A DNA stretch of 64,000 nt from Streptomyces sp. NBRC 110611 (lineage in GTDB: Bacteria > Actinomycetota > Actinomycetes > Streptomycetales > Streptomycetaceae): the NCBI RefSeq assembly GCF_001590865.1, contig NZ_BBUY01000005.1:248001-312000 (forward strand), written 5' to 3'. A program made the translations under genes and the position numbers. This document shows positions 1 through 64,000 of the stretch, piece after piece (position 1 is the stretch's first letter; each line of letters starts with the position of its first letter). Under the pieces are notes generated by a model. It saw only the letters and a program-made list of their open reading frames with translations, was not told where the DNA came from and ran no database searches.

Positions 1-266
1 GTGAAGCGCACGCCGTACTCGACGACCGCGCCCGGGTCGCCGGTCCAGTCGGTGACCACCCGGACCGCCGCGGCCATGGTGAACATGCCGTGGGCGATGA
101 CGTCCGGCAGCCCGACCTCCTTGGCGAACTTCTCGTTCCAGTGGATGGGGTTGAAATCGCCGGAGGCGCCCGCGTACCTGACGAGTGTGGCCCGGCTCAC
201 GGGAAAGTCCTGCGCCGGGAGTTCGGTGCCGGCCTCGACCTCGTCGTAGGAAATCTTGGCAGTCAT
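1..266 (-). CDS. MaoC-family hydroxyacyl dehydratase (HadB-like), N-terminal part only
   Basis: The ATG is at 266 and the gene reads leftward off the window, so only about 88 residues are visible. They carry the hydratase signature GDFNPIHWN (residues 36-44, with the expected catalytic Asp37 and His42), followed by GLPDVIAHGMFTM, typical of a single-hotdog (R)-specific hydratase. The gene starts one base after the stop of the next MaoC gene, so the two are co-transcribed. In mycobacteria the equivalent rpmG2-hadA-hadB order encodes the heterodimeric (3R)-hydroxyacyl-ACP dehydratase of fatty acid elongation. By that analogy this is the catalytic HadB-type subunit. The family is clear; the exact substrate in this organism is inference. 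Confidence 0.85.
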   Translation of the reverse strand, partial: MTAKISYDEVEAGTELPAQDFPVSRATLVRYAGASGDFNPIHWNEKFAKEVGLPDVIAHGMFTMAAAVRVVTDWTGDPGAVVEYGVRF

Positions 267-267
267 C

Positions 268-723
268 TCAGGCCTCCTCCTTCGCGGCACGGACGACCAG
301 CTTGGTGAAAGCGGTGACGACGTGTTCGCCCGCTTCGTCGTGCACCTCGCCGCGGATGTCGATGATGTCGTTGCCGGCCATCGACTTGATCGCCTCGATG
401 GTGGAGGTGACGGTCAGCCGGTCACCGCTGCGTACCGGCCGCGTGTAGGCGAACTTCTGGTCGCCGTGCACCATGCGGTCGTAGTCCAGGCCCAGTTGCG
501 GGTCCGCGACGACCTCTCCCGCGGCCGCGAAAGTGATCGCGAACACAAAAGTCGGCGGTGCGATCACATCGGGGTGGCCGAGTGCCCTGGCCGCTTCGGC
601 ATCGGTGTAAGCGGGGTTGGTGTCACCGATCGCCTCGGCGAATTCCCGGATCTTCTCCCGGCCGACCTCGTAAGGCGTGGTGGGCGGATACGTACGGCCG
701 ACAAAGGACTGGTCGAGCGCCAT
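268..723 (-). CDS. MaoC-family N-terminal domain dehydratase (HadA-like)
   Basis: A 151-residue hotdog protein starting MALDQSFVGRTYPP, with FAEAIGDTNPAY near residues 28-39 and DVIAPPTFVFAI following. It resembles the FAS1-like MaoC N-terminal subunit of HadAB dehydratases. Asn-Pro replaces the Asn-x-x-His of the active partner, consistent with a substrate-holding rather than catalytic subunit. I chose the ATG at 723 because AAACGGAGG lies about 10 bases upstream; a TTG at 732 would sit almost on that site. It lies between rpmG and the partner gene and is probably translated with it. The role in (3R)-hydroxyacyl-ACP dehydration is inferred from family and gene order. Confidence 0.85.
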   Translation of the reverse strand: MALDQSFVGRTYPPTTPYEVGREKIREFAEAIGDTNPAYTDAEAARALGHPDVIAPPTFVFAITFAAAGEVVADPQLGLDYDRMVHGDQKFAYTRPVRSGDRLTVTSTIEAIKSMAGNDIIDIRGEVHDEAGEHVVTAFTKLVVRAAKEEA

Positions 724-806
724 GGCCCGCAACCTCCGTTTACTGATGGTGATAACGCCGTGAGGCCGCCCCCATTCCTGGGGACGGCCTCACGGACGAG
801 CCTGTG

Positions 807-971
807 TTATCGCGTCTCGCGGTGCGCGGTGTGCGAGTTGCAGCGCGGGCAGTGCTTCTTCATCTCCATGCGGTCCGGGTTGTTACGCCGGTTCTTCTTG
901 GTGATGTAGTTCCGCTCCTTGCACTCCACGCAGGCCAGCGTGATCTTCGGGCGGACGTCGGTGGCAGCCAC
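807..971 (-). CDS. rpmG: 50S ribosomal protein L33
   Basis: A 54-residue protein starting at a GTG (971), V-A-A-T-D-V-R-P-K. Its length and sequence match bacterial L33, a small protein of the large ribosomal subunit. Two Cys-x2-Cys pairs (CVEC near residues 17-20 and CPRC near 42-45) make this the zinc-binding (C+) form. Streptomyces genomes usually also encode a zinc-free paralogue under Zur control. The gene is upstream of the two MaoC genes and downstream of tRNA-Met and tRNA-Thr on the same strand, the same order as thrT-metT-rpmG2-hadA in mycobacteria. I see no oddities. Confidence 0.95.
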
Positions 972-1059
972 GTGAGTGCTCCTTGACGGACGGATGGACG
1001 GATTAACGCAGAAAAGAGTAGCCGATCGAAGGACCGACCCCACAATCGGCTACTGTCTG

Positions 1060-1132
1060 TAGCGGTGACCGGACTTGAACCGGTGACACAGCGATTATGA
1101 GCCGCTTGCTCTACCGACTGAGCTACACCGCT
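1060..1132 (-). tRNA. tRNA-Met (anticodon CAT)
   Basis: A 73-nt cloverleaf on the minus strand. The 5' acceptor strand AGCGGTG pairs with CACCGCT, the D-arm reads TAGCTCAGTCGGTAGAGC, the anticodon loop CTCATAA gives CAT, and the T-arm is GGTTCAAGTCC. CCA is not encoded. The lack of initiator-specific features, such as the GGG-CCC anticodon-stem triple, suggests an elongator Met tRNA. Confidence 0.93.
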
Positions 1133-1178
1133 GCGATGCGCGTGGACCCCGTCCGAAGACGGGAGCCTCACACATCAG

Positions 1179-1251
1179 AGCCCCAAAACGGAATCGAACC
1201 GTTGACCTTCTCCTTACCATGGAGACGCTCTGCCGACTGAGCTATTGGGGC
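1179..1251 (-). tRNA. tRNA-Thr (anticodon GGT)
   Basis: A 73-nt cloverleaf on the minus strand. GCCCCAA pairs with TTGGGGC, the D-arm is TAGCTCAGTCGGCAGAGC, the anticodon stem TCTCC/GGAGA encloses loop ATGGTAA (anticodon GGT), and the T-arm is GGTTCGATTCC. It lies 46 bases upstream of tRNA-Met in the direction of transcription, so the two are probably one transcript with rpmG downstream. Confidence 0.93.
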
Positions 1252-1433
1252 GAGCGATGAAGACATTACACGGCCCGCCGCCAAACGTGAAATCCGTACC
1301 GGCGGCCGCGGCCCGCCCGCCCCGCGCACCACACCGGTACGACTATTGCGCGCCTGCGCCAAGCTCCCCCGGCGGCGCCCTAATCTCAAAGGCACGCTGC
1401 GTGATCATGTACGCCGGGCCCTCGAGGAGCGCG

Positions 1434-2702
1434 ATGACCGACAGCACTTCGCCGCAGCCGCAGCCCCAGCCGGGAAAGCCGGGCGGCCCCGGCCGGCGCA
1501 CCAGGGCGGACAGCGGCGCGCTGGTCCTGTGCGGCGCCCGGCTCGCCGACGGCCGCACCGTGGACGTACGGCTGGGCGGCGGATGCATCGAGGCCGTGGG
1601 GACGGCCGGCAGCCTCGCCCCGCAGGGCTCCCGCGTCGACCTGGCCGGCTACCTCCTGCTGCCCGCCCCCGCCGAGCCCCACGCGCACTGCGACACCGCG
1701 CTGACGGCGGACTCCGAGGGCCCGGCCTCCGACTCCCCCGACGATGTCCAGCGGCGCACCACCGAGGCCGCGCTGCTGCAGCTGGGGCACGGCGCCACCG
1801 CCTCCCGCAGCCATGTCCGGATCGGCGACGTACAGGGGCTGCGCTCCCTGCAGGCGGTGCTCCAGGCCCGCCGGTCGCTGCGCGGGCTGGCCGATCTGGC
1901 GGCGGTCGCGGTGCCGCGGGTGCTGACCGGGGTGGCCGGCGCGGACGGGCTGGCGATGCTGCGGGACGCGGTGAAGATGGGCGCCTCGGTGATCGGCGGC
2001 TGCCCCGACCTGGATCCCGATCCGGCCGGATACGTCGAGACGGTCCTGGAGCTGGCGGGGGAACACGGCTGCCCGGTGGACCTGCACACCGACGGTGACG
2101 ACCCGGCCCGGCTGGCCCGCTTCGCGGCGATGTCCGGCGGACTTCGGCCGGGCGTCGCACTCGGCCCGTGCGCCGGGATGGCCCGGATGCCGCGCAGTGT
2201 GGCGGCCCGGGTCGCCGAGCAGCTGGCCGCCGCCGATGTGGCCGTCGTCTGCCTGCCGCAGGGCGACTGCACGGGCCTGGAGCGCTACGGCTCGCGGGTG
2301 GCGCGGCCGGCTCCGGTACGGCTGCTGCGGGCGGCCGGGGTGCGGGTGGCGGCCGGCAGCGGGGCGCTGCGGGACGTGGCGAACCCGGTGGGGCGCGGTG
2401 ACCCGTTGGAGGCCGCGTACCTCCTGGCGTCTCTGGGCGAGGCCACGCCGGAGGCGGCGTACGAGGCGGTGAGCTCGGCGGCGCGGGCGACGCTGGGCCT
2501 GCCGGAGGTCCGCGTCGAGGCGGGCTTCCCCGCGGAGCTGCTGGCGGTGCGCGGCGAACGGATCGCCGGGGTGCTCTCCCTGGCCTACAGCCGGATCGTG
2601 GTCCACCGGGGGCGGGTGGTCGCCCGCACCAGCGCGGTGCGCGAGTACTGCGACTCCGCGGCCGAGGTGGCACTGGAACTGCCCCGGCAGTCACAGCGTT
2701 AG
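1434..2702 (+). CDS. Amidohydrolase-family protein (cytosine-deaminase-like)
   Basis: A 422-residue protein. A Pro/Gln-rich N-terminus is followed by an amidohydrolase composite domain: beta-sandwich ALVLCGARLADGRTVDVRLGG, then the metal-site strand LAGYLLLPAPAEPHAHCD, where the HAH pair corresponds to the HxH ligands. The central PVDLHTDGD resembles the barrel strand with a metal-binding His of cytosine deaminases. Near the C-terminus the expected HGTD-type motif is replaced by AAGSGALRD, so the Asp ligand position is altered. The family is clear; whether it deaminates a pyrimidine or does something else cannot be told. I chose the ATG at 1434, after GAGG, over an upstream in-frame start overlapping tRNA-Thr. 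It begins just past the tRNA cluster on the opposite strand. Confidence 0.8.
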   Translation: MTDSTSPQPQPQPGKPGGPGRRTRADSGALVLCGARLADGRTVDVRLGGGCIEAVGTAGSLAPQGSRVDLAGYLLLPAPAEPHAHCDTALTADSEGPASDSPDDVQRRTTEAALLQLGHGATASRSHVRIGDVQGLRSLQAVLQARRSLRGLADLAAVAVPRVLTGVAGADGLAMLRDAVKMGASVIGGCPDLDPDPAGYVETVLELAGEHGCPVDLHTDGDDPARLARFAAMSGGLRPGVALGPCAGMARMPRSVAARVAEQLAAADVAVVCLPQGDCTGLERYGSRVARPAPVRLLRAAGVRVAAGSGALRDVANPVGRGDPLEAAYLLASLGEATPEAAYEAVSSAARATLGLPEVRVEAGFPAELLAVRGERIAGVLSLAYSRIVVHRGRVVARTSAVREYCDSAAEVALELPRQSQR

Positions 2703-2797
2703 GTGTTCCGTCCGGAGGGGCTTCCCGGAGGGGTTGGCGGCGCTTCGCCCGGCCGGTCCCCCGCTCGCCGGCGGCACGTGGGCGTACCGTCGTGATC

Positions 2798-3460
2798 ATG
2801 CGCATTGTCATCGCAGGTGGACATGGTCAGATCGCGCTGCGGCTGGAGCGGTTGCTCGCCGCGCGCGGGGACGAGGTCGCGGGTGTCATCCGCCGGACCG
2901 AGCAGGCCGGCGACGTGCTGGCCGCGGGCGCCGAGCCGGTGGTCTGCGACCTGGAGGCGGCATCGGTCCCGGATGTCGCCCGGCATCTGGAGGGCGCCGA
3001 CGCGGCGGTCTTCGCGGCGGGCGCGGGCCCGGGCAGCGGCGCCGCGCGCAAGGACACGGTGGACCGTGGCGCGGCGGCGCTGTTCGCGGACGCCGCCGAG
3101 GCGGCGGGCGTACGCCGCTTCCTCGTCGTCTCCTCCATGGGCGCGGACCGCGAGCCGCCGGCGGGCACCGACCCGGTGTTCGCCGCGTATCTGCGGGCGA
3201 AGGGCGCCGCGGACGCGGACGTACGCGCCCGCGCCGGCCTGGACTGGACGATCCTGCGGCCCGGACGGCTGACCGACGGCACCGGCACCGGCCTGGTGCG
3301 GCTCGCCGAGACCACCGGGCGCGACGAGGTGACCCGCGACGACGTGGCGGCCGTCCTGGTGGAGCTGCTCGACGAGCCGGGCACCATCGGCCGCACCCTG
3401 GAGCTGATCGGCGGCGACGTCCCGGTCCCCGAGGCCGTACGCGCCGTAGCCGCCGGATGA
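2798..3460 (+). CDS. NAD(P)-binding atypical short-chain dehydrogenase-like protein
   Basis: A 220-residue Rossmann protein. It opens MRIVIAGGHGQIALRLERLL, a GxxGxxG nucleotide-binding loop straight after the first strand. RFLVVSSMGAD sits at the SDR Ser position and DWTILRPGRLTD near residues 150-160 is typical of the NmrA/YwnB-like atypical SDR group (NAD(P)H-binding family). It has no YxxxK pair in the classical place; YLRAKGAAD supplies a Tyr and Lys with the right spacing. The substrate is unknown. I chose the ATG at 2798 over a GTG six bases upstream. It stands 95 bases after the amidohydrolase and ends in a short tandem repeat before a strong terminator. Confidence 0.8.
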   Translation: MRIVIAGGHGQIALRLERLLAARGDEVAGVIRRTEQAGDVLAAGAEPVVCDLEAASVPDVARHLEGADAAVFAAGAGPGSGAARKDTVDRGAAALFADAAEAAGVRRFLVVSSMGADREPPAGTDPVFAAYLRAKGAADADVRARAGLDWTILRPGRLTDGTGTGLVRLAETTGRDEVTRDDVAAVLVELLDEPGTIGRTLELIGGDVPVPEAVRAVAAG

Positions 3461-3530
3461 GGACACGAACCGCCGCGTGAGGTCACGAACCGCCGAGTAA
3501 GGACACGAACCGTCGCATGAGGACATGAAA
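3459..3530 (+). repeat. 20-bp tandem repeat, about 3.6 copies
   Basis: Copies start at 3459, 3479, 3499 and 3519 (the last partial), each close to GAGGACACGAACCGCCGCGT with one to four changes. The array begins exactly at the stop codon of the upstream gene and ends inside the following hairpin. No function is evident. It looks like local slippage-type duplication at a gene end. Confidence 0.85.
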
Positions 3531-3575
3531 AACCCCTCCTCTCTCTGCCGTTCTCGCAGAGAGAGGAGGGGTTTT
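3529..3575 (+). terminator. 20-bp perfect hairpin, probably bidirectional terminator
   Basis: Positions 3529-3548 (AAAACCCCTCCTCTCTCTGC) are perfectly complementary to 3556-3575, with a 7-base loop. The stem has an A run on one side and a T run on the other, so it can act as an intrinsic terminator for both the plus-strand upstream gene and the minus-strand tRNA-Tyr transcript that converge here. Confidence 0.9.
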
Positions 3576-3584
3576 CGCTACCTG

Positions 3585-3666
3585 TGGCGGCGCTAGGATT
3601 CGAACCTAGGAAGGCGAAGCCGGCAGATTTACAGTCTGCTCCCTTTGGCCGCTCGGGCACACCGCC
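3585..3666 (-). tRNA. tRNA-Tyr (anticodon GTA)
   Basis: An 82-nt class II tRNA on the minus strand. GGCGGTG pairs with CGCCGCC, the D-loop contains CCCGAGCGGCCAAAGGG, the anticodon stem CAGAC/GTCTG region gives loop CTGTAAA (GTA), there is a long variable arm, and the T-arm is GGTTCGAATCC. In S. coelicolor the plasmid SLP1 integrates in a tRNA-Tyr gene, but this copy is intact and no duplicate of its 3' end is seen at the far end of element 1. Confidence 0.93.
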
Positions 3667-3853
3667 AGGTTTTACCGACAAAGAGCCGCTGTGGGCGGCG
3701 CTCCGTGGCAACGACGTAAACGATACCTGATGCCCAGGGGTGCTCCGCCACTCGATTCGGAACCGCTGGATCTTGGCCGGGTGGCTAGGCTTGGCAAGCG
3801 GTCCGGGCACGGTCCGCACCCTGACGGATCTACGTACGAGGAGCCAACTCAAC

Positions 3854-4342
3854 ATGGCCGACTCCAGTTTCGACATCGTCTCGAAGGTAGAGCGGCAGGA
3901 GGTCGACAACGCCCTCAACCAGGCCGCCAAGGAGATCTCCACGCGCTACGACTTCAAGGGCGTGGGCGCGTCCATCGCCTGGTCGGGCGAGAAGATCGAG
4001 ATGCGGGCCAACGCCGAGGAGCGGGTCAAGGCCGTGCTCGACATCTTCCAGTCCAAGCTGGTCAAGCGCGGGATCTCACTGAAGGCGCTGGACGCCGGTG
4101 AGCCGCAGGCCTCGGGCAAGGAGTACAAGATCTTCGCCTCGATCGAGGAGGGGATCTCCCAGGAGAACGCCAAGAAGGTCGCCAAGATCATCCGCGATGA
4201 GGGCCCGAAGGGCGTCAAGGCGCAGGTGCAGGGCGACGAGCTGCGGGTCAGCTCGAAGAGCCGGGACGACCTGCAGGCGGTACAGCAGCTGCTGAAGGGC
4301 AAGGACCTGGACTTCGCCCTCCAGTTCGTGAACTACCGGTGA
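3854..4342 (+). CDS. YajQ-family nucleotide-binding protein
   Basis: A 162-residue protein, [23 protein letters not shown], full length for the YajQ/DUF520 family. These proteins have a two-ferredoxin-like fold that binds nucleic acid or nucleotides; some members bind cyclic-di-GMP. The C-terminal FALQFVNYR is the normal family end. The last 18 bases before the stop are the left copy of a direct repeat whose second copy lies at 17424-17441, followed there by TAA. Element 1 therefore inserted inside the 3' end and restored the same last residues with a new TGA. The chromosomal tail of the gene is now 13 kb away. The start ATG follows a short AT-richer leader. Confidence 0.93.
4323..4340 (+). 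repeat. Left attachment-site repeat of element 1
   Basis: AGTTCGTGAACTACCGGT, identical to 17424-17441. It covers the last codons of yajQ. The core contains the small dyad AGTTC-GT-GAACT, as expected for a tyrosine-recombinase crossover region. Confidence 0.88.
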
Positions 4343-4370
4343 TCAACCGGCCTGACCTGCACGAACGCGG

Positions 4371-5692
4371 CTAGGCAGACTGCGCAGGGCACAACGGGGG
4401 CACATCGCCGAGGACAGCCTCGACGGCAGCCCGCGTTGTGTCTTCCTCATCGGGCCACAGGTGCGTATACGTGTCGAGCGTGATCGACGGCTTCGTGTGC
4501 CCGAGCCGCTTCTGCACGGTCTTCACGTTCTCACCGTGCTTGATCAGCAGCGAGGCGTAGAAGTGCCGTAGGTCGTGCAGGCTGGCCCCCTCGGGGATCA
4601 CCACCCGGGCCGGTTCGCGCCCCTCGGGCTTGCCGGCGCGTACCCATGCCGCGTGCGCAGTGTCGTACGCCTTGGCGAGCGCCTCGCCCGCACGCTTGCG
4701 GGACCTCCCCCACACCTGCGACCAGGCGCCGCGCCGGAACACTTCCCGATGCTGGTTGAGGAAGAGGAGCCGCGCCGTGCGGGTACGGGGTTTCCGCGGG
4801 TCCGTACGATCCTCGATCTTCACGCCATGCGCCGGGAACTGTTCGAGATGCGCGGCGAGCGCGTCGACCACTGCTTTCGTGAGCGGCACCGTGCGATAGC
4901 TCTGATGGGTCTTGGGTTCGCCGAGGTACGGCTCGCCGTCGTCCGGGTCGACGAGTTGCTGACGCACCTTGACCTCCCGGCGCAGGAAGTCGATGCAGTC
5001 GACCTCCAGGCCGAACAGTTCCCCTTGGCGCAGCCCCGATGACGCCGCGAGCAGGTACAGGGCGCGGAATCTCGGCGCCGCCGCTTCGATGAGCGCCCGT
5101 ACGGCGTCGTTGTGCAGGGGCGTGACCTCGGCTTTCCGCTGGCGCGGCAGCCGAACGCCGTCACACGGGTTGCTCGCGATGATCCGGTCTCGTACGGCCG
5201 CCTTCAGGGGCGTGACCAGATAGGCGTACGTGACCTCTAGCGTCGAGGGCGCCAGCACCTGCGAACGGTCCTTTATCCAGGCTCGTATGTCCGACGCCCG
5301 TATGCCGGCAACCGGCCGATCACCGAACATCGGATAGATGTGATTGCGCAGCCCACGCTCAACGCGTGACGCCGTGGTGGGCCGGTGGACTGCGGACGTG
5401 CGCCACCGCTCGGCGACGGCCCGGAAGCTCTCTTTGCCGGCCGAGGGGGCGATGTACAGACCACGATCAAGGTCGGCCTTGACGGCGGCCGCGCGCGTGT
5501 CGGCGTCGGCCTTCTTGCCAAGTTCTCTTTGCACTGCTTCCCGCTGGCGTCACGCCAGCGGACCTGCCACCGCTTCCCCTTGCCGTGCTCGCTGCTCGGC
5601 ACCAGCTTCCGCGTCTTGCTGGTGTGCTCGCCGCACTCCTTGTCGTCCTTACCCGGACGGGACTTGTGCCAGCGGTCGTAAACCTCAGCCAT
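4371..5692 (-). pseudogene. int: Tyrosine integrase, split by a single-base deletion
   Basis: Two overlapping frames together make a normal AICE/phage integrase of about 440 residues. The first frame, from ATG 5692, begins MAEVYDRWHKSRPG and has the arm-binding region KRWQVRWRDASGKQCKEN. The second frame continues GKKADADTRAAAVKADLDRG, then a SAM-like core-binding domain and the catalytic domain: Arg in SGLRQGELFGL, HDLRHFYASLL, and LGHTKPSITLDTYTHL with the Tyr. The break lies at about 5516-5524, where the frame shifts by one base (expected AAC-TTN-GGC-AAG). Total length 1322 nt is one short of 441 codons. No slippery heptamer is present, so I read it as a mutation or sequence error. It is adjacent to the left end, as usual. 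Confidence 0.85.
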
Positions 5693-6545
5693 CCGTTTCC
5701 CTCCCCTTGCTGGGCAGCCCCTCTGCCTCTGTGAGTACCGCTCGATCGGACTGTGCGCTGCGCCGTCCCCCGTACGCCTTCACGACCGGTTCGAGCTCGG
5801 CCAAGAGCGCTCGCGTGATGTGGCCGCGTGCGGATTGGAGAGCGCGCCTGCCTTCCGGCAGGTCGCCCCGCTCGCGTAGTCGCACCTCGCGTTCCGCGGC
5901 CAGGCCGTGCCCCCAGGTCTCGCGCGCCGCGTAGGCGACGTAATGCGGCGTGACACCGAGCCGCTTCGCTGCCTTGGCCTCCGCTTCATCGGGCTTGTCC
6001 TGCGTGTAGCGCACCTGTGCGTCGGCCGGCCAGGGGGAGCGCTCCGACAGCTCTGTCACCGCCTGCGCCACGCGGCCGGCCAACTCCTCTCCGGTCTGGT
6101 CGCTCCACCCCTTCACGTGCCAGCCGCCGGGGGTTCTCAGGGCGCGGGCGCTGGGGTTGTAGTCCCCGCCGAGCACGCGCCGCACCTCGCGGTCGTAGAC
6201 GCCCAGGTCGGGCGTCAGCCAGAGCGTTCCCTCGGGCAGCAGTTCCCCCAACGGGCGCCCGTAGATCAGCGGCAGTACGACCAGCTCGACGGCGGAAAGT
6301 GCACGCTGCCCGCGCTCGATCTGTCCCACAGTCGGACGGTGCCACGAGAGCCCGAGCTGTTGCGCCGTGCGCGCCACGTCTTCGGCTGTACGCCCCTTCT
6401 CCTCCCGTACGCGCTGCAACTGTCGGCCGATCGCCTTACCGAAGGCCGGGGCCTCTTCCAGGGCTCGCGTCCACTGATCGTCGACGCCGCCGGCGGCTGT
6501 GGAGCCGCCCTGCTGTTCTCGCTCGTTGCCATCACTTCGACTCAT
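5685..6545 (-). CDS. XRE-family helix-turn-helix regulator of element 1
   Basis: A 286-residue protein. Its N-terminal third has the helix-turn-helix FGKAIGRQLQRVREEKGRTAEDVARTAQQLG and the recognition segment HRPTVGQIERGQRALSAVEL (about residues 35-90). The remainder is charged and helical with no recognised enzyme motif. It overlaps the integrase start by 8 bases, so the two are translationally coupled. It is divergent from xis across a 96-base AT-richer spacer containing dyads. This arrangement suggests it controls the int/xis decision, analogous to KorSA-like or phage-repressor genes. The function is inferred from the domain and position. Confidence 0.78.
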   Translation of the reverse strand: MSRSDGNEREQQGGSTAAGGVDDQWTRALEEAPAFGKAIGRQLQRVREEKGRTAEDVARTAQQLGLSWHRPTVGQIERGQRALSAVELVVLPLIYGRPLGELLPEGTLWLTPDLGVYDREVRRVLGGDYNPSARALRTPGGWHVKGWSDQTGEELAGRVAQAVTELSERSPWPADAQVRYTQDKPDEAEAKAAKRLGVTPHYVAYAARETWGHGLAAEREVRLRERGDLPEGRRALQSARGHITRALLAELEPVVKAYGGRRSAQSDRAVLTEAEGLPSKGRETDG

Positions 6546-6641
6546 GGAGCGAAAGAATACATTCCGCTGGACACGGGTGCGAAAGATCGTTAAGTTTCGA
6601 GAGAACGATTTGATAACGCTTCAGCCGGAGGAATCCACACC
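6546..6641. promoter_or_regulatory. Divergent promoter/operator region between regulator and xis
   Basis: This spacer is AT-richer than the flanking genes. It holds the dyad ATCGTT (6586-6591) with AACGAT (6604-6609) and two GCGAAAGA direct repeats at about 6549 and 6579. A GGAGGAAT ribosome binding site precedes xis. The likely binding protein is the adjacent XRE regulator (inference). Confidence 0.55.
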
Positions 6642-6860
6642 ATGTCCCGCGCTCAACTCACCGGCCTCGCCGCCCCGAAGCACCGCAAGCTCGCCACCGC
6701 GCAAGAGCTCGCCGACTACTGCGGCGTACCGCTCGCCACGGTCTACCAGTGGAGTCACCGCGGAGGTGGCCCCCGCATGATCAAGGTCGGCCGCCACCTG
6801 CGCGCCCGCTGGGAGGACATAGAGCGCTGGCTCGACGAACAGGCGATAGACGCCGCATGA
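6642..6860 (+). CDS. xis: Excisionase-type MerR-fold DNA-binding protein
   Basis: A 72-residue protein with a single winged-helix of the MerR/excisionase type: KLATAQELADYCGVPLATVYQW (residues 16-37), the wing GGGPRMIKVGRHLRARWEDIERWLDEQ after it. Such proteins bend DNA at attL/attR and turn the tyrosine integrase toward excision. It has a good Shine-Dalgarno site and is divergent from the regulator. It is the first gene of the rightward replication operon. The gene itself is intact although int is not. Confidence 0.85.
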   Translation: MSRAQLTGLAAPKHRKLATAQELADYCGVPLATVYQWSHRGGGPRMIKVGRHLRARWEDIERWLDEQAIDAA

Positions 6861-6875
6861 CGCGCGTGCCACTCG

Positions 6876-6960
6876 CCCCGCCACGCACAAGGGCCGCCGA
6901 ACTCGATCATCTTCGGGACCTCCCGAAAATGATCGCCCCCGCCACGCACAAGGGCCGCCG
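6876..6960 (+). repeat. 24-bp direct repeat flanking a 13-bp hairpin
   Basis: CCCCGCCACGCACAAGGGCCGCCG-type sequence occurs at 6876-6899 and 6937-6960. Between the copies GATCATCTTCGGG (6905-6917) pairs with CCCGAAAATGATC (6922-6934), 12 of 13 positions, with a 4-base loop. The block fills most of the gap between xis and the next gene. It may be a regulatory or recombination site, or a duplication around a terminator. Confidence 0.8.
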
Positions 6961-7066
6961 GCGCAGCCACGCCGACGGCCCGAACGCCCTCGCTCACCAC
7001 TTCGCCAGTGATCGCTGGCGGCACCGGATCTCTCACCACCCGGGCCGCCCAGAAGGACGCACCACC

Positions 7067-7384
7067 ATGCAGACTACGTACCCCCGCCGCCCGCTCACCC
7101 CGCCCGCCATGGCCTACCGCCTCCGCGTCCGGCACGGATGGGTCGCGCTGCCCCAACCGACAAGGGAGTTCGGCGGGCTGGCCCCCGTCCCGTACGGCTA
7201 CCGGGCCGACATCTACATCGGGGCCGCGCGCGATATCGATGCGCACACCGCGCAGCAGCTCGCCACCGCCCTGGATGGCTGCGCGTTCTACACCGTGCGC
7301 GGCACCGACCCGCAGGGCCTCGCCGCCGTTGGTGACGCGCTGGACGCCCTGATCGGCGACGTCGCAGCGGGGAGGACCGTTTGA
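7067..7384 (+). CDS. Small AICE-associated protein of unknown function
   Basis: A 105-residue protein starting MQTTYPRRPLTPPAMAYRLRVRHGWVAL at an ATG. Its stop overlaps the TTG start of the Prim-Pol gene (TTGA), so they form one operon. The sequence has alternating beta-like segments (GWVALPQPTREFGGLAP, YRADIYIGAARDIDAHTAQQL) and a hydrophilic C-terminus. No domain is recognised. Proteins of this size often lie between xis and the replication gene in AICEs. Codon usage is typical of the host. No function is proposed. Confidence 0.6.
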   Translation: MQTTYPRRPLTPPAMAYRLRVRHGWVALPQPTREFGGLAPVPYGYRADIYIGAARDIDAHTAQQLATALDGCAFYTVRGTDPQGLAAVGDALDALIGDVAAGRTV

Positions 7385-8429
7385 GTTCCCCGGCCCCCGA
7401 TCCGCTGCGCGTCGCCCTGCGGCTGGCCGGCCAGGGCTACGCCGTGCACCCGCTCGCCCCTGGCATGAAAGTGCCCGTGCGCGGCTGCGGCCGCTGCTCC
7501 CCCGGTACCACCGACCGGCCCAACCCTGCCTACGTCGAACACGACGGGCACACCTGCCCCTGCCACGCTGACGGCCACCCCTGTCATGGGGTGCTGGCCG
7601 CCACGACTGACCCCGACCGCCTCACTACCTGGTGGGCGAACATGCCCGCGGCCGGGGTCGGCGTGGCCGCCGGCCCGTCCGGGCTGGTGATCCTCGACGT
7701 CGATTGCCACGGCGGGGAACCCCCGGCCGACCCCGAGAAGCTACTGCCCGGCATCGAACTGCCCGACGACATCACGCCAGGGAGCATCGTGGACGGCCGG
7801 GACGTCCTGGCGCTGCTGGTGGAGGCGCGCCACGCCACGCTGCCCGGCTGCGCCCCGGAAACACTGACCGTGCGGACGCCGTCGGATGGGCTGCACTACT
7901 GGTTCCGAGCCCCGGCCCGTACCGTCTGGCGCCCCCAAGCAGGGGCGCTGGGCTGGTAGTTGGACGTACGGGCCGGATCGTCGTACGCCGTCGCTCCGGG
8001 CACTGTCACACGCGATGGCGCCTACACCGCCCTCGGGGACTGCCGTACGGTCGCCGAGCTGCCGGTGTGGCTGACCCGCGACCTCGACCGCACCGGCCAC
8101 CGCGTACACCCGAACGCCCCCGCGTCGTCCTGCCCTGGCGCTCCTCTCATCGCGTGGACAACGGGTATGTCGCCGCTGCTGTCGAGGCCGAGCTGCGCGC
8201 CGTCGCCCAGGCTCCGGCTGGCACCCGCAACGCCACGCTCAACCGCGCCGCGTTCAGCCTCGGCACCCTGTGCGGTGCCGGCCGCCTCGACCGCGTCCAT
8301 GTCGCCGGCGTCCTCGCCGACGCCGCCCGGCACGCCGGGCTCGGCGAGCGGGAAGCCGAAGCCGCGATTCGCTCGGGCCTCGCCGCCGGCGAGCGCCACC
8401 CGCGTCCGCTTGCCGGAGCCGCCGCGTGA
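7381..8429 (+). pseudogene. Bifunctional DNA primase/polymerase (Prim-Pol), broken twice
   Basis: The TTG start at 7381 gives a Prim-Pol domain: GYAVHPLAPGMKVPV, a Cys/His insert (CGRCSPG...CPCHADGHPCHG), VILDVDCHGGE with the catalytic Asp-x-Asp, and LHYWFRAP. An in-frame TAG at 7957-7959 interrupts ALGW/LDVRAGSSYAVAPGT. At a run of five C (8117-8121) the frame moves by one base into LPWRSSHRVDNGYVAAAVEAEL, which continues to a normal stop. Length 1049 nt is one short of 350 codons. Such proteins prime AICE replication together with the downstream helicase, so replication initiation is probably lost. Genuine decay is favoured because lesions cluster only in this module. Confidence 0.82.
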
Positions 8430-9990
8430 CCCAGGCCCCGACCTTCAATCCCACCGCCGCCGCGCGTACCGTCGTCCCCTTTCAACGGCCGGAAATGGGC
8501 ACGGAGCAGCCGCGCGCGCCGAAGTCCGAGCGCCAGCCGCCGCAGGCCGAGCTGCTGCGCGTCCTCGGGCAGAACCGTTTCCGCTACCTGCATCACAACG
8601 GCGCACCGTACGCCGTGGCCTACGCCGGCCCGCCCGTCGCCGTACCCCTGCACGCCACCGCCCACACGGGCACCGGCAGCCTGCGCCAACACCTCATCCA
8701 CGCGTCCGTGACCGAGCACAACCGCACACCATCGCAATCCGCGCTCGCCGACGCCCTCGCCGCCCTCGACGCGCTCGCGATGCACGCCCCCGAGACGGAG
8801 CTGCACCTGCGTGTTGCTCCCGACCCGCACGACCCTGCGGTGTCGTGGCTCGACCTCGGCCGCGCCGACGGGGAGTCGGTACGCCTGTCTCCGGAGGGCT
8901 GGCAGTTGACGTACCCGGACGTCGAGGCAGGCCCGATCTGGCGGCGCAGCAGGCTGATTCGCCCGCTACCGCGCCCGGACCGCCCAGCAGGCGGCTGGCA
9001 AGCGGGCATCGAAGAATTCGCCGCGCTGTTGCCGTTCACCGCCGAGACGCTCCCGCTCGCCGTCGGCTGGCTGCTCGCCGCCCTACGCCCCGCCATCCCG
9101 CGCCCCATCGCCTACCTCACCGGCGAGCAGGGTACGGGCAAGAGCACGTCCGGGCAGATGCTCGCCGGGGTCGTCGAGGGTGCCCGCGCCCCGCTGCGAC
9201 AGGCCCCCGAGGGTCCACGCGACCTCGGTCCGACTACCGCCGCCGGGTGGGTGCTGGCGCTGGACAACCTCTCGGGGATGCAGGGCTGGCTGTCCGACGC
9301 GCTGTGCCGTGTCGTCACCGGCGACGCCCAGGTAACCCGCGCCCTGTACACCGACGACGACAACGTGCTCACCTACCAGCGCCCCGTCCTGCTCACGGGC
9401 ATTGACCTCGGCGCGCTCCGCAACGACCTCGCCGAACGCATGATGCCGCTCGAACTCCAACCCATCCCCCGCCACAAGCGGCGCACCGCCGGCACCTTGT
9501 GGACGGCGTACGAGCGGGCGCACCCGCGCATCCTCGGCGCGCTGCTCGACCTCGCCGCCACCGTGTGGGCCGACCTGCCGCACGCCGCCGCCGACTTGAC
9601 CGAACGCCCGCGGCCGACTTCGCCGAACTGCTGCACGCCCTCGACCGCGTGACGGGATGGCGCAGCCTCGAGACGTTCAACCGTGCGCAAGACGCGCTGA
9701 ACGAGGCAGCCATCGACGGGAACCCCGTTGCCTCCACCCTGCGCGAGTGGGTCACCGCGCCCACCTTCCCGCTCGGCGGATGGACCGGAACCATGACCGA
9801 GCTGCTCGCCATCCTCGACGAACGCACCAACCCACACAGGAAGGAATGGCCACGTACCCCGCGGGTCCTCAGCGGCCGCATTACACAGAGCGCACCCGCC
9901 CTGCGGTCCATCGGCATCCGGGTCGAGCGCGCTACGGGCAGCAAGAAGAACGGCAGGCTGTACGACGTCACCCACACCCCACCCACATAG
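8426..9990 (+). pseudogene. AICE replication ATPase/helicase, frameshifted near the C-terminus
   Basis: The GTG at 8426 overlaps the Prim-Pol stop (GTGA). The first frame encodes about 400 residues with Walker A TGEQGTGKSTSGQML (near residues 233-247), WVLALDNLSGM as a Walker B-like strand, and AERMMPLEL, the RepAM-type ATPase found with Prim-Pol in integrative elements. At about 9605-9615 one base is missing (TERPR/ADFAELLHALD), and the remaining C-terminal 120 residues, ending GSKKNGRLYDVTHTPPT, are in another frame. The first frame stops early at 9650-9652. Length 1565 nt is one short of 522 codons. The ATPase core is intact but the C-terminal DNA-binding part would be lost. Confidence 0.8.
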
Positions 9991-10064
9991 CCCCTACAGG
10001 CCCCTGCGCGCCCCGGCACCGCACCCCGCCGCCCCGGGGCGCTCCCATGCCCGGGGGGCGCAGA

Positions 10065-10181
10065 GGGGACGCACGGGGGACGCTAAGGGGACGCACCCTG
10101 CCCCTGCTGCGCCCCACCAGTTCCCCACCCCCGCCAGCGGAAACGGACGAACCGGCCACGCAAGGGGACGCAGGGGACGCA
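10065..10181 (+). repeat. Iteron-like 9-bp repeats GGGGACGCA
   Basis: GGGGACGCA occurs at 10065-10073, 10087-10095, 10164-10172 and 10173-10181, with GGGGACGCT at 10076-10084. The first three are spaced 11 bp apart, about one helical turn. They lie immediately downstream of the replication ATPase and could be initiator-binding iterons. Confidence 0.6.
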
Positions 10182-10511
10182 GAAACCCCCACTCCTCTCT
10201 GTCCCAATGAGAAAAGGAGAGAGGAGCGCAGAGAGCAGCCCGGAAACTGCGCCCCCTCCGCCCCCGCGTCCCCCGCCGTTCCTGGAATGTCTCGCTGCGA
10301 CCGGTCGCGTCATTGAGCACGGGCGCGCGCGAATACCACACCCCACCGACAACAGCGATGAACTGGCCCGACTCCTCGGCACAGCCGCTAACCATCGACC
10401 GGTCGACGCCCCTCCCACGCGCGGGGCGGGAAAGGAACCCCCTTCTTCGCAGCGCCGCGCAAAAGGTCCGCGGCCAGCATGCATCAAGCAGCTTCATACC
10501 ACCGCCGGCAA

Positions 10512-10549
10512 CAGGGATCATGTTGACATCGCCGTCAAGATGATCCCTG
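10512..10549. repeat. 38-nt near-perfect palindrome
   Basis: CAGGGATCAT (10512-10521) pairs with ATGATCCCTG (10540-10549). Inside it TTGAC (10523-10527) pairs with GTCAA (10534-10538), leaving a single mismatch and a 6-base loop. It lies 25 bases beyond the stop of the minus-strand NUDIX gene. It is either a terminator for that operon or a replication or transfer site. Confidence 0.75.
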
Positions 10550-10573
10550 GGAGGCCCCTCCCCTACGGGTCGT

Positions 10574-10987
10574 CTAGGAAGCCAGCACCTGATCGAGGTA
10601 CTCCTGAACCGGTTCGTAGAGCCCGTAAGGCACGTACCCGGGGATTTCGGAGTGCCGGCACCATATGAGTTCGGCGAGTTCCTCGGGGTCTGCGACGTAT
10701 GCGGTTCCGGACACGACGTCGCATGCCGTGTACGACATGAGCCGCTGCGTCTTCGGGTGCACACGTTCGCCGAGCAGCTTGACCGCGGACACCGTCAGAC
10801 CGGTCTCCTCGCTCGTCTCGCGAACGGCCGCTTCCTCCGCCGACTCTCCCCGCTCGATCTCCCCCGCGGGAAACTGCCACGACAGCTCCCCTTCCTTCAC
10901 CCGGCGTCGAACCAGCAGGACCCTGCCCCCATCGACGACGATCGCGGCCGAGATGCCGGGGCGCGCTGCGGTGGTCTGCTCCGTCAT
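10574..10987 (-). CDS. NUDIX hydrolase (cargo of element 1)
   Basis: A 137-residue protein starting MTEQTTAARPGISAAIVVDG. It has a canonical NUDIX box at about residues 42-64: Gly42, Glu48, Arg56-Glu57, Glu60-Glu61, Gly63. The fold hydrolyses nucleoside diphosphates linked to another group; the substrate cannot be told from sequence. SWQFPAGEIERGESAEEAA is typical of the MutT/ADP-ribose-type families. It is the last gene of a minus-strand set with WbqC-like, YdcF-like and HTH-TPR genes and is followed by a strong hairpin. Thirty-seven bases separate it from the WbqC-like gene. Confidence 0.9.
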   Translation of the reverse strand: MTEQTTAARPGISAAIVVDGGRVLLVRRRVKEGELSWQFPAGEIERGESAEEAAVRETSEETGLTVSAVKLLGERVHPKTQRLMSYTACDVVSGTAYVADPEELAELIWCRHSEIPGYVPYGLYEPVQEYLDQVLAS

Positions 10988-11024
10988 GGGTGCTCCTCCA
11001 AGACTTCCGAGATCGGTGGAAACG

Positions 11025-11837
11025 TTAGGGGCGCCCATGAGATAGCCCCGACACGCGCAACTCATCGGCGAGACGTTCCGGTCCGATGGTCGCGAGCGCC
11101 CACAAGGCGCTGACCTCGCGTGCGGACCGCCAGATGCCGGACACGGAAGCATCCGGGAGCAGGAAGGGGACGACGACGATGCGCAGCGCGGCAAACGGCT
11201 CGGCGTTGAGGTACCGCATTCCGCCAGTTCCGCACAGATAGGCGCCGCTTCCCACCGCCGCGGCGAGATCGGCGAGACGCTGCGATCGGCCGGCGCGGGC
11301 AGGGAGATCGCTGCTGCGCACTACCTCACCTTGCCAATCCACCGACGCGAGCAGGGCAAGCGCGGACGACTCGGCGATATCAGCCGTGCGATCAGTTGTG
11401 CCGAAGCGGTCGAGAACGGGCTCAAGGGCCGTCTGCACGGTTTTCCAGTGGGTGCTGTGGCCGTAGTGCTGCCGGACGCGTTCGGCAACCCTGCGGTGGC
11501 TCTTCAGCGGCTCGACGAGCCGCCCCTCGCTGATCAGAGTCGGCCGCCCGTTGGGCAGGTGCGTCGGAAGTGAGAGCCACTGGCGGGCATGGGGCGCATC
11601 CAGGGGTGCCAAGCGGGCCCGGTGCTGGTAGTCGCGTCGGGCGAACTGCACGTCGTCGAGGACGACCCAGCAGTCTGCCGCGAACAGCTTCGCCAGTGTG
11701 GACAGCCGCGGGAAGAGGTTCGGTTGATGGATGGCGCAGAGCTTGCTGCCCGGAGTCGCCGGCGACGTGTCAGGGCTTGAGGAGCCGGCTGTCGAATCCG
11801 GCGTGCAGGAGGCGCTCGTAGGCGGCAAGGACTTCAT
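11025..11837 (-). CDS. WbqC-family protein
   Basis: A 270-residue protein. After a 30-residue Ser/Pro-rich leader the family signature begins: LCAIHQPNLFPRLSTLAKLFAAD, then CWVVLDDVQFARRDYQHRARL, with LPTHLPNGRPTLISE following. WbqC-like proteins occur in O-antigen and modified-sugar clusters, and in scattered islands, where an aminotransferase or acyltransferase-like role has been suggested. No catalytic mechanism is established that I know of. The start ATG at 11837 is supported by AGGAGGT five bases upstream and makes the gene overlap the end of the YdcF-like gene by 68 bases. The overlap implies tight coupling. Confidence 0.82.
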   Translation of the reverse strand: MKSLPPTSASCTPDSTAGSSSPDTSPATPGSKLCAIHQPNLFPRLSTLAKLFAADCWVVLDDVQFARRDYQHRARLAPLDAPHARQWLSLPTHLPNGRPTLISEGRLVEPLKSHRRVAERVRQHYGHSTHWKTVQTALEPVLDRFGTTDRTADIAESSALALLASVDWQGEVVRSSDLPARAGRSQRLADLAAAVGSGAYLCGTGGMRYLNAEPFAALRIVVVPFLLPDASVSGIWRSAREVSALWALATIGPERLADELRVSGLSHGRP

Positions 11838-12459
11838 CCGGTACCTCCTGCTCGATGGCGAACCCCAGCTTCGGGTACTCGATCACTCGTTGCAGGTCAC
11901 CGACCATGGTGTCGATGACGAGTCGTTCGTCGCCGATGCTCTTCACGTAATCGGCGAAGTCCAGCGGATCGGAAGCACATACGACGTCGACCTCGGGCCA
12001 TACCTTGCGGCACGTCGCGTAGGCGCGGCGCTCCATGTACGGCATGGCGATCAGCATCACGGACTCGACCTCGACGCCGGCCCCGAGCAGGACCTCGCGC
12101 GAGAACGTGATGTTCTGGCCCGTGTTTCCGGCGTTGGGTTCGAGGAGGATCGCACTGTCGGGCACGCCGAGGTCGAGCGCGTGCTCGCGGAAGTGCACGG
12201 CCTCGCCGCGAGGGTAGAGGGCTGCCGTGGTCGGGCTGTTGCCACCGCTGAACACGAGCACGGGGAACAGGCCGGCGTGGTACTGCCTGGCGGCGAACGT
12301 GGCGGCGCCGAGATCGTGGCTTCCCAGGCAGATGGCGGCCGAGCAGGGGCGCGGCTCGTGCCCCATCTGGTGATAGTCCCAAATCACCGTGGCGTCGTTC
12401 CACTGCGCATCGGTGATCGTGCGCTGCTCGCGGTCCGGCACTGGTACTCCCTGGTTCAT
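11770..12459 (-). CDS. YdcF/DUF218-family protein
   Basis: A 229-residue protein of the DUF218 (ElyC/SanA/YdcF) family. It has SAAICLGSHDLGAATFAARQYHAGLFPVLVFSGG-type strand-helix alternation, then GEAVHFREHALDLGVPDSAILLEPNAGNTGQNI, corresponding to the family E-x-x-S-x-x-T-x-x-N site. In other bacteria members act on cell-envelope intermediates or bind S-adenosylmethionine. No transmembrane anchor or signal peptide is seen here, so it is probably cytosolic like YdcF. It starts 13 bases after the stop of the HTH-TPR gene and overlaps the WbqC-like gene. The function is unknown. Confidence 0.8.
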   Translation of the reverse strand: MNQGVPVPDREQRTITDAQWNDATVIWDYHQMGHEPRPCSAAICLGSHDLGAATFAARQYHAGLFPVLVFSGGNSPTTAALYPRGEAVHFREHALDLGVPDSAILLEPNAGNTGQNITFSREVLLGAGVEVESVMLIAMPYMERRAYATCRKVWPEVDVVCASDPLDFADYVKSIGDERLVIDTMVGDLQRVIEYPKLGFAIEQEVPDEVLAAYERLLHAGFDSRLLKP

Positions 12460-12472
12460 CCTCGCTGGCCAC

Positions 12473-13555
12473 TTACCTCAACAGGGCGGTCGACGGGCCG
12501 TCGCACGACCGTCGGATGCCCTCAATGCTGCGAAGCTGGTGGCTCAGTCCGTACTGCCTCGCCACCTGCGCCGCGTCGTCGAGGACGGACAGCCCATCAT
12601 CCCGGGTGGCGAGGTCGGACAGAAGAATGTGCCCGTGTGCGGTGTCCAGCCGCACGCGCTGCATGGGGGAGTCGACCGTACCGGTGGTGCGTGCGATGTC
12701 GATGTACTGGAGAGCTCGCGTGAGGTCGCCGGCCCCGCGGTAGGCGAGCGCGATTTTCTGGTGAGCGACGGACCAGTCCTCCGGTTCCGCGAGAGCCTCG
12801 AAATCGTGGGTGGCAGTCGTCATCACCTTGACTGCGTAGTCGTTGTTCCCGTCCTTACTGAGCGCCGTACCGACCCATAGACGGGCCCGGGCACGGTCAC
12901 GGCCGCTCAGCCGCTCGTCGGTCGCCAGCCGCTCGTACTGGTGGGCAGATGCGTCGAGCCTTCCGGACATCTCGTCGAGTACGGCGAGCGACAGCTCGAT
13001 CTGTGCGACCCGGCGCGGGATGTCGAGCTCGGCGAACAAGCCGCGTGCGGTGCTGTACGAGTGGTGCGCCGAGAGGGGGCCGAGGGTGGCGCCCTGGTCG
13101 CGTTGGAGGTCGCCGAGGAGGACAAGCGACCGGCCGTAGAGGTACAGGCCCTTGTCGTCGAGGGTGCGCGGGTCGTGGCGCGCAAGCCATCGGTTCAACA
13201 GGTTGGAGGCGAACGAGAAGTTCTGACGGCTCAGGCACACCACGGCACGCTCGATGTCCTCCGTCCATGTCTCGTAGTCCGCCGCGCGCACGGGGCTCCG
13301 CCTTGCACCGCCGTCCACGGATTGGTCGAGCCGCACCTCGAAGCGTCCCCGCGCCAACGTGTCCGCGCGCACGAGCGCGGTGTCGAGGATGGCCTGCGTA
13401 TCCGGCCGGGGGACGGTGCCCGCGCCAAGCTGCTCCCACTTCGCCACCGTGCGCAGTGCGACACCCAGGTGCTCGGCGAACGCGCGCGTACTCATCCGGA
13501 GGGCGGCGCGCAGGGCGCTCGCTTCGCGGCCGGTCCATTGCTGCACGCTGATCAC
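12473..13555 (-). CDS. HTH regulator with TPR-like C-terminus
   Basis: A 360-residue protein. The N-terminal Cro/XRE helix-turn-helix is LRAALRMSTRAFAEHLGVALRTVAKWEQLG (residues 15-45). A long helical region follows with tetratricopeptide-like pairs (FASNLLNRWLARHDPRTLDDKGLYLYGRSLVLLGDL, AHQKIALAYRGAGDLTRALQYIDIA). This architecture is common in Streptomyces regulators that respond to a peptide or partner protein. The GTG at 13555 is preceded by GGAGGGAGGT. It heads the minus-strand cargo operon and is divergent from the resolvase-like operon, so it may regulate both. No ligand can be inferred. Confidence 0.8.
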   Translation of the reverse strand: MISVQQWTGREASALRAALRMSTRAFAEHLGVALRTVAKWEQLGAGTVPRPDTQAILDTALVRADTLARGRFEVRLDQSVDGGARRSPVRAADYETWTEDIERAVVCLSRQNFSFASNLLNRWLARHDPRTLDDKGLYLYGRSLVLLGDLQRDQGATLGPLSAHHSYSTARGLFAELDIPRRVAQIELSLAVLDEMSGRLDASAHQYERLATDERLSGRDRARARLWVGTALSKDGNNDYAVKVMTTATHDFEALAEPEDWSVAHQKIALAYRGAGDLTRALQYIDIARTTGTVDSPMQRVRLDTAHGHILLSDLATRDDGLSVLDDAAQVARQYGLSHQLRSIEGIRRSCDGPSTALLR

Positions 13556-13675
13556 GGGCCACCTCCCTCCAGTTACGTATCGAAGCACGCCGCAAGGGGG
13601 CTGTGGTCCCGAAGTGCAACGGAAGTGCAACACCCGGTCATTTCGAGGCCGTTGGACTGTCGCGACGCTCGACCC

Positions 13676-14083
13676 ATGGAACCCATCACAGAGCGACTGC
13701 CGGTGAACGGCCCGCACGTGTACGGCTACTTGCGTCGGACGAGCAGCAAGTCGAGGCACGCCGCCCTTGCTGACTCGCTGGCCGAATACTGCCGGCAGCA
13801 CGAGCTGACGCTGTGCGGACTCTTCACGGAGTGGGGGCCGGTCACAGAGGTTCGGTCACCGGCCTTCGTGGGGCTGCTCGACGTTCTCGCACTGCCGGAT
13901 GCGTACGGCGTGGTTCTGCCTGCTCGCGTCCACCTGGGGCCGAAGCGCATCGCTGTCGAGCGCGAACAGCAGATAGCCCAGACAAGCGCGCGCCTGATTG
14001 TCGTCCGGTCCTCTCATCCGAGGCGCGGTGATACGCGCCCTGTCGACGCCGGCCCGCACGTGCGGCAGAGAGGAGGTACGTGA
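13676..14083 (+). CDS. Resolvase-like N-terminal-domain protein, catalytic residues not conserved
   Basis: A 135-residue protein with the opening of a serine-recombinase domain, HVYGYLRRTSSKSRHAALADSLAEY, and the corresponding mid-domain FVGLLDVLALPDAYGVVLPARVHLGP. In active enzymes the first motif is Y-x-R-x-S and the second KLDRLGR-like. Here the nucleophile position reads Thr followed by Ser, and the second Arg pair is replaced. No DNA-binding C-terminal domain is present. It is likely a non-catalytic relative, perhaps a regulator. It leads the plus-strand cargo operon, and its TGA overlaps the next ATG (TGATG). Confidence 0.6.
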   Translation: MEPITERLPVNGPHVYGYLRRTSSKSRHAALADSLAEYCRQHELTLCGLFTEWGPVTEVRSPAFVGLLDVLALPDAYGVVLPARVHLGPKRIAVEREQQIAQTSARLIVVRSSHPRRGDTRPVDAGPHVRQRGGT

Positions 14084-14607
14084 TGTCTCTGCGTGAGGCG
14101 CTGCGCGCCGCTCCGCTCATCGAGGACATCCCGGGTGTGCATCTGCTCGCGGTCGGCCACGAATGGGACGTCGTCCGAGTGCCCGCCGACACTGGATTCC
14201 TCGCGCTCTCACAGCTCAGAGCAACCGACGAGCAGCTCGGCCCGGTGCTCTACGACCGGCCGGGCGACTACCTCTACTTCGCCGTGCCGATCGGCAGCCG
14301 GGGCACATGGGTCGGACTGCCGGTGCATCTGCTGTGCAAGGGCTCATGGCTCGTCGCCCCGCACCCGTACCGCTGCGACGAGTGGTTCGGCGGATGGTGC
14401 GAGCTTCCCGACGACGAGAGGCTCACCGCCCCAGAGACGCTGCGCCGCGCCCTTGAGCAACAACAGATCGGCCCCGCACCACAACCGGAGATCGTCGCAA
14501 GGGAGGACAGGCAAGAATGGAAACCTTCGAACGCGCTCGTCTCGACACCTACTTTGGGCGCATCGCCACGCGCTTTGCTCCCTCGGAGCGCCCGGCATCG
14601 TTCCTGA
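14083..14607 (+). CDS. Unknown cargo protein, possibly Prim-Pol-fold-related
   Basis: A 174-residue protein, MSLREALRAAPLIEDIPGVHLLAVGHEWDVVRVPADTG. The pattern WDVVRVP, then YLYFAVPIGSRGTWVGLPVHLLCKGSWLVAPHPYRCDEWFGGW, resembles short Streptomyces proteins that look like the N-terminal half of Prim-Pol domains. The catalytic Asp-x-Asp is not evident. GGAGG lies nine bases before the ATG. The 3' end overlaps the SAHase-like gene by 91 bases in another frame, so the last 30 residues may be poorly constrained. The function is unknown. Confidence 0.6.
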   Translation: MSLREALRAAPLIEDIPGVHLLAVGHEWDVVRVPADTGFLALSQLRATDEQLGPVLYDRPGDYLYFAVPIGSRGTWVGLPVHLLCKGSWLVAPHPYRCDEWFGGWCELPDDERLTAPETLRRALEQQQIGPAPQPEIVAREDRQEWKPSNALVSTPTLGASPRALLPRSARHRS

Positions 14608-15641
14608 TCACGCACCTTCTGCCAGAGCGCCCGGCATTTGTGCGGGGCGTGGCGAACATGACTGATCTACGAGCCGTGCTGCCAAAGCCGAAGTCGGTGC
14701 AGGCTGAGGCGCGGCGCCAGGTCGAGGCCGACGGGCACGCCTGCGACAGGCTGACCCGCAGCCTGTTCGCCGATGCCGACCGCGCCGTGCGCTACGTCGA
14801 GGCACGCGCCGCCGGCCGCCCAGTCGTACTGCTCGACGTCGGCGGGTACTTCGCCCCAGCCCTCGACGCGCTGTGCAACCGCTTCTCGGGCCGCATCCTG
14901 GGAGTGGTCGAGGACACGGAGAACGGGCACAAGCGGTACGCCGAGCGCGACAAGCTGCCCTGCCCCGTCGTCTCGGTGGCCCGCTCACCACTCAAGGACC
15001 CCGAGGACTTCCTCGTCGGACAGTCCGTCGTGTTCTCCACCGAGGCCCTGATGCGTACCCGCGGCGACATCCTTCACGGCCGTACTGCCCTCGTGATCGG
15101 CTTCGGCAAGCTGGGCAGCTCCATCGCCCGCCTGCTGCACGCCAAGGGCGTACGGGTGGCCGTCTACGACATCGACCCCGTACGCCGCACACAGGCCCTC
15201 TCGCAGGGCTTCACAGTGGCCCGTGACCGCGTGAGCGGCTTGGCGGACGCCGGACTCGTGCTGTGCGCTACCGGCTCGCTGTCACTCCGCGGTGAGCACT
15301 TCCCGCGGCTTCGCAACGGGGCGTACGTGGCGACAGTGACGAGCAGCGAGGACGAGCTCGAACTCGACGGCCTGCCCGACGTCTACGAACGCGCCCGCAT
15401 CGGCGAGCACGTCACCCGGTACCTGACGACCGGCCACTACTTCTACCTGCTCAACGGAGGCAACGCCGTCAACTTCCTGCATGGTGCCAGCGTGGGGCCG
15501 TTCATCTTCCTCGTGCAGGCCGAGATACTCGCCGCTTCCGCCGTCCTCGCCCGTGACGAGCTGGACCCCGGTATGCACGAGATCAGCCCGACCGACCGCG
15601 CCGCCATCGCCGCGACGTGGCTCGACTACTTCAACCGATAG
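14517..15641 (+). CDS. S-adenosylhomocysteinase-like NAD-binding protein
   Basis: A 374-residue protein related to the adenosylhomocysteinase/D-2-hydroxyacid dehydrogenase fold. VVLLDVGGYFAPALDAL matches the position of the SAHase D-G-G-D motif. GRTALVIGFGKLGSSIARLLHAKGVRVAVYDIDP is the Rossmann NAD site (about residues 185-220). YFYLLNGGNAVNFLHG corresponds to the NLAA-containing closing region. At 374 residues it is shorter than true SAHases (about 430-490) and lacks the full N-terminal substrate domain and the C-terminal lid with KPxxYRY. It probably acts on a different nucleoside or thioether. Nine bases separate it from the NUDIX gene. Confidence 0.75.
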   Translation: METFERARLDTYFGRIATRFAPSERPASFLITHLLPERPAFVRGVANMTDLRAVLPKPKSVQAEARRQVEADGHACDRLTRSLFADADRAVRYVEARAAGRPVVLLDVGGYFAPALDALCNRFSGRILGVVEDTENGHKRYAERDKLPCPVVSVARSPLKDPEDFLVGQSVVFSTEALMRTRGDILHGRTALVIGFGKLGSSIARLLHAKGVRVAVYDIDPVRRTQALSQGFTVARDRVSGLADAGLVLCATGSLSLRGEHFPRLRNGAYVATVTSSEDELELDGLPDVYERARIGEHVTRYLTTGHYFYLLNGGNAVNFLHGASVGPFIFLVQAEILAASAVLARDELDPGMHEISPTDRAAIAATWLDYFNR

Positions 15642-15649
15642 GAGCGCCC

Positions 15650-16192
15650 GTGCCCATCACAGCCCAGCACATCCGCGAAACCGTCGAGGACTACCTCGAC
15701 GCCCACCCCGAAGAGAAGGGCCAGCTCGCGCCCGTCCTCGACCTTCTCGACGCCGGGGCCGACCTCAACTCGCGCAAGGAATTCCGAGGACACGCCACGG
15801 CTGGTGCGATCCTCGCCGACCCCGCCGGCCGCGTGCTCCACATCCAGCACCTGGCCCTCGACCGCTGGTTGCTGCCCGGTGGACACCTTGAGGCAGACGA
15901 CACCCGGCTCGCCGACGCTGCGCAGCGCGAGCTGACCGAGGAGACCGGCATTCCGGCATCCGCCGTCATCCCGGTAGGGCTCCGGCCGCTCCACATCGAC
16001 GTCCACCCCATCCCCGCCAACGACGCCAAGGGCGAGCCGGAACACCAGCACTTCGATTTCCGGTTCCTCTTCCGCACCTCGGCCGACGTCGGCGAGCTGC
16101 AAACCGAGGAGGTCACCGCCGCAGCGTGGCGCCACGCCGAGACCATCGCGAACGAGCCCCTGCGCAGCCGAGTCATGCACGCCCTGCGCTGA
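15650..16192 (+). CDS. NUDIX hydrolase, second cargo copy
   Basis: A 180-residue protein from a GTG at 15650, with GGAG seven bases upstream. The N-terminal helical segment HIRETVEDYLDAHPEEKGQLAPVLDLL precedes the domain. The NUDIX box GGHLEADDTRLADAAQRELTEETG (about residues 81-104) has the conserved RE-x-x-EE-x-G, but the first Glu position reads Asp. This longer GGHLE form is common in Streptomyces nucleotide hydrolases of unknown substrate. It differs from the NUDIX at 10574 in length and box, so it is not a recent duplicate. It is the last clear gene of the plus-strand cargo operon. Confidence 0.87.
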   Translation: MPITAQHIRETVEDYLDAHPEEKGQLAPVLDLLDAGADLNSRKEFRGHATAGAILADPAGRVLHIQHLALDRWLLPGGHLEADDTRLADAAQRELTEETGIPASAVIPVGLRPLHIDVHPIPANDAKGEPEHQHFDFRFLFRTSADVGELQTEEVTAAAWRHAETIANEPLRSRVMHALR

Positions 16193-16264
16193 CTGAGCGT
16201 CTACGTCATCACGACCAAATAGGAACACGCCACAACTGGGCAGCCGCACGGATACCCTGCGAGC

Positions 16265-16936
16265 ATGTCCGGTCTTCCCGCGCCCAGAGGGGCGTTCGGC
16301 CTAGCTGTCGAACGCTTTTCTCGCTGGCGGCTGAGAGGCTCGTCCTCCAGCGCTTCGCGGGAGACGCTGAGCGCGGTCCGCAGGCTTCCCAAAGCAGTCC
16401 AAGGTCACGACTTTGTGCAACTCGACTTGGAATCCTGGACGTTTGCGGTCGATCCGGCCGTGGGGACAGCGGGCTTTCTCCACGACTCCTTTCTCTCGTT
16501 CCTGCGAGAAGCCCGAAGCGCGCGAGAGGACATCAGGCGTGCTCTCGAACAAGAGCGTTCCCTTGGTTGCACCTCCGATGCGCTGACATCCAGCCTCCTG
16601 ACCACCGTTGAGGCCGATACGAAGCTTCCAGGCATCGTGGCCCCGCACGCCCCCGGACACCCTCGTGTTCCGGTAGGCGACGAGAGGGTGGATGCGGAAG
16701 TTCGCGTCGAGCGACTGAAGCGCATGGAAGCTGCTCTCTGTGCCTTGATCACTGTTCTGTGCGATCTGCTTGACTTGGCGCTTGGCAACCGCCGATACGA
16801 GTTCATCGATCTCGTTCCACCACACTCCTCGTCACCGTGCGGAGTCATTCGGTTCGCGGCTCCAGTGGTGCCTCGCGCTCCGGGAGCGGCCGGCGATTCA
16901 CCGGTCTCATCCCGTTGGAGTGCACTGGCCGCCTGA
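16265..16936 (+). CDS. Hypothetical protein near the right end of element 1
   Basis: A 223-codon frame beginning MSGLPAPRGAFGLAVERFSRW. It contains an acidic/helical middle (LSFLREARSAREDIRRALEQERS) and LKRMEAALCALITVLCDLLDLALGNRRYEFIDLV. Its third-position GC is clearly lower than in neighbouring genes, and an antisense frame covers 16301-16825, so the coding call is uncertain. No domain is recognised. If real it is a recent acquisition with foreign composition. Confidence 0.4.
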   Translation: MSGLPAPRGAFGLAVERFSRWRLRGSSSSASRETLSAVRRLPKAVQGHDFVQLDLESWTFAVDPAVGTAGFLHDSFLSFLREARSAREDIRRALEQERSLGCTSDALTSSLLTTVEADTKLPGIVAPHAPGHPRVPVGDERVDAEVRVERLKRMEAALCALITVLCDLLDLALGNRRYEFIDLVPPHSSSPCGVIRFAAPVVPRAPGAAGDSPVSSRWSALAA

Positions 16937-16998
16937 CTTCGCTCGATCCGAAGGGGCGACCGGCGTCTCCCCTTTCGACAAGCGAGGTCTTCCTGAAG

Positions 16999-17217
16999 AT
17001 GCGTCTAGCCGAACTAGTCGAGGATGCTCCCCTGTGGGCGCTCATCCTCGGCTTGGTGATTCTTGTGCCGGCCGTGGCGTGGTGGGCGAAGGTGATCACG
17101 GCGGTGGGCTCGTTGGGGCGCGTTGTGCTGGGCATGGCGAAACTGCGCACGCAGGCATGGCTGCGACGGTCACTGCAATCCCTGATGCGCGACCCTGACA
17201 ACTCCTCGACCGACTGA
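16999..17217 (+). CDS. Small single-span membrane protein
   Basis: A 72-residue frame, MRLAELVEDAPLWALILGLVILVPAVAWWAKV. One strong transmembrane helix spans residues 11-30, followed by a basic cytoplasmic tail (KLRTQAWLRRSLQSLM). No clear ribosome binding site is seen. Small membrane proteins are common as entry-exclusion or spread proteins in actinomycete elements, but no family match is recognised. Low to moderate confidence. Confidence 0.45.
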   Translation: MRLAELVEDAPLWALILGLVILVPAVAWWAKVITAVGSLGRVVLGMAKLRTQAWLRRSLQSLMRDPDNSSTD

Positions 17218-17423
17218 CCCCCGATATCGGTCACGTGGATAGTGCCCCGGTCCGCCGCTCGCTGTGGCTGGCCGGGGCGTCGTGCGCCCTGCCTGCACCC
17301 GAGGGCACAACGAGGGCACACGGGCCAGGAAGGGCCCGAAAAACGGCGGCAACTACTGAACGTAGTTTTCGCAGTTCACGGGCCCTTCCAGAGCAAGATC
17401 GCAGGTCAGACGATCATGCGGGA
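17218..17423. other. Right-end non-coding region of element 1
   Basis: About 200 bases without a gene. It contains the 11-bp inverted repeat GGAAGGGCCCG (17328-17338) / CGGGCCCTTCC (17379-17389), with a second small dyad AACTAC (17351-17356) / GTAGTT (17362-17367) inside it. These are plausible integrase/excisionase arm sites or a terminator. Confidence 0.55.
17328..17389. repeat. Nested inverted repeats at the element right end
   Basis: The outer arms 17328-17338 and 17379-17389 are perfectly complementary over 11 bp. The inner 6-bp dyad shares AACTAC with the att core. The structure is 35 bp from attR. Confidence 0.75.
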
Positions 17424-17441
17424 AGTTCGTGAACTACCGGT
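17424..17441 (+). repeat. Right attachment-site repeat of element 1
   Basis: An 18-bp perfect copy of 4323-4340. The base after it makes CGG-TAA, which I take to be the original last codon and stop of yajQ left on the chromosomal side. Confidence 0.88.
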
Positions 17442-17538
17442 AACCCACGACTCCCGGGTGCCACGGATGGGGCGGTGCGCTGCGGCGTACCGCCCCACCG
17501 GCGTTCCGGGGTACGGGCCTCCCGGCCACCACTTGACG

Positions 17539-17552
17539 TCAACCTTGGTTGA
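17539..17552. promoter_or_regulatory. MerR-style dyad upstream of the monooxygenase gene
   Basis: TCAACC-TT-GGTTGA is a perfect 6-bp inverted repeat 17 bases before the ATG at 17570. It lies just downstream of TTGACG, which could be a -35 element, so the dyad would occupy a long spacer as in MerR-family operators. No merR gene is seen in the window. Confidence 0.5.
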
Positions 17553-17569
17553 GGTTGCACGGTCGTTCC

Positions 17570-18370
17570 ATGACTTCCTCTCACACGGATTCTCACGCGC
17601 ATGACGCGGCCCGCTCGACTCGACCGGCTTCCGGCACCCGGGACGGCTTCCGCGCCGATGTGTTCCCGGAGATCCGGCGTCCGGATGCCGGACATGTGCT
17701 GCTCGGTGAATGGGACGCGGGCAGCCCCGAAGGGCAGCGGGCCGTCCAGGACGGCGTCGTCCGGGCGGTGGCGGAGACGCCGCTGCCGGCGGGCTTCCTG
17801 TCGCGGGTGCTGTTCGCCGGGACGGACGGGCGCGGTGTGCTCGATTACGGGCAGTGGACGAGCGAGGCCGCGCACCGGGATTTCCTGCGGAACGACGGCG
17901 GCGGGCTGCCCGAGCGGGTCACGGCGGCACTGGCGTCCGCGGGGGCGCTGCCGTCCTCGGGGGCATTGCCGTCCCCGGGGGGCGTCGGCGGCCCCGGGCC
18001 CGCCCGCTACCGGCTGTACCGCAGCATGCTGCCCCAGGGGCGGCCGGAGGCGCCGGGCTGCGTCGTACGCGTGGCCTTCCGGACGGCGGGGCAGGAAGCG
18101 GCCCGCGAACTCGTCGACGGCCTGCTGGACCGGGTGATCGGGGAGCGGCAGCCCGGCGAGGGCGGGATCGCCTCGCACTTCCACATCAGCGAGGACGGCA
18201 CCCGGGTCGTCAACTACAGCGAGTGGACGGACGCGGAGTCGCACGCCCGGGTGATCGGCTCGATGCTGCGGCCCGACGGGCGAGTGATCGGCTTCATCGA
18301 GAGCCTGCCCGGCGTCGAAACGCTGGGGTTCCGGCGGTACGTCGGCCCCAGGGGGCTCGTACGGGCATGA
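17570..18370 (+). CDS. Antibiotic-biosynthesis-monooxygenase-like (two ABM half-domains)
   Basis: A 266-residue protein with two related dimeric alpha-beta barrel repeats. The first has FPEIRRPDAGHVLLGEWDA, then RVLFAGTDGRGVLDYGQWTSEAAHRDFLR. The second has VRVAFRTAGQEAARELVDGLLD, ASHFHISEDGTRVVNYSEWTDAESHARVI. The repeated Y-x-x-W-T/S-x-x-x-H is the ABM hallmark. Such proteins are cofactor-poor oxygenases or quinone/stress response factors. It ends at a 14-bp hairpin shared with the convergent yccF gene. It lies directly beyond attR, so before insertion it was the gene after yajQ. Confidence 0.78.
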   Translation: MTSSHTDSHAHDAARSTRPASGTRDGFRADVFPEIRRPDAGHVLLGEWDAGSPEGQRAVQDGVVRAVAETPLPAGFLSRVLFAGTDGRGVLDYGQWTSEAAHRDFLRNDGGGLPERVTAALASAGALPSSGALPSPGGVGGPGPARYRLYRSMLPQGRPEAPGCVVRVAFRTAGQEAARELVDGLLDRVIGERQPGEGGIASHFHISEDGTRVVNYSEWTDAESHARVIGSMLRPDGRVIGFIESLPGVETLGFRRYVGPRGLVRA

Positions 18371-18444
18371 ACCGGGCCCGTACGGACGCGACCCCGGGCT
18401 CTCACGGGGGTGCCCGGGGCCGGTCCGTACGTACATCCGGGCCG

Positions 18445-18477
18445 GTCCGTACGTACCGGCGGTCGGTACGTACGGAC
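18445..18477. terminator. 14-bp hairpin between convergent genes
   Basis: GTCCGTACGTACCG (18445-18458) and CGGTACGTACGGAC (18464-18477) are perfectly complementary with a 5-base loop. A further direct copy of GGTCCGTACGTAC is at 18422-18434. It has no T run, as is common for Streptomyces terminators, and could serve both strands. Confidence 0.8.
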
Positions 18478-18507
18478 ACGGACCGGGTGCGGCCCCCGGG
18501 CCGGGCG

Positions 18508-18900
18508 TCAGCGGGTCGCGAACGGCTGATCCGTCGGGACGATCTCCCGGCCGAGCGGCACCAGGGACACCGGGATCATCTTGAAATTGGCGATGCCGAA
18601 CGGAATACCGATGATCGTCACGCAGAGGGCGATACCGGTGACGATGTGCCCGAGGGCCAGCCACCAGCCCGCGAAGACGAACCAGATCACATTGCCGATC
18701 GCGGAACCGGCACCGGCGTCGTTCCGCACCACGGTCGTCCGGCCGAAGGGCCACAGCGCGTAGCTGGCAACACGAAAGCTTGCAAGGCCAAATGGAATGG
18801 TGATTACCAAGACGCAGCAGATGATGCCCGCGAGGACGTAGCCGAGCGCCAGCCAGAAGCCGCTGAGGACCAGCCAGAGGATGTTCAGGAGGGTTTTCAT
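18508..18900 (-). CDS. YccF-domain membrane protein
   Basis: A 130-residue protein starting MKTLLNILWLVLSGFWLALGYV. It has two copies of the YccF module: IPFGLASFRVASYALWPFGR near residues 36-55 and IPFGIANFKMIPVSLVPLGREI near 97-118. Each follows a pair of hydrophobic helices, giving about four transmembrane segments. The family is an inner-membrane protein of unknown biochemical role. I chose the ATG at 18900 rather than an upstream in-frame start, since the family begins at this position. It is transcribed in the same direction as htpX and nuo but is separated from htpX by 167 bases. Confidence 0.85.
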   Translation of the reverse strand: MKTLLNILWLVLSGFWLALGYVLAGIICCVLVITIPFGLASFRVASYALWPFGRTTVVRNDAGAGSAIGNVIWFVFAGWWLALGHIVTGIALCVTIIGIPFGIANFKMIPVSLVPLGREIVPTDQPFATR

Positions 18901-19067
18901 GATCGACAGCCTTCCACGGGCACGGTGGGCCATGAGTCGGTGGACAGTGGGTCTGCCCTGGTAGACGCGTGCGGCACAGTGAACCGTTGCGGTGAAGGCG
19001 GCGGCGGGCGAGGGCGCCCGGACGTGCGGTGAGCGGGGCGGCGCCGCGGGGATCCGGCGGAAGCGCC

Positions 19068-19934
19068 CTATGGGCGGTGGGGGCCCGCCATCTGTTCCAG
19101 GCGGGTGATGCGTTCGCGCATCGGGGGGTGGGTGGAGAAGAGCCGGGACATGCCGTCGCCCGGGCGGAACGGGTTGGCGATCATCATGTGGCCGGCGGTC
19201 TCCAGCCGCGGCTCGGGCGGCAGCGGGAGCTGCTGGGTGCCCGCCTCCAGCTTGCGCAGGGCGGAGGCGAGGGCGAGCGGGTCGCCGGTGAGCTGGGCGC
19301 CCGAGGCGTCCGCCTGATACTCGCGGGACCGGCTGACCGCCAGCTGGATCAGCGAGGCCGCGACCGGCCCGAGGATCATGACCAGCAGCATGCCCAGGAT
19401 TCCGGGTCCCTCGTCGTCGTCGGAGCGGCCCACCGGAATCAGCCAGGCGAAGTTGACCAGGAACATCACGACCGAGGCCAGCGCACCCGCGATGGACGAG
19501 ATGAGGATGTCGCGGTTGTAGACGTGGCTGAGCTCATGGCCGATGACGCCGCGCAGTTCGCGTTCGTTCAACAGCTGGAGGATGCCGTCGGTGCAGCAGA
19601 CCGCGGCGTTGCGCGGGTTACGGCCGGTGGCGAAGGCGTTGGGCGCCTGGGTCGGGGAGATGTACAGCCGCGGCATCGGCTGGCGGGCGGCCGTCGAGAG
19701 CTCGCGGACCATCCGGTAGAGCTGGGGCGCCTCGAACTCGCTGACCGGGCGGGCACGCATGGCGCGCAGGGCCAGTTTGTCGCTGTTCCAGTACGCGTAG
19801 GCGTTGGTGCCCAGCGCGACCAGGACGGCGAGGATCAGGCCCGTACGGCCGAACAGGCCGCCGATGACGATGATGAGTGCGGACAGTCCCCCGAGGAGTA
19901 CGGCGGTTCTCAGCCCGTTGTGCCGGCGGTGCAC
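19068..19934 (-). CDS. htpX: HtpX-type M48 zinc metalloprotease
   Basis: A 288-residue membrane protease, the usual HtpX length. Two N-terminal transmembrane helices are [18 protein letters not shown] and [40 protein letters not shown] and APNAFATGR lead to the zinc-binding [13 protein letters not shown] (about residues 130-142). [15 protein letters not shown] supplies the third ligand Glu. Two further hydrophobic helices surround the active site. HtpX degrades misfolded membrane proteins at the cytoplasmic face. It lies between yccF and nuoN on the same strand, with 239 bases to the nuo operon end. Confidence 0.93.
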
Positions 19935-20173
19935 GGTACGCCCTCCAAGCGGTGCGGCAGGGGAACCCTGTGCTGCGTTGCTCCACTCTCCAGTGGACCC
20001 TTACTCACTGGTCAACGTGAGATGGAGGGGAGTGGTTCCCCGGCGTGAAGGGCGTGCACCGCCTCGTGGTGCCGCGTCGGAGCAGCGCCCGTCCGGTCCG
20101 TCAGGCTCATCGGGCCCGTCCAGCCCGTTGGGCCCATGGGGCCCGTCGGCCCGTCAGGCCGCCCGTCCGGGCG

Positions 20174-21748
20174 TCAGAGCAGCGCGCCGGACGCGAAGCG
20201 CAGGACCAGCTGCGGGGCGCCGGAGAGGGCGATGCCGAGGGCGGTGGCGAGGACGATCGCGGTGGCGAGCGGGGCCGGGATCCCGGCCGCCCGGTACGGC
20301 CCCGGTGCCGCGAGCGCGGCGGTCTCGGCCGCCCCTCCGGCGGGCTCGACGGCCTCGGCGGGCTCGGCGGCCTCGGCGCCCCGGAAGAGCACCGCGGTCC
20401 ACTGCAGGTAGTAGTAGAGCGCGATCACGACGTTGACCGCCATGACCACCGCGAGCCAGCCCAGCCCGGCGTCGACGGCCGCGGAGAAGACCACGACCTT
20501 GGCGAACAGCCCGATGATGCCCGGCGGCAGACCGGCGAGGCAGAGCAGGAAGAAGCCGAGGGCGAGCGCCGCCAGGGGCCGCCGCTGGTACAGGCCCCGG
20601 TAGTCGGCGAGGCGGTTGGCGGGGCGCGTACGGGCCACCAGGGCGGCGACGGCGAAGGCGCCGAGGTTCACCACCGCGTACATCAGGGCGTAGGCGACGG
20701 TGGACCCGATGGCGTGCGCGGGCTGCCGCGCGTAACCGGCCGCCGCGAGCGGGACCAGGAGGTAGCCGGCCTGGCCGACCGAGGACCAGGCGAGCAGCCG
20801 TACGGCGCTGTGCGCGCGGTGCGGGTCCTGGCGGAGGGCGGCGGCGTTGCCGACGGTCATGGTGACCGCGGCGAGCACGGCCAGCGCCGGGCCCCAGACG
20901 TCCGCGTACGAGGGGAAGCCCTGGACGGTGACGAGGATCAGGCCGGAGAAGCCGACGGCCTTGCCGACCACGGAGAGGTAGCCGGCGATGGGCAGCGGGG
21001 CGCCGACGTAGGTGTCCGGCACCCAGAAGTGGAACGGGGCGGCCGCGGTCTTGAAGGCGAAGCCCACCAGGGTGAGCGCGACGCCGGCGCCGGCCAGCGT
21101 GGCCAGGCGCGGGTCCGGGAGGGCGGTGAGGGCGTCCGCCACCCGGGTGAGGTACAGGCTGCCGGTGGCGGCGTACAGGAAGCTCACACCGAGCAGCATC
21201 ACGGCGGTGGCGGCCACCGAGGAGAGGAAGAACTTCAGCGCCGCCTCGGAGGAGAGCCGGTCGCCGCGGCGCAGCCCGACGAGGGCGAAGGCGGGCAGCG
21301 ACGCGACTTCGAGGGCGATGACGAGGGTGGCGAGGTCCCTGGACGCGGGCAGCAGGGCGGCGCCGGCGGCCGAGGACAGCAGCAGGAACCAGTACTCGCC
21401 GGTGGGCAGGCCGTGGTCCCGCACGGTGTCGATGGACAGCAGGGCGGTCAGCAGCGCGCCGGCGAGCACCAGGAACTGGATGACCAGGGCGAACGGGTCG
21501 GCCGCGTAACTGCACACATCGGCGTGCCCGGGGACGCAGAAGGTGCGCCGGCCGGCGCCGATCAGGGGCAGCAGCGACAGTGCGGCGAGGGCGAGCCCGG
21601 CCGTGGCGATCCAGCCCAGCAGCGGCTTGCGGGCCACCGGGAGGAAGAGGTCGGCGACGAGCACCACCAGGGCGACGACCGCGGTGATGGTGGGCGGTGC
21701 GAGGGCGACCCAGTCGACGGACTGGACCAGAGAGGTGACCGAACTCAT
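20174..21748 (-). CDS. nuoN: NADH-quinone oxidoreductase-like subunit N
   Basis: A 524-residue polytopic protein of the proton-pumping antiporter-like family. The ATG at 21748 overlaps the nuoM stop by one base (TGATG). LATLVIALEVASLPAFALVGL includes the conserved Glu of a transmembrane helix. FKTAAAPFHFWVPDTYVGAPLPIAGYLSV is the NuoN signature with conserved Lys, and GLPPGIIGLFAKVVVF has the Lys of the C-terminal channel. It is the last gene of the ten-gene operon. A Glu/Ala-rich loop (about residues 450-480) is specific to this copy. Confidence 0.93.
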   Translation of the reverse strand: MSSVTSLVQSVDWVALAPPTITAVVALVVLVADLFLPVARKPLLGWIATAGLALAALSLLPLIGAGRRTFCVPGHADVCSYAADPFALVIQFLVLAGALLTALLSIDTVRDHGLPTGEYWFLLLSSAAGAALLPASRDLATLVIALEVASLPAFALVGLRRGDRLSSEAALKFFLSSVAATAVMLLGVSFLYAATGSLYLTRVADALTALPDPRLATLAGAGVALTLVGFAFKTAAAPFHFWVPDTYVGAPLPIAGYLSVVGKAVGFSGLILVTVQGFPSYADVWGPALAVLAAVTMTVGNAAALRQDPHRAHSAVRLLAWSSVGQAGYLLVPLAAAGYARQPAHAIGSTVAYALMYAVVNLGAFAVAALVARTRPANRLADYRGLYQRRPLAALALGFFLLCLAGLPPGIIGLFAKVVVFSAAVDAGLGWLAVVMAVNVVIALYYYLQWTAVLFRGAEAAEPAEAVEPAGGAAETAALAAPGPYRAAGIPAPLATAIVLATALGIALSGAPQLVLRFASGALL

Positions 21749-23505
21749 CACTTACCGCCTCCGAGGAGCTGCTGGACGGCCGGGTCGGTGAGGCCGAGGA
21801 GGGCCGCGGGCCACAGTCCGGTGAGGACGGTGAGCACGGCGAGGGGGGTCCAGGCGGCGTACTCGTAGCGCGCGATGTCGGGGATGGCGGGGGCTGCGGG
21901 GGCGGCGCCAGCGGCCCGTGCGGACGCGCCTCCGGGCGTCCCGGCGCCGTCGCCGTCGCCGTCCGGGCCCACCGGGCCGTCGGGGCCGTCCGGGTCGGCG
22001 GCGGCGAGCGGGGCGGTCGGCGCGAGGTGCGGGGTGCCGCCCATGCAGACGCGGCGGACGACGAGCAGCAGGTAGGCGGCGGTCAGCAGGGTGCCGAGGC
22101 CGGCCAGGGCCATGAACGTCAGGAAGGCGGGGCGGCTGAGTCCTTCGGCCGGGCGGAAGGCACCGAACATGGCGAGCATCTCGCCCCAGAAACCGGCCAG
22201 CCCGGGGAGGCCGAGGGAGGCGATGGCCCCGAAGGCGAGCAGGCCACCGAAGCGGGGGGCCCTGCCGTAGAGGGCGGCGCCGGTGGCGACCGGAAGGGGC
22301 GCGGCGGAGCCGCTCGTTGAGGGGCGGTGGTCGGGCGACGGGCGGGACAGGGCGTCGAGGTCGGTGGTTCTGGTGCGGTCCTTGAGGGCGCCGACCAGGA
22401 AGAAGAGGAGGCCGGTGATGAGGCCGTGCGCGATGTTGGCGAAGAGCGCGCCGTTGACGCCGGTGGGGGTCATGGAGGCGATGCCGAGCAGGACGAAGCC
22501 CATGTGGCCGACGGAGCTGTAGGCGATCAGGCGCTTGAGGTCGCCCTTGGCGCCCTTGCGTACGAGGGCGAGGCAGGCGAGCGAGCCGTAGATGATGCCG
22601 ACGGCGGCGAACGCGGCGAGGTACGGCGCGAAGGTCTGCATGCCCTCGGGCGTGATGGGCAGCGCGATCCGCACGAACCCGTACGTGCCCATCTTCAGCA
22701 GCACACCGGCCAGCAGCACCGAGCCGACGGTGGGGGCGGCGGTGTGGGCGTCGGGCAGCCAGCTGTGCAGCGGCCACATCGGGGACTTGACGGCCAGTCC
22801 GATGCCGACCGCGAGCACCGCCAGGACCTGAACGGTGTGGCTGAGCTGGGCTTTCGGGCCGTTGTCAGTGGCGAGTGCCACCATGTCGAACGTGCCGGAT
22901 TTCAGGCCGATGAGGAGGAGGCCGAGCAGCATCACGACGGAGCCGAGCAGCGTGTAGAGGATGAACTTCCACGCCGCCGCCTGCTTCCCCGCACCGCCCC
23001 AGCGGGCGATCAGGAAGTACATCGGGATGAGGACCATCTCGAAGGCGAGGAAGAAGAGCATCAGGTCCAGGACGGCGAAGGTGGCGAGGGTGCCGGCCTC
23101 CAGGACGAGCAGCAGGGCCACAAAGGCCTTGGGTGACGGGCCCGTTGGCATTGTGAAGTAGCTGTAGAGCGCGCAGAGGAAGGTCAGCAGCGCGGTCAGG
23201 ACGAGGAGGGGGAGCGAGATGCCGTCGACGCCGAGGTGGATGCGGATGTCCAGCGCCGGGATCCAGCTGAGGTCGGTGGTGGCCTGCATACGGGCCGGGT
23301 GACCGTGGTCGAAGCCGGCGGCCAGCGCGACGGTCGCGGCGAGCACGGCACCGGTGACGGTCACGCCGTGGCGCAGTACGGCCTGGTCGGGGTTGCGGCC
23401 CTTGAGGCCGGGCGGGGCCGGGAGCAGTGCGGCCAGCGCACCGATGAGGGGGAGGACGATGACGGCCGCGAGGAGGATCTGCATGGCGGTGTGAGTCAGG
23501 TGCAT
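21748..23505 (-). CDS. nuoM: NADH-quinone oxidoreductase-like subunit M
   Basis: A 585-residue antiporter-like membrane subunit. LMLFFLAFEMVLIPMYFLI carries the essential Glu. AVKSPMWPLHSWLPDAHTAAPTVGSVLLAGVLLKMGTYG is the family signature with the conserved Lys and His. LKRLIAYSSVGHMGFVLLG follows. An Ala/Gly/Asp/Pro-rich insertion near residues 510-545 (GPDGPVGPDGDGDGAG) is low-complexity and likely an exposed loop. The gene is three bases after nuoL; an internal ATG at 23484 (MQILL) is an alternative start. It is part of the proton-translocating arm. Confidence 0.93.
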   Translation of the reverse strand: MHLTHTAMQILLAAVIVLPLIGALAALLPAPPGLKGRNPDQAVLRHGVTVTGAVLAATVALAAGFDHGHPARMQATTDLSWIPALDIRIHLGVDGISLPLLVLTALLTFLCALYSYFTMPTGPSPKAFVALLLVLEAGTLATFAVLDLMLFFLAFEMVLIPMYFLIARWGGAGKQAAAWKFILYTLLGSVVMLLGLLLIGLKSGTFDMVALATDNGPKAQLSHTVQVLAVLAVGIGLAVKSPMWPLHSWLPDAHTAAPTVGSVLLAGVLLKMGTYGFVRIALPITPEGMQTFAPYLAAFAAVGIIYGSLACLALVRKGAKGDLKRLIAYSSVGHMGFVLLGIASMTPTGVNGALFANIAHGLITGLLFFLVGALKDRTRTTDLDALSRPSPDHRPSTSGSAAPLPVATGAALYGRAPRFGGLLAFGAIASLGLPGLAGFWGEMLAMFGAFRPAEGLSRPAFLTFMALAGLGTLLTAAYLLLVVRRVCMGGTPHLAPTAPLAAADPDGPDGPVGPDGDGDGAGTPGGASARAAGAAPAAPAIPDIARYEYAAWTPLAVLTVLTGLWPAALLGLTDPAVQQLLGGGK

Positions 23506-23508
23506 CGG

Positions 23509-25506
23509 TCAGGCTCCCGTGCCCGTAGCGACGAGGACGGCGGCGATGGCCAGGACGAGCGAGCCCGCGAGCAGCGCGCCGAGGTAGGTCTGCACGTTCC
23601 CGGTCTGGGCGCGGCGGACGGCGGCGCCCAGCAGGCGGGGGGCGGTGCCCGCGCCGCGGACGTAGGCGTCGACGACCTCGCGGTCCAGGAAGCGGACGAG
23701 CGAGGCGGCGGCGCGTACGGGCCGGACGAAGAGCGCGGAGTAGACGGCGTCGAGGTGGAAGCCGACGGCCGCGTGGCGGTGCAGCGGGCCGAGGAGGAGG
23801 CGGCCCGGGTCGGCCGGGTCGGCGGCACCGGAAACACTTCCGTACACGGGGGCGTGGGTGGCCAGGGCGGTCTCCTCGGCGAGGCCGGGGGCGGCGTCCG
23901 GGGCGGTGATGACCGCGCCGATGGGCGTACGGGCGGCGAGGCCGGTGGTGTGCCGCCAGGCGACGTAGGTGAGCAGGACGCCCGCGAGGGCGATGACGGT
24001 GCCGAGGACGGAGGTGGTCAGGGTCGGTGCGAGGGAGCGCCCGTCGAACCAGTCGGGCAGGAAGGGGGCGGTCAGCCCGAGCGCGAGGGTGGGGACGAAG
24101 AGCACCCACAGGACGCCGTTCATGACCACCGGCTGTCCGCCGTGGTCGGGGGCCTCGGCTCCCCTGCCCTTGAAGGCGAGCAGCCACAGGCGGGCCGCGT
24201 ACGCCGCGGTGAGGAGGGCGGTGAGCAGTCCGGAGAGCAGGACGGTCCAGCCGACGGCACCGGGGACGCCGGGCGCGGAGCCGTGGGCGGCGTGCTCGGC
24301 GGCGCCGAGGACGGCTTCCTTGGAGAAGAAGCCGGCGAACGGCGGGATCGCGGCGAGCGCGAGCAGCGCGACGGTGACGGTCCAGTACGCGTCCGGGATA
24401 CGCCGGGCCAGTCCGCCCATCCGGGACATGGCGGCCAGCGAGTTGGTGCCGGCGGCGTGGATGATCACGCCGGCGCCGAGGAAGAGGAGGGCCTTGAACG
24501 CACCGTGGGTGAGGAGGTGGAAGACGGCGGCGCCGCGGTCGCCGACGGCCAGCGCGCCGAGCATGTAGCCGAGCTGGCCGACCGTCGAATAGGCCAGGAC
24601 GCGTTTGATGTCGTCCTGGGCCAGCGCGGCGAGGGCGGAGCCGACCATGGTGATCGCGGCCAGGACGGCGAGCACGGCCAGCGCGGCCGCGGAGGCCGCG
24701 AAGACCGGGAGGAGACGGGCCACGACATAGACACCGGCCGCCACCATCGTCGCGGCGTGGATCAGCGCGGAGACCGGCGTCGGGCCGGCCATCGCGTCCG
24801 GGAGCCAGGTGTGCAGCGGGAACTGCGCGGACTTGCCCGCGACGCCGCCCAGCAGGAGCAGCGCGATCAGCGTGGGGTGGTCCAGGCCGCCGCTGGTGAC
24901 GGCGCCCAGGATGCCGGTGATGCGGAACGTACCGGCGTCGGCGGCCAGCGCGAAGATGCCGAAGAGGAAGGGGACATCGCCGAGCTTGGTGACGAGGAAG
25001 GCCTTGAGGGACGCGGCGCGGGCGGTCTCGGTCTCCCAGTAGTGGCCGACGAGGAAGTAGGAGCAGATGCCCATGACTTCCCAGCCGACCAGCAGCAGCA
25101 TCAGGTCGCCGGTGTAGACGACCAGCAGCATCGCGGAGGTGAAGAGGGAGACCAGCGCGGCGTAGGACGGGTAGCGCGGGTCGTCGCGCAGATAGCCGGT
25201 GGAGTAGATCTGCACACAGGTCGCCACGACACCGACCAGGACGGCGATCAGCGCGGCGAAGCCGTCGATGTGCAGGGCCAGGTCGATGGGGACCGAGCCG
25301 GTCGGGGTGAGCCGGGTGGCGACATCGGTCGCCGGGCCGCCGCCCTGTCCGAAGGCGACGGCGATGGTCAGCACGGCCGCGGCCAGCGTCGGCAGCACGG
25401 CCAGCGGCCGTACGAAACCGGGCGCGCGCCGGCCGAGGAGGAGGCCGGCCACGGCCCCGAGGAACGGCAGGAGGGGAACGAGGAAGGCGGTGGTCGTGAG
25501 TGTCAC
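23509..25506 (-). CDS. nuoL: NADH-quinone oxidoreductase-like subunit L
   Basis: A 665-residue subunit, the largest antiporter-like component. GTG at 25506 overlaps the nuoK stop (GTGA). Features include [62 protein letters not shown] (signature with the conserved Lys and His residues), [22 protein letters not shown], and a C-terminal part with the lateral helix region and a final transmembrane anchor [17 protein letters not shown]. Length and motifs are typical. In complete complex I it provides the distal proton channel. Confidence 0.94.
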
Positions 25507-25889
25507 GCGGTGGCCTCCGCCTTGGGATCCGGCTGCGGGGTCGCGGTCGCCTGCGCACCGCCCGCGCCGTCCGTGTCGTCCGGCCGCTCGGCGAGGTCGC
25601 GGAGCCGGTCGATGTCGGAGCTGCCGCGGTTGCGGTACACGAGCAGCACGATCGCCAGGCCGATGCCGATCTCGGCGGCGGCGACGGCGATGGTGAAGAG
25701 GGTGAGCGCCTGGCCGGCGTGCAGGGTGTCGCGCAGCCAGACGTCGAAGGCGACGAGGTTGAGGTTGACGGCGTTGAGCATCAGCTCGACGGACATCAGC
25801 ACCAGGATCGCGTTGCGGCGGGCGAGCACGCCGTACAGACCGGTGCAGAAGAGGAGGACGGCGAGGACGGCCGGGTAGGCGAGGTGCAT
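25503..25889 (-). CDS. nuoK: NADH-quinone oxidoreductase-like subunit K
   Basis: A 128-residue protein with the three transmembrane helices of NuoK and the two conserved buried Glu residues ([40 protein letters not shown]). A hydrophilic tail of about 30 residues ([20 protein letters not shown] and beyond) extends past the usual length of about 100. The start ATG overlaps the nuoJ stop by one base. Confidence 0.94.
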
Positions 25890-26551
25890 CAGCGCCGCTC
25901 CTCTCGCGGGGCGGGGGCGGTGGGGCCCGCGGCGGCCGCGGGTCCTGCGGAGTCCGCTGCGGGGGCGGCGGAGGCGCCGTTCCCGAGGGTGGCCGCGGCG
26001 CCCTTGCCCTCACCCGTCTTGCGGGACAGCACGATCGCCCCGACGAGCGCGGCGAGCAGCAGCACGGACAGCGCCTCGAAGGGCAGCACCCAGTACTGGA
26101 AGAGGCTGCGCCCCGTGGTTTCGCTGGAGCCCTGGGGCGTGCCCAGGTCGATCCAGGTGGCGCGGAAGGCGTCGACGACGACCCAGACCAGGGCCCCGGC
26201 CGAGGCGAGGGCCACCGCGAGCGCCGCCCAGCGGTTGCCGGAGTCCGCGTCCAGGGAACGTCCGATGGGCGCCTTCGTCAGCATCAGCCCGAAGAGGAGG
26301 AGGACGACCACGGAACCGACGTAGATCAGCACCTGCACCCAGGCGATGAACTCGGCCGTGAGGAGGAGGTACTCGACAGCGACCCCGCCGAGCGCGACGA
26401 CCAGCCAGAGGGCGGCGTGCACCAGCTGCCGGGTGGTGACGGTGATGACGGCGGCGCCGAGGGTGGCGATCCCGACGAGCAGGAAGGCGATCTCGACACC
26501 GGTGGGCGAGAGGAAGCCGTGGCCTGCGGCCGTGGCGGCGAGCAGCGTCAC
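25889..26551 (-). CDS. nuoJ: NADH-quinone oxidoreductase-like subunit J
   Basis: A 220-residue subunit starting at GTG 26551, overlapping the nuoI stop (GTGA). Five transmembrane helices are visible. [26 protein letters not shown] contains the characteristic Y-x-G-A/S-V-V-V-L-x-x-F region of the pi-bulge helix. An Ala/Gly/Pro-rich C-terminal tail of about 40 residues ([17 protein letters not shown]) is not part of the core family. Confidence 0.93.
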
Positions 26552-27207
26552 GCTTCCTCCCCTGAAGTCCCTGAAGTCTCCGAGGTACCCGAGGTACCCG
26601 AGGTCTCTGAAGCCTCCGAGGTCTCCGGTCGTTGCCGGTCTCCGGCCGCGGCCTCGGCCTCGGCCCGCGCCGCGGCTTCCGCCGCCTGCTGCGCGGCGAG
26701 CTTGTCCGCGGCCTTGCGGGCGGCGGCGAGCTCCTTGGGCTCCTCGGCCGCCGGGTCGAGCGCCGGCGGCTCGGGCACCGTCCACATCCACTCGCGGAGC
26801 TTGTCCCGCTCGTGGGTCAGCTCGCGGATGTCCGTCTCGGCGTACTCGAACTCCGGCGACCAGAAGAGCGCGTCGAAGGGGCAGACCTCGATGCAGATAC
26901 CGCAGTACATGCACAGCGAGAAGTCGATCGCGAAGCGGTCCAGCACATTGCGGCTGCGCTCCCGTCCTCCGGGCGCGGCCGGCGGCACCGTCTCCTTGTG
27001 GGAGTCGATGTAGATGCACCAGTCCGGGCACTCACGCGCGCACAGCATGCAGACCGTGCAGTTCTCCTCGAACAGCCCGATGACACCGCGGGTACGGGGC
27101 GGGAGGTCGGGCTGGACGTCCGGGTACTGCGCGGTGACGGACTTCCGCGTCATCGTCCGCAGAGTGACGGCCAGGCCCTTGGCCAGACCTGATCCGGGGA
27201 TGCCCAT
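26548..27207 (-). CDS. nuoI: NADH-quinone oxidoreductase-like subunit I (2x[4Fe-4S])
   Basis: A 219-residue ferredoxin-like subunit. The two cluster motifs are [12 protein letters not shown] (about residues 50-61) and [12 protein letters not shown] (about 99-110), the N6a/N6b ligands. The ATG at 27207 overlaps the last base of the nuoH stop. The C-terminal 90 residues are low-complexity: Ala/Glu/Lys helices, then a Thr-Ser-Glu-Gly repeat ([17 protein letters not shown]). NuoI proteins are usually about 160-190 residues, so this tail is extra. In this gene set NuoI is the only two-cluster carrier and the natural entry point for electrons from ferredoxin. Confidence 0.93.
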
Positions 27208-28172
27208 TACGAGATCACCACCTTGACGACGCCGGTGACGGCGATCTGGGCCAGGGCCAGCGGGATGAGGACCGTCCAGGACACCTTCTGGAGCTGGTCC
27301 TCGCGCAGCCGCGGGTAGGTGACCCGCAGCCAGATGACGCCGAACGCGAGGATCGCGGTCTTCAGCAGCGTCCACAGCCAGCCCAGGCCGTCGGCGCCGA
27401 ACGGGCCGTGCCAGCCGCCGAGGAAGAGCACCGACGTCAGCGCGCACAGGACGACGATGCCCGCGTACTCGGCGAGCAGGAACAGCGCGAACCGCAGTCC
27501 GGTGTACTCGGTGTACGCACCGAAAATGATCTCCGAGTCGGCGACCGGCATGTCGAACGGCGGCCGCTGCAGCTCGGCGAGCCCCGCGGTGAAGAAGACC
27601 AGCCCGCCCACGAGCTGCCACGGCACCCACCACCAGTGGAAGGCCTCGACGATGCCGGGCAGCGAGAGAGTGCCGGCCGCCATCGCGACCGAGGCCGCGG
27701 CGAGCAGCATCGGCAGCTCGTACGCCAGCAGCTGTGCGGCCGTCCGCAGGCCGCCGAGCAGCGAGAACTTGTTCGCGGAGGCCCAGCCGGCCATCAGCGA
27801 GCCGAGTACGCCGACGCCCATGACGGCGAGGACGAAGAAGATCCCGGCGTCCAGGACCTGTCCCACCGCGCCGCCCGGGCCGATCGGGATGGCGACCAGG
27901 ACCAGGAGGTACGGCAGCAGGGCGACGGCGGGCGCGAGCTGGAAGATCCGCCGGTCGGCGCCGGCCGGAACGATGTCTTCCTTCTGCGCGAACTTCACGC
28001 CGTCGGCGACCAGCTGGGCCCAGCCGTGGAACCCGCCCGCGTACATGGGGCCGAGGCGGCCCTGCATATGGGCCATGACCTTGTGCTCGGTCTGCCCGAT
28101 GACCAGGGGGAACACCAGGAACACGACGAAGACGGCGAGGAGGCGCAGCGCGATGTCGAGAGCGTCGCTCAT
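27207..28172 (-). CDS. nuoH: NADH-quinone oxidoreductase-like subunit H
   Basis: A 321-residue membrane subunit of normal length. [28 protein letters not shown] is the quinone-chamber loop. [30 protein letters not shown]-type sequence ([20 protein letters not shown]) carries the conserved acidic residues of the E-channel, and FLGGWHGP and [13 protein letters not shown] are also family marks. The ATG overlaps the nuoC stop by four bases. NuoH normally docks NuoB, NuoD and NuoI, yet NuoD is absent from this operon. Confidence 0.94.
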
Positions 28173-29518
28173 GGGGTGTCACCTCCTTGTGCGGGCTTCT
28201 CGGGTCCTTGTGCGGGCTTCTCGGGTGAGGATTTCTCGGATGAGGTCGCGGACGCGGGCTTTTCGGGCGCGGGCTCTTCCGGTGCCGGTTTCTCCGGCTT
28301 CGCGGGCCGCTCGGGCCGCTCGGGCTCCTCGGCCTCGGGCCTTTCCCGCTGTTCGGGCGCGGGCCTCTGCTCCGGCTCGTCGAAGGCGGGGCGGGCGTGG
28401 TGCCAGGGCGCGTCGGACGAGCGCGGGGCGGCGGCCGCCTCCGGCGCCTTCTCGGCGGGTGCCGCCTCGGCCCTGGCCGCCGGGGCCCGCTCGGGCCCGG
28501 CCGTCCCGGCAGGCTCAGCCGTCCCGGCAGGTTCCGGCGTACCGGCAGGTTCCGGCGTTCCCGCCGCCGCACGCTGCTGGCTCGCCGATCCCTGGCTCGC
28601 CGAGCGGGTACGGCGCGCCGGGCGCTCCGGACGCGCGGTACGCGCCGGGGCGGCCGGCGCCGCCGGGGCTTCCCCGGCCGCCGGGGCCGCCGGGGCTCCG
28701 GCCCCCTCCGCCGCGGTCTGCTGGCTCGCCGACCCCGCGCTCGCGCTACGGGTACGCCGGGCCGGGCGCTCACCCACTGCGGTGCCCGCCGCGCGGGCCC
28801 CGCCCGCCGCGCGCGCACCCCGCGCCGGCCGCGCGGGCGCAGGCGGCAACTGGCCCTTGAGCGGACCCCACTCGTTCGGGTCCGGGACGCCCGGAGGCAG
28901 CATCTGCCGCCGCTTGGGCCCGCCGTGCTCGGACTCCCCCGGCTCCTTGGCTCCCGGCCACGCCTTCGCGACCCGCGCCGCCAGCACGAAGTCCTTGCGC
29001 AGCGGATGGCCCTCGAAGCTCTCCGGGAGCAGCAGCGGTACGAGGTGGGGGTGGCCGGTGAAGTCCACGCCGAACATCTCGTGGGTCTCGCGCTCGTGCC
29101 AGCCCGCGCCCGCGTACACGCCCACGGCGGTGGGCAGCGCGGCCGCATCGTGCGGCACCGTCGTCCGGACGATCAGCCGGCGGACGGTACCCGGGTGCGC
29201 CACGTCCGCGAGGTGGGCGCAGATCCGGAAGCCGGTGCCGGGCTCGTCGACGGCGCTCAGCCAGTCGAAGTAGCGGCAGCCGAGGTCGTCGCGGGCGGCC
29301 GTCAGCGCGGTGAGCCAGTTGTCCACGGGGACGTCGACGGTCAGCAGATCGTAGGCCAGCTCCGCGGTGGCCCCCGTCCCGAAGATCTCGCTCGCGGGCC
29401 GCGGCAGCCAGCCGACGACGGGCTCGGGCGCGGGCGCGGACTCGGCGGCAGGCTCCACGGACTGCCCGGACTGCCCGGACTGCCCGGACCACTCGGGGTT
29501 CTCCGGCTGCTCGTTCAT
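28169..29518 (-). CDS. nuoC: NADH-quinone oxidoreductase-like subunit C with long repetitive tail
   Basis: A 449-residue protein, about twice the normal length. Residues 1-35 are a Ser-Gly-Gln repeat and Ala/Pro-rich leader. Residues 35-230 are the 30-kDa subunit domain, with [20 protein letters not shown] and [14 protein letters not shown] as the signature. Residues 230-449 are low complexity: [14 protein letters not shown], two copies of RRTRSAS-x-GSASQQ, TPEPAG repeats, and Glu/Pro/Lys-rich ends. ATG at 29518 overlaps the nuoB stop (ATGA). There is no fused NuoD domain. The tail has no recognised function. Confidence 0.9.
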
Positions 29519-30159
29519 CGGGGCTCCTCCCCCGCCGTCCGGGAGGCAGGCGGCGCCACCAGTCCGCTGCGCAGCGCGGCGGCGGACGGCCGGGCGGCGG
29601 GGCCGTGCGCGTACCGCTCCCCCAGCGACTCGCGCGCGATCTTCTCCTGGAGTTTGAGGATGCCCTGGAGCAGCGCCTCCGGCCGCGGCGGGCACCCGGG
29701 CACGTACACATCCACCGGAATGATCTGGTCCACGCCCTTGGTGACCGAGTACGAGTCCCAGTAGGGGCCGCCGCAGTTGGAGCAGGCCCCGAAGGAGATG
29801 ACGTACTTCGGCTCGGGCATCTGCTCGTAGAGCCGCTTGACCGCCGGTGCCATCTTGTCGGTGACGGTGCCGGAGACGACCATCAGGTCGGCCTGGCGCG
29901 GGCCGGGCGCGAACGGGATCACGCCGAGCCGGATGAAGTCGTGACGCGCCATGGAGGCCGCGATGAACTCGATGGCGCAACAGGCCAGGCCGAAGTTGAA
30001 GACCCACAGGCTGTAGCGGCGCCCCCAGTTGAGGACCACCTTCATCGGTTCCGGCGCGAGCCGGGCGAGCGTGCCCAGACGGCGCGGCGCCGGCAGGAAC
30101 TCGGGGGCGGCGCCCTCGGGCGCGGCTGCCGGGCCGGCGGAGGCGGGAGTCACGTCCAT
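29515..30159 (-). CDS. nuoB: NADH-quinone oxidoreductase-like subunit B ([4Fe-4S] N2)
   Basis: A 214-residue subunit. [21 protein letters not shown] has the tandem Cys; [23 protein letters not shown] and [19 protein letters not shown] supply the other two, completing the N2 cluster that reduces quinone. I chose the ATG at 30159, giving a 10-base overlap with nuoA, over one at 30180; neither has a strong ribosome site. A C-terminal extension ([19 protein letters not shown]) of about 30 residues is unusual. Confidence 0.93.
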
Positions 30160-30551
30160 TGCAGGACGCCCTTCTTCCATGCGTAGAGCAGGCCGATGGC
30201 GAGGAACCCGAGGAAGATGAACATCTCCACGAGCGTCACCCCGCCGAAGCCGGGGGCGGCGAAGATCGTCGCCCAGGGGAACAGGAAGATCGAGTCGACG
30301 GCGAAGATGACGTAGAGGAAGGCGTAGACGTAGTAGCGGACCTGGGTGTGCGCCCAGCCCTCACCGACCGGGTCCACGCCGCATTCGTACGTCAGCAGCT
30401 TCTCGGGCGTCGGTACGACAGGCCTCAGCAGCCGCCCGGCTCCGAAGGCCACGGCGACGAAGAGCACGCCGACCACGGCGATGATCCCGACGACCGAGTA
30501 GCCCTGGAAGTAGTCCGCGGCGACGGTGGTGCGTACGGTCGCGTCCGGCAC
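30150..30551 (-). CDS. nuoA: NADH-quinone oxidoreductase-like subunit A
   Basis: A 133-residue subunit with three transmembrane helices. [41 protein letters not shown] contains the conserved Cys loop and the Glu/Asp helix, full family length. GTG at 30551 is preceded by GAGGGGCGG. It is the first gene of the nuoABCHIJKLMN operon, transcribed leftward. Promoter signals would lie in the 370-base spacer shared with the divergent sensor kinase. Confidence 0.94.
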
Positions 30552-30920
30552 GTCCGCCCCTCGCTCCCTGACTGCGCTTGTTCAACGACTTCGACGATCT
30601 GTACGGAACGGGAGTCTAGGCCCTGGCGTGCCGCCCTGAGCAGCCGCGTCTTCGCCGATGGCGAGCCCGCCCGCGCCGCACCCCGGCACTTCGCCCGACT
30701 TCGCCCCACCTTGGCGCCGCGCGGCGCGCACGCCCCGCCCTTCCATCTCAGCAGTTGTCTCACAGAGCGGACGAAACGCCGCTCCCCGCCCCCCGCCCCT
30801 CGCTCCCCGCTCCCGTCGTTGCCGCCGCCCTCTCCCCCGTCGGCGACGTGGGGTAAACCCCACCCCCGTCACCCCGGCCACCCCATGGCACCCGGGCGGG
30901 CGACCGGGCAGGCTGGGCAT
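30552..30920. promoter_or_regulatory. 369-bp divergent intergenic region (nuoA / sensor kinase)
   Basis: No gene is seen. It should contain the promoter for the nuo operon (minus) and for the sensor kinase gene (plus). The part nearest nuoA is less GC-rich (TTGTTCAACGACTTCGACG). I see no convincing Rex-type palindrome or other known operator. Confidence 0.5.
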
Positions 30921-32216
30921 ATGACGGAGAGTTTCCGCCCCAGCGCTGAAGGCCATACCAGCATTCCGGACAACGCCCCGGACCCGGACGGCGCCCTGGA
31001 CGACGACACACCACCGCCGCCCCGCCCGGCGTTGAGCGGTGCGACCTGGCGGGAGATCGGGTATCTGCTCGCCAATTTCCCGCTGGGCACCGTGACGTTC
31101 CTGGTGCTGATGGTGTGGCTGGCGCTGGGTATCGCGCTCTCCGTCACGGTGATCGGGCTGCCCCTGCTGGCCGTGGGGCTCATGGTGTGCCGGCAGTACG
31201 GGAAGCCGGAGCGGGCCCGGGCGCGGGCGCTGCTCGGGGTGCGGATCGAGGAACCGAGCCCGCTGCGGATGCGGGAGCGGGGATTCTTCCCGTGGCTGTG
31301 GATGTGCCTGAAGGATCCGGTGGCGTGGCGGCATGCGCTGTTCACGTTCGTCCGGCTGCCGTGGATCATGCTCACGTTCACGGTCGTCCTCGTCTCGCTC
31401 GTCGCGGCGTGGCCGGCGCTGCCGTGGGTGGCGCGCTGGCTGTCGAACGTGGACCGGGCGATGGTGCGCGGGCTGCTGTCGCCGTCCGACGAGCTGGAGC
31501 GGCGGATCGCCGAGCTGGAGTCGGACCGGATGACGGTGACCGACACCGCGGCCGCCGACCTGCGGCGCATCGAACGGGATCTGCACGACGGGGCGCAGGC
31601 CCGGCTGGTGGCGCTGGCCATGGGGCTGGGTCTGGCGAAGGAGAAGCTGCTGGAGGGGCAGGCCGACGCGAGCGTGGCCGCGATGGTGGACGAGGCGCAC
31701 GGCGAGGCGAAGCTGGCGCTGCAGGAGCTACGGGACCTGGCACGGGGCATCCATCCGGCGATCCTCACCGACCGCGGCCTGGGGCCTGCCCTGGCCTCGC
31801 TGGCCGGGCGCTGCACGGTGCCGACGACGGTCTCCGTGGATCTGGACGAGCGGCCCGCGCCGGCCATCGAGGGGATCGTCTACTTCACCGTCTCCGAGCT
31901 GCTGCAGAACGTCGCCAAGCACAGCGGGGCGCGGCGGGCGTCCGTCGAGGTGCGGCGAGTCCGAGTCGAGGGGGGCAGGCCCGCAGGGCCCTCGGACAAG
32001 GGCGGTGCTGCGCGACGGGCGGGCGACCAGCTGCTCATACAGGTGGTGGATGACGGGCGGGGCGGCGCGCGGCTGGACGGCGGCAGCGGGATGGCCGGGC
32101 TCGCCGAGCGGCTGGGGTCGGTGGACGGCCTGTTCGTCCTGGATTCCCCGGCCGGCGGGCCGACGCGGGTGACGGCGGAGCTCCCGTGGCGGCCGTCGTC
32201 GACGACGTCACCGTAG
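30921..32216 (+). CDS. Sensor histidine kinase, HisKA_3/NarL-type, first of a pair
   Basis: A 431-residue protein. An acidic/Pro-rich N-terminus (1-40) leads to a putative sensor module with four hydrophobic segments (FPLGTVTFLVLMVWLALGIAL, VTVIGLPLLAVGLMV, PWIMLTFTVVLVSLVAAW). The dimerisation motif is DLRRIERDLHDGAQARL with phospho-acceptor His222, then the ATPase with N-box ELLQNVAKHSGARRASV and VVDDGRGGARLDGGSGMAGLAERL. ATG 30921 follows a short GC-rich leader. The pair with the next kinase and the NarL-type regulator at 34222 suggests one signalling unit. The ligand is unknown. Confidence 0.88.
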   Translation: MTESFRPSAEGHTSIPDNAPDPDGALDDDTPPPPRPALSGATWREIGYLLANFPLGTVTFLVLMVWLALGIALSVTVIGLPLLAVGLMVCRQYGKPERARARALLGVRIEEPSPLRMRERGFFPWLWMCLKDPVAWRHALFTFVRLPWIMLTFTVVLVSLVAAWPALPWVARWLSNVDRAMVRGLLSPSDELERRIAELESDRMTVTDTAAADLRRIERDLHDGAQARLVALAMGLGLAKEKLLEGQADASVAAMVDEAHGEAKLALQELRDLARGIHPAILTDRGLGPALASLAGRCTVPTTVSVDLDERPAPAIEGIVYFTVSELLQNVAKHSGARRASVEVRRVRVEGGRPAGPSDKGGAARRAGDQLLIQVVDDGRGGARLDGGSGMAGLAERLGSVDGLFVLDSPAGGPTRVTAELPWRPSSTTSP

Positions 32217-32461
32217 GGCCGGGCCGCCGACCAGGCGACCGATCGCGCTCGACCGCAGCAGGTGCGGGAGGGGCACGGGGGTGGGGAAAACCCCCGGAGA
32301 AGACTGCAAAGAGCCTCATGGTGCGGGGAGCCGGGGGCGCGGAGGCTGGTCGTAGCGGAAGAGCCACTGGGGCGAGAGGCCACCCGAGCCGCCGGCGCCG
32401 CGACGCGCGACGCAACGAGGCCCGCACACGGCAGAACGGCAGAACGGACGACGACGGGACG

Positions 32462-33913
32462 ATGGACACCACATACCCACCGCACGCATCACAGCCACCC
32501 CAGGCACACCGGACGTACAGGACGCACGGGACGCACAGGACGCACAGAACGCACGGGACGCGCCAGGCATCGCACACGCCGCAGGCACCACGCGCACCAC
32601 ACGCACCGCGCCCTCATGGCTCCCGGGTGCCCGTGGGGCTGCGCGCCCCCTTCTCCGGGCGCACCTGGCGGGCCTTCCTGTATCTCTTCCTCAGCCTTCC
32701 GATGGCCGTCCTGATGTTCGCGTACGCGATAGCGGTGATCGCGCTCGGCGCCGGTCTGCTCGTCACGTTCCTGGGCGTCCCGGTGCTGGCGGGCGGGCTG
32801 GCCGGCAGCCGGGGCCTGGGCGCCCTGGAGCGGGCGCGGGCGCGGGCCCTGCTGGGCCTGGAGGTGGCCGCCCCGGAGCCGGTGCGGCCCGCGAAGCCGG
32901 GCCTGATGGCGTGGATCGGGGCCGTGCTGAAGAGCGGGGCGTCCTGGCGGCACCTCCTCTACTCCCTGCTGCACTTCCCGTGGGCGGTCTTCGCCTTCGT
33001 CTTCTCGCTGGTGTTCTGGTCCGTCGGCTGGCTGCTGCTGTCCTATCCGTTGTGGCGGTGGACGTTCCCCGCGTACCTCGACCAGCCCGGTATCCAGCTG
33101 GTGGACTTCGGCAACGGCCACTTCTACTACGCCGACACTCCGGCGAAGATCGCTTTCACCAGCGGGATCGGGCTGCTGCTGGTGCTGGCCGGGCCATGGG
33201 TGATCCGCGGGCTGACGCAGGTGGACCGGGTCATGGTCCAGGGCCTGCTGGGTCCCTCGCCCCTCGCCACCCGGGTCTCGCAGCTGGAGTCGGACCGCGG
33301 GGTGGCGGTCGACACCGCGGCGGCCGACCTGCGGCGGATCGAGCGCGATCTGCATGACGGGGCCCAGGCCCGGCTGGCCTCGCTGGCGATGGATCTCGGG
33401 CTGGCGAAGGCGAAGCTGGCGGAGGATCCGCAGGCCGCCGCGAGGCTCGTCGACGAGGCGCACGGCGAGGTCAAGATCGCGCTCCAGGAGCTGCGGGATC
33501 TGGCCCGTGGGATACACCCGGCGATCCTCACCGACCGCGGGCTCGGCCCGGCGCTGTCGGCGCTCGCCGCGCGGTGCGCGGTTCCGGTGCGGGTGACCGT
33601 GGATCCGGACCTGAACCTGGACCACAGGCCGGCCGCGGCGATCGAGGGCATGGCGTACTTCACGGCGTACGAGCTGCTGCGGAACGTCTCCCGGCACTCC
33701 CGGGCCGGCAGCGCGACGCTGGACGTCTGGCGCACCGCGGACCGGATCATGCTGCTGGTGACGGACGACGGCCGGGGCGGTGCCGACCTCCACGGCGGCA
33801 CCGGCCTGGCGGGCCTCGCCGAACGGCTCGCCGCCGTCGACGGCCTGCTGATAGTGGACTCCCCGGCCGGCGGCCCGACGGCCATCACCGCCGAGCTGCC
33901 CTGGCGCGGGTGA
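32462..33913 (+). CDS. Sensor histidine kinase, second of the pair, with His-Thr-rich N-terminal repeat
   Basis: A 483-residue paralogue of the preceding kinase. Residues 1-55 are a His/Thr/Arg/Pro-rich extension from six 9-bp repeats at 32511-32564 (HRT/HGT units). The sensor module has about four transmembrane segments (FLYLFLSLPMAVLMFAYAIAVIALGAG, HFPWAVFAFVFSLVFWSVGWLLLSY). DLRRIERDLHDGAQARLASLAMDLGLA places the phospho-acceptor at His298. The N-box is ELLRNVSRHSRAGSATL and VTDDGRGGADLHGGTGLAGLAERL closes the ATPase. The insertion LDQPGIQLVDFGNGHFYYADTP between helices is extracytoplasmic and absent from the first kinase, so the two may sense different cues. Confidence 0.88.
   Translation: MDTTYPPHASQPPQAHRTYRTHGTHRTHRTHGTRQASHTPQAPRAPHAPRPHGSRVPVGLRAPFSGRTWRAFLYLFLSLPMAVLMFAYAIAVIALGAGLLVTFLGVPVLAGGLAGSRGLGALERARARALLGLEVAAPEPVRPAKPGLMAWIGAVLKSGASWRHLLYSLLHFPWAVFAFVFSLVFWSVGWLLLSYPLWRWTFPAYLDQPGIQLVDFGNGHFYYADTPAKIAFTSGIGLLLVLAGPWVIRGLTQVDRVMVQGLLGPSPLATRVSQLESDRGVAVDTAAADLRRIERDLHDGAQARLASLAMDLGLAKAKLAEDPQAAARLVDEAHGEVKIALQELRDLARGIHPAILTDRGLGPALSALAARCAVPVRVTVDPDLNLDHRPAAAIEGMAYFTAYELLRNVSRHSRAGSATLDVWRTADRIMLLVTDDGRGGADLHGGTGLAGLAERLAAVDGLLIVDSPAGGPTAITAELPWRG
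32511..32564 (+). repeat. 9-bp tandem repeat in the second kinase gene, six copies
   Basis: Units of GGACGCACA/GGACGCACG run from 32511 to 32564 with few changes and encode alternating His-Arg-Thr and His-Gly-Thr. In-frame copy-number change would lengthen or shorten the His-rich N-terminus. Confidence 0.85.
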
Positions 33914-33977
33914 CGGCGAGCTGCGCCGGCGCGGGTGACCGCGAGCCACGCCGGCGCGGGTGACCGCCGGCGAGCAC
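33903..33977 (+). repeat. 25-bp tandem repeat, three copies
   Basis: Copies at 33903-33927, 33928-33952 and 33953-33977, each beginning GGCGCGGGTGAC. The first copy spans the stop codon of the second kinase gene. The repeats lie in a 308-bp gene-free stretch (33914-34221) before the response regulator. Apart from pyrimidine-rich DNA I see nothing else there. Confidence 0.8.
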
Positions 33978-34221
33978 GGCGGGCGGGCGGGCAGGTGTGG
34001 CGGGGCCGGGACGGGGGTCCGGCCCCGCCACACCGCCGTCGCGCCCCTCCCTGGCCCTCGGCCCCCAGTGCCCCCGGTGCCTCCGTAAGCCCCTCTCCCC
34101 TCTCCTCCTCTGCCCTCTCCCCCTCCGCCCCACCCCGCCCGCCCGTCCGGCCCGCCCATCCAGATGCTGGGATGCTGGAGGCCGACAGGGTGGGGCGCGA
34201 TGAGGCTGGGGGATCCGAGCC

Positions 34222-34902
34222 GTGAAGGACGTGGAGGACAAGGTGCGGGTGGTGATCGCCGAGGATTCGGTGCTGCTGCGGGAGGGGCTGAGCCGGCTGC
34301 TCACCGACCGGGGGCATGAGGTCGTGGCGGGCGTGGGCGACGCCGAGTCGCTGATGAAGACGGTCGGGGAGCTGGCGGACGAGGGCGCGCTGCCGGATGT
34401 GGTGGTGGCGGACGTCCGGATGCCGCCGACCCACACCGACGAGGGGGTGCGGGCCGCGATCCGGCTGCGCCGGGACCACCCCGGCCTGGGGGTGCTGGTG
34501 CTCTCCCAGTACGTCGAGGAGCAGTACGCCACGGAGCTGCTGGCGGGTTCGAGCCGGGGGATCGGCTATCTGCTCAAGGACCGGGTGGCGGAGGTGCGCG
34601 AGTTCGTCGACGCGGTGGTCCGGGTCGCCGAGGGCGGGACCGCGCTGGACCCGGAGGTGGTGGCGCAGCTGCTGGGGCGCAGCCGTAAGCAGGACGTACT
34701 GGCCCATCTGACTCCCCGGGAGCGGGAGGTGCTGGGGCTGATGGCCGAGGGCCGGACGAACTCCGCCATCGCCCGTCAGCTGGTGGTCAGCGGTGGTGCG
34801 GTGGAGAAGCACGTGAGCAACATCTTCCTGAAGCTGGGCCTGGCGCAGAGTGACGAGGATCACCGCAGAGTGCTCGCCGTGCTCACCCATCTCCGGTCCT
34901 GA
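34222..34902 (+). CDS. NarL/LuxR-type response regulator
   Basis: A 226-residue protein from a GTG. The receiver domain has acidic residues in VVIAEDSVLLREGL (Glu14, Asp15), phospho-acceptor Asp64 in VVVADVRMPP, Ser in VLVLSQY and Lys in YLLKDRV. The C-terminal LuxR helix-turn-helix is LTPREREVLGLMAEGRTNSAIARQLVVSGGAVEKHVSNIFLKL (about residues 165-208). It follows the two HisKA_3 kinases on the same strand, so one or both should phosphorylate it. Target genes could include the flanking nuo and kor operons (inference only). Confidence 0.92.
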   Translation: MKDVEDKVRVVIAEDSVLLREGLSRLLTDRGHEVVAGVGDAESLMKTVGELADEGALPDVVVADVRMPPTHTDEGVRAAIRLRRDHPGLGVLVLSQYVEEQYATELLAGSSRGIGYLLKDRVAEVREFVDAVVRVAEGGTALDPEVVAQLLGRSRKQDVLAHLTPREREVLGLMAEGRTNSAIARQLVVSGGAVEKHVSNIFLKLGLAQSDEDHRRVLAVLTHLRS

Positions 34903-35191
34903 GCACATCTCCGGTCCCGAGCCGCTCCCACCGCGACCACCCGGGGCCTAGGACTTCGGACGGAGAACCAAAGCACGAGCCCGGAGCGTCTTGAATAAGC
35001 GGTCACGGGGGCGGTGATTTCATGACAAAACACACCAGAACGGTGTCTCATGCCAGGCTCCACCATGCGATCACCCCGGGGAAGGGAACCCTTACCCACG
35101 TACGATGGTTATGGGACAACCGTCCGGTACGACACGTCCCGAGCCCTGCCTCCGGCGGGGACGCCGCACCCCTCGAGGGAGGTCCGAAGCA
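34903..35191. other. 289-bp spacer before korA
   Basis: No gene. It contains a patch of lower GC (TTTCATGACAAAACACACC, about 35017-35035) likely to include the korAB promoter, and GGGAGGT before the GTG at 35192. No clear operator dyad is seen. Confidence 0.45.
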
Positions 35192-37136
35192 GTGACCAGC
35201 CAGGTCAGTAGCCCAGCCGAGCAGACCGACGCAGCGCATGTCGGGGAACAGCGCTCTTCCGGTGACGGCGGGCAAGGCAAGGAAGTCCGGCGTCTGGACC
35301 GGGTGATCATCCGGTTTGCCGGTGACTCCGGTGACGGTATGCAGCTCACCGGGGACCGTTTCACGTCCGAGACGGCGTCGTTCGGCAACGACCTGTCGAC
35401 GCTGCCGAACTTCCCCGCCGAGATCCGGGCCCCCGCCGGCACCCTGCCCGGGGTCTCCAGCTTCCAGCTGCACTTCGCCGACCACGACATCCTCACCCCC
35501 GGCGACGCCCCCAACGTCCTGGTCGCGATGAACCCGGCCGCCCTCAAGGCCAACCTCGCCGACGTCCCGCGCGGCGCGGAGATCATCGTCAACACCGACG
35601 AGTTCACCAAGCGCCCGATGGCGAAGGTCGGCTACGAGACCAGCCCGCTGGAGGACGGCTCACTGGCCGCCTACAACGTCCACCCGGTGCCGCTGACGAC
35701 ACTGACCATCGAGGCGCTCAAGGAGTTCGGGCTCTCCCGCAAGGAGGCCGAGCGCAGCAAGAACATGTTCGCGCTGGGGCTGTTGTCGTGGATGTACCAC
35801 CGGCCGACGGAGGGCACGGAGAAGTTCCTGCGGGCGAAGTTCGCGAAGAAGCCGGATATCGCCGAGGCGAATGTGACGGCGTTCCGGGCGGGGTGGAACT
35901 TCGGTGAGACCACGGAGGATTTCGCGGTCTCGTACGAGGTCGCTCCGGCCACGCGGGCCTTCGAGGCGGGGACGTACCGGAACATCTCCGGGAACCTGGC
36001 GCTGTCCTACGGGCTGATCGCCGCCTCCCAGCAGGCGGACCTGCCGCTGTACCTGGGCTCGTATCCGATCACGCCGGCCTCCGACATCCTGCATGAGCTG
36101 TCGAAGCACAAGAACTTCGGCGTGCGCACGTTCCAGGCGGAGGACGAGATCGCCGGGATCGGGGCGGCGCTGGGGGCCGCGTTCGGCGGTGCGCTGGCGG
36201 TGACGACGACGTCGGGGCCGGGGGTGGCGCTGAAGTCGGAGACGATCGGGCTGGCGGTCAGCCTGGAGCTGCCGCTTCTGGTGGTGGACATCCAGCGCGG
36301 CGGGCCGTCGACGGGGCTGCCGACCAAGACCGAGCAGGCGGATCTGCTGCAGGCGATGTACGGCCGCAACGGCGAGGCCCCCGTCCCGGTCGTCGCGCCC
36401 CGGACCCCCGCCGACTGCTTCGACGCGGCGCTGGACGCGGCCCGGATCGCGCTGGCCTACCGCACCCCGGTGTTCCTGCTCTCCGACGGCTATCTGGCCA
36501 ACGGCTCCGAGCCCTGGCGGATCCCCGATCCCGCCGAACTGCCCGACCTGCGGGTCCAGTTCGCCACCGGCGCCAACCACCGGCTGGCGGACGGCACCGA
36601 GGTGTTCTGGCCGTACAAGCGCGACGAGCACACGCTGGCCCGCCCCTGGGCGGTACCGGGCACGCCGGGGCTGGAGCACCGCATCGGCGGCATCGAGAAG
36701 CAGGACGGCACGGGCAACATCTCCTACGACCCGGCCAACCACGACTTCATGGTCCGCACCCGCCAGGCGAAGGTCGACGGCATCACCGTCCCGGACCTCG
36801 TCGTCGACGACCCCGCCGACGACGACGGGCGCGGCGCCGCCACCCTCGTCATCGGCTGGGGCTCGACCTACGGCCCGATCACCGCGGCGGTACGGCGCGT
36901 GCGGGGCGCAGGGGGGCGCATCGCGCAGGCCCATCTGCGCCATCTCAACCCCTTCCCCCGGAATCTGGGTGAGGTACTGGCGCGTTACGAGAAGGTGATC
37001 GTGCCGGAGATGAACCTCGGGCAGCTCGCCACGCTGCTGCGCGCCAGGTATCTGGTCGACGCGCGCTCGCACACCCAGGTCAGCGGGATGCCGTTCAAGG
37101 CCGAGCAGCTCGCGGAGGTCTTTAAGGAGGCCATCA

Positions 37137-37144
<8 letters not shown>
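35192..37144 (+). CDS. korA: 2-oxoacid:ferredoxin oxidoreductase, gamma-alpha fusion subunit
   Basis: A 650-residue protein. The N-terminal gamma-type domain (about 40-230) has VIIRFAGDSGDGMQLTGDRF. The alpha domain (about 240-640) has LPLYLGSYPITPASDILHELSKHKNFGVRTFQAEDEIAGIGAALGA and TTSGPGVALKSETIGLA. This is the fused large subunit of actinobacterial 2-oxoglutarate:ferredoxin oxidoreductase, oxidatively decarboxylating 2-oxoglutarate to succinyl-CoA with ferredoxin reduction. GTG 35192 is chosen because GGGAGGT lies nine bases before it. It overlaps korB by eight bases. Neither subunit encodes a ferredoxin-like delta domain. Confidence 0.92.
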
Positions 37145-38288
<1,144 letters not shown>

Positions 38289-38309
38289 CGATCCCACGGC
38301 CGGGCCCAG

Positions 38310-38350
38310 CGGGGGCCTCCGGACGTCCTCACGGGCTCCGGAGGCCCCCG
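38310..38350 (+). terminator. Terminator hairpin after korB
   Basis: CGGGGGCCTCCGGA (38310-38323) pairs perfectly with TCCGGAGGCCCCCG (38337-38350) across a 13-base loop, 22 bases past the korB stop and directly before a pyrimidine-rich repeat. Confidence 0.88.
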
Positions 38351-38380
38351 TTCCTGTTCCTGTTCCTGTTCCTGTTCCTC
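38351..38380 (+). repeat. Hexanucleotide repeat TTCCTG, about five copies
   Basis: TTCCTG is repeated four times perfectly, with a fifth copy ending in C. It abuts the terminator stem and gives it a pyrimidine-rich tail. It is non-coding and a candidate length-variable locus. Confidence 0.85.
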
Positions 38381-38545
38381 CCGATCCTGATCGGGCGTGA
38401 CCAGGATCCTGATCACGTTCCTGGCGTCGGTGCTGCCGCGCGCGCCCCGCGTCCGTCATGACCGTATGCCGGGACGCACATGACGGGCAGGGCCGAACGA
38501 CGCTACCGTCACAGGGTCACCGCAGCACCGTCAGGAGGGTCCCCC

Positions 38546-38887
38546 TTGCCGTCGAGAAGTGATCAGCGCACCGGACTCGCCTACGGTCTTGCCGCCTACA
38601 CGATGTGGGGCCTGCTGCCGCTGTACTGGCATCTGCTGGAAGCCGCCGCACCGTCCGAGATCCTGGCCCACCGCATGGTGTGGTCGCTGCCGGTCGCCGT
38701 CGTGATCCTGACCGTGCTGCGCCGCTGGGCCTGGATAGGCCCGCTGCTGCGGCAGCCCAGGAGGCTCGCGCTGATCCTGGCCTGCACCCTGGTCATCTCG
38801 GCGAACTGGTTCCTCTACATCTGGGCGGTCAACTCCGGCCACGTCCTGGAGGCATCGCTGGGCTACTCCCCTAAAGGACAGCTTTAG
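38546..38887 (+). pseudogene. rarD: RarD/EamA-family transporter, 5' fragment cut by the prophage
   Basis: The TTG at 38546, after AGGAGGG, gives 113 residues: RTGLAYGLAAYTMWGLLPLYWHLLEAAAPSEILAHRMVWSLPV and further transmembrane helices, the opening of a RarD permease (family length about 300). The match runs to ANWFLYIWAVNSGHVLEASLGY and then changes to SPKGQL-stop. Normal RarD continues GYFINPL. The switch coincides with the start of prophage DNA. The remaining two-thirds should be at the other prophage end, outside the window. Confidence 0.88.
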
Positions 38888-38889
38888 GG
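38869..38889. repeat. Inverted repeat at the prophage left junction (attL arm)
   Basis: CCCTAAAG (38869-38876) and CTTTAGGG (38882-38889) are perfectly complementary with a 5-base spacer. They lie between the last rarD codons and the integrase stop at 38912. Serine-integrase sites are imperfect dyads, so this may be part of the phage half-site. The crossover dinucleotide cannot be defined without the other junction. Confidence 0.55.
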
Positions 38890-38911
38890 ACGTAGGCGAA
38901 TGCCGACTTCC

Positions 38912-40510
38912 CTAGGCAGTGAGTTCGAGCGATGACCACCGCTCAGAGGTCCACACGGGCGTGATCTCGATGTGCGGCCCGGGGAACATGTGGACTCGGT
39001 CGATGAGTGACGCGAGGATGCCCCGCACGACCGACACGGGGAGGGTGTCCCACTCCTCCAGCAAGTTGCGGACCGCGGGCAGGTAGGGCGCCGCGCCTTC
39101 CGCCTTCACTTCTTCGAACTCCAGCTCGCTTAGTTGCTTCTCGATCTTCTCGCGCTGCTTCTTGAGCGTCGCTTTCGTCCGCAGGAACTCGTCGCGGTCG
39201 AGATCACCAAGAGCGTGCAGTGTGTTGGCATTGTCGATGCCGGCCTGCACCTTGAGCAGCCGCGCGTCGAGCTGGGCTTTGACTTTCTTCAGGTCTGGCT
39301 TTCCTTCCTCCACTTCCGGTAGCGGTGCAGGATTGGCGTCGACCTCGCCAGCAACGCTCTGCAACCATTCGTAGGTCTTCTCTTCCGCATACGAGCGCCG
39401 AACATAGGCACCAGTGCAGGAACGATCCCGTTCGTACGCCTTACAGCGGTACTTGTTTGACGTATCGCCAGCATTGAAAACGCCGGCCCGCGATGCCTCG
39501 CATACGCCACACCAAGTCAGCCCAGCGAGAGGGTACTTAGGTTGGCGCGCTCTTGGCGGCGTCTTCTTGGTCCGCTCGCGTGCGAGTAGGTACGCGTCCC
39601 AGATGGCTTTAGCTTCTTCGGCCTGTTCCTCTTCGCCCTTCTCCTCTCCTTCTTTGGGCAAGCCGATGAGCGGTTTGTGCGCTCCGGGTATGTGGATGTA
39701 GTGCGCCCGCTTCTTGCAGGGCTCTTCGAGCCCTTGGCAGGTGTCGGGCCGGTGGACGTGCAGCAGGCCGGCCGCAAAGCCCGAGTCCATGTACCAACGC
39801 AGCGACTCATGTGTCCAGGGCTTGCCGCGGGTGTTCTTGTACCCGTTGTGGTTGAGCCAGTTGGTGAGTGGCATGTACCCCTCGCCGTTGACGTACCGCA
39901 GGAAGAGACCGCCGTACGCTGGCCCTGCGTCGTTGGGTTCGTATCGCTCTTCTTGTGGCTTGTCGTCGGGGCCGATGCGTCGATGCCACGTGTACCCGGC
40001 ACGCCGTCCGCCCGCGGCGGGCAGTCCGTGCTCGCGCCGCCAGTCGTGGGTTTCTTTCCACTGCTCGCCGGCGCGGTCGGACTCGAACGCTGCGACCTCG
40101 AACAGCATCCCGCGGTGGAACTTTCCCGCCGCCGTAGTGGCGTCGACTTCTTCGGTAGCCGATTGCAACTCGCCGCCAACGCGGTTGACTCGGGCGAGGT
40201 TGATGGCAACGCCGTGTCGTGTGCGGCCAAATCGGGAGTACTTCCAGACGGCTATTTCCCGGGCTTCTTGCTTCTCGACGGCGACGATGGCTTCCATGAT
40301 CCGTCGTTTGAAGTTGCGGCCGGTCTTGTCAAGGTCGGGGATCCAACGAACGATGATCCGGTTGTGGCGGCGCGCCCATTCGAGAATGGTTTTCTTCTGT
40401 AGTTCTGGGCTGATCTTCTCCTCTCGCCAGGTTGAAACCCGTATGTACCCGATGGCGGGCACCGGTTCCTGTGAGGTGATGGTGCTCACCAGTGACAGGC
40501 GTGGTGTCAA
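38912..40510 (-). CDS. int: Large serine recombinase (phage integrase)
   Basis: A 532-residue large serine integrase. The catalytic domain opens AIGYIRVSTWREEKISPELQ with nucleophile Ser26. WKYSRFGRTRHGVAIN supplies the catalytic Arg pair. A recombinase domain (AGYTWHRRIGPDDKPQEERYEPN) leads to the zinc ribbon (CGVCEASRAGVF, then YRCKAYERDRSCTGAYV) and a coiled-coil segment (LKKVKAQLDARLLKVQ to EKIEKQLSELEFEEVKAEG) that controls directionality. It starts at a TTG with GGGAGGAAGG upstream; a GTG seven codons in is an alternative. It is adjacent to the attachment junction in rarD. Excision would need a recombination directionality factor not identified here. Confidence 0.95.
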   Translation of the reverse strand: MTPRLSLVSTITSQEPVPAIGYIRVSTWREEKISPELQKKTILEWARRHNRIIVRWIPDLDKTGRNFKRRIMEAIVAVEKQEAREIAVWKYSRFGRTRHGVAINLARVNRVGGELQSATEEVDATTAAGKFHRGMLFEVAAFESDRAGEQWKETHDWRREHGLPAAGGRRAGYTWHRRIGPDDKPQEERYEPNDAGPAYGGLFLRYVNGEGYMPLTNWLNHNGYKNTRGKPWTHESLRWYMDSGFAAGLLHVHRPDTCQGLEEPCKKRAHYIHIPGAHKPLIGLPKEGEEKGEEEQAEEAKAIWDAYLLARERTKKTPPRARQPKYPLAGLTWCGVCEASRAGVFNAGDTSNKYRCKAYERDRSCTGAYVRRSYAEEKTYEWLQSVAGEVDANPAPLPEVEEGKPDLKKVKAQLDARLLKVQAGIDNANTLHALGDLDRDEFLRTKATLKKQREKIEKQLSELEFEEVKAEGAAPYLPAVRNLLEEWDTLPVSVVRGILASLIDRVHMFPGPHIEITPVWTSERWSSLELTA

Positions 40511-40627
40511 CTCGCCTTCCTCCCTTGGGGATTGAATGCGGGTAGTACCGCCGACGCTCGGCCGCGGTTCGCGGCCGGCGTCGGACGCCTTGTGTGGGGT
40601 GGGGGGAGATGTGGGGGGAAGCGCAGC

Positions 40628-40876
40628 TTACGAAATGGTCCAGAGGGAGGGGCCGGCGTGCTGGATGCCGAGGCGGTAGCCGTCGCGGTAGGCGCGTTCT
40701 GCTGCGTGTCGACGTTGAGTGATAGCGATAGCGGGTACCGCAGCGCACAACACGGCGAGTCCCGACCGCGTGACGTTGCGACGGGGGGTGGGCAAGCAGG
40801 CGCTGGCCCCCACCATCGCAGCGCCGACTGCTGCGGCCGTGATCGCCGCTGCTGCGACCCGCTTCTCGTTCTTCAA
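40628..40876 (-). CDS. Small membrane protein upstream of the integrase
   Basis: An 82-residue frame from a TTG at 40876, with GGGGAGG about 10 bases before. MKNEKRVAAAAITAAAVGAAMVGASACLP is a signal-anchor-like hydrophobic segment. NVTRSGLAVLCAAVPAIAITQRR is a second one, followed by a charged C-terminus. No family is recognised. Its position between integrase and repressor suggests a lysogenic-phase gene, perhaps superinfection exclusion (speculation). Confidence 0.5.
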   Translation of the reverse strand: MKNEKRVAAAAITAAAVGAAMVGASACLPTPRRNVTRSGLAVLCAAVPAIAITQRRHAAERAYRDGYRLGIQHAGPSLWTIS

Positions 40877-41096
40877 GTCGTCGATCCTCCCCAGATCTGT
40901 GTGTCGCTCAACCGTTGTTCCCTGGGCTGCACGAGGGGGGTGCCTCTTCGTGGACCAGGGAAGATCGAGCCGTTATCTGACCTACGCGGCGCCTTGTGGC
41001 GATCTTGGTGGGTCTGACACACAGTGTGCTGTACCGGTCTGACATCCGCGGCTGGATGTCCTGACGGCGCATCACTCGGTCTTTGCTCGGTTGGCC

Positions 41097-41549
41097 TTAT
41101 CTGTCGTTATCCGTACTGTTTTGCGCCTCTTGACGCTGCATTTCCGTGACGAAGGTCACGAAGAGCTGTAGGCGCTGCTGGTCGGTGATGCCGAGTAGCA
41201 GCGCCGCTTCTTCGGCCGTGATCCGGCGGCCACCCTCGGCTGGCGGCGCGGTGCGGGTGAGCTCTTCCTCGGTCGCCCACCCGGAGCGCACGAGTAGCTC
41301 GCCGAGCGATACGCCGAGCGTTGGCGCCATCGCCGCGAGCACGTCGGGCCGCGGGACTGATACCTCGTTGATGATCCGGGAGACGGTTGCGGACGACACG
41401 CCGGCCCTCTTGGCAAAGTCGCCTCGGCCGCCGCTACGTGGCCCGGATACGTCGTACCCGAGGGCCGTGAGTCGATCTGAGAACCAGCGCGCGAACTCGC
41501 GCAGACCCCCCTCGGGTGTGTTCTTTCTTTCCTGTTCGTTCCTTCGCAT
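41097..41549 (-). CDS. XRE-family repressor-like protein
   Basis: A 150-residue protein. The central helix-turn-helix GDFAKRAGVSSATVSRIINEVSVPRPDVLAAMAPTLGVSLGELLVRSGW (about residues 42-92) is a lambda-repressor-like fold. An N-terminal helical segment and a charged C-terminus (ITAEEAALLLGITDQQRLQLFVTFVTEMQRQEAQ) that could dimerise flank it. It is divergent from a Cro-like gene across 246 bases of AT-richer DNA with repeated dyads. By position it is the lysogeny repressor. It has no peptidase domain, so induction would not rely on RecA-stimulated self-cleavage. Confidence 0.85.
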   Translation of the reverse strand: MRRNEQERKNTPEGGLREFARWFSDRLTALGYDVSGPRSGGRGDFAKRAGVSSATVSRIINEVSVPRPDVLAAMAPTLGVSLGELLVRSGWATEEELTRTAPPAEGGRRITAEEAALLLGITDQQRLQLFVTFVTEMQRQEAQNSTDNDR

Positions 41550-41795
41550 GGATGCAATCTACCTAGCCAGAACGCAACATGCCGCATCTTGACGGATTAC
41601 TAACGCGCACTTTGCTGGCCAGAAAACACCATGTTCACCTCTTCGTGGACATATGGGCAGCATACATGGGGTAGCCGGACGCGCACTGGAGATATTCGGG
41701 GATAGGTCACAGCAGCTAACTTTCTTGCCAGAACGCAATCAGTAGGGTTACGTTCCTTCTCGTCAGAACGTAAGGACGACGACCAGGGGGCACCC
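41550..41795. promoter_or_regulatory. Prophage immunity control region with repeated operator-like sites
   Basis: A spacer with markedly lower GC. GCCAGAACGCAA-type sites occur at about 41566-41576 and 41728-41737, with a weaker version GCCAGAAAACAC at about 41618-41628. The dyad TTACGTTC (41748-41755) / GAACGTAA (41766-41773) has a 10-base spacer. Divergent promoters for repressor and Cro-like gene must lie here. Confidence 0.7.
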
Positions 41796-42002
41796 ATGCA
41801 CTACGACCATGCGCGCCTACTTGCTGCAATGAACGCAGCGGGCGACACCGACGGCGCCCGGGCCGCTCGGCGGCTGGACGTTCACCCGGCCACCGCTTGG
41901 CGGTTGCGCGTCGGGCGCAGCCAGCCCAGTACGCGCACTCTTGCCGCCATTGAGCGCGCGTACGGACTCACCGCTAGTGACCTGTTCCGGAGTGCGGCAT
42001 GA
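41796..42002 (+). CDS. Cro-like small HTH protein
   Basis: A 68-residue protein consisting only of a helix-turn-helix: ARLLAAMNAAGDTDGARAARRLDVHPATAWRLRVGRSQPSTRTLAAIERAYGL. The ATG follows GGGGG. It is the first rightward gene and overlaps the next by four bases (ATGA). By size, fold and position it is the Cro-like early regulator, likely competing with the divergent repressor at the operator-like sites. Confidence 0.78.
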   Translation: MHYDHARLLAAMNAAGDTDGARAARRLDVHPATAWRLRVGRSQPSTRTLAAIERAYGLTASDLFRSAA

Positions 42003-42214
42003 GCAGTGACGCCGTTCGGATGTTCGCCATCCGTAGCGCCGCGCAGCAGCTCGCCGCCGGCGTCGCGCTGCGTGAGTCCAAGAGTCCGGCGGAGGCTGCC
42101 CGGGACGCCTGGTATCCGGGGCATCGCCTCGGGTCCGTTGAGGCCATCGAGGCGCACATACGTGCAGATCGCGCGCGCCGCCGGGCGGCCGTCGAGCCCC
42201 TGGTCGCTGCCTGA
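41999..42214 (+). CDS. Small early phage protein of unknown function
   Basis: A 71-residue protein, MSSDAVRMFAIRSAAQQLAAGVALRESKSPAEAARDAWYPGHRLGS, helical with an Arg-rich C-terminus (ADRARRRAAVEPL). It overlaps the Cro-like gene (ATGA). Similar helical proteins with WxPGH are frequent in actinophages but have no assigned role. Confidence 0.65.
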   Translation: MSSDAVRMFAIRSAAQQLAAGVALRESKSPAEAARDAWYPGHRLGSVEAIEAHIRADRARRRAAVEPLVAA

Positions 42215-42298
42215 AACGTAGCTGGGGCGCCTTGACGGCGCCCGGGCGGCACACACCCACCCATTAGCTTTCTCTCAAGAAAGAAACGTCGAGGTTTC

Positions 42299-43378
42299 AT
42301 GACTCTCGCCCTCTCTGAGCAGCCGACCACCCCCGCCGCGCTCACTCCTGCTGCCTACAGCGTTCCCACCCCCGCCGGAGCGGCGCATGTCCAATACATC
42401 CCCGCTCCGCACGGCGCGCCGGCTGACGCGCCCCGGGTGTTCACCGTGATCAACGCCGTCATGCGCGACACGGTCCCGGTCGGCAAAGACCAGGTGAACG
42501 CCCAGCAGCGGTACAAGTTCCGTGGCATCGATGACCTGATGTCGGCTGTTGCTGGGCCGATGCGCATGCACGGCTTGTTCATCCTGCCCGAGGTTGCCGA
42601 GCAGTCCGCCGAGCGTCGCGGCGAGAAGATGACCACCGTTCGGCTCACGATGCGCTACTACCTGTACGGGCCGGCCGGGGATGCGCTGGTTGCCACGGTG
42701 CCGGGTGAGGCCGCCGATTTCGCGGACAAGGCGACCAACAAGGCGATGTCGGCGTCGATGAAATATCTCCTGTTGCAGGTCCTCATGATTCCCGTGGATG
42801 CGCGCAGCATCGACGACGGCGACCGCGACCACCCCGCCGAGCCGACCGAGCAGCAGCGCGCCGAGCGGGCCGCGCAGCAGCGCCGCCGAGCCGAGCGCCA
42901 GCAGCCGCGCGGGCAGCGTTCCCAGCAGCTGCGCCGCAGCAGCCGCGCCGAGGCGGGACCGTGGGAGCAACCGCCCCAGCAGGCCCCGGTCGGCCCTCCG
43001 CGTGACTTCCTGGCCGAGGCGACCGCGGCGCCGAGCCCCGAGGCGTTTGCCACGGTGCGCGCCGCCGCCGTCGAGGCCGGCGCCCCGGCGGACTACCTTG
43101 CCCGCCTCGACGCGATCGCCGCGCAAAAGCGCACCGCCGCCCAGCAGCCGCAGCGCCCTCGCGAGCCGCAGCCGTCCAGGCCCGACCAGGAACGCGCCGC
43201 CCTGCTCGGGGAGATGTACGACGCCGCCCGGGCGGCCGGGCTGGTCGACAACGCCGAGGCCGATGAGACGTTCGCCAACCGGTACGGGCTCCAGCCCGGC
43301 GAGGCCAGTAGCGATCAGCTGCGCGAGATGCGCGATGACCTGCTCGACCACGCCCGCGCCGCCGGGGGTGCCCAGTGA
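42299..43378 (+). CDS. ERF-family single-strand annealing protein
   Basis: A 359-residue protein. The ERF domain spans about residues 40-170: VFTVINAVMRDTVPVGKDQVNAQQRYKFRGIDDLMSAVAGPMRMHG, then TVRLTMRYYLYGP and DFADKATNKAMSASMKYLLLQVLMIPV, the family core. ERF proteins anneal ssDNA in phage recombination. The C-terminal half is a Gln/Arg-rich linker (EQQRAERAAQQRRRAERQQ) and a helical tail (LLGEMYDAARAAGLVDNAEADETFANRYG). It overlaps the next gene by four bases. A spacer of 84 bases with an A-rich leader precedes its ATG. Confidence 0.9.
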   Translation: MTLALSEQPTTPAALTPAAYSVPTPAGAAHVQYIPAPHGAPADAPRVFTVINAVMRDTVPVGKDQVNAQQRYKFRGIDDLMSAVAGPMRMHGLFILPEVAEQSAERRGEKMTTVRLTMRYYLYGPAGDALVATVPGEAADFADKATNKAMSASMKYLLLQVLMIPVDARSIDDGDRDHPAEPTEQQRAERAAQQRRRAERQQPRGQRSQQLRRSSRAEAGPWEQPPQQAPVGPPRDFLAEATAAPSPEAFATVRAAAVEAGAPADYLARLDAIAAQKRTAAQQPQRPREPQPSRPDQERAALLGEMYDAARAAGLVDNAEADETFANRYGLQPGEASSDQLREMRDDLLDHARAAGGAQ

Positions 43379-43974
43379 ACGGCGCCGAGCAGCACGTCGA
43401 GTCGTTGCGTGATCTCGCCGTCGAGGCCGCCGCGTTGAAGCTGCTGGCCGAGCGTGTTGCCGCAGCACAGAAGGACGTACGCCAGCGCACGCAACTCGCC
43501 CTTGACGCCGCCGCCGAGCGTGACGGGGTTGAGCGCGTGACCGCCACCCTGCCAACCGGTGAGACCGTCGCCACGATCGGGCTACGCAAGGGCGAGACCG
43601 GCCCCGTCGTCGTCGACGAGGACGCGTTCGCCCGATGGGTACGCGCCACGTTCCCCGATGAGCAGTGGACCGAAACGGCAATCGTGCGCCGGGTCAAGCC
43701 GTGGAAAGCGGCCGAACTGCTCGCCGAGATGGCCGCAGCTGGCGCTGCGCGCGTGGTCGTCGCCGACCAGCAGGTCGACGAGACAACCGGCGAGGTCATC
43801 GCGGATGCCGTCGCACACGACGTACCGGGCGTCGCCATCAAGCCGACCCGCGCACGCACACACGCGGTGACGTGGCGGAAGGGCGGGAAGGAAGCGACCG
43901 CCGAGGCGTGGCGCTCCGGCGCCCTCGCCCAGCAGATTGCCGCCCTTACCGCGCCGGACGACGAGGCGACATGA
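43375..43974 (+). CDS. Phage protein paired with the ERF gene, unknown function
   Basis: A 199-residue protein from GTG 43375 (GTGA overlap with ERF). The N-terminal 45 residues form a probable coiled coil (VESLRDLAVEAAALKLLAERVAAAQKDVRQRTQ). The remainder includes a beta-rich segment (VTATLPTGETVATIGLRKGETGPVVVDEDAFARWV). Its place next to a recombinase, where phages often carry a nuclease or Gam-like protector, invites that role, but no catalytic or Gam motif is visible. Confidence 0.7.
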   Translation: MNGAEQHVESLRDLAVEAAALKLLAERVAAAQKDVRQRTQLALDAAAERDGVERVTATLPTGETVATIGLRKGETGPVVVDEDAFARWVRATFPDEQWTETAIVRRVKPWKAAELLAEMAAAGAARVVVADQQVDETTGEVIADAVAHDVPGVAIKPTRARTHAVTWRKGGKEATAEAWRSGALAQQIAALTAPDDEAT

Positions 43975-44141
43975 GCCGCGCCCACCGGTGTGCGCACTGG
44001 TCAGGGGGCGCCGGGCGGTACTGCAACGCGTCCGGCGCCCGCCGATACGTCATCGGGTGGCGCTGTCCCCGCCATACTCCGGCCGCGCTCGCCGGCCGCG
44101 ACGAACCCCCTTTCACCCTTCCTGTGAGGAAAGCGCGTTGA
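43971..44141 (+). CDS. 56-residue Cys/His-rich phage microprotein
   Basis: ATG 43971 overlaps the previous stop (ATGA). RCAHWSGGAGRYCNASGARRYVIGWRCPRHTPAAL has three Cys and several His in a spacing (C...C...C-P-x-H-T-P) often seen in actinophage small zinc-binding proteins. It is likely a metal-binding accessory of the early operon. Its stop overlaps the TTG start of the replication gene. Confidence 0.62.
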   Translation: MSRAHRCAHWSGGAGRYCNASGARRYVIGWRCPRHTPAALAGRDEPPFTLPVRKAR

Positions 44142-45028
44142 CCCTGGATGCCTCGGATTGGGTCTGGAACCGGTCCGAATCGCGTGGACTGGCCCGAACG
44201 ATCCTGCTCGCCATCGCGGACAAGTGCCCCGATGCGAGCTGCACCGCCTACGCCGGTACCGCGATGCTCATGCAGCGCACCCGCGCGGCGCGCTCATCGG
44301 TCCGGGCTGCGGTCGACAAGCTGCTCGACTCCGGCGAGCTGGAGATCGTTACCGGCTTCCTCGGGCCGAACGGCGAGACCGTCTACAGGCTGCCGCACGC
44401 CGTCGGACACGTCCGCCAGCAGTCCGAGGTAGCCGACATAAGCCGGGCCGGTGACCGGCCCGGTCCGGATCCCGACCCGGGCCGGTATCAGGCCCCCGGA
44501 GGGCCGGTAACCGGCCCCGGGGGGAGCGGTAACCGGCCCGAGGGAGGACCGGAAGCCAGCCCGGGGGAGGACCGGTATCCGGCCCCGGGGGGAGCGGAAG
44601 CCAGCCCCCATAACAACAGCAGCTCTCTACTACAACAGCAGCAGCAGCAGCACGCGCCCGCGCGCACGAGCGGTTCCACGGTCATCGAGCAGTTGCGCCC
44701 CCTCGTCGGCGCGCTCGACGCCGCAGGCGTCGCGGTGCGCTGGTCGCTCGGCCTCGGCGAGCAACGCGACGTGCACCGGCTTGTCGAACGGCACGGCGTC
44801 GCCGCCCTGGTCGAACTCGCCGCACACCGCACCGCTCCCGGCGACGCCCCCAAATCGGCCCGCTACTGGCTCAAGGTCTGGTCCGACCTCAACCACGCCC
44901 CCGCCACCTCCCCCGCCGCTAGCACGAACGTCGTGCCCTTCCGCAGCCGCGCCGCCGCTCCCCCCGCCTCGACCCGCCACAACCTTCTCGCCGCCCTCGA
45001 CCACATCGAATCCCGAGAGGACGCCTAA
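44138..45028 (+). CDS. Phage replication initiator-like HTH protein (O-like) with embedded iterons
   Basis: A 296-residue protein from TTG 44138 (TTGA overlap). The N-terminal winged helix is ARTILLAIADKCPDASCTAYAGTAMLMQRTRAARSSVRAAVDKLLDSGELEI (about 20-72), as in phage O-type and RepA-like initiators. The middle (about 105-175) is Gly/Pro-rich, encoded by seven imperfect DNA repeats, followed by SSSLLQQQQQQH. The C-terminal half is helical with a conserved-looking ARYWLKVWSDLNHA. The layout (HTH, origin DNA inside the gene, helicase-loader-contacting C-terminus) parallels lambda O. The next gene would then be a loader candidate (inference). Confidence 0.75.
   Translation: MTLDASDWVWNRSESRGLARTILLAIADKCPDASCTAYAGTAMLMQRTRAARSSVRAAVDKLLDSGELEIVTGFLGPNGETVYRLPHAVGHVRQQSEVADISRAGDRPGPDPDPGRYQAPGGPVTGPGGSGNRPEGGPEASPGEDRYPAPGGAEASPHNNSSSLLQQQQQQHAPARTSGSTVIEQLRPLVGALDAAGVAVRWSLGLGEQRDVHRLVERHGVAALVELAAHRTAPGDAPKSARYWLKVWSDLNHAPATSPAASTNVVPFRSRAAAPPASTRHNLLAALDHIESREDA
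44448..44607 (+). repeat. Seven iterons inside the initiator gene, 22-23 bp period
   Basis: Fourteen-base units near (C/G)CGGTAACCGGCCC start at 44448, 44482, 44504, 44526, 44549, 44572 and 44594. After the first, spacings are 22, 22, 23, 23 and 22 bp. The period is not a multiple of three, so the units are read in different frames and conservation is at the DNA level. A less GC-rich tract (CATAACAACAGCAGCTCTCT) follows at about 44609. Together they look like a replication origin with an unwinding element. Confidence 0.78.
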
Positions 45029-45732
45029 TGCAGCCCCGAGAGATCGCCGCCCTACTCCACCGCATCGGCCTCAACGACAGCCGAATCGACCGACAACTCG
45101 CCGACGAAAACAGTGCCGAGCGCGCCATCACCCGATGGACCGAAGCCCTAACCAATGTCCCTGCCACGCTGCCCGACGGGTCGTGGGACGTCGGACGTGC
45201 AGTCCGCAACTACTACGAACGCAAAGGCGGCGACAACAGCGCGCAGTACCGGCCCATGGAGCCCCACGACGTCCTCGCCGCGTGGGCACCGCACCGCACC
45301 GCCCTCATGCAGCGCCACACCGACCCCGCCCCGGCCGTCGACCCGGACAACGTCGCCGCCTACCTCGCCGAGCTGCGCACGGGCCGAACCGCCGTTGCCA
45401 CCGGGCAAGCCACCCCGGTCGAGCAGCGCGCCCTCACCGCCGCGCCCATCGACCCAAGGATCGCCGAGCGGCTCCACCAAATCGGCTCACCGATACCTGA
45501 GCAGGCCCGTGCCCAACTCGCCCAGTTCCGGCCGCGCGCCGCCGACCGCGAGGCCCTCGTGCGGGCCGGCGGACCCGACCCACTCGCCGTCGCCTGCACC
45601 TGGTGCCACGCCGAGCCCGGCAAGCCGTGCCGCGGCGGATGGCGCCCCAACGGCAAGGGCCGCCGCATCAAGAACAGACCGCACGACAGCCGCATAGACC
45701 TCGCCGCCCAGCAGCAAGGAGTCGCCGCATGA
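45028..45732 (+). CDS. Phage early protein with C-terminal zinc-finger
   Basis: A 234-residue protein. The N-terminal 110 residues are helical (REIAALLHRIGLNDSRIDRQLADENSAERAITRWTEAL), and the C-terminal finger is ACTWCHAEPGKPCRGGWRPNGKGRRIKNRPHDSRIDLA (about 190-228). This matches the C-x2-C-x-A-x-P-G-x-P-C...H-x-x-R pattern found in many actinophage proteins. It starts one base after the initiator gene stop codon begins to end. Position after an O-like gene suggests a replication accessory, but no ATPase motif is visible. Confidence 0.7.
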   Translation: MQPREIAALLHRIGLNDSRIDRQLADENSAERAITRWTEALTNVPATLPDGSWDVGRAVRNYYERKGGDNSAQYRPMEPHDVLAAWAPHRTALMQRHTDPAPAVDPDNVAAYLAELRTGRTAVATGQATPVEQRALTAAPIDPRIAERLHQIGSPIPEQARAQLAQFRPRAADREALVRAGGPDPLAVACTWCHAEPGKPCRGGWRPNGKGRRIKNRPHDSRIDLAAQQQGVAA

Positions 45733-46169
45733 CCCCCCGCCACGACAAAACCCGCAACCTCACCCGCTACCGGGTGACCGCTACCTGGCCGGCCCGCACG
45801 GTCACCTTCAGCAACTCCGACCGCCGCCAGGTCAACGCCAAGGCCCGCAAGTGGGCCAAGGACGGCGCCCTGGTGGTAGTCGAGCGCGCCAAGAGCTACG
45901 AGTGGCAGCACGACCGCACATTCGACGGCCCGGCCATGCTCGCCGAGCAGGAGCAGGCACGCGCCGAAGCCGAGGCCGCAGCCCACCGACGCGCCGTCGA
46001 CGAGCAGCTCGCCAAGCAGACGGCACGATTCGTCGAACGCGTCCTTGCCGAGCACGCCGAAGCGGAGCACGACCGGCACGCACGGCTCATGCAGCGCCCG
46101 CCCGTTCCCCGGCGCGCCGAGGGCCGCCTCACCGCTGCGCACGTCGTTGCCGGCCGGGGCATCCGATGA
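45729..46169 (+). CDS. Phage protein with helical charged C-terminus
   Basis: A 146-residue protein. A short beta-rich N-terminus (LTRYRVTATWPARTVTFSNSDRRQVNAKARKWAKDGALVVVERAK) resembles a small strand-helix domain. A long acidic/basic helix follows ([45 protein letters not shown]), predicted coiled coil. The ATG overlaps the previous stop (ATGA). No function is assigned. Confidence 0.65.
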   Translation: MTPRHDKTRNLTRYRVTATWPARTVTFSNSDRRQVNAKARKWAKDGALVVVERAKSYEWQHDRTFDGPAMLAEQEQARAEAEAAAHRRAVDEQLAKQTARFVERVLAEHAEAEHDRHARLMQRPPVPRRAEGRLTAAHVVAGRGIR

Positions 46170-46357
46170 CCGCCCGCGCCGTCGTCGGACTGCTCGCCGG
46201 TGCTCTGCACGAGCTGCACCCGAGCCTCTATGACGCTGCCCGGCACCCGGTTGACCCTGCCGCCCGCCGTGACGCCGAGCTGCTACTCGCTGCCCTCGGC
46301 GAACAGGGCATGACGGTGACCGCTCATCCCACAAAGGGCACGCGAGTGCAGCCCTGA
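46166..46357 (+). CDS. 63-residue phage protein of unknown function
   Basis: ATG 46166 overlaps the previous gene (ATGA). MTARAVVGLLAGALHELHPSLYDAARHPVDPAARRDAELLLAALGEQGMTVTAHP is a small mixed alpha-beta protein. It is the end of the first early operon; a dyad and a new ribosome binding site follow before ssb. Confidence 0.6.
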   Translation: MTARAVVGLLAGALHELHPSLYDAARHPVDPAARRDAELLLAALGEQGMTVTAHPTKGTRVQP

Positions 46358-46365
46358 ACGCGATA

Positions 46366-46387
46366 ACGTTCTCTCTAGCAAGAACGT
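46366..46387. promoter_or_regulatory. Second ACGTTC-N10-GAACGT dyad, upstream of ssb
   Basis: ACGTTC (46366-46371) and GAACGT (46382-46387) are separated by 10 bases, the same half-sites and spacing as the dyad at 41749-41772 in the immunity region. It lies 27 bases before the ssb ATG. Confidence 0.65.
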
Positions 46388-46414
46388 GGTTCACGCAAGA
46401 ATGAAAGAGGATGC

Positions 46415-46873
46415 ATGGCAGGCGAAACCGTCATCACGATTGCCGGCAATCTTGTCGACGACCCCGAACTACGCTTCACACCCGCCGGCGCAGCCGTCGC
46501 CCGCTTCCGCGTGGCATCCACCCCACGCACCTTCGACCGCCAGACCAACGAATGGCGCGACGGCGAACCCCTGTTCCTGAACTGCTCAGCATGGCGCCGA
46601 CTCGCCGAAAACACCGCCGAGTCCCTGACCCGCGGAACCCGCGTCATCGTCACCGGCCGGCTCAAACAGCGCACGTACGACGACCGCGAGGGGAACAAGC
46701 GCACCGCCTACGAGCTCGACGCCGAGGAGATCGGCCCCAGCCTCAAGAGCGCAACCGCCACCGTCACCAAGAACGGCCGCAACAACGCCCAGCAGCCGAC
46801 GCACGAGCCCGCCACCGACCCATGGGCCAACAGCCTGCAACAGCCGCAGTACGCCGCCGAACCGCCGTTCTGA
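46415..46873 (+). CDS. ssb: Single-stranded DNA-binding protein
   Basis: A 152-residue OB-fold protein: [107 protein letters not shown] spans residues 4-109 in pieces typical of SSB. The C-terminal tail is Gln/Asn-rich and ends AAEPPF, a variant of the DDIPF partner-binding tip. It has its own upstream dyad and ribosome binding site (AAAGAGG). It would serve phage replication and ERF-mediated recombination. Confidence 0.94.
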
Positions 46874-46962
46874 TCGGCGCCGAGCGACCGGTCGATGCCG
46901 CTCCCATGCGCGCGAGAACAGCCCACAGCAACCCCTCACCGTCACAGCAAAGGACACCGCCA

Positions 46963-47220
46963 ATGACTTCCACCATGCCCCCGCGCCTCACCGAAGCCCG
47001 CGTCGTTGGTGCGCTGCCCGCCGACGGTTGGTTTGTGGAGTACCGGGAGGACGACGGCACGACGTTCTCATCGCCACTCGCCGCGTGGGCGGTACATGCC
47101 TACGGCAGCGTTGCTGACCTAGTCCCGCTCGACGTCGACCGCAACGGAACCACCGACGACCCGCGCACGTGCTCGAACTTCGTTCGCATCTATCGCCGCG
47201 ATCACGAATCGACACCGTGA
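46963..47220 (+). CDS. 85-residue phage protein of unknown function
   Basis: Starts MTSTMPPRLTEARVVGALPADGWFVEYREDDGTTFSSPLAAWAVHAYGSVADLVPLDVD. The beta-rich sequence looks like a small barrel. It follows ssb by 89 bases and ends just before a strong 12-bp hairpin, so it closes this transcription unit. No family is recognised. Confidence 0.65.
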   Translation: MTSTMPPRLTEARVVGALPADGWFVEYREDDGTTFSSPLAAWAVHAYGSVADLVPLDVDRNGTTDDPRTCSNFVRIYRRDHESTP

Positions 47221-47231
47221 CACGGCACACC

Positions 47232-47270
47232 AGGGGCGCGCCCATCTGACCAACGGTCGGGCGCGCCCCT
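47232..47270 (+). terminator. 12-bp terminator hairpin in the prophage early region
   Basis: AGGGGCGCGCCC (47232-47243) pairs perfectly with GGGCGCGCCCCT (47259-47270), with a 15-base loop, 12 bases after the upstream stop codon. Confidence 0.85.
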
Positions 47271-47314
47271 CGTGGCCGTTTCCTGCTCCGTACCGACAAC
47301 GGGAGTTGTGCACC

Positions 47315-48091
47315 ATGCCTACCGCCGAGACTGCCCGCCGTGAGGGCGCAGCCGCGCTGCGCGCCGTACGGGAGTTGTGGGGTGAGCTGCTTGTCGCCAT
47401 CGAGACCCCGCCGGCCGACGTGTGGCCGCCGCGGCAACTCGCGCACACTCTGCGTCCGGTCGCCGATAGCCCGGTCGTCGAGCGCGCCCCGCTGATACTG
47501 CGTGAGCACCCCGCCCCGCTCAACGTCACCGCCCTTGATGCTGGCATTGCCGTCGAGCAGGCGCTGTTCGACCTTGCCGACACCCTCGCCGCCGCCGTCC
47601 AGCGCGCCCCCCTCGACGACCCCCGACGCTGGAAATACCGCAGCCAGACCGCCCCCGGTAGTCGGGCGCATGGGCTGCACTGGGCCGCACTGTGGATCGA
47701 GGGCCGGCTGCTCGACGAGGACACCGAACCCGGGCAGCAGCTCGACGGAACCCTCACCGCCGCCCCCTACCTCCCCCTGCCCGAGCATCTGCTGCACGAG
47801 GCGCACCGCGTCGCGCTCACTGCCGAGGCCCGCGTGCTGCGCGCCCTCGGCCTCGACCAGCGCGAGACGCCGATACCCGACCGGCCGTGCCCCTGGTGCG
47901 GCGGCGAGCTCACCGTGCACACCGGTCCGGATGAGCCCCCAACCGTGACATGCGTCGGTGGGGCGAGTTGCAGCGCGCCCGTGGCCCTCGACCTTTGGGG
48001 CCGGCGCGTGTGGGAGTGGTCGGACCTGATGGGCCTGGCGGATGCTCTCGACGCCTCCGAGGGGCGCGGCGACATGGCGCGGGTGGCGTGA
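47315..48091 (+). CDS. Phage protein with C-terminal four-Cys zinc finger
   Basis: A 258-residue, largely helical protein (EGAAALRAVRELWGELLVAIETPPADVWPPRQLAHTL). The C-terminal finger is CPWCGGELTVHTG then VTCVGGASCSAPV (about 193-224), followed by LWGRRVWEWSDLMGLADAL. The domain layout recurs in Streptomyces phages and plasmids. No enzyme motif is seen. It has its own leader after the terminator at 47232-47270 and is followed by a 132-base spacer with a promoter-like sequence. Confidence 0.68.
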   Translation: MPTAETARREGAAALRAVRELWGELLVAIETPPADVWPPRQLAHTLRPVADSPVVERAPLILREHPAPLNVTALDAGIAVEQALFDLADTLAAAVQRAPLDDPRRWKYRSQTAPGSRAHGLHWAALWIEGRLLDEDTEPGQQLDGTLTAAPYLPLPEHLLHEAHRVALTAEARVLRALGLDQRETPIPDRPCPWCGGELTVHTGPDEPPTVTCVGGASCSAPVALDLWGRRVWEWSDLMGLADALDASEGRGDMARVA

Positions 48092-48153
48092 TCGGTACCG
48101 GCAATTCGACTGATGTTCTTGCGGGTTGAGTCGCTTCTTCCCTCAACAGGGGG

Positions 48154-48181
48154 TTGTGTCCTGTGTTTATTGGGGTAATGT
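48154..48181 (+). promoter_or_regulatory. Promoter-like element before the middle gene block
   Basis: TTGTGT (48154-48159) and TAATGT (48176-48181) are separated by 16 bases in a locally AT-rich stretch, 43 bases before the ATG at 48224. It fits a vegetative sigma-factor promoter moderately well. Confidence 0.4.
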
Positions 48182-48223
48182 ACTGACTACACACCGAGTT
48201 GCCGCTCGGTTCACACCTCAGAC

Positions 48224-48643
48224 ATGGAGACCCCCATGCAGCAGATGACCCTCGCCGAACGCGCCGCCGTCACATATGCCACGGTCGGCCGCGGCGCCCG
48301 CGTCCATTACTCACCGAGCAACGATGAAACGCTGTGCGGTCGTCTCGTCGGCGAGTACCTCGACGTCATAGACGCTTCCGAACTGCTCGACGAGAAGGGG
48401 CACAAGATGTGTGCCCGTTGTTGGCAGGCTGCCGAGAGGCGCGCCGAGGCTCGCCGACTCGCGCAGCAGCCCGAGCAGGACGTCGTCGAGGTCGAGCTCG
48501 CCGAGACCGTCGAGGCCATCGAGCAGGCCGACGCCGCCGAAGGGACGTGGCGCGGCGGCTGGATCCCCAGCACTCTGGCTCCGGCTGACGAGGTGCTGTT
48601 CGACGTTGTCCCGGACGTCGGGCAGGGCGCCCTCTTCGGCTGA
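48224..48643 (+). CDS. Small Cys-domain protein (domain A of a modular set)
   Basis: A 139-residue protein. RVHYSPSNDETLCGRLVGEYLDVIDASELLDEKGHKMCARCWQAAERR (about 25-72) has a Cys followed about 24 residues later by C-x2-C-W, a likely metal site. The acidic C-terminus contains EGTWRGGWIPS. The same Cys domain reappears fused at the N-terminus of the protein at 49498. An ATG at 48236 is an alternative start. No function is known. Confidence 0.65.
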   Translation: METPMQQMTLAERAAVTYATVGRGARVHYSPSNDETLCGRLVGEYLDVIDASELLDEKGHKMCARCWQAAERRAEARRLAQQPEQDVVEVELAETVEAIEQADAAEGTWRGGWIPSTLAPADEVLFDVVPDVGQGALFG

Positions 48644-48741
48644 CGGTTCCCTGCCCGCCCGGGGCCGCACCCGGGCGGGCAGGTGTCAGTGCCGAGCGGA
48701 AGACTGTCGAGACCAACACCACGGCCAGGGAGCGCCAAGAC

Positions 48742-49431
48742 ATGAGCACCAACGACAAGCAGCCGCACGTCGCCCACTACACGCGCCGCAGAGAAACCCC
48801 GCCGCGTACCCAGGCGGAACAGGTCGGCGAAATCATCCGGGCCCACAAGGACGCCGCCCCGCGCGAACGCTTCCTGCACGACATGCTCAACGCCACGGCC
48901 GAGGACTCCCCGCCGGCGCCGGAGGGGCAGGCCGCCGAAATCCGCCAGAAGAGCACCCTGGCGCCACACCGCGCCAAACTCGCCCGTGCCTTGGAAAATG
49001 AGTTGGCGAGGCATGAGGCCGAGAAGGCCCGTGCCCGTCTCGCCGACGCGGGCGCTTATGAGCGTGAGGGCGGGAACGTACCGAACCTGGTGGAGGTCAT
49101 CTACGAGGCGTACCTCGTAGGCGCGGTGCCCGCCTCGGAGATAGCCCGCGAATTGCATGTCACCGAGGAGTACGTGCGTGAGGTCGTTCGCACGCACGCG
49201 CCGTTCTCGTGGTTCGTCGAGGTGCGCACCGATGCCGGGAAGTGGGAGGAGCAGGACGGCTCCGAGGACCTGTGGCCGGCGGTCGATGTCGAGGAGATAG
49301 CGCGGGGCCTGCTCGCCGACTCCGTGAGTGCGGGCACTCGCGCACGTGTGCGGGTGTGGAAGGGGCACGGCCCCGCACCCGACGCCGAGCCTGTGTACGT
49401 CGCGTACACGCACGACCAGGACGCCAACTAG
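48742..49431 (+). CDS. Phage HTH protein (domain B of a modular set)
   Basis: A 229-residue protein. A basic, disordered-looking N-terminus (THYTRRRETPPRTQAEQ-like) and helical middle precede a helix-turn-helix EVIYEAYLVGAVPASEIARELHVTEEYVREVVRTHAPFSWFVEVR (about 118-162). A domain of about 60 residues follows with LLADSVSAGTRARVRVWKGHGPAPDAEPVYVAYT. The C-terminal 110 residues align by eye with those of the protein at 49498. It may bind DNA. Confidence 0.65.
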   Translation: MSTNDKQPHVAHYTRRRETPPRTQAEQVGEIIRAHKDAAPRERFLHDMLNATAEDSPPAPEGQAAEIRQKSTLAPHRAKLARALENELARHEAEKARARLADAGAYEREGGNVPNLVEVIYEAYLVGAVPASEIARELHVTEEYVREVVRTHAPFSWFVEVRTDAGKWEEQDGSEDLWPAVDVEEIARGLLADSVSAGTRARVRVWKGHGPAPDAEPVYVAYTHDQDAN

Positions 49432-49497
49432 CCCACCCGCTACGGTTCGCCCGCCTCGGAGAATGGCCGAGGCGGGCCAGGATGGAGACAACCCAGC

Positions 49498-50277
49498 ATG
49501 AGCACCCCCGAGCGTGCATACGGCCGGACCACGGCCAAGGCGCGCACCGTGCACCTCGTTTTGGGCGACAGGACACTCTGCGGCCGGGCCGTACGTATGG
49601 CCGTGCCCGCCGAGCAGGCTCTCGACGGCCCGTTGTGCGGCGTCTGTGAGCAGGAAGAGGCCCGCCACGCCATGACCATGCACGTCGAGGGCGCGAATAT
49701 CCGCAGTGCGACCGGCCCCGGGAGCCCGGCCGCGTACGTGGCTGCGCTGCGTAGCAGCGACGACGTGCCGATGCCCGCCCCGGTCGTCGAGTGGCTGCGG
49801 CAGATCGTCGAGGCCGCGGCGCCGGCCAAGGGTACCGACGGCAAGATCACGTATGACGATGCCCGGCGTATCCGGCGCGAGGCCGTCGCCCTCGACGCGG
49901 TGCGCGACGAGCTCGTACTCGATGCCTACGTGAGTGGTACGCCCGCGCTACAGATTGCCGATGATCTGCTGCTGACCTCGGCCTACGTGCACCGCATCGT
50001 CAAGAACAACCCTTGGTCGGCCGTGTGGCGCGCTGAGCGGCTCGACGGTGAGCAGTGGGTGCTGCTCGGCGATGAGGAGCGCGGCGCCATCGAGCGGCCG
50101 ACGGGGAATGCAGCGCGTGTGGCCGAGAGGCTGCTGCCGCCGATCATTGCTAAGGGCTTTACCGGCGTACCGCTGCGCGTACTCGTGTGGCGTGACGTCG
50201 AGGGCGCCGTCGATGAGGCGCGCGCCGTTGCTGAGTACAACCCGGGTGCCTTTCCGTCACACCCCGGGCGCCAATAG
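49498..50277 (+). CDS. Phage protein fusing Cys domain A with HTH domain B
   Basis: A 259-residue protein. Residues 15-55 (RTVHLVLGDRTLCGRAVRM, then GPLCGVCEQEEARHAMTMH) match the Cys domain of 48224. Residues 135-255 (VLDAYVSGTPALQIADDLLLTSAYVHRIVKNNPWSAVWRAER, GFTGVPLRVLVWRDVEGAVDEARAVAEY) match the HTH and following domain of 48742. It is 66 bases after that gene. A DNA-binding regulatory role is plausible but unproven. Confidence 0.65.
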   Translation: MSTPERAYGRTTAKARTVHLVLGDRTLCGRAVRMAVPAEQALDGPLCGVCEQEEARHAMTMHVEGANIRSATGPGSPAAYVAALRSSDDVPMPAPVVEWLRQIVEAAAPAKGTDGKITYDDARRIRREAVALDAVRDELVLDAYVSGTPALQIADDLLLTSAYVHRIVKNNPWSAVWRAERLDGEQWVLLGDEERGAIERPTGNAARVAERLLPPIIAKGFTGVPLRVLVWRDVEGAVDEARAVAEYNPGAFPSHPGRQ

Positions 50278-50343
50278 AAAGCGGGCCCGGAGCGATTGCC
50301 GTCGCTGACCGGGCCCTGGCCACAGACAGGAGACCCCCCTGCC

Positions 50344-51345
50344 ATGGCGTATGCCAACCGTACCGCCGCCGGCTCCGTGCCGGCTCCCCCCTCGTGGCTG
50401 GCCCGCTGGGCACCGATATTCGCCTCGGTGCTCGTCACGGGCCTAGTCGCCTACTGCGCCTTTCGCCTGAGTTTCGAGGCACTGACCGCCCTTGCCGAGG
50501 CGCACGGCGTCGAGGCCGACGTCGTGTGGATGTTCGCCGCCCTGGTCGATGGCGGCGCCGTCATGGGAACCGTGGGCGTCGTGGTGGCCCGATGGAACGG
50601 CCGCAAGACGTGGCCGTACTGGCTCACGATCGCCGGTTTCGCCGCAACATCGCTCGGCTTCAACGTCGCGCACTCCGACGGTACCGCCGCCGGTATCGCT
50701 ATCGCAGTGACGCCGCCCGTGGCGCAGCTCGTCGCGACCGAACTGCTTGTGCGGATGCTGCCGGCGCCGGAGACCGGCACAGTGTCGCCCGTCGCCGTCG
50801 TACCGTCGGTCACTGCCGCCGAGGCTGCCGCCCGTCGCGCCGAGAGTGCCGCCCGGAGTGTTGCCGACACCGTGACTGTCGCTGTTGGTGACGCCACCGA
50901 CGCCGCCCGCGCCTATGCGGCCGAGGCGAGCGCCGCCGCCGAGCGGGCCGCGCAGATCAGCGCGGGCGACACTGCCGCCGCCATTCCGGTCGAGCAGCTC
51001 GACCTCGCCGCCCTGGTCGCCGCCGTTGACAGCGAGCCGCCGTTCACCGCCGACGACACCGTCACCTCCGTGCCGGGACCGTTGCCGCACTCGGCGACGT
51101 TCGCCGCCCCGCCGCCGCTTGTCGCCGAGGCTGCCGCCGCCGGCGGTGACGCTGTGCTGCTTGTCGATGGCGAGGTGCCGCGGCGGTGGATCGAGGCGTA
51201 CCGGCGCGTCGAGCAGGTGACCGGTAAGCGGCCGACGGCCGAGCGACTCGGCGCTGCGCTCGGGCTCAAGCGGACCCGCGGCGGCGAGATCCGCGAGCTA
51301 GTCGAGGCCGTTCTCGAACCGGCTTGCGCCGTTATGGTTTCGTGA
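50344..51345 (+). CDS. DUF2637-type membrane protein
   Basis: A 333-residue protein. Four transmembrane helices lie in residues 15-145: WLARWAPIFASVLVTGLVAYCAF, VVWMFAALVDGGAVMGTVGVVVA, WPYWLTIAGFAATSLGFNVAHS, GIAIAVTPPVAQLVATELLVRML. This is the DUF2637/Spd-like module known from Streptomyces conjugative elements. An Ala-rich helical stretch follows, and a C-terminal HTH-like segment (RWIEAYRRVEQVTGKRPTAERLGAALGLKRTRGGEIRELVEAV). ATG 50344 is preceded by AGGAGA. It lies directly before the packaging genes. Confidence 0.75.
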   Translation: MAYANRTAAGSVPAPPSWLARWAPIFASVLVTGLVAYCAFRLSFEALTALAEAHGVEADVVWMFAALVDGGAVMGTVGVVVARWNGRKTWPYWLTIAGFAATSLGFNVAHSDGTAAGIAIAVTPPVAQLVATELLVRMLPAPETGTVSPVAVVPSVTAAEAAARRAESAARSVADTVTVAVGDATDAARAYAAEASAAAERAAQISAGDTAAAIPVEQLDLAALVAAVDSEPPFTADDTVTSVPGPLPHSATFAAPPPLVAEAAAAGGDAVLLVDGEVPRRWIEAYRRVEQVTGKRPTAERLGAALGLKRTRGGEIRELVEAVLEPACAVMVS

Positions 51346-51404
51346 CCTAATGTTGGGGGCGCTTCCGGCGTGCCCGGAAACACCCCCAACAACTCCACAA
51401 ACCC

Positions 51405-51443
51405 GAGCGCCCTGCCCCGCACCCCCGACGCGGCAGGGCGCTC
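51405..51443 (+). terminator. 12-bp terminator hairpin before the terminase genes
   Basis: GAGCGCCCTGCC (51405-51416) pairs perfectly with GGCAGGGCGCTC (51432-51443), with a 15-base loop. A second hairpin, GTTGGGGG with CCCCCAAC, lies at about 51352-51390. Together they separate the middle and late regions. Confidence 0.82.
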
Positions 51444-51469
51444 GCCTATGCCCGCCGGGAGGTGATGCC

Positions 51470-51976
51470 ATGCAGCGCCGCCCCGTCACCGACAACGAGC
51501 GCGACGAGATCCGCCGCCGCCACACTGCCGGCGAGACCCGCAACCAGATCGCCCGCGCCCTCGGCCGCAGCGCCTCGACCGTCTCGCGCATCGCCGCCGA
51601 CCTTGGGCTGCGCTTCGAGGGCGGCGCCCGCACCGCAGCAGCCACCGAGGCCCGGCGCCTCGACCTTGCTGCACTGCGCCGGGACCTCGTCGAGCGGCTC
51701 TACCTACGCGCCGCGGCCAACCTTGACCGTGTCGAGGCCGACGCCTATGTGCGCGTCGAGCTGCTCCCCAACGGCCGCACGGTGCGCATAGTCACCGACG
51801 CACCACCCGCGCAGGACGAGCGCCACCACTCGCACGCCATCGGTTCGTACGTGACCAGCGCGCAGCGCCTCGCCGACGTCGACGCCGAGGGCGAGAGCAG
51901 GGGCGCATCGATGCTCGACCGGCTCGCCGACGTCTTCCTCGGCCCGACCAACGGTGGTGATGACGAGGGGGGTTGA
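51470..51976 (+). CDS. Terminase small subunit-like HTH protein
   Basis: A 168-residue protein. The N-terminal helix-turn-helix VTDNERDEIRRRHTAGETRNQIARALGRSASTVSRIAADLGL (residues 6-47) is followed by a helical region (DLAALRRDLVERLYLRAAANLDRV) suited to oligomerisation. GGGAGGTGATGCC precedes the ATG. The stop overlaps the terminase large-subunit ATG by one base. It would recognise the packaging site. Confidence 0.75.
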   Translation: MQRRPVTDNERDEIRRRHTAGETRNQIARALGRSASTVSRIAADLGLRFEGGARTAAATEARRLDLAALRRDLVERLYLRAAANLDRVEADAYVRVELLPNGRTVRIVTDAPPAQDERHHSHAIGSYVTSAQRLADVDAEGESRGASMLDRLADVFLGPTNGGDDEGG

Positions 51977-53208
51977 TGGCTTCGCCCGCCCCTCTGACCG
52001 TCAAGCAGGAACGTTCGATCCGCGAGTCGGTCGACGTCCGCATCGCGCTTTGGCACGGGGCCGTACGGTCCGGAAAGACGTACGCGAGCCTGCTCGCCTT
52101 CCTCATGCACCTACGGCGCGCTCCGGCCTCGGGACTGCTGCTGATCTGCGGCAGGTCCTTGCAGACCATCGAGCGCAACATCATCGAACCCCTACAAGAC
52201 CCTGCCCTGTTTGACCCGGACATTGCTGCCGCAGTGCGTCACACCCGCGGGGCGACAACGGCGAGCATCTTCGGCCGCACTGTGCACCTGATCGGCGCCA
52301 GCGACGCGCGCGCCGAGGGCAGGCTGCGCGGCTTGACGGCCGCGCTCGCGTACGTCGACGAGGCGACGCTGCTGCCCGAGGCGTTCTTCGTGCAGTTGCT
52401 TGCCCGACTGTCCGTGCCTGGCGCGAAGTTGCTCGCGACCACGAACCCCGACTCGCCCCGGCACTGGCTCAAGACCGGGTATCTCGACCGCGAGGGCGAA
52501 CTCGACCTGCGCGCGTGGCATTTCCGTCTCGCCGACAACCCGTCGTTGTCCGAGGCGTACGTCGACGCGCTGCGCGCCGAGTATGTCGGTCTGTGGCGTC
52601 GCCGGATGATCGACGGCGCGTGGGTGGTGGCCGAGGGTTCCGTCTACGACATGTGGGATGAGCAGCGGCACGTCGTCGACTCCCTGCCCGCGATGCGCCG
52701 CTACTGGGCTGCGGTCGACTACGGCACCACCAATCCGTTTTCCGCGCTCCTCGTCGGTCTGGGAGACGATGACCGGCTGTATGTGGTGAACGAGTGGCGC
52801 CACGACTCGCGCGCCGCCCGCCGCCAGATGACCGACGCGCAATACAGCCGCGCCGTCCGTGAATGGCTAGCCGAGCACGGCATCGAGCCAGATTGGATCT
52901 TCGTCGACCCATCGGCCGCATCGTTTTCCACACAGCTGTGGACAGACGGCCACCCGGGCGTCACCCGCGCTCGAAACGACGTCCTCGACGGCATCCGGTC
53001 CGTGTCGACCGCGCTCGACTCCGGGCTACTGCGCGTGCACTCCTCATGTACCGGGCTGCTGTCCGAACTTCCCGGCTACGCATGGGACCCCGCCGCGTCC
53101 GACAAGGGCGAAGACCGGCCGATCAAGCGTGATGACCACTCGTGCGACGCGCTGCGCTACGCCCTGCACTCCACCGTCCACGAGTGGCGACACCTGTTGA
53201 CCACGTGA
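51976..53208 (+). CDS. terL: Terminase large subunit
   Basis: A 410-residue packaging motor. The ATPase has Walker A WHGAVRSGKTYAS (residues 26-38), GLTAALAYVDEATLLPEAFF as Walker B with catalytic Glu, and LLATTNPDSPRHWL as the coupling motif. The C-terminal RNase-H-like nuclease has YWAAVDYGTTNPFSALLVG with its Asp, DWIFVDPSAASF, and DDHSCDALRYALHS near the end. Order, length and spacing are typical of the Terminase_3/6 group. It overlaps the small subunit gene and is followed 18 bases later by the portal gene. Confidence 0.94.
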   Translation: MASPAPLTVKQERSIRESVDVRIALWHGAVRSGKTYASLLAFLMHLRRAPASGLLLICGRSLQTIERNIIEPLQDPALFDPDIAAAVRHTRGATTASIFGRTVHLIGASDARAEGRLRGLTAALAYVDEATLLPEAFFVQLLARLSVPGAKLLATTNPDSPRHWLKTGYLDREGELDLRAWHFRLADNPSLSEAYVDALRAEYVGLWRRRMIDGAWVVAEGSVYDMWDEQRHVVDSLPAMRRYWAAVDYGTTNPFSALLVGLGDDDRLYVVNEWRHDSRAARRQMTDAQYSRAVREWLAEHGIEPDWIFVDPSAASFSTQLWTDGHPGVTRARNDVLDGIRSVSTALDSGLLRVHSSCTGLLSELPGYAWDPAASDKGEDRPIKRDDHSCDALRYALHSTVHEWRHLLTT

Positions 53209-53226
53209 GCAGCCCGGGAGGTGACC

Positions 53227-54705
53227 GTGTCGCTTCCCGAGAACGGCGCGCCGTGGCCGCCGCGCGAGTGGTCCACCGCCTACCGTGAGATCCGCGTCGA
53301 TGATGCGTGGTATTCCGGAGACCGCACGCGGCTCGCTGACGTCTATCGGCACGCCCCGCGGCGCGAGGACGGCCGGCGGCGCCTGTGGGCGCGCCACCGT
53401 CACCACCAGCCTGGCCAGCGCGACACGCGCCTGCATATCCCGCTCGCCGCCGACATCGCGACCACCTCGGCCGACCTGCTGTTCAGTGAGCCGCCGGTAT
53501 TCACCGTGGACACCCCGGCGACACAGTGTCGGCTGGATGAGCTCACCGAGGCCGGCGGTATCGCGAACACCCTCCTGGAGGCCGCGGAGGTCGGCGCCGC
53601 CCTGGGCGGTGTGTTCCTGCGCGTCACGTGGGATGCGTCGCTGGTCGAGCGCCCGCTGCTGACCGTCATGCACCCCGACACCGCCGCGCCGGAATTTCGG
53701 TTCGGCATGCTCACCGCAGTAACGTTCTGGCGCAAGCTGACCGGCGACGACACCACGGCGACCGTGTGGCGCCACCTGGAGCGCCACGAACCCGGCCGCA
53801 TCGTCCACGGCCTCTACCGCGGCACCGACAATCAGCTCGGCACCCGCGTACCGCTCACAGAGCACCCCGCAACGGTCTCCCTGGTCGACTCCCTCGGCCC
53901 CGACGGCGACACCATCGCCACCGGAATCGACGCCCTCACCGCCGCCTACGTCCCCAACATCCGGCCGAACCGCCGGCACCGCGGCTCCCCCCTGGGCCGG
54001 TCTGACTTCCAAGGCGGCGTACACGACCTGTTCGACGCCCTCGACGAAACGTGGACATCGTGGCTGCGCGACATCCGTCTCGCGCGGGCGCGGCTGATCG
54101 TCCCGGATGGCTACCTGCGCGACCACGGCCCCGGCCGCGGCGCGTCGTTCGACGACGACCGGGAAATCTGGCAGTCGCTGAACATCCCGCCCACCGAGGC
54201 CGCCGGCATCACCCTTTCTCAGTTCGCGATCCGGGTTGCCGAGCACCAGTCGACCGCCGATGCCATCGTGCAGCAGGCCGTACGGTCCGCCGGCTACAGC
54301 GTCCAGTCTTTCGGCCTGGGCGACGTTGCTGCGGCGACCGCGACTGAGGTGACCGCGCGTGAGCGCCGCTCGATGATCACTCGGGATAAGAAGAGCCGTT
54401 ACTGGCAGGCGCCACTGGCCGACATGCTGCATGTCCTGCTCATGCTCGACCGGGCCCTATTCACGCCGTCCGTAGTCCCGGAGCGCCCTCGCGTGGTGTT
54501 CGGGGACTCCGTCTCGGAGGACCCGCAGTCCGTCGCGCAGACGCTCTCCCTGCTCCAGCAGGCGCAGGCCGTCAGCACCGATACGAAAGTACGGCTGCTG
54601 CATCCGGATTGGGATGACACGGCCGTGCAGGCCGAGGTCGACCGCATCCTCGCCGAGACCGGGCAAGCCGTACCCGACCCCATGCAGGCCGGCACCCTCG
54701 ACTAA
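53227..54705 (+). CDS. Portal protein
   Basis: A 492-residue protein following TerL. LPLAADIATTSADLLFSEPPVF-like sequence (HIPLAADIATTSADLLFSE, about 73-91), LEAAEVGAALGGVFLRVTWD and the C-terminal clip/stem region (SRYWQAPLADMLHVLLMLDRALF) resemble SPP1-type portals. It forms the dodecameric DNA channel at the capsid vertex. I chose GTG 53227 rather than GTG 53221 because GGGAGG ends one base before the latter and seven bases before the former. Confidence 0.85.
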   Translation: MSLPENGAPWPPREWSTAYREIRVDDAWYSGDRTRLADVYRHAPRREDGRRRLWARHRHHQPGQRDTRLHIPLAADIATTSADLLFSEPPVFTVDTPATQCRLDELTEAGGIANTLLEAAEVGAALGGVFLRVTWDASLVERPLLTVMHPDTAAPEFRFGMLTAVTFWRKLTGDDTTATVWRHLERHEPGRIVHGLYRGTDNQLGTRVPLTEHPATVSLVDSLGPDGDTIATGIDALTAAYVPNIRPNRRHRGSPLGRSDFQGGVHDLFDALDETWTSWLRDIRLARARLIVPDGYLRDHGPGRGASFDDDREIWQSLNIPPTEAAGITLSQFAIRVAEHQSTADAIVQQAVRSAGYSVQSFGLGDVAAATATEVTARERRSMITRDKKSRYWQAPLADMLHVLLMLDRALFTPSVVPERPRVVFGDSVSEDPQSVAQTLSLLQQAQAVSTDTKVRLLHPDWDDTAVQAEVDRILAETGQAVPDPMQAGTLD

Positions 54706-54723
54706 CACCATGGAGAACCCCCT

Positions 54724-55458
54724 GTGTCCGCACCTTGGACTCTGCACAACGGCGATGCCATGGGCTGGCTTGCCACACTCGAAACTGATTCCGCCGCCGC
54801 AGTGATCACCGACCCTCCGTACAGCAGCGGCGGCATGCTGCGCTCAGACCGCACCGGCGACACCCGCGCCAAGTACAGCGGGCTGAAGAACCGCCATCAC
54901 ATCTCGAACTTTTCCGGCGACAACCGCGACGGCCGATCGTGGGGCTATTGGATGGCGCTATGGCTCGGTGAGGCAGCGCGCGTGGTGCGCCCTGGTGGCG
55001 TACTGGCGATGTGCACCGACTGGCGCCAGCTCCCTGCCGCCACCGACGCGCTACAAGCCGGCGGCTGGGTGTGGCGGGGCATCGTGCCGTGGATCAAGCC
55101 GGATGCCCGCCCGCAGCGCGGACGGTTCACGCAGAACGCGGAATTCTTGGTGTGGGGGACGAACGGACCGCGCCCGTTCGGGGGCGAGTGCCTGCCCGGG
55201 TACTACCTGGCCCGCGCCCCGCGGAACAACGACCGCGGCGCGCATCAACGACGCCACCTCACCCAAAAGCCACTCGATGTCATGCGCTCACTGGTGCAGA
55301 TCGTCGAGCCTGGCGAGCTCATCCTCGACCCGTTCGCCGGCGCCGGCACCACGCTGCTTGCCGCCGCGCTAGAGGGCCGGCGCGCTGCGGGATGCGAATT
55401 GCACCCCGCCCATGCGGCCAGCGCACGCGCCCGCCTCGACGAGGCCCTGCAGACGTAG
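54724..55458 (+). CDS. Orphan DNA methyltransferase (beta-class N4/N6 type)
   Basis: A 244-residue enzyme. Motif IV DPPY is at residues 30-33. WIKPDARPQRGRFTQNAEFLVWGTNG forms the middle, with TQKPLDVMRSLVQIVEPGELILDPFAGAGTTLLAAALEGRRAAGCEL carrying motif I (FAGAGTT) near the C-terminus. The order IV before I marks the beta class, and DPPY allows N6-adenine or N4-cytosine. GTG start, 18 bases after the portal stop. No restriction endonuclease is adjacent, so it likely protects phage DNA or marks it for packaging. Confidence 0.92.
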   Translation: MSAPWTLHNGDAMGWLATLETDSAAAVITDPPYSSGGMLRSDRTGDTRAKYSGLKNRHHISNFSGDNRDGRSWGYWMALWLGEAARVVRPGGVLAMCTDWRQLPAATDALQAGGWVWRGIVPWIKPDARPQRGRFTQNAEFLVWGTNGPRPFGGECLPGYYLARAPRNNDRGAHQRRHLTQKPLDVMRSLVQIVEPGELILDPFAGAGTTLLAAALEGRRAAGCELHPAHAASARARLDEALQT

Positions 55459-55486
55459 CGGCCAATCTGACCGCGGGGGGTGCTCT

Positions 55487-57715
55487 GTGCCGATCCACCC
55501 CGCCATGGTCGAGGACCTTTCGGCCGGCGTCCGGGACCTGTACGCGGACGCCGAGGCGCGGCTGCTGGGGATCATCGCGCGACAGCTCGCCGACGGGTAC
55601 GAGGCGCCCGGATGGGCCACGACCAAACTCCGCGACGTGCAAGCCCTACGCCGAGGGGCGCAGGACGTCGTCAATTCCCTTTCGACTGCAATGCAGTTGG
55701 AGGTGTTCGACGCGGTAGCCGAGGCATACAACGCCGGTTCCCGCGCCGGACTGGTCGAGTTGGGCACGCTGCGGGACGAGGACGCCCGGCGGATCGCCGA
55801 GGCCACCCCCAACGCCCGCGCGGTCGACCGCCTCGCGCACGAAACCATCGACCTCGTAACCGCGACGCACCGCGGCATCTTGCGCGGCGCGGAGGACGGA
55901 TACCGGCAGGTGATCTCCGAGGTATCCGCCACGCCCCTGCTCGGCATCGACACCCGCCGCCAGGCCACCCAACGCGCCATGGAACGTTTCGCCGACCGTG
56001 GTCTGCGGACGTTCGTCGACAAAGGCGGGCGCGCCTGGTCCATGACCTCATACGCCGAGATGGCCGTGCGGACGGCCGTCGGCCGCGCTGCCGTCGAGGC
56101 GCATGGCGACCGGCTGCGCGCCGCCGGCGTGTCCCTGGTGATCGTCTCCAACGCGCCGCACGAGTGCCCGCTGTGCAAGCCGTACGAGGGCCGTGTGCTG
56201 GCCCTGGACGGGCCGGACGGCGCCCGTACGGTTGAGGTCGAGCACGCCATCGAGGATGGCCACACGATCCGTGTGCAGATCGCCGGATCGCTGGATGAGG
56301 CGCGCCGCGCCGGTCTTCAGCATCCCAACTGTCGTCACTCGACCTCGGCCTACCTGCCCGGTGTCACCCGGGCCCCCGTCGAGCACTCCGCCGACCCGGC
56401 CGGCTACGAGGCCACCCAGCGGCAGCGCGCCATCGAGCGCGGCATCCGCCGATGGAAGAACCGCGCCGCCGCGGCCGTGACCCCCGAGGGTCGGCGGGCG
56501 GCCGAGGCCCGTGTGCGGCAGTGGCAAGCCCGGATGCGCGCCCACCTGGACGAGCACCCCGAACTCATCCGCCGCCGCGAGCGCGAGCGTCTCGGCGCCG
56601 GCAACCTGCCCTCCACCGCGCCCCGCCCGCCGCAGGACGTCATCGAAGCTGCGCGCGTACGCTCCGGCGACGCGCGCACCCTGCCCGAGATGGCCGACGA
56701 GCAGCTCGGCGCCGCGCTGCGCCCCGGCGTCCTCGACGAGCACGACCGGCACCGGATCGCGGCCGAAGCCGACCGGCGCGATGTGCAGGCGCTGCTCGAC
56801 CGCGTCCGCCCCGGCGGGCGGATGGTCGATGCCCTCACGCAGTTCTCCGACGAGGAACTCGCCCGCGTCTACAGCCGCTTGCCAGACGACGGCATGCTGC
56901 GGGTCATGGCGGAGATGGACCGGCGCGACCTCGACGCCGCTCTGCCCGGCGCCCGCCGGGACCTGATTGGCCTTTCTGACCGCCAGCTCGCCGACCGCGC
57001 CCGCCGCGCCGAGGGCGACGAACTCGCCGCCCTGGCCGCCGAGGCCGACCGCCGCCGTTTGCTAGCCGAGGTGTTCCCCGGCGGGCGCCTGGCCGCGGAT
57101 CTCTCGGCCGTCGACGACGAGGTACTCGGGTGGGCCATGCGCTATGGCACCGAGGGGGATGTCGCGCGGATCGCCGACGAACTCGACCGCCGTTACCCGC
57201 CCGCCCCGGCGCCGGCCGCGGAGGGTGCGCACACCGTCGAGGGTCAGCTCGCCGACCGCGCCGCCCTCGACGAGGCCCTCTCACCGGCTACCAATCCGGA
57301 CGGCTGGGCACACCTTGCCCTCGATGGCGACGACCGGTATGCCGGACTGTCCGCCACCGAGCGATGGATCGCCGAACGGGAAGAAGAGGCCGCCGCCCGC
57401 CGCGGGAACCACACCCGCGAGCAGATACGCGAGATGCACCGCGAGCACGTCTACGCCCAGTGGTCTAAGGCTGAGGACGAGTTGCGCGGCGTGCTGCTCT
57501 CCCGTGAGGCCGAACGCGCCGGCGTCGATCCGATCGCCTTGTTTGGTGGGCCCGCGCACGTCGCGTACGCGCGTGCCTCGGAGGAACTGAAACGATGGTG
57601 GGCTGATCATCCGCGCACTACCCTTGCGGAGTACACCGAACAGATCACCGGTGAGCGCAACGCCGCCGCGGACACCGCCCGCAAGGCCCGCAACGACCGG
57701 CAGAACAAGCTCTAG
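55487..57715 (+). CDS. Minor capsid protein with internal tandem repeats
   Basis: A 742-residue protein from a GTG. Residues 1-310 are a phage minor capsid/MuF-like domain: VEDLSAGVRDLYADAEARL, SMTSYAEMAVRTAVGRAAVEAHGDRLRAAG, HECPLCKPYEGRVL and GLQHPNCRHSTSAYLPG with the Cys/His set. Residues about 420-590 hold four degenerate repeats of about 40-50 residues (DEQL/DEEL/DRQL/DEVL ... AEADRR/AEMDRR/AEADRR/DELDRR). The C-terminal helical part includes EREEEAAARRGNHTREQIREMHREHVYAQW. It is about twice the usual length for this protein type. Confidence 0.82.
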   Translation: MPIHPAMVEDLSAGVRDLYADAEARLLGIIARQLADGYEAPGWATTKLRDVQALRRGAQDVVNSLSTAMQLEVFDAVAEAYNAGSRAGLVELGTLRDEDARRIAEATPNARAVDRLAHETIDLVTATHRGILRGAEDGYRQVISEVSATPLLGIDTRRQATQRAMERFADRGLRTFVDKGGRAWSMTSYAEMAVRTAVGRAAVEAHGDRLRAAGVSLVIVSNAPHECPLCKPYEGRVLALDGPDGARTVEVEHAIEDGHTIRVQIAGSLDEARRAGLQHPNCRHSTSAYLPGVTRAPVEHSADPAGYEATQRQRAIERGIRRWKNRAAAAVTPEGRRAAEARVRQWQARMRAHLDEHPELIRRRERERLGAGNLPSTAPRPPQDVIEAARVRSGDARTLPEMADEQLGAALRPGVLDEHDRHRIAAEADRRDVQALLDRVRPGGRMVDALTQFSDEELARVYSRLPDDGMLRVMAEMDRRDLDAALPGARRDLIGLSDRQLADRARRAEGDELAALAAEADRRRLLAEVFPGGRLAADLSAVDDEVLGWAMRYGTEGDVARIADELDRRYPPAPAPAAEGAHTVEGQLADRAALDEALSPATNPDGWAHLALDGDDRYAGLSATERWIAEREEEAAARRGNHTREQIREMHREHVYAQWSKAEDELRGVLLSREAERAGVDPIALFGGPAHVAYARASEELKRWWADHPRTTLAEYTEQITGERNAAADTARKARNDRQNKL

Positions 57716-57726
57716 AAGGGAGCGCG

Positions 57727-57894
57727 ATGGGGACCCGAGGCGATCTGGTACGGGCGATCAGTGCCGGCGCCGAGGCCGGCCGCCAGCGCCGCCCGGTGAC
57801 CGACTGCCCATACCCGCAGGGCGATCTGCGCCGTAGCGCATGGATCCGCGGCTATGCCAAGGCACGGCCGCTCCCCGACGAAACCGACGAATAG
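57727..57894 (+). CDS. Rmf/CrpP-like microprotein
   Basis: A 55-residue frame starting 12 bases after the minor capsid stop codon. It begins MGTRGDLVRAISAGAEAGRQ, then TDCPYPQGDLRRSAWIRGYAKARPL. The pattern G...A...G-x(n)-C-P-Y-P-x(n)-W-x-x-G-Y-x-x-A is that of the ribosome modulation factor/CrpP family. Codon usage is normal, AGGGAGCG provides a ribosome binding site, and a terminator follows at 57926. In bacteria Rmf dimerises ribosomes; CrpP was reported to modify an antibiotic. The role in a phage head operon is unknown. Confidence 0.72.
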   Translation: MGTRGDLVRAISAGAEAGRQRRPVTDCPYPQGDLRRSAWIRGYAKARPLPDETDE

Positions 57895-57925
57895 CCGCTC
57901 GCTCCTTCCCTCACCCTCTTCTTTC

Positions 57926-57953
57926 GGACCCGCCCTCTTGGCGGGTCCTTTTT
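57926..57953 (+). terminator. Rho-independent terminator before the scaffold gene
   Basis: GGACCCGCC (57926-57934) pairs with GGCGGGTCC (57940-57948), followed by five T. It is the only terminator in the head operon and lies before the genes needed in largest amount, so partial termination or a new promoter is implied. Confidence 0.88.
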
Positions 57954-57987
57954 CATGCCCGCACCACCGCCCGGAGGTTCCTTCCTC

Positions 57988-58623
57988 ATGTCCGACTCCA
58001 CCGCCCTAGCCACGGACACCGCGGCCCCCGCACCGGCGGAGGCCACCGTGCCGCCGGCCGCCGCTGCGGCGCCGCCCGCGCCTGACCTGGCCTCCGAGCA
58101 GCAGCTCGCCGACGCCGAGAAGACTGCACAACACGCCACGGCTGAGCGCGACGAGCTGCTCGCCGCACTCCGTAAGGTGCTCGACCCGTCCGGCGCGGCG
58201 GGCGAGCAGGCCCCGGCCGCCCTCGCCGAGCAGGCCACCGTCGAGCGGGATGCCGCCCTCGCCGAGGCGCGCCGGCTGCGCGTAGAGCTGGCCGCTCACC
58301 AGGCCGCGCACAAGTCGGGGGCCGATCCCGCGCGGCTGCTCGACTCCCGCAGCGTCGAAAGGCAGCTCGCCGAACTCGACCCGTCCGCCCAGAAGTTCGG
58401 CGAGCGGCTCGACGCCGTGATCGCCGCGGCGGTCGAAGCGAACCCCCTGCTGCGCGCCGAGCAGGCCCCGACCGGGCCGGCCAAGGGCGGCGCCGATTTC
58501 ACCCCCGGTGCCGCGCCGGTGCCGACCGCTGAGCAGTTCGCGCGCATGAGCTACGGCGAACGCGTCGAACTGCACCAGTCCGACCCCGACCTGTACGCGC
58601 GGCTGTCCGCCGCATCCCAGTAA
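57988..58623 (+). CDS. Capsid scaffolding protein
   Basis: A 211-residue protein. Ala/Pro-rich N-terminus (1-40), then a long helical/coiled-coil stretch: SEQQLADAEKTAQHATAERDELLAALRKVL and AEQATVERDAALAEARRLRVELAAHQAAH. A C-terminal basic/loop segment includes TAEQFARMSYGERVELHQSDPDLYARLSAASQ, resembling scaffold C-termini that bind the capsid protein. The ATG at 57988 follows GGAGGTTCC. Position directly before the major capsid gene supports the call. Confidence 0.82.
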   Translation: MSDSTALATDTAAPAPAEATVPPAAAAAPPAPDLASEQQLADAEKTAQHATAERDELLAALRKVLDPSGAAGEQAPAALAEQATVERDAALAEARRLRVELAAHQAAHKSGADPARLLDSRSVERQLAELDPSAQKFGERLDAVIAAAVEANPLLRAEQAPTGPAKGGADFTPGAAPVPTAEQFARMSYGERVELHQSDPDLYARLSAASQ

Positions 58624-58638
58624 GAAGGAGGGCGCCGC

Positions 58639-59553
58639 ATGGCGACCGGAAAGACCACGTCGGCACAGATGATCGTGCCGGACGTCTGGGCCGACCTGGT
58701 CCAGGCGAAGTTCAAGGGAAAGCTTGTCATCGGCTCCCTTGCCATGGACGACAACACCCTCGTAGGCAAGCCCGGTGACTCGGTGCGTTTCCCCAAGTGG
58801 CGTGCCCTGGGGGAGGCTGAGGAGCTCGACGAGGGCACGCCGATGACCCCCGAGCAGCTCGCCACCAACCCGGGTGCCTCTGCCACGATCAAGGAAGCGG
58901 GAAAGGCCGTCGAGCTGACGGACAAGTCGCGCCTGGTGGCGTTCGGCGACCCGTATGCGGAGACGCAGCGGCAGCTCGGTGTCCTGATCGCGCGGAAGAT
59001 CGATAAGGACCTGATCGCGGCGGCCGAGGCGCCCGGCGGAATCACCGTCGACGCCTCCGACAAGCCCCTGTCGTGGAAGGTCATGGTCGAGGGGATCGCG
59101 CAGTTTCGGGATGAGTGGGAGCCGGAGAACATGGCCGGCATCGTCATTCACTCCCTCCAGCGCGCCAGCCTGCTGGCAGACCCCAACTTCATCAGCGCCG
59201 ACAAGTTCGGCACCGGGGCCGTGATCCCGCGCGGCGTGATCGGTCAGATCGGCGGCGTGAACATCTACGTCTCCGACCGCGTCACCACCACCCCCGGCGC
59301 CGAAGGCAAGCCGGACACCTACAACGCACTGATGATCCGGCGTGGTTCGCTCGGCCTGCTCTACAAGCGCCGGCCGATCGTGGAGAACGACCGCGACATC
59401 CTCGCCCGCACCACGCGGATCACCACCAACGTGCACTACGCCACCCACCGCATGGACGACGAGGGAATCGTCGTCCTGCGCACCGCGGCCGGCCAGCCCG
59501 ACGCGGAGAGCAGAAACGATTCTGCGCCCAAGCAGCGCACCACGAAGGCGTAA
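58639..59553 (+). CDS. Major capsid protein
   Basis: A 304-residue protein with HK97-like features. The N-arm is MATGKTTSAQMIVPDVWADLVQAKFKGKL, the E-loop VGKPGDSVRFPKWRALGEAEELDEGTPM, the spine/P-domain RKIDKDLIAAAEAPGG, and the A-domain NFISADKFGTGAVIPRGVIGQIGGVNIYVSDRV and VENDRDILARTTRITTNVHYATHRMDDEGIVVL. It is in the N4-gp56/P22-like capsid group by general appearance. AGGAGGGC precedes the ATG by about nine bases. No separate protease gene is present, consistent with the use of a scaffold. Confidence 0.9.
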   Translation: MATGKTTSAQMIVPDVWADLVQAKFKGKLVIGSLAMDDNTLVGKPGDSVRFPKWRALGEAEELDEGTPMTPEQLATNPGASATIKEAGKAVELTDKSRLVAFGDPYAETQRQLGVLIARKIDKDLIAAAEAPGGITVDASDKPLSWKVMVEGIAQFRDEWEPENMAGIVIHSLQRASLLADPNFISADKFGTGAVIPRGVIGQIGGVNIYVSDRVTTTPGAEGKPDTYNALMIRRGSLGLLYKRRPIVENDRDILARTTRITTNVHYATHRMDDEGIVVLRTAAGQPDAESRNDSAPKQRTTKA

Positions 59554-59556
59554 GCC

Positions 59557-59952
59557 ATGGGGCGCGTCTACGCCACCCCCGAGCAGCTCGCTGCCTGGAC
59601 CGGTCAGCCGACCCCCGAGGACGCCGAGCGACTCCTCGCCCGCGCGTCCGAGGACATCGACTCGGCCCTGCTGACCGCCGTCTACCCGGTCGATGACGAC
59701 GGCGACCCGACCGCGGCGACGATCGCCGCCGCGCTCGCCGACGCCACATGCGCGCAGGTCGAATACTGGCTCGCTACCGGGGACGACGGCACCGGCGCGG
59801 CCGGCCACTGGGACTCTGTCTCGATCGGCCCGGTGTCCCTGTCCGGGCGCAGCAGTGCCCCGCCGGCCGCGTCCGGCGTCGAGCTCGCCCCGCGGGCGGC
59901 TCGGGCGCTGCGGCGCGCGGGTCTTGTGCCCGGGGTGGTGTGGACATGGTGA
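59557..59952 (+). CDS. Head-tail connector (gp6-like adaptor)
   Basis: A 131-residue protein, MGRVYATPEQLAAWTGQPTPEDAERLLARASEDIDSALL, an all-helical adaptor as in HK97 gp6/SPP1 gp15. The middle VEYWLATGDDGTGAAGHWDSVSIGPVSL is characteristic of actinophage versions. It starts three bases after the capsid gene stop. It binds beneath the portal ring. Confidence 0.82.
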   Translation: MGRVYATPEQLAAWTGQPTPEDAERLLARASEDIDSALLTAVYPVDDDGDPTAATIAAALADATCAQVEYWLATGDDGTGAAGHWDSVSIGPVSLSGRSSAPPAASGVELAPRAARALRRAGLVPGVVWTW

Positions 59953-60269
59953 CCCGCGTGCCGCGCGTACTGCTGCGCCATCGCGTCACCGTCGAGCCGT
60001 ATGCCGGGGAGAGCGCGTATGGGCCTCAGTACCGCCACGCTATCCCCGAGGTTCCTGCCCTGGTCGATGCCACGCCGCGCATGGTGCGCGCCCCCGACGG
60101 TCGCCAGGTCGTCGCCTCGGCAACGGTGATCGCCGACCCGGCGCTCGACTGCCCGCCCGGGAGTCGGATCACCCTGCCCGACGGGCGCACCACCACCGCC
60201 ATCACGGTGGGCCATCACACCGCGCCCGGTCTTCCGGTTCCTGCCTGTACGGAGGTGATGTGCGAATGA
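59946..60269 (+). CDS. Head closure / stopper protein
   Basis: A 107-residue beta-rich protein, MVTRVPRVLLRHRVTVEPYAGESAYGPQY, then RMVRAPDGRQVVASATVIADPALDCPPGSRITLPDGRTTTAITVGHHTAPG. The family (gp7/gp16-like stoppers) has the same rare-loop barrel pattern. The ATG overlaps the adaptor stop by seven bases and its TGA overlaps the next ATG (ATGA). Confidence 0.75.
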   Translation: MVTRVPRVLLRHRVTVEPYAGESAYGPQYRHAIPEVPALVDATPRMVRAPDGRQVVASATVIADPALDCPPGSRITLPDGRTTTAITVGHHTAPGLPVPACTEVMCE

Positions 60270-60613
60270 GCCGCGCCCGCCTCCAGTGGAACGGCGCGGA
60301 GGTCACCGGGGCACTGCGGCAGGCCGCCGCCCGCGGCGCGCTGCTGGGCGCCGAACACGTCCTGCAGAGCAGTCGGCAGCGTGTGCCGATCGCCGAGGGC
60401 GCCCTCGAACGCTCCGGCGCCGCGAGTGTGGACGAGCAGCACCTCACCGCCGCAGTCTCCTATGACACCCCGTACGCCCGTCGGGTGCATGAGGACCTCA
60501 ACGCCCGGCATTCTCCGGGCCGTTCGGCCAAATTCCTGGAATCGGTATTGCCGCAAGAGGCGGACACGGTACAGGCGTTGATCGCTGCGCAGATTCGGCG
60601 GGCGCTGCGCTGA
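60266..60613 (+). CDS. HK97 gp10-like neck protein
   Basis: A 115-residue protein: RLQWNGAEVTGALRQAAARGALLGAEHVLQSSRQRVPIAEGALERSGAASVDEQHLTAAVSYDTPYARRVHEDLNARHSPGRSAKFLE, read in consecutive segments. The helix-then-S-YDTPYA-x-x-x-HE pattern is the gp10/minor tail family seen between stopper and tail terminator. It overlaps both neighbours by a few bases. Confidence 0.82.
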   Translation: MSRARLQWNGAEVTGALRQAAARGALLGAEHVLQSSRQRVPIAEGALERSGAASVDEQHLTAAVSYDTPYARRVHEDLNARHSPGRSAKFLESVLPQEADTVQALIAAQIRRALR

Positions 60614-61044
60614 TGTCCTACACCGTCGACCTGCTCGACGGTCTCGCCCGCCTGCTCGACTCCGCCGGTGTCGGCACCTACCGCCCCGACGGCGTATACG
60701 AGGCCAGCGAGACCGCGATCACCATCGCCGCTACCCCACCCGCCCCCGACCGGTGCATCTGCCTCTCCGCCTACCCGGTCACCGACTCCCCCGTGCTCAC
60801 CGACACCACCACCGGGATCCAGGTGCGTACCCGCGCCGGCCCGGATCCGCGTGAGGTCGACGCCCTCGACGACGCCGTTTTCGACGTGCTGCACGGCGCC
60901 GGCCCCTACCAGTGGGGCGCGGCATGGGTGCAGCTGATCTTTCGCGCCTCGGCCGTTCCGATCGGTGCCGATGACAGCGGGCGCGCGGAGCGCACCAGCA
61001 ACTACTACGCCCGCGCCCACCGCGCGGCCCGACACCTCGAATAG
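60613..61044 (+). CDS. Tail terminator protein
   Basis: A 143-residue protein: VDLLDGLARLLDSAGVGTYRPDGVYEASETAITI at the N-terminus, then SPVLTDTTTGIQVRTRAGPDPREVDALDDAVFDVLHGAGPYQWG, the alpha-beta layout of gpU-like tail terminators. It caps the tail tube at assembly end. ATG overlaps the preceding TGA (TGATG). Confidence 0.8.
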   Translation: MSYTVDLLDGLARLLDSAGVGTYRPDGVYEASETAITIAATPPAPDRCICLSAYPVTDSPVLTDTTTGIQVRTRAGPDPREVDALDDAVFDVLHGAGPYQWGAAWVQLIFRASAVPIGADDSGRAERTSNYYARAHRAARHLE

Positions 61045-61053
61045 GAGGCGCTC

Positions 61054-61572
61054 TTGAGCACCCCGACGCCGCCGGCCGAGACCGTGACCGCGCTCGCCCG
61101 CCGCTACCGGCTGGAGCTGGACATGGGCAAGGACGGCACCCCCGCCTGGACGCTGATACCCGGCATTACCGAGTTCACCCCCAAGATCGAACCGACACAG
61201 AAGGAGATCACGCCGTACGAGGCTGAGGGCTGGAAAGAGCAAGTACTGACCATGCTCGAGTGGTCCGTCGAGGTCACCCTCGCCCACCGCGCCCACCCCG
61301 TGACCAGCGTGTTCAACGCCGCCCAAGAGGCACTGCGCCGGGCGTCCATGTCCTTCGGTGCCGCCTCGTATGTGCGGGTGCGCTACTACGACCGCAACGG
61401 CGCCCCCGACGCGCAGGAAGGCACGGCCCTGGTCACCTGGGAGCCCGAGGGCGGCGGCCCGGACGAAGTCGACACGATCAAGGTGACCCTTACCGGGAGC
61501 GGCCCGCTTACGGAGATCGCCAACCCGGTATCTGGCACTCCGGCCCCCGTGAACAAGCGGGGTGATGCGTAG
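61054..61572 (+). CDS. Major tail (tube) protein
   Basis: A 172-residue protein from a TTG with AGGAGG upstream. YRLELDMGKDGTPAWTLIPGITEFTPKIEPTQKEITPYEAEGWKEQ is the tube-protein N-terminal strand and loop. EWSVEVTLAHRAHP and YVRVRYYDRNGAPDAQEGTALVTWEPEGGGPDEVDTIKVTLTGSGPL complete the beta sandwich. Its position between tail terminator and chaperones is standard. TAG-overlap is minimal; the next gene starts at its last base. Confidence 0.87.
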   Translation: MSTPTPPAETVTALARRYRLELDMGKDGTPAWTLIPGITEFTPKIEPTQKEITPYEAEGWKEQVLTMLEWSVEVTLAHRAHPVTSVFNAAQEALRRASMSFGAASYVRVRYYDRNGAPDAQEGTALVTWEPEGGGPDEVDTIKVTLTGSGPLTEIANPVSGTPAPVNKRGDA

Positions 61573-62060
61573 TGGCGTTCGAGGCTCTCGACGAGCTGCT
61601 CGACGAAACGATTCAGCTCCCCATCCGGGGCACCGTCTACACCGTTCCGGCTCCCTCCGCCGAGGTCGGTCTGCGCACGCAGGCCCTGCTCAACGCCGCG
61701 GCGGTGGCGGCCGATGGTGGGCGGGTCGATGAGCAGGTACTCAGCGATGCTGCCGAGCGTGACCTGTACCGCGAGGTACTCGGCACCGCGCACGCGCAGA
61801 TGGTCGCCGACGCCGTGCCCTGGCCGGCCCTCAAACACGCCGCGTTGACTGCCATGGTGTGGATCACGCAGGACAAGGCCGCGGCAGAGACGTTCTGGAA
61901 TGCGGGCGGCGACCCAAATCGAGCGGCCCCGAATCGGCAGACGCGCCGGGCCCGATCGGGCGCGGCGAGGTCGACCCCGAGTCGGGGCTCTACGAGTGGT
62001 ACGAGTGGCCCGAAGGCACCCCCCGCCCGCGCCCGGGGCAAGGGCAACCGCCCGCGCTGA
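61572..62060 (+). CDS. Tail assembly chaperone, short form (gpG-like)
   Basis: A 162-residue product in the zero frame, MAFEALDELLDETIQLPIRGTVYTVPAPSAEVGLRTQALLN, with a helical chaperone domain through TAMVWITQDKAAAETFWNAGGDPN. Past the slippery site the zero frame is a Arg/Ser-rich non-conserved tail (RQTRRARSGAARSTPS). The GTG start shares its G with the tail protein stop. It acts with the frameshifted long form in loading the tape measure protein. Confidence 0.85.
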   Translation: MAFEALDELLDETIQLPIRGTVYTVPAPSAEVGLRTQALLNAAAVAADGGRVDEQVLSDAAERDLYREVLGTAHAQMVADAVPWPALKHAALTAMVWITQDKAAAETFWNAGGDPNRAAPNRQTRRARSGAARSTPSRGSTSGTSGPKAPPARARGKGNRPR

Positions 62061-62281
62061 CCTGGCCCAAGATCCTTGGGCACTGGCCGTTGATCGAGGC
62101 TGACCTGCACGAGCTTTACGGCGTCGACCTCGGCGACCGGGCGCTGCTGCGTGTCCGGTCCTGGCGGTGGCTGCGCGTGCGCATCCTCGCCCTGTTGTCT
62201 GCCGAGTCCCGACTCGCCCGCGTGCTCACACCCCCGCCCACCGCCCCCGCACCTCCGGGAGGCACAACCCCCCGGAGGTGA
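61572..62281 (+). CDS. Tail assembly chaperone, frameshifted long form (gpGT-like)
   Basis: Produced by -1 frameshifting at the heptamer CCCAAAT (61913-61919), read C-CCA-AAT in the zero frame, where both tRNAs can re-pair as CCC and AAA. The joined product is 236 residues: 116 from the G frame, then SSGPESADAPGPIGRGEVDPESGLYEWYEWPEG and WPKILGHWPLIEADLHELYGVDLGDRALLRVRSWRWLRVRILALLS. The long -1 frame has no useful start of its own. The join is inferred from sequence, by analogy with lambda gpG/gpGT. Confidence 0.83.
61913..61919 (+). promoter_or_regulatory. -1 ribosomal slippery site CCCAAAT
   Basis: Perfect X-XXY-YYZ heptamer in phase with the G frame, exactly where the T extension enters. 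GC-rich DNA that could form a stimulatory structure follows within 10 bases (GAGCGGCCCC and GCGCCGGGCCC). Confidence 0.85.
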
Positions 62282-62287
62282 TGCGCC

Positions 62288-64000
62288 GTGGCGCTACGCG
62301 TTGGTGAACTTGCCGCCACGATCACGGTTGACGCCTCCGGTGCTACCCAAGGCGTTGCCCGAGCCCGGGCTGCCATGCAGTCCGGCGGCGATCAGATCGC
62401 CGCTACCGCTGACCGGGCCGGACGGCAGGCCGGCAACAACCTCGGCAACGGCGTGACCGAGGGGGCCGACCGTGGCGGCAACCGCGCCGCGGAAGCCCTC
62501 CAAAAGGGGCTCAAGAAGCTTGGCGCCCTCGCGGTCGGCCTGGCCATCGGTACCGCCCTGGTCGGCGGGATCGGCCAGGCCCTCGAACAGTCCAAAGTTC
62601 CCGGCCAGTTGCAGGCGCAGCTCGGCACCAGCGGCCCCGTGGCCGCTAAGTACGGCAAGGTTGCCGGTCAGCTGTACTCGGGTGCGGTGGTCGATTCCGT
62701 CCAGGACGGCGCCGAGGTCCTCAAAGGCATCGCGCGCAATGGGCTGTTGCCTCCGGAGGCGACCGAGCAGCAGATCAGCACCATGGGCCGGCGGGTCGCC
62801 GACACCGCCGCCGTGATGGGTGAGGACGTCTCGGCCGTCACGCGCTCTGTGGGGCAGATGATGCGCACCGGTCTCGCCCAGAGCGCGGATGAGGCCATGG
62901 ACGTACTTGTCCGCGGCACGCAGCGCGGCGGGAACGCTGCCGAGGACCTGCTCGACACGTTCACCGAGTACAGCACCCAATTCCGGAACATGGGCCTGTC
63001 CGGACAGCAGGCTATGGGCCTGATTCAGCAGGGCCTCAAGGGCGGCGCCCGCGATGCGGATGTCGTCGCCGACGCGATCAAAGAATTCAGCATCGAGGCG
63101 GTCAAGGGCGGCGACGGAGTCCGTAAGGGGCTCGAAGAACTCAAGTTGCCGGCCGACGACTTGTTCGAGGCATTCGGCAAAGGCGGAACTGAGGCGTTCC
63201 AGGCGTTCGACACGGTCACGGACAAGCTCCGCGCGGTCCGCGATCCCGTCGAGCGCAACGCGATCGCCATGGACCTCTTCGGCACGAAGAGCGAAGACCT
63301 GGCGAGGGCCCTTTACACCCTTGATCCGTCCAGCGCCGTCAAGGCGCTGGGCGACGTCAGAGGCGCTGCCGATGGCGCGGGAAACGCCATGCGGGACAAC
63401 GCCGCCACCAAGGTCGAGATGTTCAAACGACGGCTCATGCAGGGCGTCGTCGAAGTCCTCGGCACCTACGTCGTCCCCGCGATCGAAACGCTCGTGAACT
63501 GGCTCGGCGACGGGGGCCTCGGCCGCGCCTTCAAGGCCACTAGCGGTTTCATCTCCGAGCACTCCACCGCGCTCAGCATCGGCGCCGGCGTGATCACCAC
63601 ACTCATGCTCCCCACCCTGGTCACACTTGCCACGCAGGCCACCACGACCGGCGCGGCGGTAGTGACAAGCTGGGCCACGCAAACCGCCGCCGGCGCCACC
63701 GCAGGTGCGCGGTTCGTCGTCACCAACGCCACCATCCTCGCCGGATGGGCGGCACAGGGCGGCGCCGCCGTAGCCACCGGGGCACGTGTGGTGGGGGCGT
63801 GGGTCCTCATGGGCGCACAGAGCCTCATTCAGGCCGCACGGATGGCCGCAGCCTGGGTAATGGCCATGGGCCCCGTCGGCTGGATCATCACCGCCGTCGT
63901 GGGCCTGGTCGCGCTCATCATCGCCAAATGGGACACGATCAAAAGCGCCACCGCCGCCGCCTGGGACTGGATCTGGGGAAAGATCAAGGGCGTCGCCCAA
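62288..64000 (+). CDS. Tape measure protein, N-terminal 571 residues
   Basis: GTG at 62288 with GGAGG nine bases before; open to the window edge. It begins VALRVGELAATITVDASGAT and contains the tape-measure/TP901-like core: VADTAAVMGEDVSAVTRSVGQMMRTG, LLDTFTEYSTQFRNMGLSGQQAMGLIQQGLKGGARDADVVADAIKEFSIE, and LYTLDPSSAVKALGDVRGAADGAGNAM. Alternating hydrophobic stretches follow (ALSIGAGVITTLMLPTLVTLATQ, VMAMGPVGWIITAVVGLVALIIAKW), which precede the usual WDWIWGKIKGVA repeats. It sets tail length and is ejected ahead of DNA. It continues beyond 64 kb. Confidence 0.93.
   Translation, partial: MALRVGELAATITVDASGATQGVARARAAMQSGGDQIAATADRAGRQAGNNLGNGVTEGADRGGNRAAEALQKGLKKLGALAVGLAIGTALVGGIGQALEQSKVPGQLQAQLGTSGPVAAKYGKVAGQLYSGAVVDSVQDGAEVLKGIARNGLLPPEATEQQISTMGRRVADTAAVMGEDVSAVTRSVGQMMRTGLAQSADEAMDVLVRGTQRGGNAAEDLLDTFTEYSTQFRNMGLSGQQAMGLIQQGLKGGARDADVVADAIKEFSIEAVKGGDGVRKGLEELKLPADDLFEAFGKGGTEAFQAFDTVTDKLRAVRDPVERNAIAMDLFGTKSEDLARALYTLDPSSAVKALGDVRGAADGAGNAMRDNAATKVEMFKRRLMQGVVEVLGTYVVPAIETLVNWLGDGGLGRAFKATSGFISEHSTALSIGAGVITTLMLPTLVTLATQATTTGAAVVTSWATQTAAGATAGARFVVTNATILAGWAAQGGAAVATGARVVGAWVLMGAQSLIQAARMAAAWVMAMGPVGWIITAVVGLVALIIAKWDTIKSATAAAWDWIWGKIKGVAQ

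Follow-up and report, generated by a model that had tools for sequence, protein, structure and literature searches.

A probable replication origin within the initiator gene of an SV1-related Streptomyces prophage

Is an array of short repeats in the middle of a phage initiator gene kept for the protein that it encodes, or is it an origin of replication? The question is raised by a window of 64,000 nucleotides (64 kb; 'the window' is this whole stretch) from the 7.9-Mb genome of Streptomyces sp. NBRC 110611, in which an earlier note, made from the letters alone, had proposed a lambda-like origin inside the initiator gene of an actinophage. The region is a prophage within the chromosome of a Streptomyces, and 'actinophage' was thus correct in kind. 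It encodes a serine recombinase, a repressor, a Cro-like protein, an ERF annealing protein, the initiator, the product of the next gene, a single-strand binding protein, terminase, portal and capsid. The order of the early genes is similar to that of phage SV1 and its relatives (gene context was compared in six of the seven phages matched: SV1, Picard, Mojorita, ToastyFinz, Eklok and SoJo), and a contig from IMG/VR is 100% identical across the initiator. The genes needed here are as follows.

38912-40510, minus strand: serine recombinase
41097-41549, minus strand: repressor
42299..43378, plus strand: ERF-type single-strand annealing protein (PF04404, E = 8e-13)
44138..45028, plus strand: replication initiator gene, 296 amino acids, with a TTG start after GAGGAAA (matches to phrog_6643 and phrog_391)
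45028..45732, plus strand: next gene, overlapping the initiator gene by one base, in a lambda-P-like position (phrog_8924)
46415..46873, plus strand: single-strand binding protein (PF00436, E = 5e-30)

The initiator matches phrog_6643 ('replication initiation protein') over most of its length (residues 1-278, E = 2e-39) and, weakly, phrog_391 ('replication initiation O-like'; residues 1-161, E = 5e-6). A Pfam scan at E ≤ 0.1 returned no family, RepA_N included. Its homologues are annotated as a replication initiation protein in SV1 and Picard and as a RepA-like replication initiator in SoJo. AlphaFold2 predicts two confident domains joined by a region of low confidence at residues ~107-180; this Pro/Gly-rich region, encoded by the array, is predicted to be a disordered linker.

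44138..44416, plus strand: predicted N-terminal winged-helix domain, residues 1-93 (AlphaFold2; pLDDT 91-98 per 10-residue block over residues 1-90)
44291-44332, plus strand: predicted recognition helix, residues 52-65 (AlphaFold2)
44687..44896, plus strand: predicted C-terminal helical domain, residues 184-253, presumed to bind a partner (AlphaFold2; pLDDT 93-96 per block)

The role of the C-terminal domain is presumed by analogy with lambda O and RepA_N proteins. Comparison of the model with the PDB returned many winged helices, none outstanding (best Z 8.8; no Foldseek match at E ≤ 0.001). Among them were 4pql and 4pt7 (Z 7.6 and 7.3), which we take to be RepA_N structures.

Within the linker-coding region we found eight 17-bp near-palindromes of the GGGCCGGTAACCGGCCC type, spanning 44445-44607.

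44445..44461, plus strand: iteron 1, GGGCCGGTGACCGGCCC, a perfect palindrome about its central base
44462..44478, plus strand: iteron 2
44479..44495, plus strand: iteron 3
44501..44517, plus strand: iteron 4, GGGCCGGTAACCGGCCC, a perfect palindrome about its central base
44523..44539, plus strand: iteron 5
44546..44562, plus strand: iteron 6
44569..44585, plus strand: iteron 7
44591..44607, plus strand: iteron 8

The six units other than 1 and 4 keep 8-12 of 16 symmetric positions. The repeats are present where the earlier note had placed them (44448-44607), with a slightly wider span; its count of seven becomes eight and its 14-bp unit becomes a 17-bp near-palindrome. The period of 22-23 bp that it gave describes the last five units, whereas the first three abut at 17 bp, so that successive unit starts (44445, 44462, 44479, 44501, 44523, 44546, 44569 and 44591) are spaced 17, 17, 22, 22, 23, 23 and 22 bp apart; Tandem Repeats Finder reports periods of 23 bp and 45 bp as well. 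The units were said to be out of codon phase, and they do occupy all three frames of the gene (1, 0, 2, 0, 1, 0, 2 and 0). Their position between the helix-turn-helix and C-terminal halves is borne out by the AlphaFold2 model, in which they are encoded in the central linker flanked by the winged-helix and C-terminal domains, as in RepA_N plasmid initiators. Three matches to a DnaA-box consensus, each with two mismatches, lie in 43900-45200.

Dyad-symmetric sites bound by winged-helix dimers are typical of operators, and the predicted fold of the initiator resembles MarR-like regulators, among others. The palindromes could accordingly be sites for transcriptional control by the initiator or by the phage repressor and not an origin, a reading that we regard as quite unlikely. 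At a threshold of at least 15 of 17 matches to GGGCCGGTAACCGGCCC, 5 of the 8 units are recovered and nothing else in the 64-kb window (best elsewhere, 14), so the sites are confined to a coding array; at 12 or more of 17 there are 68 places, of which the array accounts for 8. A scan that covers only part of the range of Streptomyces promoters found no sigma-70-like promoter in 41500-45800, and the repressor and Cro-like genes are at least 2.4 kb away.

To place the array in a family, homologues were collected by several searches. Ten phage records found by tblastn represent seven phages (SV1, Picard, Mojorita, ToastyFinz, Eklok, SoJo and Tubberson), and two plasmid records were also found, one of them phiDSM40276. 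A match occurs in 17 of 61 sampled genomes of the genus. Profile scans of viral contigs added the best 80 of 136 and the best 80 of 165 relatives, and a profile scan of genome contigs with an alignment as the query added the best 80 of 158 loci, all titled Streptomyces; the genome-contig scan queried with the window protein alone confirmed no relative. The counts of homologues are lower bounds biased towards close relatives, because each scan kept the best 80. A profile of the N-terminal domain identified 250 reading frames in 257 sequences, which gave 169 distinct proteins once identical ones were merged: 135 close (E < 1e-25) and 34 distant.

The record of phiDSM40276 (NZ_CP114204.1), from S. 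nigrescens, is linear and 20.9 kb in length and was deposited as a plasmid; it encodes a terminase, portal and RecT together with the initiator homologue, and is a phage-like element.

The linker is predicted to be disordered and is rich in proline and glycine, which could mean that the array is an amino-acid repeat, or the product of high-GC drift, with no function as DNA. We therefore counted pairs of 12-mers within two mismatches of each other, direct or inverted, in the 90 codons after the N-terminal domain, and compared the counts with those obtained when synonymous codons were shuffled within the gene, which keeps the protein and the codon usage. The window linker has 184 such pairs, against 34 ± 14 in 200 shuffles, none of which reached 184. 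Across the family, the observed count lay beyond all 200 shuffles for 155 of 169 linkers, compared with 3 of the 169 N-terminal parts and 15 of the 145 C-terminal parts. At the 5% level the numbers are 161, 29 and 48, so the regions outside the linker are not free of signal; the C-terminal part can contain the end of some arrays. The strictest linker test was passed by 126 of the 135 close homologues (nine fail) and by 29 of the 34 distant ones. The 14 linkers that fail include two that are alike (L193 and L017, reached by 166 and 46 of 200 shuffles), a truncated gene (L244), L016, which is split in frame at the array, L221, and the short L025, L085 and L086; six of the 14 were reached by just 1-4 shuffles.

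The units themselves were located with a palindrome-constrained motif search, used in place of an earlier motif finder that had mixed true sites with chance ones; its nine starting templates were family-like, so the following counts lean towards family-type sites. Three or more palindromic units were found in 134 of 135 close homologues. They lie in at least two codon frames in 133 of these 134 genes and in three frames in 108. Spacings of 22-24 bp make up 419 of the 813 measured, with 113 of 20 bp and 103 of 16-17 bp, and 662 of the 813 are not multiples of three. Whole layouts are shared within clades: 17, 17, 22, 23, 22, 23, 22 in 7 genes, which the window layout resembles; 24, 22, 36, 20, 23, 23 in 22 genes; and 36, 30, 24, 46, 23 in 15 genes. 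The earlier note had named two outcomes that would count against it, homologues without repeats and repeats conserved only as amino acids. The comparison of homologues that it proposed instead shows that the repeats persist, as units and as an excess at the DNA level, and that they do so across codon frames. One relative, L221, has a mostly in-frame period of 33 nt, as an amino-acid repeat would. Codon frames and synonymous shuffles together led us to reject the amino-acid reading, to which we give next to no credence. At the level of sequence comparison, the iterons are demonstrably held by selection beyond the encoded protein.

Several relatives depart from the common layouts. The protein encoded by L221 is longer (338 amino acids), and its array is of GGGCCGGTNACCGGCCC. 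In L016/L031 (G046:C218:37554-38235), the initiator relative occupies two separate reading frames that divide at the array, and is either a decayed gene or the result of a sequencing error in the repeats. L025, L085 and L086 encode proteins of 146-154 amino acids that consist of the N-terminal domain and a short tail, without significant repeats, and could be regulators or competitors of the initiator. Helix-turn-helix initiator-like genes on distant viral contigs (L088-L115) also have repeats in the linker, and the in-gene array looks to be wider than Streptomyces phages.

Synonymous shuffles do not separate selection on DNA from selection on RNA, and palindromic units can fold as RNA; the units might thus be stem-loops in the mRNA that act in, for example, attenuation or mRNA stability. 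In the sense of the mRNA, 634 of 6629 pairs are broken as A-C and 217 as G-T, the opposite of what tolerance of G-U pairs would leave; these counts bear on sense-strand RNA, not on antisense RNA. No Rfam family was found in 40000-50000. Both results disfavour RNA hairpins, as does the coupling of the units to a DNA-reading helix described below, and we consider this explanation very improbable.

If the array is an origin, a site at which the strands could open might be expected beside it, and the earlier note had described a less GC-rich tract after the repeats. The lowest 40-bp GC content in the gene does start at 44610, with two bases between it and the last unit.

44610..44649, plus strand: candidate DNA-unwinding element, at the GC minimum of the gene (GC 0.475)

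The tract has a GC content of 47.5%, compared with a mean of 71.7% for the gene, and ranks in the lowest 0.8% of 40-mers between 41 and 63 kb; taken alone, it is not significant, being equalled by 25 of 300 synonymous shuffles. Its position recurs in relatives. Removal of 40 of the 169 genes as distant, incomplete or short left 129 complete ones. In these, the distance from the N-terminal domain to the start of the lowest-GC 40 bp is 50-399 nt, and in 127 it is 100-299 nt. Measured from the array ends given by the palindrome-constrained search, the median start is 1 nt past the last unit (quartiles -2 and +2), and the start falls between -20 and +60 in 110 of 129 genes. GC content at third codon positions is 0.57 in the tract and 0.85 elsewhere, a difference that includes the effect of selecting the stretch as the minimum; against 300 synonymous shuffles, the tract is significant at the 5% level in 62 of 129 genes and was never reached in 24. 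A less GC-rich tract at a fixed place after the array also argues against operators.

We then asked which protein residues vary together with the sites. The 134 genes include several near-identical proteins and have an effective number of 40. Bases 2, 3 and 4 of the half-site are the most variable. Among 88 columns of the N-terminal domain, the best-coupled residues after background correction are 52 for base 2, 56 for base 3 and 53 for base 4, all three of which lie where the predicted recognition helix begins; the strongest of all pairs is residue 56 with base 3. Arginine at residue 56 goes with G in 102 of 112 genes and valine, isoleucine or leucine with T in 18 of 18, whereas glutamine goes with C in 3 of 4 and with A in 1 of 4. 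Also coupled are residue 45 (base 2) and residues 36 and 48 (base 3). For bases 6, 7 and 8, variable in 7, 7 and 12 genes, the best-coupled residues (79, 35 and 18) lie outside the helix, and residue 18 with base 8 is the second strongest pair of all.

These couplings are not equally robust. With 13 cluster representatives, residue 56 with base 3 alone stays first, and 6 of 500 permutations reach it; the couplings of bases 2 and 4 drop from first place. In a pairwise ranking, residue 53 leads for both base 2 (with 52 third) and base 4, and residue 56 leads for base 3. A FastTree phylogeny built without the recognition helix has 3-4 supported independent changes for each of residues 52, 53 and 56, too few for a firm test of independence; for residue 56, an average of 2.7 of 3 changes are accompanied by the same change of base, which is not significant. 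There are 70 close pairs (masked identity ≥ 0.8) that differ at base 3, and residue 56 is unchanged in every one of them, so it does not explain these differences. Judged from the alignments, the iteron and the DNA-reading helix of the initiator seem to change together.

Larger exchanges point in the same direction. A search with the window protein found seven homologues with other or diverged N-terminal domains, and five of them have different in-gene repeats: the linker repeats of L034, L029, L026, L027 and L028 were matched by 0, 0, 0, 1 and 0 of 300 shuffles. Each of the seven genes has 0-2 family-type sites, compared with a family median of 6. The N-terminal domains of L026-L028, which are also counted among the 34 distant genes, are diverged and not unrelated (family profile E = 2e-6 to 3e-5). 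L005 and L030, with a third kind of N-terminal domain, show no significant repeats in the linker (counts as high arose in 76 and 97 of 300 shuffles), which speaks against a universal rule.

One of the five, L034 (G000:C3:349512-350231, minus strand), is a second initiator-like gene in the same genome, with a different N-terminal domain and GTCCCGGAAACCGGGAC-like repeats. As both differ from those of the window gene, two origins of different specificity may share one host.

Arrays of palindromes also occur as centromeres, and the winged helices matched by the initiator model include TubR and the pNOB8 centromere-binding protein. Moreover, a neighbouring small gene (43375-43974), between the ERF gene and the initiator gene, has a weak match to KorA/TrfB (E = 0.0012, below Pfam's cut-off). 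A parS-like partition site, or another protein-loading site, is nevertheless highly unlikely in our view: no ParA or ParB family was found among 10 proteins scanned, the coupling goes to the recognition helix of the initiator itself, and the serine recombinase gene points to an integrating phage, which would need no partition while integrated. In SoJo, the gene after ERF is annotated as a host nuclease inhibitor.

The array is best compared with lambda, whose record has four 18-bp iterons, at 39034, 39054, 39078 and 39101 (spacing 20, 24 and 23). Analysed in the same way, lambda O gives a linker count of 34 that none of 300 shuffles reached, with weakly positive N-terminal (6 of 300) and C-terminal (18 of 300) parts; its iterons occupy three frames, and its GC minimum over 40 bp begins 3 nt beyond iteron 4. 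The parallel drawn in the earlier note is thereby strengthened, as both loci have dyad iterons in three frames in the middle of the initiator gene, an AT-rich tract directly after them and an overlapping gene downstream, a second replication gene in lambda and possibly so in the window. They differ in that the window initiator has no Pfam match and a weak match to the O-like PHROG (E = 5e-6), that the window has eight GC-rich 17-bp palindromes, three of them abutting, and that the GC content of the tract is 0.475, compared with 0.20 in lambda. A further difference is that the next gene of the window has no detectable relation to a helicase loader.

That next gene belongs to phrog_8924, a family of unknown function; so does its counterpart in all 62 aligned relatives that were scanned, and SoJo gp40, in the same position, is annotated 'helicase loader'. 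A search for a helicase-loader fold gave no match: the model of the product (mean pLDDT 85) has no fold match in the PDB (best E 2.6), and no significant sequence match was found there (best E 0.073). The parallel to lambda P consequently rests on position and one annotation, and the next gene is a possible helicase loader.

Origins inside initiator genes are already established, in lambda and Stx phages (PMC7466680), SPP1 (PMC6316719) and pSK41-type plasmids (PMC5703833). In the Stx phages P27 and 933W the origin is described as having 6 iterons where lambda has 4, and all of them lie in the central part of O (PMC7466680). In the Bacillus phage SPP1, oriL is described within gene 38, which encodes the origin-binding protein, with direct repeats and an AT-rich unwinding element (PMC6316719); by description, in-gene repeats and an AT-rich element are what it shares with the window. 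The RepA_N plasmid pSK41 is reported to have a winged-helix N-terminal domain, an origin encoded by the central linker and a C-terminal domain with a host-specific role, and in chimeric pPR9 the N-terminal domain and origin differ together from those of pSK41 while the C-terminal domain is kept (PMC5703833). The domain-swapped homologues of the window initiator resemble pPR9, although the window protein has no RepA_N match in Pfam and RepA_N initiators belong to plasmids, not phages. A similar likeness is seen with the RepA of PLE satellites, in which the DNA-binding domain is reported to covary with semi-palindromic origin iterons and the C-terminal domain to be conserved (PMC8263062); the PLE origin is intergenic. 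For repA of cluster A mycobacteriophages, an actinophage helix-turn-helix initiator that by description is like that of the window, the parallel with lambda led to the proposal of an origin either within the gene or upstream of it (PMC7157519). In their account of the regions between the tail genes and parS-L, the authors identified no repeated motifs (PMC7157519), whereas repeats are found here. Where the present family goes further than known in-gene origins is in the coupling of its sites to the recognition helix.

We conclude that the array is very likely the replication origin of an SV1-related Streptomyces prophage, situated in the manner of lambda inside the gene of its own initiator and bound by the product of that gene. 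This conclusion draws on linker repeats in excess of shuffles, units in several frames, spacings shared within clades and the position of the tract, and equally on the coupling to the helix, repeats that change with the N-terminal domain, the gene context, the presence of a homologue on phiDSM40276 and the excess of A-C over G-T broken pairs in the sense of the mRNA. The initiator protein probably binds the palindromic sites; that it binds the array and that replication starts there we infer from sequence. Each palindrome would be bound by two initiator molecules by way of their recognition helices, the array so occupied would form a nucleoprotein complex that melts the tract (44608-44655), and the C-terminal domain, perhaps together with the product of the next gene, would bring in the replicative helicase of the host.

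In the open-access literature, we found no report of a mapped origin for this family of Streptomyces phages, and for other actinophages the proposal for cluster A repA (PMC7157519) is just a guess. If our reading is correct, the origin can be predicted to the base in more than 100 relatives. A further lesson for annotators would be that selection may preserve the 'disordered Pro/Gly linker' of such proteins for the sake of its DNA. The family would, in addition, provide a natural set of initiator and iteron pairs with which to test a recognition code. In that code, whose chances we put at about even, the DNA-binding domain and the adjoining array evolve and move as one cassette, in which residue 56 sets base 3 of the half-site (R with G; V, I or L with T) and residues 52-53 bias bases 2 and 4; with distinct cassettes, prophages that share a Streptomyces host would be able to replicate independently of one another.
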